Assembly (NCBI GenBank): GCA_016874755.1
Contig: VGTH01000056.1
Span: 1 to 33,042 of the forward strand
DNA: 33,042 nt
Direction: 5' to 3'
Origin: Deltaproteobacteria bacterium
GTDB taxonomy: Bacteria > Desulfobacterota > Binatia > UBA9968
Shown here: positions 1 through 33,042 of the stretch, piece after piece
Numbering within the stretch: position 1 is the stretch's first letter
How the letters are laid out: each line of letters begins with the position of its first letter
Translations under genes and position numbers: made by a program
Notes under the pieces: generated by a model
Told to the model about the DNA's origin: nothing
The model's database searches: none
What the model saw: the letters and a program-made list of their open reading frames with translations, nothing else

Positions 1-127
1 CCTCAGTGTGCTTTTCTCTCATCGGCGTATCCTTTCCTGCCTGCGCCAACAGGCAGCCTTTCGTTTTTAGATTCGCGAAAGGGTACGCCTACCTATTTCC
101 TATTTCCACACGCTTTGATCATAGCTC
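1..127. repeat. Left copy of exact 127-bp terminal inverted repeat
   Basis: Bases 1-127 are the exact reverse complement of 32916-33042; the match ends sharply at base 128. The repeat is internally structured. A perfect 7-bp hairpin lies at 37-43/50-56. Around it is a 12-bp arm at 24-35 paired with 78-89 (one G-T wobble), and an alternative 7-bp pairing exists at 57-63/76-82. A length of exactly 127 equals a common maximum assembler k-mer, so these ends are probably a shared assembly-graph node, that is, the edge of a genomic repeat, rather than true replicon termini. The folding suggests the underlying repeat is a REP or MITE-like element. Confidence 0.9.
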
Positions 128-395
128 AAGATCAATCAAGCGATGAACATCCCAAGCCAGCAAGCCTTCTTTGCTTTTACGGAAGTGCTACCGCTTGCGC
201 ATGCAGAATGATGCCTAACGTATTAAGTGAACTGCCGATTCATCCGCGGGTTATTATGCCACCCGCAATTTTGACTCTGGCAGAATCTCCAGTAATATCG
301 GCCAACTTGCTACTCCTGTCAATCGTCGCTGCCGACAAACGCTGCCGTAGCGGCGGGTTATCCAGATATCAGCCCGCGGTATAGCACAGCGCCGC
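128..395. other. Non-coding stretch, nothing recognised
   Basis: About 270 bases with no convincing gene. The forward open frame that crosses it starts inside the terminal repeat, has no ribosome binding site and no recognisable protein features. Base composition is less GC-rich than the genes that follow. Confidence 0.5.
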
Positions 396-611
396 TCAGC
401 GAATCTCAACCCGAAATTCCTTGAGAAGCCGTTCGGCTCTTTCCTCTCCGAACTCCCTCACCATCTCCTCCCACAACGGTGATTTGCGAATCTTTTGCTG
501 ATAAGCCCTCGTCATTTCATCAAGCATCCCCGCGGCTTCTCTGTGTGAACGGCAGGCGATCGCTGCCGCTGCGATTTCCTCCTTGACTCGCGCTGTCGCT
601 AACGCATAGCG
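396..611 (-). pseudogene. Small reverse-strand coding fragment without a start
   Basis: The reverse strand is open from about 611 to a TGA at 396-398 (71 codons). Its last 43 residues, from an ATG at 527, are charged and helix-like, with the stretch KSPLWEEMVREFGEERAERL. The frame has good codon texture, but its upstream part contains no ATG, GTG or TTG start before the TAA at 612-614, so either a short 43-residue protein or the tail of a broken gene is possible. I do not recognise the family. It diverges from the subtilase gene. Known: small charged helical proteins like this are often antitoxins or regulators. Assigning such a role here would be a guess. Confidence 0.3.
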
Positions 612-616
612 TTAGC
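598..616. repeat. 8-bp perfect palindrome with 3-base loop
   Basis: Arms 598-605 and 609-616 are perfect reverse complements around the loop ATA. It lies about 38 bases upstream of the subtilase start and at the open end of the reverse-strand fragment. There is no T-run on either side, so a terminator is unlikely. An operator site or the scar of a lost element are both possible. Confidence 0.4.
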
Positions 617-653
617 CAGTTAGCCCACACCGATCTCACAGGGAGGAACTGGC

Positions 654-2918
654 ATGCCAAGGATCAAGGTATTCGTCGATAAACAAGACCGCAAGAAAGT
701 TCTCGAACAGACGCGGCTCATCGAAGCTTACGATGCCTTCGTGCTGGTCGAGGCGAGCGACGCCGTGCTGCGCGCGCTCGCGCGCCGCTATCCGGTGGAA
801 GACATCAGCAACCAGTACGCGCTGCAAATCGGCCAGCGCTCGGTCAATCCGGCGGCTCGCGGGCGTAAGCGCGGCGTCGATCAGATGACCGCCGGACTAG
901 CCGACGGTCCGCACCATTACGTCATTCAATTCATCGGCCCGGTGAAGCAAAGCTGGTTGACTGCCGTGCGCGCCACCGGCGCCAAGCTGCGCAACCCCTA
1001 CGGCAATTTTGGCTACATCGTATGGGCGCGGCCAGCCATGCTGGCCAAGATTGCCGAGCTGCGCTTCGTTCACTTTGTCGAGCACCTGGCACATCAGGCT
1101 CGTTTGGCCCCCGGCCTCACGGGCCCGGCGGCGCGCGGCGACGGCGACTTGCCGCGCCGGCAGGTGCGCCCGGGTGTCTATTCGGTCGAAATCTTCGATG
1201 CCAGCGACACCGAAAGAATCGCCCGCGCCGCCCGCACACTAGGCTTCAAAGTCTTATCAAAGGAAGCGCGGGCAAAGTTGCTATTGGTCGAATCGACGGA
1301 AAACGCCGCACCGAGGCGCAAGCAGCTGCAAGATCTTTGCACCGTGCACGGCGTGCGTTTCATTCGCGAGCGGGCGCTGCGCCGCACGTCGAACAACGTC
1401 GCCACCGGCATCATGGGCAACGTTTTTACGGCGACGGCGACGAACGGCCTCAAGCTCGCCGGCGATGGCGAAGTCGTCGCGGTGTGCGACACCGGCCTGG
1501 ACACCGGCGACACCAGCTCGATTCATGCCGACTTCGCCGGCCGCATCGTCGCGATCAAGAGCTATCCGATCACGCCCGATTGGAATTCGATCATCTTCAA
1601 CACCAACGGCGACGACGGCCCGGCCGATCTCGACTCCGGCCATGGCACCCATGTCGCCGGCTCGGTGCTCGGCAACGGCGCAGCTTCGAGCAGCGGCCCG
1701 GCAGTAATCCGCGGCCATGCGCACAAAGCCAAGCTGGTCTTTCAAGCCATCGAGCAAGAGATGAAATGGCGCCCCAACGCGCCGGCGTGGGCCCGAGCGG
1801 AGCGCTATCTACTCTCCGGCATTCCGGCCAATCTCCGCCCGCTGTTTCAATTTGCCCGCAATCAGGGCGCGCGCGTTCACTCAAACTCCTGGGGCGGCGG
1901 CGACGCCGGCGCCTACGACGATCAATGCGAGCAGTTCGATCAGTTTGTCTGGGACAACAAAGATTTCTGTTTTGTCATCGCCGCCGGCAATGACGGCACC
2001 GACAACGACGGCGATGGCAAGATCAATCTCACCAGCGTCACTTCGCCCGGCACGGCGAAGAACTGCGTCACCGTCGGCGCCTGCGAGAACTTGCGTCCCG
2101 AATTCAACACGGAAAAATACGGCGAATGGTGGCCGGGGGATTTTCCGGTCAATCCGATCAAGGGCGACCCGATGGCGAACAACGCCGCTCAGGTGGTCGC
2201 GTTCAGCAGCCGCGGCCCGACGCTCGATGGCCGCGTGAAACCGGAAGTTGTCGCGCCCGGCACGTTTATTCTCTCGACGCGCTCATCGCGCTTGGCGCCC
2301 AACAACTTTGCCTGGGGCGCCTACCCGACCAATCATAAATATTTTCACATGGGCGGCACCAGCATGGCGACACCGCTGGTCGCCGGAGCGCTGGCAGTGA
2401 TCCGCGAGTTCCTGCGCAAGAAGCGCAACATCGCCAACCCGTCGGCGGCGTTGCTCAAAGCGCTGTTGATCGCCGGCGCCCAGCGTTTGACCGGCACCGC
2501 GCCAGTGGGAACCATTCTCGACAATCACCAGGGTTTTGGCCGCGTCAACCTCGACCGCTCGCTCAAGACGCCGCTTCTCACCGTCGACGCGCCGGGATTA
2601 ACCACGGGAGAAAAAGCGACGTTCACCGTGGCGGTGCCGACCAGCAGCAAGGCCCTGCGCATCGCCTTGGCCTACACCGATTTTCCCAGCGACACGCTGG
2701 TGAATAATTTAAATCTCATGGCCACCGACCCGAGCGGCAAGCGCTACATAGGAAACCGTTCGAACGTCAGCCAGGGACCGATCGTCTTCGACGCCAACAA
2801 TAACGCCGAAGCGATTCACGCGAGCAACGCGAAAAAAGGCAGCTGGAGCGTCGAAGTCATCGCCTCCAACGTCACTTCGGTGCGGCAAGACTTCGCACTG
2901 GCGGCGGTGTTGATCTGA
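654..2918 (+). CDS. Subtilisin-like serine protease, KP-43 type (peptidase S8)
   Basis: A 754-residue subtilase. The catalytic triad is visible: Asp279 in CDTGLDTGD, His330 in GHGTHVAGS and Ser570 in GGTSMATPLVAG. The oxyanion-hole Asn is Asn446 in AAGND. Residues 1 to about 250 form an N-terminal region that may act as a propeptide or fold with the protease. The last 110 or so residues (after SLKTPLLTVDAPG) look like the beta-sandwich found after the catalytic domain in KP-43-type subtilases. The start is supported by GGGAGG a few bases upstream of the ATG. There is no signal peptide: the N-terminus is MPRIKVFVDKQDRKK, charged and soluble, which is odd for a family that is usually secreted. 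It stands alone, with no operon partner. Confidence 0.93.
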   Translation: MPRIKVFVDKQDRKKVLEQTRLIEAYDAFVLVEASDAVLRALARRYPVEDISNQYALQIGQRSVNPAARGRKRGVDQMTAGLADGPHHYVIQFIGPVKQSWLTAVRATGAKLRNPYGNFGYIVWARPAMLAKIAELRFVHFVEHLAHQARLAPGLTGPAARGDGDLPRRQVRPGVYSVEIFDASDTERIARAARTLGFKVLSKEARAKLLLVESTENAAPRRKQLQDLCTVHGVRFIRERALRRTSNNVATGIMGNVFTATATNGLKLAGDGEVVAVCDTGLDTGDTSSIHADFAGRIVAIKSYPITPDWNSIIFNTNGDDGPADLDSGHGTHVAGSVLGNGAASSSGPAVIRGHAHKAKLVFQAIEQEMKWRPNAPAWARAERYLLSGIPANLRPLFQFARNQGARVHSNSWGGGDAGAYDDQCEQFDQFVWDNKDFCFVIAAGNDGTDNDGDGKINLTSVTSPGTAKNCVTVGACENLRPEFNTEKYGEWWPGDFPVNPIKGDPMANNAAQVVAFSSRGPTLDGRVKPEVVAPGTFILSTRSSRLAPNNFAWGAYPTNHKYFHMGGTSMATPLVAGALAVIREFLRKKRNIANPSAALLKALLIAGAQRLTGTAPVGTILDNHQGFGRVNLDRSLKTPLLTVDAPGLTTGEKATFTVAVPTSSKALRIALAYTDFPSDTLVNNLNLMATDPSGKRYIGNRSNVSQGPIVFDANNNAEAIHASNAKKGSWSVEVIASNVTSVRQDFALAAVLI

Positions 2919-2995
2919 TTCTGCGTATCAAACTAAGGGAGCGCGAAAAGATACGCCACACTGTCGATCGAGCAGGGAAACCGGCCTAGGGATAT

Positions 2996-3130
2996 CACCG
3001 CGAAGGGCGCGAAGGACACGAAGTTCGGAGAAAACTTTTTGATTATCTTCTCCTCGCCTTCGTGATCTTCGTGCCCTGCGTGGTGAATATTTTCCTCTGA
3101 AACTTTGCGTCTTTGCGCCTTTGCGGGCGA
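2996..3130. repeat. Dispersed 'cacgaag / ttcgtg / tttgcg' repeat, copy A
   Basis: The sequence reads as a left arm rich in CGAAGG/CACGAAG, a spacer, a right arm rich in CTTCGTG that can pair with the left arm, then a tail of TTTGCG/CTTTGCG units. The same architecture recurs at 21491-21618 and 23808-23930, with a tail-only copy at 9802-9827. It lies between the 3' ends of two convergent genes (subtilase and SBP) and codes for nothing convincing. Its role is unknown; it resembles a dispersed palindromic repeat family. Confidence 0.7.
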
Positions 3131-3175
3131 TTCTTCCGGTCGGTTGCGGACTTTGGTGGTGAAAAACCAACGCTC

Positions 3176-4702
3176 TCAGCGTGCGCGCGGCTTCAAATCC
3201 CATGCGTACACATCCTCGCCAGGGTTGGCTTTGAAGTCGAAGCGATTACTGACGCCCTGTAACCCTTGATACTGATAGAGCCACGCCACCGGCGCTTCAT
3301 CGAGCAACACCGACATGGCGCTCTGTAGGAGCTTCAAGCGCTTCGCCGAATCGAGGGTGGTCTGCTCGGCATCCAACGCCGTATCCACTGCGGGGATCGA
3401 ATGCTCCAGCCGTTTGGTCACGCCGGTGCGAAAATATTGGTGCAAGTACTCGCTCGGGTCGACCACCGAGCCGCGGCCGAAAATATACATGCCGACCTTG
3501 CCGTTCTGAATCGCCGCAAAGCCGCTGTCCTGATCCTGGGTGCGAATCTTGGCGCGAATGCCAACCGCGCCGAGCATGCCGCCGATGGCCTCGGCGACGT
3601 CTTTTACTTTGTTGTACTGGCCCAGCGGCACTAGAAATTCGACTTCGAAGCCGCTCGGATATCCCGCTTGCGCCAGCAACGTTTTCGCCCGTGCCGGATC
3701 GTAGTTGTATTTCGGCTTGAGCTCGCGGCTATAGCCGTATTGGTCCGGCCCCACCGGTGCGTCCATGGGATAGGCGAATCCACCGAGCACGTTCTTGGTC
3801 AGCGCGTTGCGATCAATAGCGTAGTTGACCGCCTGGCGCACCTGTTTGTTCTTAAACTCCGGCACCGAGCTATGCATGCCGAGGAACATGATGTTAATCG
3901 TGCGCGCGCTTTCGATGCGCGCGCTGCCGCTCACCCGCGCGGCGCTCTCGGGCGGCACGTTGGAGATGACATCTACTTCACGATTGAGCAAGGACGTAAT
4001 CGCCACTTCGGATTCCGGAATGTTACGAAAGATCACCTCGTCCACCGTCGGCCGGCGATCGCTGCGGCTGTAGCCCTGAACTTTTTCCACGACAAACCAC
4101 TGGCCGCGCACCCAGTCTTTCAGCTTATACGGCCCGGTGCCGAGCGCGAGCTTATCCGCCGCGGCGGCGCCCAAACGATCGTAGGCCGCTTTGTTGGTGA
4201 TGAAGCGCTGCGCCAAGCGAAACGCCAGCGCAGCATCCGGTTTCTTGGTCTGCAGGCGCACGGTCAGCGGGTCGATAGCTTCGATGGACGAGACATGCGC
4301 GATGCTGCTTCTCTGCTTGCTATCCGGGTCGTTGAGAATGCGCGTGTAGGAATGGACCACGTCGGCGGAACTAAACTCGCTGCCGTCGTGAAACTTGATA
4401 CCCTTCTTGAGCTTGAACACCCAGGTGGTCGGGTCAGGGTTGCTCCACGACTCGGCGAGGATCGGCACTAACTTTCTCTGACTCCAGTTCCACTCAACCA
4501 ACGGCTCGATCACATGTTTCCAAGTTGGATAGACCTGCGTGGTCGAGTGGGCATAGGGATTGAGCGTTTCCACTTGCACGCCCGGCAGCGCAATCGTCGC
4601 GGTCACCTTCTGTCCCTTTTGCGCCAACGCGCGATCCGCGGTGCCGCCGCCCAGCGCCAGCACAACAAACAACGTGATTAAGCGAATTTTCCAAATGGCC
4701 AT
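3176..4702 (-). CDS. Peptide/nickel-type ABC solute-binding protein (SBP_bac_5)
   Basis: About 508 residues. It is an extracellular family 5 SBP, of the kind that delivers peptides, nickel or sugars to an ABC importer. The signal peptide is clear: MAIWKIRL, a hydrophobic run (ITLFVVLALGGG), then a probable cleavage after ALAQ. Family landmarks include the segment around NPYAHSTTQVYPTWKHVIEP, then WVFKLKKGIKFHDGSEFSSADVV written here as WVFKLKKGIKFHDG and SSADVVHS, and TGPYKLKDW. I chose the ATG at 4702 because GGAGG precedes it and the signal peptide follows at once; an ATG 54 bases further upstream would add an unlike leader. It diverges from the next SBP across a 161-base gap. No cognate permease or ATPase lies beside it. 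Confidence 0.9.
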   Translation of the reverse strand: MAIWKIRLITLFVVLALGGGTADRALAQKGQKVTATIALPGVQVETLNPYAHSTTQVYPTWKHVIEPLVEWNWSQRKLVPILAESWSNPDPTTWVFKLKKGIKFHDGSEFSSADVVHSYTRILNDPDSKQRSSIAHVSSIEAIDPLTVRLQTKKPDAALAFRLAQRFITNKAAYDRLGAAAADKLALGTGPYKLKDWVRGQWFVVEKVQGYSRSDRRPTVDEVIFRNIPESEVAITSLLNREVDVISNVPPESAARVSGSARIESARTINIMFLGMHSSVPEFKNKQVRQAVNYAIDRNALTKNVLGGFAYPMDAPVGPDQYGYSRELKPKYNYDPARAKTLLAQAGYPSGFEVEFLVPLGQYNKVKDVAEAIGGMLGAVGIRAKIRTQDQDSGFAAIQNGKVGMYIFGRGSVVDPSEYLHQYFRTGVTKRLEHSIPAVDTALDAEQTTLDSAKRLKLLQSAMSVLLDEAPVAWLYQYQGLQGVSNRFDFKANPGEDVYAWDLKPRAR

Positions 4703-4863
4703 GACTTCCTCCGACCTAGGTTCGCTGATACCGCTGCTGCCCCATTTGTTGCACAACTGCTTGTCGAAAAAAAGATGTAAATTCGGACGAGTTGCAATCT
4801 CGCCGGTTTCGATTTAGAGCAGCATGATCGATGTGCGCGTGGCGTAGAGTGGAGAAGAGCAGA
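4703..4863. promoter_or_regulatory. Divergent intergenic region between two SBP genes
   Basis: A 161-base gap separates two head-to-head SBP genes, so it must hold promoters for both strands. It has AT-richer patches around 4770-4790. I could not define -10/-35 boxes with confidence. Confidence 0.45.
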
Positions 4864-5988
4864 ATGCCGATTAAACGTTCCATAAAGAGACTTAGATTTG
4901 TTGTCGCAATGCTTTGCGCCCTGAGCCTGCCGATTCCAATCTATGGTCAACAGAGCAAAGCGCCAGCGGAGTGGGAGAAGCTGGTCGAGGCGGCGCGCAA
5001 AGAAGGCAAGGTCACCGTCTCGCTGCCGGCCAGCGCCGAACTGAAGCGGCAAATCGAGGAACAATTTAAGAAGCGCTTTGCCATCGAAGTGGAGGTGTTT
5101 ACGGCCCGCGGCAGCGCCGGCGTGCGGCGCATGGCGGAGGAGTTCAAAGCCGGCGTGCGCCATTTCGACGTGCACATCGGCGGCTCGAACTCGATCATCT
5201 CAGGCATGTTGGATGAAGGCATCATCGACGCCATCGAGCCGTGGCTGATGCTGCCGGAGGTGCGAGAGCCAAAGCAATGGTGGGGCGGTCACATGTGGGT
5301 CGATAGCGCCAAGCGCTTTATTTATACTTTTCAAGCCTATCTGCCGGAAAGCATCTGGTACAATACGGAAATGGCCAAGCCGAGCGAGCTGCGCTCCATG
5401 GACGACTTTCTCAACCCGAAATGGAAAGGCAAAATCGGCTTTCTTGACCCGCGCACGCCGGGTGGCGGCGATGCGCACTGGTCGTACATGTGGCAAGTAA
5501 AGGGCGAAGAGTATCTCAAACAGCTCGTGGCCCAAGACTTGTTGCTGGGCCGCGATCAGCGCGTGCTCTCGGAAAACCTGGCGCGCGGTCGGATCGCTAT
5601 TTTGGTTGGCAACACCTACTATTCGTTTCAACCGTTCGTGAAAGCCGGCCTGCCTGTGAAGCCGCTACCGACACCGAAAGAAGGAGTCTTCGGCACCGGC
5701 GGCAGCGGCAATTTGGCGATCATCAAAACGCCGGCCCATCCGAACGCGACCAAAGTGTTCGTCAACTGGCTCTTGAGCCGCGAGGGACAAGAAGTCTTCT
5801 CACGCGGCCTGGCGCAGGCGACGCGCCGGCTCGACGTCGACACCACATGGCTGCGCGAAACCGGCACAATCGCGGCCAAGGACGTGATGACACCAGAGGA
5901 ATACTGGCGCGTAGAAAATCAGGCCGAAGATAAACTCGACAAGCTGCGCAAACCGGCGGTGAAAGCGGCCCAGACGCTGTTAAAATAA
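4864..5988 (+). CDS. ABC solute-binding protein, iron/thiamine/polyamine type (group A)
   Basis: A 374-residue family 1 SBP (SBP_bac_6/8-like). Residues 1 to about 30 are a signal peptide (RFVVAMLCALSLPIPIYG). The mature part begins APAEWEKLVEAARKEGKV, which is shared almost residue for residue with the two SBPs at 18436 and 19602; LPEV-x-EPKQWWGGH and FLNPKWKGKIGF are further shared blocks. The ATG at 4864 is preferred over one at 4831 because GGAGAAG lies just upstream and the signal peptide follows directly. The ligand cannot be read from the sequence; relatives bind ferric iron, thiamine, putrescine or organic acids. No permease gene accompanies it. A REP-like palindrome follows the stop. 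Confidence 0.88.
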   Translation: MPIKRSIKRLRFVVAMLCALSLPIPIYGQQSKAPAEWEKLVEAARKEGKVTVSLPASAELKRQIEEQFKKRFAIEVEVFTARGSAGVRRMAEEFKAGVRHFDVHIGGSNSIISGMLDEGIIDAIEPWLMLPEVREPKQWWGGHMWVDSAKRFIYTFQAYLPESIWYNTEMAKPSELRSMDDFLNPKWKGKIGFLDPRTPGGGDAHWSYMWQVKGEEYLKQLVAQDLLLGRDQRVLSENLARGRIAILVGNTYYSFQPFVKAGLPVKPLPTPKEGVFGTGGSGNLAIIKTPAHPNATKVFVNWLLSREGQEVFSRGLAQATRRLDVDTTWLRETGTIAAKDVMTPEEYWRVENQAEDKLDKLRKPAVKAAQTLLK

Positions 5989-5996
5989 AAGTAGCG

Positions 5997-6020
5997 GTAG
6001 GGGCAACCGGCTGGTCGCCT
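5997..6020. repeat. REP-like palindrome, copy 1
   Basis: An imperfect inverted repeat of the form GGGGC-AACCGG-CTGGTCGCC just after the SBP stop. It belongs with the palindromes at 9735-9754 and 15277-15296, all of which have GGGCG..CGCCC(C) ends and lie between genes. Confidence 0.55.
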
Positions 6021-6078
6021 GTCCCAACCGAAACGAACGGGACATTTCGACAATTGCGACCGAACGAAAGGATTTTAC

Positions 6079-7491
6079 ATGGCTAAGAACGCGACGAACC
6101 GCGATGCCAACTTCGAGATTTTAGAAGGATATTTCAAGCAGTACCCCGACGTGCCCAAGGAGACCATCGTCAAGCAGCACATGCTTAGCCTGGGCCATTG
6201 GTTCAGCGATGCGGCGCTCGACGCCTGCGCGGGCGCCCTGGTGAAATCCTATCGTTTGTTCTCCTACGATCTAGTGCCGATGTCCTATTTCAAGCGCAAC
6301 GAGCACCGGCGAGTGCCTGAGCACTTCGTGCTGATCAACGGTCCGTACAACATGCGCCCGGTGGCGATCCAGACTTCGCTGTCGCCCGATTCGCCCTATC
6401 TCATCGACATCGTCGATGGCCGCATGGTCATGACCGTGGACGGCCGTGAGGTCTGTGAGATTCGCGTGCCCAAGACGCCGGACTACTATAGCAAGAGCCT
6501 GCCCGACGGCACGCCCTACCATGAGATCGTCGCCTTCGCGTCGTTCATCACGATTTTTCGCAACTGCCAATACTGGGGCGCCAAGGAAGAGTGCAAATTT
6601 TGCGATATCAATGAAAATGCGCGCCAGATGAAGCTATCGCGCGACTTTACGCTCAACGCGCCGGTAAAATCGGTCGAGGACGTCGTCACGGTTTGCGCCT
6701 ACGTCGCCAATGACGCCAAAAAAATTGGCGCCGGCCAGGGCTTTGTCCTGAGCGGCGGCACGATCACGAAAACCTTGCACAGCAAAAGCGAAGCCGATTT
6801 CTACGTGCCCTATATCGAAGCGATCAAGAACATCGGCAGCACCCCGCGCATCACCTTCGAGGTCAACGCCCGGCCGCGCGAAGAAGTGAAGCGCTACAAA
6901 GACGCCGGCGCCGATCACATCCACTTCAACATGGAAGTGTGGGACAAGCAACTGTTTCCGTGGATCAACCCCGGCAAGGCCGAGCGCGTCGGCTGGGACA
7001 ACTGGGTGCGCTGGATGGAAGATGCCGTGGAGGTGTTCGGCAACGGCATGGTGCAGCCGAGCTTCGTCTCGGGCATCGAAATGGCAAAGCCGCACGGCTT
7101 CAAGACCGTCGCGGAAGCGGTTGCCTCTGCGACGGACTGTTTTCAGTATCTGATGCCGCGCGGCATCATGCCGCGGCCGCAGCAGTGGCGCCGCGAGCCG
7201 GCGACGGCGCTCTGCAAAGAAGCCGAACAGCCGCCGGTGCCGTTGGACTACTACATTCAGATGACCCGTAGCTGGTATGAGACGTACGACAAAAATCGCG
7301 ACAAGCTGCCCAAGTTCGGCACCCGCAAAGCCGGCCTACTGGCCGAGCGCAATTTGCTCGGCCCGGTGCACGGCTCCTACGGCGACTATGCCATGCTGAA
7401 AGAAAACCTGTTCCCGGTGGACGTAGAAGAGCAGATCAACCGGCGCAGCGTGCCGTGGAAAGATATCGAGGTAGGCGCCCATGTTTCATGA
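6079..7491 (+). CDS. Radical SAM protein with CX8CX2C cluster motif
   Basis: A 470-residue protein with the layout of a radical SAM enzyme. The predicted [4Fe-4S] ligands are Cys163, Cys172 and Cys175 in NCQYWGAKEECKFCD, giving CX8CX2C instead of the canonical CX3CX2C. A glycine motif (LSGGTITKT, near residues 230-240) fits the SAM-binding 'GGE'-type strand, and ITFEVNARPREEVKRYKDAG is typical of later barrel strands. Residues 1-160 form an N-terminal domain I do not recognise. The start has AAAGGA upstream. The stop overlaps the start of the methyltransferase by 11 bases, so the two are translationally coupled. The reaction is unknown; a modified cofactor or small-molecule product is a reasonable inference from the pairing. 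I am confident of radical SAM chemistry but not of the subfamily. Confidence 0.82.
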   Translation: MAKNATNRDANFEILEGYFKQYPDVPKETIVKQHMLSLGHWFSDAALDACAGALVKSYRLFSYDLVPMSYFKRNEHRRVPEHFVLINGPYNMRPVAIQTSLSPDSPYLIDIVDGRMVMTVDGREVCEIRVPKTPDYYSKSLPDGTPYHEIVAFASFITIFRNCQYWGAKEECKFCDINENARQMKLSRDFTLNAPVKSVEDVVTVCAYVANDAKKIGAGQGFVLSGGTITKTLHSKSEADFYVPYIEAIKNIGSTPRITFEVNARPREEVKRYKDAGADHIHFNMEVWDKQLFPWINPGKAERVGWDNWVRWMEDAVEVFGNGMVQPSFVSGIEMAKPHGFKTVAEAVASATDCFQYLMPRGIMPRPQQWRREPATALCKEAEQPPVPLDYYIQMTRSWYETYDKNRDKLPKFGTRKAGLLAERNLLGPVHGSYGDYAMLKENLFPVDVEEQINRRSVPWKDIEVGAHVS

Positions 7492-8050
7492 TATTTCAGA
7501 GAAAATGCAGCAAGTAATGCGCGCCATGGAGGAACAGCTCGAGCGCGATCAACGTTCGCTGCGCAGCGTCGACACCGACGTGGCGCGCGTGCTAACACTA
7601 CTCGCGATTTCGGCGCCGGCCGGAGCCTTTTTGGAATTGGGCAGCAGCGGCGGCTACTCGAGCATTTGGCTGGCGATCGCCGCCAAGATCAAAGGCGTGA
7701 AGCTTACCACGGTGGACCTCGACGAAAATAAAGTTGCACTAGCGCGCGAGAACGTCGCCAAAGCCGGCGCCGAAAATCAAGTGCAAGTTTTTCATGGCAA
7801 CGCCTTCGACTACGCCGGCCAATCGGAACCGCTGGCGTTTTGCTTCTCCGACATCGAACCGCCGGAGAACAACGCAAAAATCTACGAACTGATCGTACCC
7901 CGCCTGGTGCCCGGCGGCTGGCTGGTGGTCGACAACGTCACCTCGCCGCGCCATCAAGCCGATTTCATCAAGCGCGCCTACAGCGACCCGCGCGTCGACG
8001 CCGTGCTCTTGCCCTTCCCCAAGGGCGATATGATTTGTCGGAAAATCTGA
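7481..8050 (+). CDS. SAM-dependent O-methyltransferase-like protein
   Basis: A 189-residue class I methyltransferase resembling the COMT-like O-methyltransferase family (family 3 / Methyltransf_24). Motif I is FLELGSSGGYSSIWLA (about residues 47-62). An acidic strand end follows at LTTVDLDENKVALAREN, which should bind the SAM ribose, and GGWLVVDNVTSPRHQADF is a later conserved strand/metal-site region in relatives. The ATG overlaps the end of the radical SAM gene and is served by a GAGGT inside that gene, which argues for coupled translation in fixed proportion. It is shorter than typical COMT-like enzymes (about 220). The substrate is unknown, and acting on the radical SAM product or its precursor is inferred only from gene order. 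Confidence 0.85.
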   Translation: MFHDISEKMQQVMRAMEEQLERDQRSLRSVDTDVARVLTLLAISAPAGAFLELGSSGGYSSIWLAIAAKIKGVKLTTVDLDENKVALARENVAKAGAENQVQVFHGNAFDYAGQSEPLAFCFSDIEPPENNAKIYELIVPRLVPGGWLVVDNVTSPRHQADFIKRAYSDPRVDAVLLPFPKGDMICRKI

Positions 8051-8096
8051 ACTCGCACAACTGAGCGACAAGCCTTAACCAACCGCACATCCCCGA

Positions 8097-8121
8097 TGCC
8101 ACCCCAACACAAGGGGTGGCA
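8097..8121. terminator. GC-rich hairpin between convergent genes
   Basis: Arms 8097-8105 and 8113-8121 form a perfect 9-bp stem around a 7-base loop. It lies between the 3' ends of the methyltransferase (+) and the YihY-like gene (-). No clear T-run follows on either strand, so it could be a weak bidirectional terminator or simply an RNA-stabilising hairpin. Confidence 0.45.
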
Positions 8122-8187
8122 CATAATCCCAATGGTCCGATCGACCGCACAACAATCCGCCTTTTTCCATCCCACACAGCCACAGAT

Positions 8188-9585
8188 TTACCCGCGCACT
8201 GGCCGCTCTTCTTCGGTAGCGGCGCGCTCGCGTAGCGGCTCCACACTGAGAATTAGGCTCTGGAGGTTTTTATGCTGCAAGGCGAGCGCCGCCGATCGAT
8301 CGATCGCTTCTAACAACTCGTCAATCTGCTGTTCATCTTCATTGCGGCTTGGCACAGGCCGCGCCTGCCTGCCGGCGTTGCGCACGCAGTCGAGGATTTC
8401 TTTGATGCCGATGGTTTCCGGGTCACGGCCAATGACATAAGTCTGTTGGTCGGCCAATGCCAGCACGAGACGATGATCCTCGAACATTTCCATAAAGTCG
8501 CGCGTCAGTCCGGCGGGAATGCGCAGCAGCGCGGCGACATCGGCCACGCTCAGCGCATCGCGGCCGTGATAGAAATTGCGGCCAATGAGCAGCATCATCT
8601 GCAGCGCGAGTTTCTCGCGCCCCGCCGGGCTATGGGCCAGAAGCTCGCGGTCGGGTTGGTAGAAACGCAGATGCTGGTGCGCATAGGCCACCTGCGCGCC
8701 CAGTAGCACAATTACCCAGCCGATATGCAGCCAAAACAAAAACAGCAGGAGTATCGCGAAGCTGGAGTAGATCGCATAGTACTGCGTCGATGACGCGACG
8801 AAGACCGCAAAACCCCAACCCACAGTTTGCCATAGGATCGCTGCCACCAACCCGCCGATCAGCGCCGAGCGCACTCGGACCTGGGTGTTGGGAATAAAAA
8901 TGTAAAAGAAGGTGTAGGCGCCCCAAAGGGTCAGATAAGGCAGCAAGCGCAGCAGGCCGAGAATCACTGCACCGAACGGCTCAAGGGCGATCAACTTTTG
9001 GACAAAGGCGCTGCTCTGCAGCGTCGCGGTGATCGTGAGGGCAGAGAAAATCAACACGGGGCCGACGAGAATCACGCTCAGATAGTCGCTGAACTTGCGC
9101 GCCCAGGTACGTGGCGAGCGCACGCGCCACACGTGGTTGAAAGCATCTTCGATGGTCGCCATCAACGAGAGCACGGTGAGAAACAACGTGATCAGCCCGA
9201 CACTGCCCAAGGCACTAGCGCTCATGCGGTCGACGAAGTTAAGCAGCGCATCGATGATGTCTTCACCCTTGTCGCCAAGTGGCTCCAGGGCTTCGAGCAG
9301 CGCCGGCTCCATGCGATTGTGCACGCCGAAGGCTTTGAGAATCGAAAAGATCACCGCCAGCGCCGGCGCCAACGACAACAAGGTTTTGAAGGCCAGCGCC
9401 ATCGCCTGGAGTTTTACGAGATTTTCGAAGAAATCTCGCGTCACCATGACGATGATCTTGACGACCGTGTGCGCGGCACGACCCGCCCACGACGCACCGA
9501 CCGGTTCACTATCGTAGATACGGTCGAACACCCGTGTCTTGAACTGCTGCAGCGGACGTTTCGATTCTTGCGCGCGCGTCGTCAT
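8188..9585 (-). CDS. YihY/BrkB family inner-membrane protein
   Basis: About 465 residues from the ATG at 9585. The first 280 or so residues match the YihY/virulence factor BrkB family (UPF0761). An amphipathic N-terminus is followed by about six membrane helices, with the family-like stretch MALAFKTLLSLAPALAVIFS and later YYAIYSSFAILLLFLFWLHI. After the membrane part comes a soluble C-terminal region of about 150 residues, including ALSVADVAALLRIPAGLTRDF, which looks like a winged-helix fold, as in longer family members. The function of the family is not settled. A TTG start 36 bases upstream is possible; neither start has a good ribosome binding site. Confidence 0.85.
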   Translation of the reverse strand: MTTRAQESKRPLQQFKTRVFDRIYDSEPVGASWAGRAAHTVVKIIVMVTRDFFENLVKLQAMALAFKTLLSLAPALAVIFSILKAFGVHNRMEPALLEALEPLGDKGEDIIDALLNFVDRMSASALGSVGLITLFLTVLSLMATIEDAFNHVWRVRSPRTWARKFSDYLSVILVGPVLIFSALTITATLQSSAFVQKLIALEPFGAVILGLLRLLPYLTLWGAYTFFYIFIPNTQVRVRSALIGGLVAAILWQTVGWGFAVFVASSTQYYAIYSSFAILLLFLFWLHIGWVIVLLGAQVAYAHQHLRFYQPDRELLAHSPAGREKLALQMMLLIGRNFYHGRDALSVADVAALLRIPAGLTRDFMEMFEDHRLVLALADQQTYVIGRDPETIGIKEILDCVRNAGRQARPVPSRNEDEQQIDELLEAIDRSAALALQHKNLQSLILSVEPLRERAATEEERPVRG

Positions 9586-9734
9586 GGGAAGAAAAGCCAA
9601 GCGCAAAGGGCTAGCCGGCAAGATAAAAGCCCGAGGGGAATTTCATCGAATCTTCTGTTTCGGTCTTTGACCGCTCATCTCGGATCTTTGTAAAGCTTAC
9701 CAGCTTTGTCCGAACACGACAAAAGCGCATCGGT

Positions 9735-9754
9735 GGGCGTGATCGATCACGCCC
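9735..9754. repeat. REP-like perfect 20-bp palindrome, copy 2
   Basis: GGGCGTGATC followed directly by its reverse complement GATCACGCCC, within GGTGGGCG...CGCCCCTAC. It sits in the 264-base gap between the divergent YihY-like and amino-acid permease genes, with the same GGGCG/CGCCCC ends as the palindromes near 6000 and 15280. Confidence 0.6.
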
Positions 9755-9801
9755 CTACATCCGATCTTTTTCGCGTCGTGGGCATTTTTCGCGGCCATCG
9801 G

Positions 9802-9827
9802 TTTTGCGTTCTTTGCGTTCTTTGCGG
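9802..9827. repeat. 'tttgcg' tail of dispersed repeat, copy D (partial)
   Basis: Two TTTGCGTTC units followed by TTTGCGG, the same tail that ends the repeats at 2996, 21491 and 23808. It lies just ahead of the permease start and, when translated, gives a false N-terminal extension (VLCVLCGRF). Confidence 0.6.
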
Positions 9828-9849
9828 TAGATTCATCCCTTCCGAAATT

Positions 9850-11145
9850 ATGCCAACACCAACATCGACGAACGCTCCGTTGCGCCGGGCGCTCAACACC
9901 CCGGGCCTGGCGGCCGTGACATTTTTCTGCGTTGCCGGCGGGCCGTTCGGTTTGGAAGACGCAGTCGGAGCCGCAGGGCCACAATTGGCGCTGCTCGGCA
10001 TTGTTTTGTTGCCTTGGTTCTGGAGTTTTCCCACCGCGCTGATGACCGCCGAGCTGTCGACGGCCATGCCGGAGGATGGCGGCTATGTCGTCTGGGTCGA
10101 AAAAGCCTTCGGCCGCTTCTGGGGCTTTCAGGAAGGCTGGCTCAGTTGGCTCTGCAGCTTCGCCGACAACGCGCTTTATCCAGTTATGTTCGTCGACTAT
10201 CTCGCCTATCTGCGCGGTGATATGTCGCCGACGGAACGCTGGCTCATCGGCGCCAGTTTGGTTCTGGTCATCACCTGGTTGAACATCCGCGGCATCCAAC
10301 TAGTCGGCTTCATGTCGGTGATCTTCACATTGTTCGTCCTCGCGCCGTTCATCGTCATGATCGTCCTCGGCGCGCCGCGGGTGGAGACCGCGCATTGGTT
10401 CGCGTCCAGCGGTGACGCAAGCGGCAGCGTCAACTGGGCTTTGCTCATGAGCGTGCTTTTATGGAACACCAGCGGCTGGGACAATGCCGGCTGCTGCGCC
10501 GGTGAAGTCGCCAACCCGGCGCGCAGCTATCCGCGCGCGATGATCGTTTCAGTTATCGTCGTCACGCTTGTCTATCTCCTCCCTTTGCTCGTCGGCGTGA
10601 GCATCGACACCGATTGGGCGCAATGGAAAGAGGGCGAGTTCCCTAAAATCGCCGCCCAGGTCGGCGGCGGTTGGCTCGGCACATGGCTGACCGTGGCGGG
10701 CTTGGTGACAGCGGCGGGCATGTTCAACGCGCTTTTGTGCACTTCCTCGCGTGTGCCCTTTGCCATGGCCGAGCGCCGCATGCTGCCGCGCGGCCTTGCG
10801 GCGCTGCACAAAAAGCACGCCACGCCTTGGCGCTCGATCGTCATCAACAGCCTCGGCGTCGCGGCGCTGATCCCCTTCTCGTTTCAGGAATTGATCGAAG
10901 TCGACATGTTTCTCTACGCCGCGTCGATGATTTTGGAATTCGCCGCGCTGGTCTGGTTACGGATCAAAAAACCGGAAATGACTCGCCCCTATCGCGTCCC
11001 CGGTGGCACCGCCGGCGCGGTCGCGCTTAGCATTCCTCCGACGGCACTTTGCTTTCTCAGTATTGGCCTGGCGAACCACGCCACGCTGTACGTCGGCGTC
11101 GCAGGGATAGCGCTGGGCCTCCTTGTCTATCGCTGGCAAAGCTGA
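9850..11145 (+). CDS. APC-superfamily amino acid permease
   Basis: About 431 residues with roughly 12 membrane helices, matching the amino acid/polyamine permease family (AA_permease_2). The first helix carries the broken-helix glycine region (VAGGPFGLEDAVGAAGP), followed by AMPEDGGYVVWVEKAFG, a conserved family stretch that precedes helix 3. It probably imports an amino acid or amine by proton or sodium symport. I place the start at the ATG at 9850 (MPTPTSTNAPLRRA): the open frame runs 48 codons further upstream, but that part is the translated tail of a dispersed repeat. There is no strong ribosome binding site. It converges on the NMT1-like SBP gene. Confidence 0.88.
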   Translation: MPTPTSTNAPLRRALNTPGLAAVTFFCVAGGPFGLEDAVGAAGPQLALLGIVLLPWFWSFPTALMTAELSTAMPEDGGYVVWVEKAFGRFWGFQEGWLSWLCSFADNALYPVMFVDYLAYLRGDMSPTERWLIGASLVLVITWLNIRGIQLVGFMSVIFTLFVLAPFIVMIVLGAPRVETAHWFASSGDASGSVNWALLMSVLLWNTSGWDNAGCCAGEVANPARSYPRAMIVSVIVVTLVYLLPLLVGVSIDTDWAQWKEGEFPKIAAQVGGGWLGTWLTVAGLVTAAGMFNALLCTSSRVPFAMAERRMLPRGLAALHKKHATPWRSIVINSLGVAALIPFSFQELIEVDMFLYAASMILEFAALVWLRIKKPEMTRPYRVPGGTAGAVALSIPPTALCFLSIGLANHATLYVGVAGIALGLLVYRWQS

Positions 11146-11205
11146 CGCAGCGCTGTGAATGAGCTTGAAGCGCCGCCGAATTCGTAGCCGACCCGGCTTG
11201 CAACG

Positions 11206-12198
11206 CTATTTGTAAATCCGGCCAATAAATCCTTCCTTCTCCAACTCCAAAACCAAACTATCGTCGACAATGTCGTCGACCTTCATCGTGCTGCCCGGTT
11301 TGCGCGACACGGCGTCTTTGACTTGGGTGTCCATGCCCTCGCGATTGACCAGCGGCACTTGCTCGAACAGCTTGGCGCTCGACTGATAGGCCGCATCCAG
11401 GAAAGCCTCGTTGTTGTGGCGCGTGTATTTCGCCATGATTTTTTTGCTTTCTTCTTTGCGCGTCTTGTAAAAGTGCGTGCTCTCGATCAGCGCCATCAAG
11501 AGCCGCTTCATCGTGTCGCGGCTATTCTTGACGAAAGCTTTCGACGCCGTCGGGCAAACGTAAGGGAACGGAAATCCTTTGGGGAAATCCGCCGTGCTGG
11601 CAAGAATGCGGTGCGGCATGCCATGGGTCAGATGAATCACGCCTGGCGGCGCCGGGAACGCGATGATGCGCCCGGTGCGAAACGCCGCGGCGCGCTCGGT
11701 GGATCCACCGACCTGGAGAATCGCCACGTCCTTATCGGCTTCCAGCTTAAGCTCCTTGAGAAAGATGCGCGCCGCGACATCGGATGAGCTACCGACGCGG
11801 CTAATGCCGATGCTCTTGCCCTTGAGTTGGGCGGCCGACTTGATCGACTCATGCACGACCAAGTCATAGGGCAGCGTGTTAATGAAGCAGCCGACGGCGA
11901 CCACGCTCGCCCCGCCCACGGCCGCGTTGGCAATCGCGCCGCCGGAAATATTTCCCACCGCCACCGAACCCGCCACCACCGCGGAAATCGTCGTCGTCGA
12001 AGAGGGAATATAGATCAACTCGACGTCGAGGCCGTACTTTTTGTAGGTGCCGCGCTCCTTGGCGATATACCAATTGGCGTTGGGCGCATCGACGGAACTG
12101 AACGCCAGCGTTTGCTGCTGCGCCAAAGCGTCAGACACGGCCACAAAAAACATGAGCGACAAGCCCGCCCACAGGGTCATCTTGCATCGCTGTTGCAT
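11206..12198 (-). CDS. NMT1/THI5-like ABC solute-binding protein
   Basis: A 330-residue SBP of the NMT1/SsuA/TauA type. It begins with a signal peptide (MTLWAGLSLMFFVAVSDALAQ), then TLAFSSVDAPNANWYIAKER and GTYKKYGLDVELIYIPS, which is the standard N-terminus of this family. It ends VLELEKEGFIGRIYK, a C-terminus echoed by the remnant at 21616. The ATG at 12198 has GGAGGT six bases upstream, so the first start is preferred. Relatives bind pyrimidine precursors, sulfonates, nitrate or aromatic acids; the ligand cannot be told here. It is downstream of the permease gene on the same strand, but a terminator-like hairpin separates them. Confidence 0.88.
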   Translation of the reverse strand: MQQRCKMTLWAGLSLMFFVAVSDALAQQQTLAFSSVDAPNANWYIAKERGTYKKYGLDVELIYIPSSTTTISAVVAGSVAVGNISGGAIANAAVGGASVVAVGCFINTLPYDLVVHESIKSAAQLKGKSIGISRVGSSSDVAARIFLKELKLEADKDVAILQVGGSTERAAAFRTGRIIAFPAPPGVIHLTHGMPHRILASTADFPKGFPFPYVCPTASKAFVKNSRDTMKRLLMALIESTHFYKTRKEESKKIMAKYTRHNNEAFLDAAYQSSAKLFEQVPLVNREGMDTQVKDAVSRKPGSTMKVDDIVDDSLVLELEKEGFIGRIYK

Positions 12199-12287
12199 CG
12201 GACACCTCCGCGATAGGTTGACCAGAGATGGGCGTTCTTACCTCAAGAACTCGCCGCAAGCAAGGAGAAACTGCACGGGGAAAACCA

Positions 12288-12323
12288 TCCGACGGATCAG
12301 TCGCATCAGACCGATCCGTCGGA
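12288..12323 (-). terminator. Rho-independent terminator after the permease gene
   Basis: Arms 12288-12298 and 12313-12323 form a perfect 11-bp stem around a 14-base loop. On the reverse strand it lies 15 bases past the permease stop and is followed by TGGTTTTCCCC. It should end the SBP-permease transcript, leaving the next SBP gene with its own promoter in 12199-12287. Confidence 0.6.
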
Positions 12324-12337
12324 CGCCAAGAGTAACA

Positions 12338-14107
12338 CTAGTTCTGCTGAATCCCGTAGCGGCGTGCAAACATATAGTAGAGAATCGCCACGGTAACGAG
12401 AATCACTGTCCAGATAACGCCGAAGGCGGCCAGCTCGCCGACCTGGGCGTTTTCCCAGAGCTCGAAGATGGCGACGGACACGACCGGGGTTTGCGGGCTG
12501 ACGAGCAGCACGGACATGGAGAGTTCCTTGGCCGAAAGCAGGAAGATGAAAATCCACCCGCCTAAGAACGACGGAGTGATCAGCGGCAAAATGATTCGGC
12601 GCATGGAGCTGAACCAAGACGCGCCGGAAACGTAGGAGGCTTCTTCCAATTCTTTGTGCAACTGCAGTAAGCCGGAATGGTTGTAACGAATACCATAGGG
12701 AATGTAGCGCGTCGCAAAGGCGATCAGGAGAATCCACAGCGTGCCATATACGGGAATCGGCACGAAAAGATAGAAACGCAAAATCGCCAGGCCCATGACG
12801 ATACCGGGAAACATCAGCGGCAATGTCGTCAGAAAGTCGAGCAGCCAGCGGCCGCGAATCTTGGTGCGCACGAGAATCCACGACGCCAACAGCGTTAACG
12901 CCATAACGAAGGTGGCGCTACCCAGACCGAGCAGCACGCTATTCTTCACCGAATCGAGGAGCTTGGGGAAATGCAGCGCCGTGACGTAGTTCTTGATCGT
13001 GAACTTCGAGATCGCCTCGATCGACGGCTGCATGTAAAACGGCAACAGCGACGCCCAAAGAATGATTAGAAATGGCAGCAAGAGCAGAATCAGCGAGTAG
13101 GCCAGCAAGCCGGCGCCGGTGACATAGCGCCAGCGGCCCAGGCTGATCAGCGCCGGGCGATAGCCCTTGCCGGTAACAGTGTGGTAGCGGTCGCCTTCGC
13201 GGGTGATGCGAAAATAAAAATAGAGAGTAATACCGACCACCACCATGAGCAGCACGGCAAAAGCCCCGGCGCTGCCGTATTGCGGCGGCAGCTTCTGCGC
13301 GTCGAGGTAAATCGATGTCGTCAGCACGCGGATATCGCCCGGCAGTCCGACCAGCGCGGGAATTTCAAAAGACTCGAAGGTGCGAATAAAAATCAGCAGC
13401 ATGACCGAGAAAAGCGCCGGCAGCATGAGCCGCAGCGAAACCTTGCGCATGGTTTGCCACACCCGCGCGCCGCAGGCGGCCGAGGCTTCTTCGAGCGACG
13501 GGTCCATCGAGCGAAACGCGGCGGCCAGCATGAGAAAAACGAAGGGCGACCATAACAGCGACTCAATCAGCACCATGCCGAACATGGAGTAAACGTTGAG
13601 GACCGGTGTGGTTTGATTGAAAATGATTTTCAGCCAATAGTTCACCGGCCCAGCTTTGCCGAGCAGCAACAGCCAACCGATGGTGTAGAGAATGAACGGC
13701 GTGCCAAAGGACGCAAACGCGGTGAAGTAGCCCAGGCCGCGCAGCGGACTATCGGTGCGCACGACGATCCAGGCGATGGAACCGCCCAAGGTCGTGGCGC
13801 AGACAGCACTCAACACCGAGAAGTAAAACGAATTCAAAAACGGCCCGATGATCTGCAATCCGCTCAGCAAATCGCGGTAATATTTGAAGGTGAACTGATC
13901 GATCTCGCCAGTCAGCTTGCTGGTAAACAGGCTGGTTTGAATGACGGAGTAGAGCGGCGGCAAAACCAAGTAAGCCGTCACCAGCGAGACGCTGATCATG
14001 ACGCAGGTGGCGACATCGAAGCGGGAGGCGAGGTTGGCCGACAGCGACGCGCTGTCGCTGTTGGTTTTCAGCGGCAGATCAATAGTTTCTGTAGGTTGCT
14101 TGGCCAT
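12338..14107 (-). CDS. ABC transporter permease, two fused domains (FbpB-like)
   Basis: A 589-residue integral membrane protein with about 12 helices, made of two BPD_transp_1 permease halves in one chain, as in FbpB-type ferric iron and related importers. Both EAA loops, which dock on the ATPase, are visible: LEEASAACGARVWQTMRKV in the first half and LEEASYVSGASWFSSMRRI in the second, each with the spaced glycine. It lies 11 bases after the SBP at 14119 and so forms an SBP-permease transcript. No ATP-binding subunit gene is present in the window, so the transporter must borrow one or the gene lies elsewhere. Confidence 0.93.
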   Translation of the reverse strand: MAKQPTETIDLPLKTNSDSASLSANLASRFDVATCVMISVSLVTAYLVLPPLYSVIQTSLFTSKLTGEIDQFTFKYYRDLLSGLQIIGPFLNSFYFSVLSAVCATTLGGSIAWIVVRTDSPLRGLGYFTAFASFGTPFILYTIGWLLLLGKAGPVNYWLKIIFNQTTPVLNVYSMFGMVLIESLLWSPFVFLMLAAAFRSMDPSLEEASAACGARVWQTMRKVSLRLMLPALFSVMLLIFIRTFESFEIPALVGLPGDIRVLTTSIYLDAQKLPPQYGSAGAFAVLLMVVVGITLYFYFRITREGDRYHTVTGKGYRPALISLGRWRYVTGAGLLAYSLILLLLPFLIILWASLLPFYMQPSIEAISKFTIKNYVTALHFPKLLDSVKNSVLLGLGSATFVMALTLLASWILVRTKIRGRWLLDFLTTLPLMFPGIVMGLAILRFYLFVPIPVYGTLWILLIAFATRYIPYGIRYNHSGLLQLHKELEEASYVSGASWFSSMRRIILPLITPSFLGGWIFIFLLSAKELSMSVLLVSPQTPVVSVAIFELWENAQVGELAAFGVIWTVILVTVAILYYMFARRYGIQQN

Positions 14108-14118
14108 GATTCAGATTG

Positions 14119-15189
14119 CTACTTCACAAAGATGCTGTTGAAAATATCCACCCATTCGTTGCCCTTGTCGAATTGGTTATCGGGGTTGACGTAGTAGGCC
14201 TTGTTGAAACGGCCGCCGCCCGGCTTCAGGTCTACTTGTTTGGCCGGCAACTTCGGATGGGCCGGCAAATAGTTCGACTGCTGGTAGACGCGCTGGCCCT
14301 TCTCCGAAAGAATAAAATCGATCAGCAGCATGGTCGCGTGCGGATGGGGCGCGAATCGGCCGATGCCGACGTTGTTGATGCTCGCGGTCGCCGGCTCGTG
14401 CACCTGCCACTCCACCGGCGCACCGAGATTCTTGCTAATGAATGCGTGATGATTGAACATCTGCAGCGCCAACGGATATTCGCCGGCAATCGTCAGATCG
14501 AGCACCTGGCGATTGCTTGCGGTCGTCTTGGCGATGTTTTGCTGTCGCAACTTTTGCAGATAGGCGCGGCCGGCTTCATTGCCCATGGTGTTGAGGATCG
14601 TGCCAACGAACATTGGCGCGCCCGAGCCGCGGCTGGTCGACCACATCATTTGGCCTTTCCATTTCGGATTGAGCAGATCTTCGTAGGTCTTCGGCACTTC
14701 GGCCGCTTTGACCATGCGCGTGTTGTAGCCGGTGGCAAAAAAGTACAAATTGGTTGCCGCCCAAAAACCATTGGCATCCTTCAGCTCGGCTGGGTACTCG
14801 GCAAGATAGGGCGAGTGGAAGCGCTGCAAATAATTCGCCCGCCGCACCATGGTCGGCGACACCGTGCCGTCAATCATGTCGACCTCGTAGCGCTTGGCGC
14901 TGTACTCGGAGATCATGCGCTGGACGATGTTCTCGGTGTTGGCGCGGAAGAACTCCATCGTTATGAATGGGTATTCTTTTTCGAACGCGACTTTGAGCGG
15001 CCGCACCACCTGATCGACGATCAGCGTTGTATACCAGGAGACCTTGCCTTCTTTTTTGGCGCCTTCGACCAGAATCTTCTGACGGTCGGCAGATTTGAGA
15101 TTGGCAATGTCCTCGACCGATGCCGCCATGGCGAGGCCCAGCCAACCAAAGATAAAGGCGCAGCATAACAACCCATTCAGACGAACCAT
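14119..15189 (-). CDS. ABC solute-binding protein paired with the permease (group B)
   Basis: About 356 residues; an iron-type family 1 SBP. The start at 15189 (MVRLNGLLCCAF) follows a strong GGAGGGGG and opens a signal peptide ending near MAAS; the ATG 30 bases upstream lacks this spacing. Landmarks are ADRQKILVEGAKKEGKVSWY, GYNTRMVK, MMWSTSRGSGAPM and KPGGGRF, all shared with the SBP at 17300, so the two are close paralogs. It is followed after 11 bases by the fused permease gene and is the best-supported partner for that permease. The ligand is unknown; metal or small anion transport is inferred from the permease type. Confidence 0.9.
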   Translation of the reverse strand: MVRLNGLLCCAFIFGWLGLAMAASVEDIANLKSADRQKILVEGAKKEGKVSWYTTLIVDQVVRPLKVAFEKEYPFITMEFFRANTENIVQRMISEYSAKRYEVDMIDGTVSPTMVRRANYLQRFHSPYLAEYPAELKDANGFWAATNLYFFATGYNTRMVKAAEVPKTYEDLLNPKWKGQMMWSTSRGSGAPMFVGTILNTMGNEAGRAYLQKLRQQNIAKTTASNRQVLDLTIAGEYPLALQMFNHHAFISKNLGAPVEWQVHEPATASINNVGIGRFAPHPHATMLLIDFILSEKGQRVYQQSNYLPAHPKLPAKQVDLKPGGGRFNKAYYVNPDNQFDKGNEWVDIFNSIFVK

Positions 15190-15276
15190 CTGCGAGCCCC
15201 CTCCGTTCGTTCCATGCAATCGCTGCCCGAAGCTAGTCCTTCTGCCCTTAAGTTGTCAAGGTAAATGAGCAGCGCA

Positions 15277-15296
15277 GGGCGACCAACCGGTCGCCC
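15277..15296. repeat. REP-like palindrome, copy 3
   Basis: GGGCGACC (15277-15284) and GGTCGCCC (15289-15296) form a perfect 8-bp stem with a 4-base loop, followed by CTAG. It lies in the 200-base gap upstream of the SBP gene and matches the palindromes near 6000 and 9735. The rest of that gap shows nothing recognisable. Confidence 0.6.
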
Positions 15297-15389
15297 CTAG
15301 AGCTCAGGGCGAACGGCTTGGAGACTAAAGCCATCGCAAGAGTGCTTTCATGCCGCCTGTCGAAGTATTCTCGCGATTTTTTTCATCTG

Positions 15390-16058
15390 CTAGTTTCTGT
15401 TGCCCGATCTTGCTTTAGCTTCGAGCAGTGCCCGCAGAATATCCTCCGCCTTGGCGGCATCCACCCGCGACGCGTCTTGCCAAATCACTCGGCTGTCGGC
15501 GGCCCGACTCAAAGCAGCCTCGGCTGCCTTGGTGTCGGTATTGCCGTCGGTTAGCAGCACAATCTTGGTTAAATGATTCGCTTCGCTCAACGCTTGCAAT
15601 TCGTACAAACAGCCTCGGCTATTCTCCGACAGCCCGCGTAGATCCATTAGCACACGATCCGCGCGGCCAACCAGCGCCATCAAAACGCTCTGCCAAGTCG
15701 TGTCATAACAATAAAAATCGTTGACGCGATAGCGTCCGTCAGCGTCGGGCCGGGTATCGAGCTTTGCCAATTGCTCCTTGAGCGTCGCTTCATCCTTTAT
15801 GTAGCGTTGGGCGATCGAGCCTTCCATGTAGGCAAACAGATCGTCCGGCGCCAGCGTGCGCGACGCGAGGTCGCTGCCGGCGATCAACACGACCGAGCCG
15901 GAGTAGCGCCAGCGCTCGATAATCTGATCGAACAACCATTCAACTTCGGCGTCGCGGCGGAAGACCCGTAACACGAGCAGCACCGGCGCCGCGCCCTCTT
16001 TTTTCAAGAAGGGCGCCGCCAGCCGCAGTCCGAGCGGAATCCATAACCACGCACCCAT
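15390..16058 (-). CDS. TIR/SLOG-like cytosolic domain, probable frameshifted continuation of the membrane protein
   Basis: About 222 residues from an ATG at 16058; the frame is open upstream to beyond 16127. It begins with a hydrophobic helix (MGAWLWIPLGLRLAAPFL), then a soluble alpha/beta domain: APVLLVLRVFRRDAEVEWLF, RWRYSGSVVLIAGSDLASRT, then RYRVNDFYCYDTTW, then VLMDLRGLSENSRGCLYEL and LTKIVLLTDGNTD. The alternating strands and the VLMDL...RGCLYEL segment recall TIR-like and SLOG-like nucleotide-handling domains, where such a Glu can be catalytic. That match is by eye only. It overlaps the membrane gene in the -1 frame, and together they make one plausible polytopic protein with a cytosolic sensor or effector tail. 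As a stand-alone gene it has no good ribosome binding site. Confidence 0.65.
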   Translation of the reverse strand: MGAWLWIPLGLRLAAPFLKKEGAAPVLLVLRVFRRDAEVEWLFDQIIERWRYSGSVVLIAGSDLASRTLAPDDLFAYMEGSIAQRYIKDEATLKEQLAKLDTRPDADGRYRVNDFYCYDTTWQSVLMALVGRADRVLMDLRGLSENSRGCLYELQALSEANHLTKIVLLTDGNTDTKAAEAALSRAADSRVIWQDASRVDAAKAEDILRALLEAKARSGNRN

Positions 16059-16969
16059 GGCGGCGAACGAAGTCGCCCCAACGATCCTGACGAAGGCAGC
16101 GCGTAAGTCAGCAGGCAGACCAGCCAATAGCCCGCGTAGAGATACGTCGCTTCAGAAAACCATTTCCCCCGGTAGGATCGAGCCAGCCAACGGCCAAAGG
16201 CACGGATCGGCCAATAGGCGATCACCCACGGAACGATCGCGAATAACACAAACGTCCCCACAGCACCGAACAGGCCAACCAGCGCGCCGATCCAAGACGA
16301 AAACCCGGAGTCGACACCGCGCTCCAAAGCGTCGAGCCCAAGCGTCGAAGCCCCTGCCAGAAGAAAAAACGGCGGGAAAAGATAGGGCGCCGCAACGCGG
16401 GTTTTGCCACTGCCAGCCAGCAGCAGCAAAGCGACAAGAGGAAAGCCAATTTGACCACCAAGCCAAAGCATCAGACCGAGAAAACTCTGCTGCTCTTCGG
16501 AGCGCAGCCAAGTAATCAGCACGCTAAACAAAAAGTACAAAATAGCGACGCCGGTCGTGCGCCACCAAGACCAGCGCCACAACATGCCGAGGACAAAAAC
16601 GATCGGCACCGAGTAGACAATGCCGATAATGGCTAATTTGATCGGACCAAAGCCACCCTCCGGATAGATGAAAGTCAAAATATAGCCTGCCGCCGTGATG
16701 CCGATGAGCAGCGAAATCGCAACCATCACTAACGCTAGACGCCGAGCGGCGTTGCGGTTGGCGTCTGGAGAAACTTCGCTGCTACCTGGCGGCGCCTCGG
16801 TGGGTTGAGCAACCAAAGCCCCTGCAGCTGGGACTGCAGCGTCTCGTGGCGCAACACCGCTCGCCATCAGCTTTACAATGCGGCGGCGATAGAGCCACGA
16901 CACGACGCGAGCCGCAAGGCTTGCCAGAATCAGCGCGACCAGGAAGATGAAGAGTAATTTTCCGTGCAT
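16004..16969 (-). CDS. Polytopic membrane protein, N-terminal part of a frameshifted gene
   Basis: A 321-residue frame with about eight membrane helices, beginning KLLFIFLVALILASLAARVV, then a Pro/Ala-rich cytosolic loop (residues 40-70), then LALVMVAISLLIGITAAGYI and further helices to YLYAGYWLVCLLTYAL. After this last helix the residues (SSGSLGRLRSPPWVRGYGF) turn into out-of-frame-looking sequence, while the overlapping -1 frame continues smoothly into another helix and a cytosolic domain. I therefore think the true protein is about 520 residues and that one base was lost near 16080-16110, by mutation or by sequencing error; programmed slippage is possible but I see no strong slippery heptamer. 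I do not recognise the membrane part. Confidence 0.7.
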   Translation of the reverse strand: MHGKLLFIFLVALILASLAARVVSWLYRRRIVKLMASGVAPRDAAVPAAGALVAQPTEAPPGSSEVSPDANRNAARRLALVMVAISLLIGITAAGYILTFIYPEGGFGPIKLAIIGIVYSVPIVFVLGMLWRWSWWRTTGVAILYFLFSVLITWLRSEEQQSFLGLMLWLGGQIGFPLVALLLLAGSGKTRVAAPYLFPPFFLLAGASTLGLDALERGVDSGFSSWIGALVGLFGAVGTFVLFAIVPWVIAYWPIRAFGRWLARSYRGKWFSEATYLYAGYWLVCLLTYALPSSGSLGRLRSPPWVRGYGFRSDCGWRRPS

Positions 16970-17299
16970 GAAATCGCCGCACCGCGTGGGAAAAGCTTCG
17001 TATTGACTCAGCGCGGCGCAGGCCAGTTGTTTGTGAAAACCTAGGCCGGGTAACGAGAAGTTGTCAAGAAGAAAGGCAGCTCGGCAGCGGTCTTAGCCAT
17101 GCTGGAGGCGATGGAGTGGCTCGGCGAGATTGACAAAAAGTATCTGTCCCACCGTGAGGAACACATGGCGGGCAACGAGTGGCCCAGGCTCCATCGAAGA
17201 CCGCGACGGATCTCCGATGGAGCCTCGCTAGCCCGAATTATTCATGCGACGGGGAAAACCCATGACACTGTCCCATGTAGTCAAGCTCAAATTGGACTG
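16970..17299. other. 330-base gap with one hairpin, no clear gene
   Basis: The gap lies between the start of the membrane protein (-) and the stop of an SBP (-), so it should hold the promoter for the former and the end of the transcript of the latter. An 11-bp perfect stem at 17186-17196/17215-17225 may end or protect the SBP transcript, though no T-run follows. A forward open frame from 17099 runs into the SBP antisense and is not convincing. Confidence 0.4.
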
Positions 17300-18376
17300 C
17301 TATTTCAAGAAGTTTTTATCGAAATACTCTACCCAGGCGTCGCCTTCGTTCAATTGCGAATCGGGCGTGAAATACAGGGCGCGCTTGAAGCGGCCTCCGC
17401 CCGGTTTGAGATCGATTTGCTTGGCGGGGATCCTTGGATGCGACGGCAAGTAATTCACCCCCTGAATGACTTTCTGGCCTTCCTCCGACAAGATGAAATC
17501 GAGCAGCAGCAGCGCTGCGTGCGGATGGGGCGAGCGTGTCACCGGCGAGATCGTGTTGATGGTCGCCGACGCCGGTTCGATGGGCGACCAATCCACCGGC
17601 GCGCCCGCCGATTTGCTGATATGGGCGTGGTGATGAAAGATGTGCAGCGCGAGCGGATATTCGCCGGCGATGACCAAATCCAACAACTGCCGGTTGCTCG
17701 CCGTGGTCTTGGCAGGGTTCTGTCCCTTTAACTTTTGCAGATACGCTTTGCCCGCTTCGTCTCCCATGGTCTTGAGGATATTGCCGATCATCATCGGCGC
17801 GCCCGAGCCCCGGCTAGTCGACCACATCATCTGCCCCTTCCAGCGCGGGTGCAGCAAATCTTCGTAGCTCTTCGGCACTTCGTTGGGCTTGACCATACGG
17901 GTGTTGTAACCGACCGCGAAGAAATAAACGTTGCTCACGCCCCAGTAGCCCTGCGGATCTTTCAGCTCGGCCGGATAGTCGGCAAAGTGAGGTGTATAGA
18001 AACGCTGCAAGAAACCAGCCTTTTTCACCATCGGCGCGGTTACCGTGCCGTCGACGATATCGACCTCGTAGCGCTTGCCCTGATATTCGGAAAACATCTT
18101 TTGCACGATGCGCTCCGAGTTGCCGCGGAAATGATCGATGGCAATGAACGGATATTTTTTCTCGAAGGCCTCTTTGATCGGCCGCACGACTTGATCGACG
18201 ATCAGCGACGTATACCAGGTGATCTTCTTTTCTTTCATGGCGCCTTCGACCAGCAGCTTCTGCCGGTCCGGCTTGTTGTAGAGCATGACATCGTCGACGG
18301 TGGCGGCCTGCGACTGAGAAAGCGCGCAACAAAACAGCGCCATCACACTCGACAAGAAAATATTTCGCAGCTTCAT
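17300..18376 (-). CDS. ABC solute-binding protein (group B paralog)
   Basis: A 358-residue family 1 SBP. The signal peptide is MKLRNIFLSSVMALFCCALS ending near SQA, and GGAGAG precedes the ATG. It shares long blocks with the SBP at 14119 (DRQKLLVEGAMKEKKITWY, GYNTRMVK, MMWSTSRGSGAPM, KPGGGRFKRA), so it is a paralog of similar length. It has no permease of its own and may feed the fused permease at 12338. It lies 59 bases downstream of the SBP at 18436 on the same strand and could be the last gene of a three-SBP transcript. Confidence 0.9.
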   Translation of the reverse strand: MKLRNIFLSSVMALFCCALSQSQAATVDDVMLYNKPDRQKLLVEGAMKEKKITWYTSLIVDQVVRPIKEAFEKKYPFIAIDHFRGNSERIVQKMFSEYQGKRYEVDIVDGTVTAPMVKKAGFLQRFYTPHFADYPAELKDPQGYWGVSNVYFFAVGYNTRMVKPNEVPKSYEDLLHPRWKGQMMWSTSRGSGAPMMIGNILKTMGDEAGKAYLQKLKGQNPAKTTASNRQLLDLVIAGEYPLALHIFHHHAHISKSAGAPVDWSPIEPASATINTISPVTRSPHPHAALLLLDFILSEEGQKVIQGVNYLPSHPRIPAKQIDLKPGGGRFKRALYFTPDSQLNEGDAWVEYFDKNFLK

Positions 18377-18435
18377 AGTGAACTCTCCAAACTGTTACGC
18401 CGTAAACATGGCGGGTTACGCTGCCGACTCTTTAC

Positions 18436-19563
18436 TTATTTCAAAATCGTCTCGGCAAACTTCCCCGCTGGCGCGCGCACCTTCGTGTACTTGTCTTCCA
18501 GGTGATTGCGCACACGGTGATATTGCTCCACTGTCAGTGAGTCTTTGGCGGCATTGATGCCGAGCTTGGCGAGCCAGCGCGTCTCGACGTCCAACCGGCG
18601 CGTGCCGTTTTCCATCACCTTGTTGTACCACTCCTGCCCTTCTTTACTGAGAAACCAATTAACGAAAACTCTAGCAGCGTTGGGGTTGGGCGGATTTTTC
18701 ACCACGCCGATGACGCCAAAGCCATTGCTGGTAGGCAGCCCTTCTCTAGGCGCCGGCACCGGCTTGAGCGGCAGGCCGGCATCCACATAGGGGTCCACCG
18801 GAGAGCGACCTAAGCCAAACGCCACAGCGATCTTGGCTTTCGCCAGGGCGTCGGCAAGTTGGCGCAAATCGCGCGTCAAGAACAAATCCTGCGCCGCTAG
18901 CTTCTTGAGAAACTCTTCGCCTTTGATGTCCCACATGAACGACCAGATGCCTTGGCCGGAGCTGGGCACGCGCGGATCGCTGAAGCCAATCTTGCCCTTC
19001 CACTTCGGCTGGAGAAAATCGTCGAAGCTTTTGAAGTCTTCGGCTTTGGCCAGGGTCGCGTTGAACCAGGCGTTTTGCGTCGCCACGTCGGCGAGAAACG
19101 AGTAGAGAAACTTGCTGGTGCCGAGATTGTCTTCCCAAACATGGCCGCCAAACCATTGCTTGGGATCTCTGACTTCAGGGAGAATCCAGAACGACTCGAT
19201 CGGCTCCAGCATGCCATCGTGCGCCAGGCTCACCGCGGTGCCGGTGCCGCAGATGATCGCATCGAAGTAGCTCACCCCCGCTTTCTTTTCCGCCGCGATG
19301 CGCGCAGCGTTCTTCGGCCCCGATGCCGGCACCAGCTCGGCTTCGATGCCAAACTTCTGGCGCAGGACACTCTCCATCTCTTTGCGCAGCTCATTGGACG
19401 GCGGTATCGCCAGCACAACCTTGCCCTCTTTTTTCGCCGCCTCGACGACCTTGTCCCACTCGGGGGGCCGACGGGCTTCGGCGGCGAGCGCGCTCTGTAC
19501 GCTAGCCAGCGCCACGGAAACAACCAATATTTTTATTGCCAAACTATTTTTCATGATCGCCAT
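18436..19563 (-). CDS. ABC solute-binding protein (group A, tandem copy 2)
   Basis: A 375-residue family 1 SBP with a signal peptide (LAIKILVVSVALASVQSALA). The mature start PPEWDKVVEAAKKEGKVVLA and the blocks RIAAEKKAGV, YFDAIICGTGTA and LPEVRDPKQWFGGHVWEDN are nearly the same as in the neighbour at 19602, and weaker but clear in the SBP at 4864. The ATG at 19563 has AGGAAC about nine bases upstream; a second ATG three codons in lacks this. It is 38 bases downstream of the neighbour, in the same direction. It reads as a recent tandem duplicate that has diverged in ligand-facing parts. No transport core accompanies it. Confidence 0.9.
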   Translation of the reverse strand: MAIMKNSLAIKILVVSVALASVQSALAAEARRPPEWDKVVEAAKKEGKVVLAIPPSNELRKEMESVLRQKFGIEAELVPASGPKNAARIAAEKKAGVSYFDAIICGTGTAVSLAHDGMLEPIESFWILPEVRDPKQWFGGHVWEDNLGTSKFLYSFLADVATQNAWFNATLAKAEDFKSFDDFLQPKWKGKIGFSDPRVPSSGQGIWSFMWDIKGEEFLKKLAAQDLFLTRDLRQLADALAKAKIAVAFGLGRSPVDPYVDAGLPLKPVPAPREGLPTSNGFGVIGVVKNPPNPNAARVFVNWFLSKEGQEWYNKVMENGTRRLDVETRWLAKLGINAAKDSLTVEQYHRVRNHLEDKYTKVRAPAGKFAETILK

Positions 19564-19601
19564 CGGTCCAGTTCCTAGTTTCCGCTTTTGGCATTCACAG
19601 T

Positions 19602-20720
19602 TTATTTCAAAATCGTCTCGGCAAACTTGGCCGCCGGCAGGCGCACGGCGGTGTACTTGTCTTCCAGATGATTGCGCAGCTTATGATATTGCTGCACGGT
19701 CAAGGTATCTTTCGCCGCCGAGATGCCGGTGTCTTTCAACCATTTGGTGTTCACGTCCAAGCGCCGTGTGCCGTTTTGCATGACTTTCGCGTACCAATCT
19801 TGACCTTCACGGCTCAAGAACCAGTTGACAAAAACTCTGGTCGCGTTCGGGTGCGGCGGGTCCTTGATGACACCGAGCACGCCAAAGCCGTTGCTCGCTG
19901 GCAAACCTTCTTTGGTCACCGGCGCCGGCTTCAGCGGCAAACCGGCCTTGACGAACGGCTCCGTCTGACTGCGGCCCAAACCGAAGGCAATCACGACCTT
20001 GCCCTTCGCCAGCGCGTCCGCCAGTTGACGCAGGTCGCGCGTCAAGAACAACTCCTGCGCGACGAGTTTCTTGAGAAACTCTTCGCCGCGATGCTCCCAC
20101 ATAAACGACCAGATCGATTGCCCCGAGCTCGGCACGCGCGGATCGCTGAAGCCAACCCGCCCTTTCCATTTGGGATTCAAATAATCATCAAAGCTGCGCA
20201 GCTCCTGCGGCTTGGCGAGGCTGGTATTGTACCAGGTGCTGTGCGTGCTGACGTCGGCGAGAAAAGAGATGAGAAACTTATGGGTGTTGACGTTGTCTTC
20301 CCAAATATGACCGCCCCACCACTGTTTAGGATCTTTGACCTCGGGCAGAATCCAAAACGATTCCAGCGGCTCCAACATGCCGTCGTGGGTCAGCCCAGCC
20401 GCGGTGCCGGTGCCGCAGATGATTGCATCGAAATAATTAACGCCGGCTTTTTTCTCGGCGGCGATGCGGCTTGCGTTCTTCGGACCGGGCGCAGAAACCA
20501 GCTCAGCTTCCAATCCAAACTTCTGCTTCAGCAGCGGCTCCAACGCCGTGCGCATCTCGGTGGCCGGCGGAATCGCGAGTACGATCTTGCCTTCTTTCTT
20601 GGCCTCTTCTAGCGCCTTGTCCCACTGCGGCGGAGCCTTCGCTTCGGCGGCGAAGAGAACGGTGCTCCAACACGCCACCAGAAATATCGCTAGCAAGATG
20701 ATCCGGTTTCTTATCTGCAC
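19602..20720 (-). CDS. ABC solute-binding protein (group A, tandem copy 1)
   Basis: About 372 residues from a GTG at 20720 (VQIRNRIILLAIFLVACWST), which opens a signal peptide ending near LFAAEA. The open frame extends 31 codons further, but that part is a translated dispersed repeat (it reads SPFFKGG, from a C-run/G-run palindrome) and should not be annotated as protein. The mature part (PPQWDKALEEAKKEGKIVLA, RIAAEKKAGV, YFDAIICGTGTA) is nearly the same as in the next gene. No strong ribosome binding site is visible, and the repeat may have replaced the original leader region. It lies downstream of gfa on the same strand. Confidence 0.88.
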   Translation of the reverse strand: MQIRNRIILLAIFLVACWSTVLFAAEAKAPPQWDKALEEAKKEGKIVLAIPPATEMRTALEPLLKQKFGLEAELVSAPGPKNASRIAAEKKAGVNYFDAIICGTGTAAGLTHDGMLEPLESFWILPEVKDPKQWWGGHIWEDNVNTHKFLISFLADVSTHSTWYNTSLAKPQELRSFDDYLNPKWKGRVGFSDPRVPSSGQSIWSFMWEHRGEEFLKKLVAQELFLTRDLRQLADALAKGKVVIAFGLGRSQTEPFVKAGLPLKPAPVTKEGLPASNGFGVLGVIKDPPHPNATRVFVNWFLSREGQDWYAKVMQNGTRRLDVNTKWLKDTGISAAKDTLTVQQYHKLRNHLEDKYTAVRLPAAKFAETILK

Positions 20721-20735
20721 GATCTCATCCGAACT

Positions 20736-20820
20736 TCCCCCTTTGAAAAAGGGGGATCGAGGGGGATTTCTTCCAAGCGCAACGGAAAAAATCCCCCTAC
20801 CCCCCTTTTTCAAAGGGGGG
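20736..20820. repeat. Long imperfect inverted repeat with C5/G5 runs
   Basis: Arms of about 32 bases (20737-20769 and 20788-20819) pair almost completely. Each arm itself contains a C-run, a TTTGAAAAA-type centre and a G-run, so small and large hairpins are possible. It lies between gfa and the first tandem SBP and may terminate or attenuate read-through. It also has the look of a dispersed repeat common in environmental genomes; that is memory, not a search. Confidence 0.75.
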
Positions 20821-20836
20821 ATGAAAACCTACTTTC

Positions 20837-21409
20837 TCAGCTTTTCAAAGCCCCCGACGCCTTTGCCACATGGGTCGCAATCGCATCCATCAACGCCGGC
20901 GACAAACAGTCGTAGGGCTCCAGCTTCAACTCCTTCAAACGCGCCCGCACCTCGCCCATGCCGCTCGGGCTAAAGCCCGACTCAATGATCGAGGAAACAA
21001 ACGCGGCAAACTCCGGCGCCGCCCAGCCGGCGTCCGGCGACAGCTCGGTGTGGATAAAATCGAAGCCATAGAAAGGATGCTTCTCATTGTCGATGCGGCC
21101 GTACATGTGCACGCCGCAGGCGCTGCAGGCGTAGCGCTTGATCGCCGCGTTGGCGTCCACGACCTTTAGCTTGTCAGCGTTCGCGGTCACCTGCAGTTTA
21201 TCGCGCGACACCACGGCAACCTGCGAGAACAGCGCCCCCGCCGGCTTCCAACACTTGGTGCAGCCGCAAACGTGATTGTGCGCGCACTGGCTTTTGATCG
21301 CCACGGCGACTTTCTTGTCGGCGCAGCGGCAATAAAGCGCGCCGCCGGCGAAATCCTTGGAACCGGGTTTTACCCCGCCATCGACCTGCGGATGGATAGA
21401 TATAGCCAT
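20837..21409 (-). CDS. gfa: Glutathione-dependent formaldehyde-activating enzyme (Gfa family)
   Basis: A 190-residue protein of the GFA/CENP-V family, the usual length. Zinc ligands are seen in [24 protein letters not shown] and [13 protein letters not shown]. Known Gfa binds glutathione and has been proposed to speed the formation of S-hydroxymethylglutathione from formaldehyde, feeding glutathione-dependent formaldehyde oxidation in the cytosol. The start has GGAAGGAG upstream at a slightly long spacing. Nothing adjacent encodes the later steps (FrmA/FrmB), so its role here is inferred from family only. It is the first gene of a same-strand run into the tandem SBPs, but the inverted repeat in between may separate transcription. 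Confidence 0.88.
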
Positions 21410-21490
21410 AGTGATGATGCTCTCCTTCCTCGTGATTGGAGACTATATCTTCTTGCCGGGGACGGGTAAATGTCAATGGGGTAAATAGTT

Positions 21491-21618
21491 CACCACGGAG
21501 ACACGAAGGTCCCGAAGATAAGAGAAGAGCAACCGAACGTTTCCGAACTTCGTGCCCTTCGTGGCTTCGGAGTGAATTACTCCTCACAGCCTTTGCGTTC
21601 TCTGCGTTCTTTGCGGCT
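21491..21618. repeat. Dispersed 'cacgaag / ttcgtg / tttgcg' repeat, copy B
   Basis: The same build as the copies at 2996 and 23808: CACGGAGACACGAAGG at the left, CTTCGTGCCCTTCGTGG at the right, and a CTTTGCGTTC...TTTGCGG tail. The tail abuts the NMT1 SBP remnant just where that gene's start and signal peptide should be. Confidence 0.7.
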
Positions 21619-21848
21619 AATTCTCTTCTCCCCTCCGGCATCTTCGCCCAGGAGCCGCTGCGCGCTGGGACGATTTTCAGTGCCACCCAGGCGCCGCTGT
21701 GGGCGGCCAAGGAGGGGCGCTACTTTGAAAAATACCGCATCAAGAATTTAGCAGTCATTCAATTTTCCGGCGGCGGCGCGCCTTTGTCGACCCCAGCATC
21801 ATGGACGAGTTGGAAAAAGAAGGCTTCGTCGCCAGCGTGTATCGGTGA
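21616..21848 (+). pseudogene. Gutted NMT1-like SBP gene (N- and C-terminal ends only)
   Basis: Two pieces of an SBP are joined. The first (about 21622-21777) reads IFAQEPLRAGTIFSATQAPL, then WAAKEGRYFEKYRIKNLAVI and QFSGG, the standard N-terminus of NMT1-type SBPs. The second, from about 21783 in another frame, reads FVDPSIMDELEKEGFVASVY, then Arg and the TGA at 21846-21848, which matches the C-terminus of the intact SBP at 11206 (VLELEKEGFIGRIYK). The roughly 250 residues in between are missing, so an internal deletion with a frame change destroyed the gene. The signal peptide is cut by the dispersed repeat. It converges on ftsH. Confidence 0.75.
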
Positions 21849-21858
21849 ACTACTCTTT

Positions 21859-23793
21859 TTAGTGTTCGAACCCTTCTCCGCGGCTGTCCGGCTTGCTCTC
21901 GCCGGCGGCCTTGTCGTGGCCCTTGCGGATCTCCTTGCCGCGCTCGATGCTGACCACTTTGAGAATCGCCTGCAGCTCGGGGCGCTCGACCACTTCTTTT
22001 TTGAGCAGCAGCTGTGCCAATTCTGCCAGCGCGCCGCGGTGGGTCGCCAAGGTTTCGCTGACTTTTTCATGGGCCAGCGTGAGGATCTCTTTCACCTCGG
22101 CGTCGATTAGCCGCGCCGTGTCTTCGCTATACTCTTTGTTCGTTTGCATCGGCACCGGCAGGAACAGCGGCGTGCGCGGCCCTTCGAGAGCGACCAGGCC
22201 AAGCCGCTCGCTCATGCCGAACTGCGTCACCATGGTGCGGGCAATCTCGGTGGCGCGCTGCAGATCGTTCTGCGCCCCAGTGGAGATATCGCCGAGAAAC
22301 ATCTCTTCGGCGACGCGCCCACCCAACAGCACATAAATGCGCGCCAGCAATTCACCGCGCGTCATCAAGTAGCGATCCTCCGTGGGCGTTTGCTGGGTGT
22401 AGCCCAGGGCAGCGATGCCACGTGGGATGATCGATATCTTTGACACCGGGTCGGCGCCCGGCACCAGCTCGGCGACCAACGCATGACCCGACTCGTGATA
22501 CGCCACGGTCTTTTTTTCCTTGGGGCTCATCACCCGGCTCTTTTTCTGCAGACCGGCAATAACCCGCTCGATGGCCTCGTCGAAATCGGTCATCTCGACG
22601 GCGTCTTTCCCCTGCCGCGCCGCCAGTAGCGCCGCTTCGTTGACGATATTGGCGAGATCGGCACCGACAAAGCCAGGTGTCTTGGCGGCGAGCAGCGCCA
22701 AGTCGACATTGGCCGCCAGTTTGATTTTCTTGGCGTGCAGTTCGAGAATTTTTTGCCGCCCTTTGACGTCGGGCCGGTCGACGAGCACCTGCCGGTCGAA
22801 GCGACCCGGGCGCATCAGTGCCGGGTCGAGAATTTCCGGCCGATTGGTCGCCGCCATGATAATCACGTTTTTGTTCGGGTCGAAGCCATCCATCTCGGCG
22901 AGCAATTGATTCAATGTCTGCTCGCGCTCGTCGTGGCTCGCCAGCATGTTGACGCCGCGCGCTTTGCCGAGCGCGTCCAACTCGTCGATAAAAATAATAC
23001 TCGGCGCATGCTCGGCCGCCTGGCTGAACAAGTCGCGCACCCGCGCGGCGCCGACGCCGACGAACATCTCGACGAAATCCGAGCCGGAGATGCTGAAGAA
23101 CGGCACACCGGCTTCACCGGCGACCGCGCGTGCGAGTAGCGTCTTGCCGGTGCCCGGAGGGCCGACTAGCAGCACGCCTTTGGGCAGATGTCCGCCCAAG
23201 CGCTGATACTTTTCCGGATGTTTGAGAAACTCGACGACCTCGACGAGTTCCTCCTCGGCCTCATCGATGCCGGCGACGTCGGCGAAACTCACGCCGGTCT
23301 TCTTTTCGATGTAAACTTTGGCCTTGCTCTTGCCGATCTGCATCATGCCACCGCCGGCGCCCATGCGCTTGAACAGATAACTCCAGAGCGCGAAAAACAG
23401 CAGCACCGGCACCACCCAGGACAGCACGGTCGTCAGCCACTCGCTATTCGCCTCGCCTTTGAACGGCACGCCGGCCTGCTCCAAGTCTGGGGTCAGGTCT
23501 CTATCTTCGACCCGCACCGCGACAAACGATTGGGCTTTCTTGGCGTCGTCGCCGAGCTCCTTGAGCTTTTCTGGCGCGAAAATTTCTTTCAGCCCCTCTG
23601 GTTTGATCTTACCGCGCACAACTTTGTCGCCAATGATGGCGTCGGTCAGCTGGCCTTTTTTCGCCAGGGTTTTGAACTGGCTATAGGTAATCGTCTCGAC
23701 TTGCGCCGTGGTGATGAAATTCTGCACGAGAACGATCATCAGAATCGCCACGAGCAGGTAGCCAAAGGAGATCTGCTGAGCTTTTTTGTTCAT
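21859..23793 (-). CDS. ftsH: ATP-dependent zinc metalloprotease FtsH
   Basis: A 644-residue FtsH, the normal length. Domains in order: a membrane helix ([16 protein letters not shown], residues 13-28), a periplasmic domain, a second helix ([20 protein letters not shown]), the AAA+ ATPase with Walker A GPPGTGKT (211-218), Walker [11 protein letters not shown], and the second region of homology [17 protein letters not shown], then the M41 protease with HESGH (433-437; usually HEAGH). The hexamer degrades misplaced membrane proteins and short-lived regulators. It stands alone, with the SBP remnant at its 3' end and a dispersed repeat upstream of its start. Confidence 0.97.
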
Positions 23794-23807
23794 CGGATCG
23801 CCTATCG

Positions 23808-23930
23808 CACCACGAAGCGCGCGAAGGTCACGAAGGTCGGAGAAGATTTCTTGATTGTCTTCTCTTTACCTTCGTGGTCTTCGTGGTGAAAATGTCCCCT
23901 CCGAGATTTGCGTCTTTTGCGGTTAAATCC
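23808..23930. repeat. Dispersed 'cacgaag / ttcgtg / tttgcg' repeat, copy C
   Basis: The clearest copy. The left arm CACCACGAAG...CACGAAGGT pairs with the right arm ACCTTCGTGGTCTTCGTGG, with an extra CGAAG unit in the left arm, followed by GCGTCTTTTGCGG. It lies in the 190-base gap just upstream of ftsH and downstream of the zinc-ribbon genes. Confidence 0.75.
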
Positions 23931-23983
23931 CTTACCCCATGCGGTAGCAGTTGTAGCGCGCGGTGTCTCTGCCTTGCTTCCTC

Positions 23984-24493
23984 CTAAGCTCCTCGACCGC
24001 GCCACTCGATGCGCACGAACTTATTGTTGTGCGACCATTTGTAATCCAGCTTGCCGCCGCGGGCTTTGGCGATCGCACGGCCCAGTCGCTGCGCCAACTT
24101 CTCCGTGGTGGTTTCGACCGTCCAGCCGTCACCCGCGGCGCGCAGGCTCATGATCCGTTCCAACGGATTTTTCTCCCGTGCGCGGGTTTCTTCATTGCGC
24201 AGAATCCGTAGGGTCTCGCCGCGGACGGCTTCCGCTACTCGCAATAGATGCAACTCGCCGGACGCCGAGCGTTCCCGGATCTTGACACAGGCCGGGCAAT
24301 AAATTGGATGATGCGGCACCGGCAGCGTGAGCCCCGCAGGCGCGGCAAAGGCCCAGTGGCGCCGGTGATAGAACGCGCCGCAGCCGGCACATTGGATCAC
24401 GCCTTTCGGTGCGCCGCGCGGCAGAAACGTGTCGGTATAAGTATCGGTCTTCTTTTTGTAGTTAACGTTGTATTTTTTCGCTGCGGTTCTCAT
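23984..24493 (-). CDS. Small zinc-ribbon protein, BCAM0308-like
   Basis: About 169 residues. The N-terminus is basic (MRTAAKKYNVNYKKK). A zinc-ribbon is formed by CAGCGAFYHRRHW and IYCPACVKIRE. The C-terminal half, including WSHNNKFVRIEWRGR, is alpha/beta-like and may bind RNA or protein. It resembles proteins annotated as BCAM0308 family; the function is unknown. The start at 24493 is supported by AGGAAGG upstream, whereas the frame also runs further up through the end of the preceding gene. It is 17 bases after the TFIIB-type zinc-ribbon gene and surely shares its transcript. Confidence 0.75.
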   Translation of the reverse strand: MRTAAKKYNVNYKKKTDTYTDTFLPRGAPKGVIQCAGCGAFYHRRHWAFAAPAGLTLPVPHHPIYCPACVKIRERSASGELHLLRVAEAVRGETLRILRNEETRAREKNPLERIMSLRAAGDGWTVETTTEKLAQRLGRAIAKARGGKLDYKWSHNNKFVRIEWRGRGA

Positions 24494-24510
24494 GGCCGCT
24501 CCTTCCTCGT

Positions 24511-24834
24511 TCACGTCTTGGCGGTCAAAGTATCGATCCATTCGCCGATGGGTCCGCGGCTGACTTTGCGCACCACTGCCTCGAGTTCGCCGTAGTCCAT
24601 CCAAACGCCGTGACACTCGCGACAGCGGTCGAGGGTCACGCCGTGAAACGTAAACGTTTCGAGCTTACCCGAACATTTGGGACAGCTCGGCTCGGCGCTG
24701 CCTTTGTCGACCTTACGAAGCTGGCCACGCAGCTTTTCCAGAATTTCGCGGTCCCGTTCGGCGAAATAGATATCTTCCTTGGCGCGCTCCACGAGTTTCA
24801 TGGTGTCGCCAAATCGATCTTTTTCGTCTGCCAT
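24511..24834 (-). CDS. TFIIB-type zinc-ribbon protein (zf-TFIIB)
   Basis: A 107-residue protein. The C-terminal half carries the zf-TFIIB pattern: CPKCSGKLETFTFHG, then DRCRECHGVWMDYGELE (two CXXC pairs followed by the characteristic GVW). The N-terminal half is a charged helix (VERAKEDIYFAERDREILEK) that could form a coiled coil. GGGAGGT precedes the ATG. It forms a two-gene unit with the next zinc-ribbon gene. The role of these bacterial proteins is unknown; metal-linked protein or nucleic-acid binding is likely. Confidence 0.82.
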   Translation of the reverse strand: MADEKDRFGDTMKLVERAKEDIYFAERDREILEKLRGQLRKVDKGSAEPSCPKCSGKLETFTFHGVTLDRCRECHGVWMDYGELEAVVRKVSRGPIGEWIDTLTAKT

Positions 24835-25231
24835 GATTTGTCACCTCCCGTGAAACACCAGCAAACAAACAACGCAGCTTTAGTGCCAACCTGGCGCATT
24901 TCGCGCTTGCCCGCCCTACGAGGGATTGCGCCCGAGTCCAGGCGCCTTGCGGCCCGAGAATTTTCATTTGCGCGAAGAATCAATGGAGTATTTCGCAACG
25001 GTGAGAAATTTGCGCTGCACGACCCGCTCTCATCGACTCAGGTAAAAAACCCGTCGGAGTCCTTCGATGGGCTCAGGACGAACGGAATCGGAGTTGAAAT
25101 CGTTCAACAAAAATCCGTTCATGCTGAGCCCGTTGAAGCATTCCGAGGCTTTCAGCGGAATCGTCTAATGCGGGCACCCATCTTGCGTTTCCAAACTTTG
25201 GGCAAAACACTTTGAGCTTTGAACGGATAGC
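24835..25231. promoter_or_regulatory. Divergent gap upstream of zinc-ribbon and FNT genes
   Basis: A 397-base region between divergent starts must carry promoters for both. Its right half holds the 25061-25140 inverted repeat. I see no clear sigma-70 boxes and no convincing small gene. Confidence 0.4.
25061..25140. repeat. Inverted repeat, 'ccttcgaNgggctcaggacgaacgg' family
   Basis: The left arm, 25061-25086, and the right arm, 25114-25140, pair over most of their 26-27 bases, with a 27-base spacer. The cores CTCAGGACGAACGG and CCGTTCATGCTGAG are recognisable as a repeat I have seen in many environmental bacterial genomes (memory, not searched). It lies 91 bases ahead of the FNT gene. Confidence 0.7.
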
Positions 25232-26056
25232 ATGAGCGAAATCTTCGGCTTCGACGCCTACGCTCCCAAAGAGATCGCCGAGCGCGTGGAAAACGTCGGC
25301 GTCACCAAAGCGCGCCTGCTGTTGTTGCAGCAGGTCATTTTGGGCGTGTTGGCCGGCGGCTTCATCGGCCTGGGCGCTTTCTATTTTAACCTGGTGACTA
25401 GCGACACGACGTTGGGCTTTGCCGCAAGCCGCGTGCTTGGCGGCGTGGTGTTTTCATTGGGGCTGATCCTGGTGGTCGTCGCCGGCGCCGAGCTGTTTAC
25501 CGGCAACAACTTGCTGGTAATGGCGTGGGCGAGCCGGCGCATTTCCACGGCGGAGCTATTGCGCAATTGGCTGGTGATCTATTTGGCCAATCTGGTCGGC
25601 GCCCTGGGCTTGGCGTGTTTGGTCTTTCTGTCGAATCAATGGCAACAGAACGGCGACGCGGTCGGCATCAACGCGGTGAAGATTGCCGCCGCCAAAGCGG
25701 CGCTGCCGTTCTGGCCGGCATTTTTCAGAGCGGTTCTCTGCAACATCTTGGTTTGTCTCGCGGTTTGGCTAGCGCTCGCCGGCCGCAGCGTTACCGATAA
25801 AATTCTCGCCATCGTCTTTCCGATCTCCGCCTTTGTCGCCGCCGGCCTCGAACACAGCGTTGCCAATATGTACTTCATCCCGCTGGGGATCTTGTTACAA
25901 TCAAAATTGCCAGTTGACGGCGCGGCGCAGCTCTCGTGGATGGGCTTGTGGAACAATCTCTTGCCGGTGACGCTCGGAAATCTTTTTGGCGGCGCCGGGA
26001 TGGTCGCGCTGGTTTATCGCTGCGTCTATCGACCGGCACGGCATGAAAATCGCTAA
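25232..26056 (+). CDS. Formate/nitrite transporter family (FNT) channel
   Basis: A 274-residue membrane protein with about six helices, matching FocA/NirC proteins in length and layout. The N-terminus (MSEIFGFDAYAPKEIAERVE) is the short cytosolic helix typical of the family. VLAGGFIGLGAFYF, AGAELFTGNNLLVMAWASRR and FVAAGLEHSVANMYFIPLGI match conserved helices, and ELFTGN and EHSVANMY are FNT signature segments. Homologs form pentamers that pass formate, nitrite or hydrosulfide. Which ion is used here cannot be told. It is 33 bases upstream of the phosphofructokinase gene, so it may be the first gene of the carbon cluster. Confidence 0.92.
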   Translation: MSEIFGFDAYAPKEIAERVENVGVTKARLLLLQQVILGVLAGGFIGLGAFYFNLVTSDTTLGFAASRVLGGVVFSLGLILVVVAGAELFTGNNLLVMAWASRRISTAELLRNWLVIYLANLVGALGLACLVFLSNQWQQNGDAVGINAVKIAAAKAALPFWPAFFRAVLCNILVCLAVWLALAGRSVTDKILAIVFPISAFVAAGLEHSVANMYFIPLGILLQSKLPVDGAAQLSWMGLWNNLLPVTLGNLFGGAGMVALVYRCVYRPARHENR

Positions 26057-26089
26057 TAGAAATAACCCGCAAGCTTTGATGGTGAACTC

Positions 26090-27397
26090 ATGAGCGAACC
26101 GAATCCTCACCTTGGCATTCTCGTCGGCGGCGGCCCAGCGCCCGGCATCAACGGCGTGATCGGCGCGGTGACCCTGGAAGCGCGCACCCGGGCGCGCAAA
26201 GTCATTGGCATCTACGATGGCTTTCAGTGGCTCATGCGCGGCGATAGGACCCACGCGAAGGAGTTGGAGCACGATGACGTCTCGCGCATCCATTTTCAGG
26301 GTGGCTCGATCCTCAACACCTCGCGCGCCAACCCGACTAAGAAAGCCGAAGATCTAAAGCGCGTCGTGCAAACTCTCGACGATCTCGGCATCGGCTATCT
26401 CGCCACCATCGGCGGCGACGACACCATGTACGCCGCCAGTCAAGTCGCCAAAACCGCCGGCGGCCGAATTCGTATCTGCCATGTGCCGAAGACCATCGAC
26501 AACGACCTGCCACTGCCAGGCGAAATCCCGACCTTCGGTTTCGAAACCGCGCGGCAGGTTGGCAGCGAGCTGGTGAAAAACTTGATGGAAGACTCGCGCA
26601 CCACCGGGCGCTGGTACTTCGTCGTAGTGATGGGCCGCGCTGCCGGCCACTTGGCGCTCGGCATCGGCAAAGCCACCGGCGCCACGTTGACCCTTATCCC
26701 CGAAGAGTTTCCCGGCCCGATCCACCTCTCGACGGTTTGCGACATTCTCGAAGGGGCGATCCTGAAGCGCAAAGCGCTGTGGAACCGCTCCGATGGCGTC
26801 GCCGTGATCGCCGAAGGCTTGCTCGAACATATGCCGGCGGAAGAGCTCAGCAGCATCGACGGCGTGCGTATCGCCCACGATGCCTATGGCCACCTGCGCC
26901 TCGCCGAAGTCGATCTCGCCTATATTCTGAAAACCCTTGTGGAGCATCGCTTCGCCGCGCGCCAGAACAGTTTGGCCATCGTCCACAAAAACATCGGCTA
27001 CGAGCTGCGCTCGGCGGTGCCCATCGCCTTCGACTGCGAATACGTCCGCACCCTCGGCTATGGCGCCGTGGATTTTTTGCTGAACCCCAACGCAACCACG
27101 GCGCAACTCGATGGTGCTTTAGTTTGCATCATCGGCGGCAAGCTGGAAAATCTCAGCTTCGCCGCATTGCAAGACCCCAAGACCGGCAAGACCCGGGTGC
27201 GCAAAGTCGACATCGAAACACCTTCCTATCGGGTCGCCCGCGAATACATGATTCGCCTGGAGAAAGCGGACTTCATCGACGACGAGAAGCTGCGCATGCT
27301 CGCCCAGGCAGCTTCGTCGGCCAGCCATTTCTGCGCGCCCAATGAGTTTTACGATCGCTATTGCTACTTAACCAGAGACCTGAGGGGCAATCTCTAA
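26090..27397 (+). CDS. pfp: Phosphofructokinase, probably PPi-dependent
   Basis: A 435-residue enzyme of the phosphofructokinase family that phosphorylates fructose 6-phosphate in glycolysis. The phosphoryl-donor site reads GGDDT (residues 108-112) where ATP enzymes have GGDGS, and the catalytic loop is PKTIDND (133-139) where E. coli PfkA has PGTIDND. Both changes are known markers of pyrophosphate use, so I call it PPi-type; such enzymes run in both directions. Other seen motifs are LVGGGPAPGING at the N-terminus and MGRAAGHLAL. It is about 110 residues longer than E. coli PfkA, as in many PPi enzymes. The GAPDH gene starts 15 bases later, so they are one operon. Confidence 0.93.
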   Translation: MSEPNPHLGILVGGGPAPGINGVIGAVTLEARTRARKVIGIYDGFQWLMRGDRTHAKELEHDDVSRIHFQGGSILNTSRANPTKKAEDLKRVVQTLDDLGIGYLATIGGDDTMYAASQVAKTAGGRIRICHVPKTIDNDLPLPGEIPTFGFETARQVGSELVKNLMEDSRTTGRWYFVVVMGRAAGHLALGIGKATGATLTLIPEEFPGPIHLSTVCDILEGAILKRKALWNRSDGVAVIAEGLLEHMPAEELSSIDGVRIAHDAYGHLRLAEVDLAYILKTLVEHRFAARQNSLAIVHKNIGYELRSAVPIAFDCEYVRTLGYGAVDFLLNPNATTAQLDGALVCIIGGKLENLSFAALQDPKTGKTRVRKVDIETPSYRVAREYMIRLEKADFIDDEKLRMLAQAASSASHFCAPNEFYDRYCYLTRDLRGNL

Positions 27398-27412
27398 GAA
27401 ACAGGAGCATCG

Positions 27413-28426
27413 ATGGCAACCAAAATCGGTATCAACGGCTTCGGCCGCATCGGCAGACTGGTGCTGCGCACACTGATCGAGCGCTACAAGAAAGAGTTCA
27501 ACGTCGTCGCCATCAACGAATTGGCCGACCTGAAGACCAACGCCCATCTGTTTCGCTACGACACGACCTACGGCGGTTATGCCGGCACGGTCGAAGTGGG
27601 CGACAACAGCATGAAAATCGACGGCCGCAACGTCGCCGTGCTGAATCAAAAGGAACCGGCGCGCCTGCCCTGGAAGCAGCTCGGCGTCGAGATCGTCATC
27701 GAAGCCACCGGCGTGTTCACCGACGCGGCGCAAGTTAAAGCCCACTTGGATGCCGGCGCCAAAAAAGTCATCGTCACTGCGCCGGCCACCAACGAAGACA
27801 TCACGCTGGTGCTTGGCGTCAATGAAAACAACTACGATCCGCGCAAGCATCAGATTATTTCCAACGCCTCGTGCACCACCAACTGTCTTGCGCCCGTAGC
27901 CAAAGTATTGCACGACAGCTTCGGCATCGAGCGCGGTTTGATGACAACCACCCACGCCTACACCAACGACCAGCGGATTCTCGATTTGGCGCACAAAGAT
28001 CTGCGCCGCGCCCGCGCCGCGGCGATGAACATCGTGCCGACCAGCACCGGCGCCGCGAAAGCGATTGGTCTGGTCATGCCGGAATTGAAAGGGAAACTGC
28101 ACGGCCTATCGTTCCGCGTGCCGACGGCCACCGTCTCGGTCGTCGACCTCGTCGTCGACCTCAAAAAAGCCGCGACGGTGGAAGAGATCAATGGCGCCCT
28201 CAAGAAAGCCGCCGAGGGCAAGATGAAAGGCTACTTGGCCTACTGCGACGAGCCCTTGGTCTCCAGCGACTTCCGTGGTAATGCAGCATCCTCGATCGTC
28301 GATGGGCTTTCGACGGTGGTGCTCGAAGGAAAAATGGCCAAGGTTCTATCTTGGTATGACAATGAATGGGGCTATAGCTGCCGCGTCGGCGACTTGGCCA
28401 AATTAATCGTCGACAAGGGCCTTTAG
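27413..28426 (+). CDS. gap: Glyceraldehyde-3-phosphate dehydrogenase
   Basis: A 337-residue GAPDH of standard length. It has the Rossmann start [16 protein letters not shown], the catalytic Cys154 in [15 protein letters not shown], the THAYTNDQ segment and the C-terminal [10 protein letters not shown]. It oxidises glyceraldehyde 3-phosphate to 1,3-bisphosphoglycerate in glycolysis, or the reverse in gluconeogenesis. An AGGAG lies nine bases before the ATG. It sits between the phosphofructokinase and the CBS gene with very short gaps, so all three should be co-transcribed. The coenzyme (NAD or NADP) is not certain from sequence alone. Confidence 0.97.
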
Positions 28427-28435
28427 GAGGACGCT

Positions 28436-28825
28436 ATGATCGCCAAAGATATCATGACCCGCGACATCATCACGGTGAATCCCACGATGACCGTCAAAAC
28501 GCTCGCCATGACGCTGATCAAAAATCAGATCAGCGGCGCGCCGGTGGCCGGCAAGAACGGCAAGATCGTCGGCGTCGTCTCCGAGGCCGACATCGTCGCC
28601 AAAAAAGGCAAAACAGTCAGTGACATCATGAGCAAAAAAATCATCAGCGTCAGCGAAGAGACGCCAGTCGAAGAGCTGGCGCAGCTCATGACCACCCATG
28701 CCATCAAACGGCTGCCGGTCATGAACGGCGACAAAGTCGTCGGCATCGTCAGCCGCGCCGACATTGTCAGCGCCATCGCCCAAGGGAAGCACATCGCGCT
28801 GGACACGCCGATTTACGATCTGTGA
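28436..28825 (+). CDS. Two-CBS-domain protein
   Basis: A 129-residue protein made of two CBS domains: first IMTRDIITVNPTMTVKTLA through GKIVGVVSEADIV, then IMSKKIISVSEETPVEELA through GDKVVGIVSRADIV. CBS pairs bind adenine nucleotides or SAM and act as energy sensors. An AGGAGG precedes the ATG and the gap to GAPDH is nine bases, so it belongs to the glycolytic operon. A role in sensing AMP/ATP for that operon's enzymes is inference. Confidence 0.92.
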   Translation: MIAKDIMTRDIITVNPTMTVKTLAMTLIKNQISGAPVAGKNGKIVGVVSEADIVAKKGKTVSDIMSKKIISVSEETPVEELAQLMTTHAIKRLPVMNGDKVVGIVSRADIVSAIAQGKHIALDTPIYDL

Positions 28826-28948
28826 GGGCAGTGGGAAAATCGACTCGGCCGGCACGACGCTCCAGCGAACGTGCAAATTGCGCCGGCGCCCCAGCGCCCC
28901 GCCCTGGTGCCTGCGCTCCGGAAGGATTTCACATCGATCGCACCGCCA

Positions 28949-29350
28949 TCATGAATCGTCCGCGCTAGCAAGGAGCGGCTGTGCTTTGGCGTCGGCTTTG
29001 AGATAGTGCTCCTTGCGCGCCAGTTTCAGTTTCAATCGCTGTTCATTGCGCGCAAACATGGGCTGCATCGCGTCCACCGCCCCGTGTATAACGTCGCCGC
29101 TCTCGACACGCTCGAAACGCAGTTTGAGTTTGTCGAAGGCCAACCGACCGACATCGACGAGGTCATTCAGCAAACGGCTCAGGTGATTGATCTGCCCAGC
29201 GATGATGCACCGATCTTGCTCTACTTCCGCAGGCAGCGCCCCATGTTTTTGCAGCAAATCGATAAACATCTGCATGATCGCGATCCGGTGTCGCAATTCA
29301 TGGGTCATGATCGCAATGAATTGGCTCTGATCGCGGTCCGCGTTGGCCAA
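28949..29350 (-). pseudogene. Sensor histidine kinase fragment (dimerisation domain only)
   Basis: About 133 residues from a TTG at 29350. It reads DQSQFIAIMTHELRHRIAIM, the H-box of a HisKA domain with the phospho-accepting His (usual form FLAMLSHELRNPL), then INHLSRLLNDLVDVGRLAF, the second helix of the dimerisation hairpin. It stops at HYLKADAKAQPLLASADDS, just where the ATP-binding (N-box) domain should begin. No sensor domain lies upstream, because the GH57 gene ends 40 bases away. Without the ATPase domain it cannot phosphorylate itself, so it is a remnant, or at best a phosphotransfer-like protein. Confidence 0.65.
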
Positions 29351-29390
29351 GCTTCTTCCGCCGCAAAGCCATCTACCTCGCGTTCCTAGA

Positions 29391-31811
29391 TTAGTTGATC
29401 TTAACCCCAAGTTTCTCGGCGACGGCGTTGAACCGCTGCAACCAAGCTGCCGCTTCAGGATCGCCGCGCTGCTGGCGCTCGCGCATGCGCGGCAAGCTCG
29501 CTTCGATCAGGCGGTAAAAGCGGTTCTGGACGTTCCACAGATTTACCCCGAAGGGCAATGTTGTGAGCAAGCTGGTCGCGTTGTCAAAGGCGCGCAGATT
29601 CTCCGTCGAGGGTTCCAGTTGAAAACGCTTGGCGATTTTCTCCAAATTGCGCCGATAGGTGAACTCGAGAGTTGCACGGTCGAGCGCCACCTGCTCCAGC
29701 TTGGCCGCCTGCAGGGCGCCCTTCACTTTGTCGATCTCGATGATCTCTTGCTCCAGCGCGTGGCGCAGCTGCTGATTGAGCACAAACTCCGCAGCAGCGT
29801 GGATCGCCTTTGGCGGCGGGATATGCAAATCGAGCAAAAAACGTAGCATCGGGGCGCGGTGTTCGTAGACCTGGCGATAGAGCGATTCGGCTTCGTCCAA
29901 GGTGCTGGTCAAGATTTGTTGCAAGATCGTACGCTGCTCGTCGCGAAACAGCGCGCGCAAAGTATAGTTGGATTCACCGAAGCGGCGATCCATCAGGCGA
30001 ATCACCTCGGCAAAGTCGGCGCGCAAAAACGGCTCGGCAAGCTCGCGCTCAAGATAGCGCTCGACGTCATCGTTAAGCGCGGTTCGCACACCGCCGTTGA
30101 CGGTGTGATCGCCTATGTGCAATACCCCGAAGCTCAACTCGGTGGCGCCGCCAGTGATCTTTGAGATCATCGTGACCTGGCCCACGGCGAGCCTGGCGTT
30201 GCCGGCTGCGAAAACCTGATAGCGCGTGCGCTCGGCGCGGTAGCAGTAGATATCGGTCTTGTCCGGATAGGTCGCAAACAGCGAGCTGATGGCATAGTGG
30301 GCGCCGACGCGCTCCCAGTCGACCACCGCCGGGCGCACGAACTTCTCGTAAATTTGCCGGCCGTTTTCATGTTCGGCGAGATTGCTCTTGGCCAACGCCA
30401 GGCGCGCCAGAAAGCGCCGCTCCACGGTATCGCCGAAAAGTTCTTGTGCGAGCTGCGCTGCGCGCGCGGCGAACTGAATCACCTGCACCGTTTCCAGGCC
30501 GGACAGCTCGTCGAAAAACCAACCGCAGCTCGTGTACATGAGCAGCGCCTGACGCTGCATCTCGAGCAATTTGAGCACCGCGCTCCGCTCGCCATGCGTC
30601 AGCGTGCGGCGCGCATGGCGCGCGAAAAAAGCCTCCACCGTTTTGGCCGAACGATCCAAAATCGCATTGATATAGTCATCCCGTGCCGCCCACGGATCTT
30701 TTAATAGTTTGGCCGCTTCCTGTTCGTAGGGTTCGACGATGGAGTCGCGCAACCCGTCGAGCGCGTCGCGCAGCGGCGTGCGCCACTCCTGATTCCACTC
30801 CGAGTGCCCGCCTGAGTTACAGCCACAGTTACTCCACCAACGGTCGATGCCATGGGCGCAGCTCCAGGAAGTCTTCTCGATGATTTCCACTTCGTGGCGC
30901 GGCGGATACAGCTCAAGAAACTCGCCGTAGTTGGTCAAACGCGCCAGCTTCTCGGCTTCGATGTGGTGCAGCGCGTAGGCCAGCGCCATGTCGCCAAAGC
31001 GGTGATGATGGCCGTAGCTCTCGCCGTCGGTGGCGATGTGCACAAGCTGCGGCCCTTCGCGCGTATCGGAAAAGGCCCCGAGCAGCCTTTCGGCAAAACG
31101 TTCCCCGGCGGAGAGAATACCTTCAAAGGCAACCGCGCGTGAAATCGGCCCGTCGTAGAAGAAAATCGCAATCGAACGACCCGAGGGCAACCGCTGCCAG
31201 TACGGCCGCGTCGGATCGATCTGACCGCCACTCACGTCGCGCCAAGCTTCATTGCCGATCCGGCGCGCCCGCGCCGCCTGATGCGGCGCCAGAATTGTGA
31301 ATTTAACGCCGCACTCGGCGAGGATTTCTAGACTTTCGACATCGACCGCAGTTTCCGCCAGCCACATACCTTCGGCCTGGCGTTTGAAGCGGGACTCAAA
31401 ATCACGCAGGCCCCAGCGTACTTGGGTATAGCGGTCGCGCCGATTGGCCAGCGGCATAATGATGTGATTGTAAACCTGCGCCAGCGCCGAGCCATGGCCC
31501 GAATAGTTCTTTTGACTGTCACGGTCCGCCTGCAAGATAGCGGCGTAGACATCCGGTGCTCTCGCCTCCAGCCACGACAACAACGTCGGCCCGAAATTGA
31601 AGCTAATCTTGGCGTAATTGTTGATCAACTGAACGATTTGGTTCTGACCGTCCAGAATGCGCGACACCGAATTGGGCGCGTAACATTCAGCGGTGATGCG
31701 CTCATTCCAATCGTGATAGGGATAGGCCGAGTCCTGCAGCTCAATGGCCTCCAGCCAGGGATTTTCCCGCGGTGGTTGGTAGAAATGGCCGTGAATGCAG
31801 ATGTAACGCAT
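29391..31811 (-). CDS. GH57 glycoside hydrolase with DUF3536
   Basis: An 806-residue cytosolic enzyme. The N-terminal half is a GH57 (alpha-amylase/alpha-mannosidase type) barrel: ICIHGHFYQPPRENPWLE at the start, ISFNFGPTLLSWLE, and GMWLAETAVD, whose Glu153 fits the family nucleophile, then IATDGESYGHHHRF and TSWSCAHGIDRWW. The C-terminal half (about residues 350-780) is helical and corresponds to DUF3536. There is no signal peptide. Known GH57 enzymes branch, debranch or transfer alpha-glucans. With glgC directly upstream on the same strand, a glycogen-remodelling role is likely. Whether it hydrolyses or transfers cannot be said from sequence. Confidence 0.92.
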   Translation of the reverse strand: MRYICIHGHFYQPPRENPWLEAIELQDSAYPYHDWNERITAECYAPNSVSRILDGQNQIVQLINNYAKISFNFGPTLLSWLEARAPDVYAAILQADRDSQKNYSGHGSALAQVYNHIIMPLANRRDRYTQVRWGLRDFESRFKRQAEGMWLAETAVDVESLEILAECGVKFTILAPHQAARARRIGNEAWRDVSGGQIDPTRPYWQRLPSGRSIAIFFYDGPISRAVAFEGILSAGERFAERLLGAFSDTREGPQLVHIATDGESYGHHHRFGDMALAYALHHIEAEKLARLTNYGEFLELYPPRHEVEIIEKTSWSCAHGIDRWWSNCGCNSGGHSEWNQEWRTPLRDALDGLRDSIVEPYEQEAAKLLKDPWAARDDYINAILDRSAKTVEAFFARHARRTLTHGERSAVLKLLEMQRQALLMYTSCGWFFDELSGLETVQVIQFAARAAQLAQELFGDTVERRFLARLALAKSNLAEHENGRQIYEKFVRPAVVDWERVGAHYAISSLFATYPDKTDIYCYRAERTRYQVFAAGNARLAVGQVTMISKITGGATELSFGVLHIGDHTVNGGVRTALNDDVERYLERELAEPFLRADFAEVIRLMDRRFGESNYTLRALFRDEQRTILQQILTSTLDEAESLYRQVYEHRAPMLRFLLDLHIPPPKAIHAAAEFVLNQQLRHALEQEIIEIDKVKGALQAAKLEQVALDRATLEFTYRRNLEKIAKRFQLEPSTENLRAFDNATSLLTTLPFGVNLWNVQNRFYRLIEASLPRMRERQQRGDPEAAAWLQRFNAVAEKLGVKIN

Positions 31812-31863
31812 GTCCTCGCTGGGTCCTCGCGTTGCTTCGGAATCTCACGTCCTCGCTTCGCTC

Positions 31864-31944
31864 GGCATCTCAAATTTCAGATTTCAAATCTCAAATAGCA
31901 AGACTCCGAGACTCTGAAATGTGAAATTTGAAATCTGAGATGCC
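31864..31944. repeat. AT-rich inverted repeat between glgC and GH57
   Basis: The arms, 31864-31896 and 31916-31944, begin and end with GGCATCTCA...TGAGATGCC and pair imperfectly along runs such as AAATTTCAGATTTCAAATC. The base composition is much more AT-rich than its neighbours. It fills the gap ahead of the GH57 start. It could be a dispersed repeat or an RNA hairpin in the leader of the GH57 gene. Confidence 0.65.
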
Positions 31945-31972
31945 GTGGCTGCGCTGCAGGCGCAGCCACGGC
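31942..31972 (-). terminator. 13-bp perfect hairpin at the end of the glgC tail
   Basis: Arms 31942-31954 and 31960-31972 pair perfectly around a 5-base loop (TGCAG), making one of the strongest hairpins in the window. It starts exactly at the second TAG of the glgC reading frame. On the reverse strand AT-rich sequence follows, so a transcription terminator is plausible even though a clean U-run is lacking. Confidence 0.55.
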
Positions 31973-32067
31973 TACATGACCCAGTTGGTTTTCCGCTCGC
32001 CTTGCGCCACCACGACGATGCCGCCCTCCGACACGAAGTAGCCGCGCTGGCGATCTTGCTCGACATC
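31972..32067 (-). pseudogene. glgC: Detached C-terminal tail of glgC beyond an in-frame TAG
   Basis: In the same frame as glgC, directly after its TAG (32068-32070), 31 sense codons follow before a second TAG: DVEQDRQRGYFVSEGGIVVV, then a short tail AQGERKTNWVM. This matches the end of GlgC proteins, where IG-x-(D/N)-x-E-x-D-x-x-R and a (T/S)E-x-GIVVV strand close the beta-helix. Conservation beyond the stop means it is recent, an assembly error, or read through. Confidence 0.8.
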
Positions 32068-32928
32068 CTAACCGATCGCCGTGCCGGCCGGGATGGTATT
32101 GCCTTTGTCGATGATGGCGCGGCGGATCTTGCAATTGCGGCCGATCTCGGTCCAGTCCATGATCACCGAATCTTCGACCTCGCTGTAGCTGTGAATGCGC
32201 ACGTTGCGGCCGATCACACAATGGCGCACGGTGCTGCCGCTGATGATCGTGCCTTCGGCGACGATCGAGTCCAGCGCGGCGCCGCGCCGCTGTTCGTCGG
32301 CAAAGACGAACTTGGCCGGCGGATCGCCGTAGCCCACTGTGCGCAAGGGCCAATTGCGATTGTAGAGATTGAACTCCGGATCGACCGAGCAGAGATCCAT
32401 GTTGGCTTCATAATAGGACTCGAGGGGTCCGAGATCGCGCCAATAGCTATGCTCCTCGCCCTTGAAGCGAAACGGCAGATTGTTTTTGCGAAAGTCATAG
32501 GCAAACGCGCGTTTTTCCCGGACCAACGCCGGAATCAGATCGCGCCCGAAGTCGTGGCGGCTCTGCGCGTCATTGGCATCGCTGCTCAAAGCTTGGACCA
32601 GCACATTGCTGCTAAAAAGATAGTTGCCCATCGACACCAGCGCATATTCCGGCTCACCGGGTATCGGCTTCGGGCAGCGCGGCTTTTCTTCAAAGCCAAC
32701 GATGCGCCAATCGGCGTCGACTTCCATGACGCCGAACTGGGAGGCTTCTTCGATGCGCACCAGCAGCGCTGCCACCGTGACGTCGGCAAAATTGTGCTTG
32801 TGCGCGCTGATCATCTGGCGAATATCCATGCGATAGATATGATCGGCGCCGAATACCGCGACAAAGGTCGGGTTGTGGCGCTGGATCAAGTAAAGATTTT
32901 GGTAGACCGAATCGGGAGCTATGATCAA
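32068..32928 (-). CDS. glgC: Glucose-1-phosphate adenylyltransferase, 5'-truncated and stopped early
   Basis: About 282 residues of ADP-glucose pyrophosphorylase, the committed step of bacterial glycogen synthesis. The visible part starts at DSVYQNLYLIQRHNPTFVAV, then FGADHIYRMD, a nucleotide-sugar transferase core. Later come VGFEEKPRCPKP and a left-handed beta-helix with hexapeptide-like repeats (GTIISGSTVRHCVIGRNVRI). Missing are the first 90 or so residues with the GGxGxRL-type pyrophosphorylase motif, because the contig's terminal repeat begins at 32916; the apparent TTG start at 32928 lies inside that repeat and is not real. An in-frame TAG cuts off the last 31 residues. GH57 follows on the same strand. 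Confidence 0.9.
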   Translation of the reverse strand: MIIAPDSVYQNLYLIQRHNPTFVAVFGADHIYRMDIRQMISAHKHNFADVTVAALLVRIEEASQFGVMEVDADWRIVGFEEKPRCPKPIPGEPEYALVSMGNYLFSSNVLVQALSSDANDAQSRHDFGRDLIPALVREKRAFAYDFRKNNLPFRFKGEEHSYWRDLGPLESYYEANMDLCSVDPEFNLYNRNWPLRTVGYGDPPAKFVFADEQRRGAALDSIVAEGTIISGSTVRHCVIGRNVRIHSYSEVEDSVIMDWTEIGRNCKIRRAIIDKGNTIPAGTAIG

Positions 32929-33042
32929 AGCGTGTGGAAATAGGAAATAGGTAGGCGTACCCTTTCGCGAATCTAAAAACGAAAGGCTGCCTGTTGGCGC
33001 AGGCAGGAAAGGATACGCCGATGAGAGAAAAGCACACTGAGG
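32916..33042. repeat. Right copy of exact 127-bp terminal inverted repeat
   Basis: The exact reverse complement of 1-127. It replaces the 5' part of glgC: the GlgC-like reading ends at about codon 'DSVYQN' and everything beyond lies in the repeat, which in the same frame gives no GlgC-like residues. Either an element is inserted in glgC or two genomic places were joined at a shared 127-mer. Confidence 0.9.

Follow-up and report, generated by a model that had tools for sequence, protein, structure and literature searches.

A variant radical SAM enzyme with an overlapping methyltransferase in Binatia, and cousins that stand where a menaquinone pathway enzyme appears to be missing

The usual cluster motif of radical SAM (rSAM) enzymes is CX3CX2C, and other cysteine spacings exist in families accepted as rSAM. 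The stretch of 33,042 nucleotides analyzed here (the window; contig VGTH01000056.1 of assembly GCA_016874755.1, GTDB lineage Desulfobacterota; Binatia; UBA9968) encodes a protein with the spacing CX8CX2C, whose gene is overlapped by that of an O-methyltransferase-like protein and preceded by that of a solute-binding protein (SBP; Table 1). An earlier note, made from the sequence alone, took this arrangement for a tightly coupled two-enzyme pathway, possibly serving a new cofactor, a signalling compound or the degradation of an unusual substrate. The question raised by the locus is which chemistry, and on what kind of substrate, such a pair could perform.

Table 1. Features of the locus (window positions, strand and the basis of each assignment)
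Feature	Position	Strand	Basis
Extracellular solute-binding protein (SBP_bac_1/8/11 type), 385 aa, putative substrate supplier	4831..5988	+	PF01547, 47.7 bits
Variant radical SAM enzyme, 470 aa, ATG start	6079..7491	+	NF045502 over cut-off; rSAM fold of AlphaFold2 model
CX8CX2C cluster motif (C163, C172, C175), CQYWGAKEECKFC	6565..6603	+	Kept across aligned homologs
GG (G226-G227), SAM-binding-like motif	6754..6759	+	Homolog alignment
COMT-like class I O-methyltransferase, 189 aa	7481..8050	+	PF01596, PF13578; 11-bp overlap with rSAM 3' end

The rSAM identity of the first protein, suggested in the earlier note, is upheld by both family membership and predicted fold. It scores 172.9 bits against NCBIfam NF045502 ("variant_rSAM", cut-off 125) and falls just below the cut-off of Pfam Radical_SAM (27.5 against 29.5 bits). 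A partial TIM barrel of the rSAM type is predicted by its AlphaFold2 model (pLDDT 88, pTM 0.88), which aligns with lipoyl synthase (LipA, 5exj; Z 15.2, rmsd 3.6, 234 aligned residues), HydE (7o1t; Z 14.6, rmsd 3.9, 243 aligned), MqnE (6xig; Z 14.6, rmsd 4.3, 238 aligned) and biotin synthase (BioB, 8vcw; Z 14.0, rmsd 3.2, 210 aligned); with these four tied, the model does not single out MqnE. Chance-level matches only were obtained when the rSAM sequence and profile were compared with PDB sequences, and a viral structure library held no close match to the model (distant or generic rSAM-like rows only). The three cysteines are placed by the model in a loop between strand 156-158 and helix 177-187, and it is between such a strand and helix that rSAM cluster loops usually sit. 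In an hhalign comparison with MqnC, C172 and C175 fell on the last two motif cysteines of that enzyme (probability 68%).

The unusual spacing read in the earlier note was confirmed in the open reading frame, and it extends far beyond this locus. C163, C172 and C175 are invariant in all 19 aligned homologs, close and distant, as are W166, G167 and the segment E170-N178, these homologs coming from several phyla. In a wider set of 61 rows, among them eight sequences (L019-L026) that passed the NF045502 cut-off when the phylum was searched, CX8CX2C is found in 60; the 61st is a Nit1C rSAM with CX9CX2C. Because the cysteines are invariant and the spacing is so nearly constant, CX8CX2C is a trait of the whole family and not a chance occurrence. 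The proposed GG-type SAM motif held in part: G227 is invariant (19/19), whereas residue 226 is Ser in four of the 19 homologs (three from Chloroflexi, one from Xanthobacteraceae).

As to novelty, NCBIfam already models the group, so this locus is not the first known to have the spacing; on the other hand, no function is assigned to NF045502, and the window rSAM is therefore not in a characterised subgroup. Literature searches by family name and motif returned no paper on NF045502 and no radical SAM paper on CX8CX2C (the CX8CX2C string in PMC4918011 belongs to reductive dehalogenases, not to rSAM enzymes, and the C-X8-C in PMC11138216 is a thioredoxin-like ferredoxin motif). Among the papers listed on rSAM enzymes with MmgE, UbiD or SBPs, on Binatota, on Chloroflexi SBPs and paralogs and on MqnE or futalosine, none was recognisable as a description of such clusters. 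The family is broad: in a sample of 297 genomes of the window's phylum, 53 carry members over cut-off, and among the loci listed it is heterogeneous, with subgroups linked to mqn genes, to sulfate assimilation and to SBPs and one that is Nit1C-like. The neighbours of two relatives on Streptomyces plasmids (35-37% identity) were uninformative. For this broad family the context of the cousins described below suggests a function that can be tested.

The overlapping gene product matches PF01596 (44.5 bits, cut-off 22) and PF13578 (51 bits), and in the PDB its closest sequence matches are family 3 O-methyltransferases. The divalent-metal ligands of COMT are Asp, Asp and Asn, and its catalytic lysine lies three residues after the first Asp. 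In the COMT-like family 3 structures 7cvu and 8c9v, the Asp, Asp and Asn align with D124, D151 and N152 (invariant in 9/9), while the lysine position, occupied by Lys in 7cvu and Arg in 8c9v, is Pro127 here (also 9/9). Judging from this replacement of the COMT lysine, catalysis by the window methyltransferase may differ from that of COMT.

Orthologs of the window-type rSAM (72-100% identity) occur in 11 of 148 genomes of the class, and orthologs of the methyltransferase (65-100%) occur in the identical 11, adjoining the rSAM every time. The two genes overlap by 11 bp in all but one of the 11 orthologous loci, the exception having an overlap of 8 bp, and the clade that combines both genes is monophyletic (support 100/100, in a tree that holds 10 of the 11 loci). 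Both the overlap and the tight coupling claimed in the earlier note are thus borne out, but not the conservation of the pair across phyla that it had anticipated: methyltransferase orthologs are confined to the window's family in the searches made, with none outside it in the class (148 genomes) or in two Chloroflexi genomes (G433, G434), and the mapped loci of rSAM relatives from other phyla contain no member of the methyltransferase cluster, among the loci listed. Since the methyltransferase and this rSAM subgroup share the same 11 genomes and are always adjacent, the pair looks like an invention of the lineage. Two further genomes of the class carry a 38% methyltransferase relative with no rSAM nearby, among the loci listed, and one genome within the window's family (G416) gives two 34% methyltransferase matches. 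Genes in the compared loci were called by a custom GC-frame script with a minimum of 60 aa, and some were missed or misread (the rSAMs of L062 and L118 and a PF02621 gene of L116 were placed by tblastn or genome search); shorter genes were not called, so that a small precursor peptide could lie near the pair.

A functional context is offered by relatives in Chloroflexi. In a survey of one Chloroflexi class (47 genomes), a related variant rSAM was found in seven genomes, adjoined in 7/7 by a PF02621 (MqnA-type) gene, and the order PF02621-rSAM-MqnC-like gene is kept in all six loci where the contig continues. Just these seven genomes have two PF02621 genes (counted at 1e-10), whereas of the other 40 one has a single gene and 39 have none; PF02621 does not separate MqnA from MqnD, and the copy beside the rSAM was taken as MqnA, the distant one as MqnD. 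Two of the six loci were scored with the model for MqnC itself, and both exceed its cut-off (442.5 and 437.2; cut-off 428.1); the genes in the others are called MqnC-like. MqnE is over cut-off in none of the 47 genomes, including one that is nearly closed (a 5.07 Mb contig in a 5.1 Mb genome). Ten matches to TIGR03700, the MqnE model, in nine Chloroflexi genomes all lie in CofGH-sized frames, and the mqn-linked relative has no match to it at 1e-4. One mqn-linked locus also contains an aminofutalosine-deaminase-like gene (176 bits, cut-off 320). The cousin rSAMs therefore stand at a point where the vitamin K pathway seems to lack an enzyme, and we propose, with good support from gene context, that the subgroup acts in place of MqnE (aminofutalosine synthase). 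The association may rest on a single clade of the 47 genomes and hence reflect few independent events.

Can the same role be assigned to the window enzyme? The window and mqn-linked subgroups fall in one 45-row group (support 100/99) and share 36-38% identity by alignment (40-42% in search matches). Across three compared groups, of 10, 14 and 5 rows, 86 positions are fixed if a single exception is tolerated in the 14-row group; between the window and mqn-linked subgroups, 68 positions are fixed yet different, five of them gaps. Given this identity and these differences, the substrate and even the type of reaction may differ between the two subgroups. In the window genome no MqnC or MqnE match was found, its sole TIGR03700 match being CofH (460.7 bits over 374.1), and the window rSAM itself has no match to this model at E up to 1. 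We have therefore rejected it as the MqnE of its own genome, and the pair probably does not serve menaquinone synthesis by the MqnC/MqnE route. The idea of a new cofactor receives an unforeseen hint from the cousins at the MqnE position. The window genome has three rSAM copies of the family, and one Chloroflexi genome has 18 in addition to an MqnE that passes the cut-off (481.9 bits; the gene contains one stop and lies at a contig end); multiple copies alongside MqnE indicate that many family members do something else.

The reading we put forward, with a probability of roughly 0.35, is that the NF045502 rSAM and the overlapping methyltransferase act on one small molecule, with MqnE-like chemistry on a carboxylate fed by the SBP. 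Its basis is the family membership, the predicted fold, the invariant cysteines and the pairing in 11/11 genomes. A [4Fe-4S] cluster would be held by CX8CX2C, and SAM would be cleaved to a 5'-deoxyadenosyl radical that would add to, or abstract hydrogen from, an unsaturated or aryl/enol carboxylate; the MqnE-like character of this step is suggested by a related subgroup within the clade, which in Chloroflexi takes the place of MqnE between mqnA and mqnC. The methyltransferase would then transfer a methyl group to a hydroxyl (or carboxyl) on the resulting compound, using a divalent metal bound by D124, D151 and N152, and the SBP would bring in the carboxylate. The window enzyme might, in other words, apply related radical chemistry to another small carboxylate, followed by methylation. 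A wider generalization, rather unlikely to hold as a whole, would make the CX8CX2C family a second radical-adenosylating lineage apart from MqnE, comprising the aminofutalosine synthase of those Chloroflexi without MqnE and a window subgroup that applies the same radical addition to another unsaturated carboxylate, yielding an adenosylated or rearranged product for the methyltransferase to cap; we found no description of such an rSAM-methyltransferase adenosylation pathway in the literature.

The part assigned to the SBP needs separate scrutiny. A co-directional ortholog lies upstream of the rSAM in six of the 11 orthologous loci and a divergent relative (53-58%) in two; the other three have no SBP above 45% identity, but their sequence reaches no further upstream than 218 bp, 1.5 kb and 4.1 kb (contig ends truncate the stretches in which neighbours were counted). 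The recurrence of the SBP beside relatives of the pair, predicted in the earlier note, is seen for the SBP type in Chloroflexi and only in part among the window's own orthologs. SBPs of the window type give 98 matches in the window's genome; because they are so common, the presence of one next to the rSAM gene says little about substrate supply, and we rejected it as proof. A phosphonate role, considered on account of the SBP, was likewise discarded: its best NCBIfam match reaches 24.1 bits (cut-off 310), and its nearest PDB sequences are a pyridoxal-phosphate-binding protein and Fe(III)-binding proteins (E 2e-9 or weaker).

The same expansion bears on another explanation, which we rate as possible and no less probable than the reading put forward above: a catabolic rSAM that uses the 5'-deoxyadenosyl radical as an oxidant, abstracting hydrogen so that organic acids taken up by the cell are dehydrated, isomerised or decarboxylated, with paralogs served by a dedicated SBP for each substrate and the methyltransferase as an accessory for detoxification or product capping. 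The 18 copies in one Chloroflexi genome point this way, 17 of them having a window-type SBP within 2.5 kb where about 29% would be expected (from the 358 first-look candidates in the 6.5 Mb of G434; 150 of these candidates were scored), although with SBPs at such density they may cluster with any catabolic gene. Neighbour representatives (names were assigned to one per cluster, the remainder by cluster or by eye) match UbiD, MmgE/PrpD, AFOR, molybdopterin oxidoreductase, cupin and FAD-oxidoreductase families, and second-group paralogs in the window's class lie beside MmgE/PrpD in 9, an NMT1-type SBP in 11, an amidohydrolase in 8 and OCD in 6 of 18 rows. Overall, the genes beside the paralogs (MmgE/PrpD, UbiD, OCD, amidohydrolase, AFOR, LUD) point to a catabolic role and away from the making of a cofactor. 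On the other hand, the methyltransferase accompanies one subgroup only, and no substrate is indicated by this context.

A secreted small molecule that the rSAM and the methyltransferase produce and the SBP retrieves, be it a signal, a metallophore or a redox carrier, would fit a two-gene unit of nearly constant overlap, and in two loci (L055, L056) an ATPase gene and, by eye, an ABC-2 permease-like gene lie upstream of the SBP. This we consider improbable: the presumed exporter is found in only these two of 11 loci, and no NRPS- or PKS-sized gene lies by the pair in the mapped loci (five genes on each side, contig ends permitting). Still far less probable, and already disfavoured, is a nitrile- or cyanide-related step as for MSMEG_0568 of the Nit1C group. 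Nit1C rSAMs are distant relatives of the window rSAM and their model TIGR04043 does match it, but the 67.3 bits are far under the cut-off of 303.7, which rules out membership; moreover, the Nit1C rSAM examined (one plasmid member) has CX9CX2C and an adjoining nitrilase, a family absent among the scanned window proteins. That the protein is a degenerate or structural relative and not a working rSAM, as its Pfam score slightly below cut-off and displaced first cysteine might hint, is hardly credible given the residues kept across several phyla, a fold predicted intact and the several copies kept in some genomes.

With respect to known systems, the window rSAM has CX8CX2C in common with the NF045502 members read, and nothing excludes it from that family. 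MgmA, a glutamine C-methylase (PDB 9ccb), is the fifth-ranked Foldseek match of the model (E 1.2e-6); it is described as a B12-dependent enzyme with a Rossmann domain (PMC11796369), and we rejected a relationship, as the resemblance is one of fold only and MgmA is absent among the sequence matches. The COG2516-related MSMEG_0568 (PMC1199592) and its Nit1C kin, distant homologs as noted above, have a variant cysteine spacing, as the window rSAM does. MqnE shares with the window protein the rSAM barrel, in a structural match tied with those to other rSAM enzymes, but belongs to a different sequence family with the usual CX3CX2C motif, and its place beside mqnA and mqnC is taken in Chloroflexi by a subgroup related to the window gene.

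The CX8CX2C spacing that the earlier note had read in the window's radical SAM (rSAM) enzyme is confirmed: C163, C172 and C175 lie in the sequence CQYWGAKEECKFC, the protein scores 172.9 bits against the NCBIfam model NF045502 ('variant_rSAM'; cut-off 125) and 27.5 bits, slightly below the cut-off of 29.5, against Pfam Radical_SAM, and an rSAM barrel is predicted. The AlphaFold2 model, whose input was the window protein with 18 relatives (mean pLDDT 88, pTM 0.88), is closest in the PDB to other radical SAM barrels, with lipoyl synthase, HydE, MqnE (aminofutalosine synthase of the futalosine menaquinone pathway) and biotin synthase tied at the top (Z 15.2 to 14.0; also by Foldseek). It places the three cysteines in a loop leading from strand 156-158 to helix 177-187, where block pLDDT drops to 62-75, as would commonly happen when a cluster loop is modelled with no cluster in place.

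These cysteines, together with W166, G167 and E170-N178, are invariant among 19 aligned sequences (the window protein plus 18 that share 33% to 87% identity with it). The spacing recurs in 60 of the 61 rows of a wider set (the window's class and phylum, Chloroflexi, Gemmatimonadetes, a Thaumarchaeota MAG, Xanthobacteraceae, Streptomyces plasmids and an Agrobacterium plasmid), the lone exception being the Nit1C rSAM of the Agrobacterium plasmid (CX9CX2C). It therefore marks a family that NCBI already models (NF045502), with no function given; literature searches on the name of the family and on the motif yielded no paper about it. A 2005 report names COG2516 genes as the closest relatives of the Nit1C rSAM and describes the function of the Nit1C cluster as then being without experimental evidence (PMC1199592). 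Distant matches in PLSDB (E up to 1e-5) include 369 plasmid records from Klebsiella and 30 from Escherichia; the rows of these two genera, among the matches listed, are annotated as MSMEG_0568 family (Nit1C-type) rSAM.

The 11-bp overlap with an O-methyltransferase-like (MT) gene, also described in the earlier note, is borne out, with the coupling kept in 11/11 genomes (an overlap of 11 bp in 10 of the 11 loci and of 8 bp in one). Orthologs of the window rSAM (72-100% identity) occur in 11 of 148 genomes of the window's class, and MT orthologs (65-100%) in the same 11, adjacent every time. A second rSAM group (46-53%; 18 places in total) is present alone in 8 more class genomes, and both groups together in 3; two further class genomes hold a 38% MT relative with no rSAM nearby. 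In a 10-genome check the MT was found in 5/5 carriers of the rSAM subgroup, while at 1e-10 four of the five non-carriers gave nothing and one gave two 34% matches. The MT-linked rSAM clade is monophyletic at 100/100 in a tree including 10 of its 11 members, one having been missed by gene calling. Given the shared genomes, constant adjacency and monophyly, the pair is real and specific and, on present evidence, would be a lineage invention. The earlier interpretation, a tightly coupled two-enzyme pathway for which conservation across phyla was to be the support, thus holds in part: the pair is specific, but lineage-restricted rather than widespread. By profile and nearest PDB sequences the MT belongs to COMT-like family 3; D124, D151 and N152, at metal-ligand positions, are invariant in 9/9, whereas a proline stands where COMT has its catalytic lysine.

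Features of the window and their coordinates
Feature	Position	Strand	Remark
Terminal inverted repeat	1-132 and 32911-33042		132 bp
Solute-binding protein (SBP)	3176-4756		
SBP	4831-5988	+	upstream of rSAM
Variant rSAM	6079-7491	+	470-aa protein
Methyltransferase	7481-8050	+	189-aa protein, 11 bp overlap with rSAM gene
SBP	11206-12198		
Permease-family gene	12338-14107		only one among window proteins scanned
SBP	14119-15219		
SBP	17300-18376		
SBP	18436-19563		
SBP	19602-20813		

The SBP upstream, proposed earlier as a possible substrate supplier, has a co-directional ortholog upstream of the rSAM in 6 of the 11 loci and a divergent relative (53-58%) in 2; no SBP above 45% identity was found in 3, in two of which the sequence reaches just 218 bp and 1.5 kb upstream. 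In a Chloroflexi genome with 18 rSAM copies (G434), a window-type SBP lies no more than 2.5 kb from 17 of the copies and no more than 500 bp from 14, where about 29% and 11% would be expected given the 358 first-look SBP candidates spread over 6.5 Mb. This proximity is an association, not a shared substrate, because SBP genes may gather around catabolic genes of any kind. The window genome has 98 matches to the window SBP, self included, and seven SBP genes of several types lie within the 33-kb window. The inverted repeat at the window's ends (98% complementary) is probably a repeated element at which the assembly broke off.

Other family members keep varied company. Within 2.5 kb, second-group paralogs of the class lie near NMT1-type SBPs (11/18 rows), MmgE/PrpD (9/18), amidohydrolases (8/18) and ornithine-cyclodeaminase-like genes (6/18). 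Neighbours of the G434 copies include UbiD, AFOR, molybdopterin oxidoreductase, cupin, FAD oxidoreductase, LUD and MtmB-like genes (tests covered a single representative per kind, or two in the case of cupins); the MtmB-like methylamine methyltransferase homologs (PF05369, tested in L097) are close to variant rSAM genes at loci L093 and L097. More distant NF045502 members are found in sulfate-assimilation clusters, or adjoin an SsuA-type ABC importer and an AIR-synthase-like gene. The former loci (L137, L140, L147, L148, L149; representatives tested) hold varying sets of ThiS-/ThiF-like, JAMM peptidase, CysM, PAPS reductase, ATP sulfurylase and DASS transporter genes, and a role in sulfur-carrier-dependent cysteine synthesis is possible. 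The latter (L128, L141, L143-L146, L152; L143 tested), where the importer, FMN reductase and AIR-synthase-like genes occur in varying sets, are Nit1C-like units in which no nitrilase was noticed; the L143 rSAM, of TIGR04043 type (387 bits), carries a fused GNAT domain and has the CX8CX2C spacing.

A candidate function comes from one Chloroflexi class (47 genomes), where variant rSAMs 36-38% identical to the window protein in our own alignment (40-42% in search matches) stand between a PF02621 gene, which by its place we take to be of MqnA type, and an MqnC-like gene. The rSAM is present in 7/47 genomes and adjoins the PF02621 gene in 7/7; the order PF02621-rSAM-MqnC is kept in 6/6 loci where the contig goes on, and MqnC exceeded its own cut-off in both loci tested. 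Two PF02621 genes occur in the same 7 genomes, the other 40 having one copy in one genome and none in 39 (at 1e-10); the 7/7 versus 0/40 split has a chance probability of 1.6e-8 if genomes are independent, which they are not. MqnE (TIGR03700) exceeded its cut-off in 0/47 genomes. Of the 18 weaker matches, in 17 genomes, six are the MqnC-like neighbours and two proved to be CofH genes; the remaining ten lie in frames of 816-851 aa, close in length to the fused CofGH model (849). In one carrier a single contig of 5.07 Mb covers almost the whole genome (given as 5.1 Mb), which makes incomplete assembly an unlikely cause of the absence of MqnE there. One locus goes on with an aminofutalosine-deaminase-like gene, below cut-off. 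Given this gene row and the lack of an MqnE above cut-off, the variant rSAM (L115-L119, L162, L172) stands where MqnE would be expected and is a candidate for taking over the aminofutalosine synthase step. Other alternative enzymes for the futalosine route were put forward in a comparative study of 2016, whose main text does not contain the term 'radical SAM' (PMC4746308).

The window protein and this mqn-linked subgroup fall into one 45-row group at 100/99 (tree midpoint-rooted). They have 86 fixed positions in common, among these the cluster motif, N284, E286, W288, P298-K300, E334, W370 and E373, and 68 fixed differently (5 being gaps). CofH is present in the window genome, in which a profile search gave no match for MqnC or MqnE; G434 has an MqnE above cut-off, but with an internal stop and lying at a contig end. 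The window pair represents an rSAM family already known, though uncharacterised, in a form restricted to one lineage, and the cousin operon in Chloroflexi gives this family a testable function. MqnE works by addition of the 5'-deoxyadenosyl radical to the double bond of an enolpyruvyl group; the window enzyme may use either addition or abstraction. On the most economical reading, the window enzyme and the mqn-linked subgroup share a common radical chemistry on different small carboxylates.
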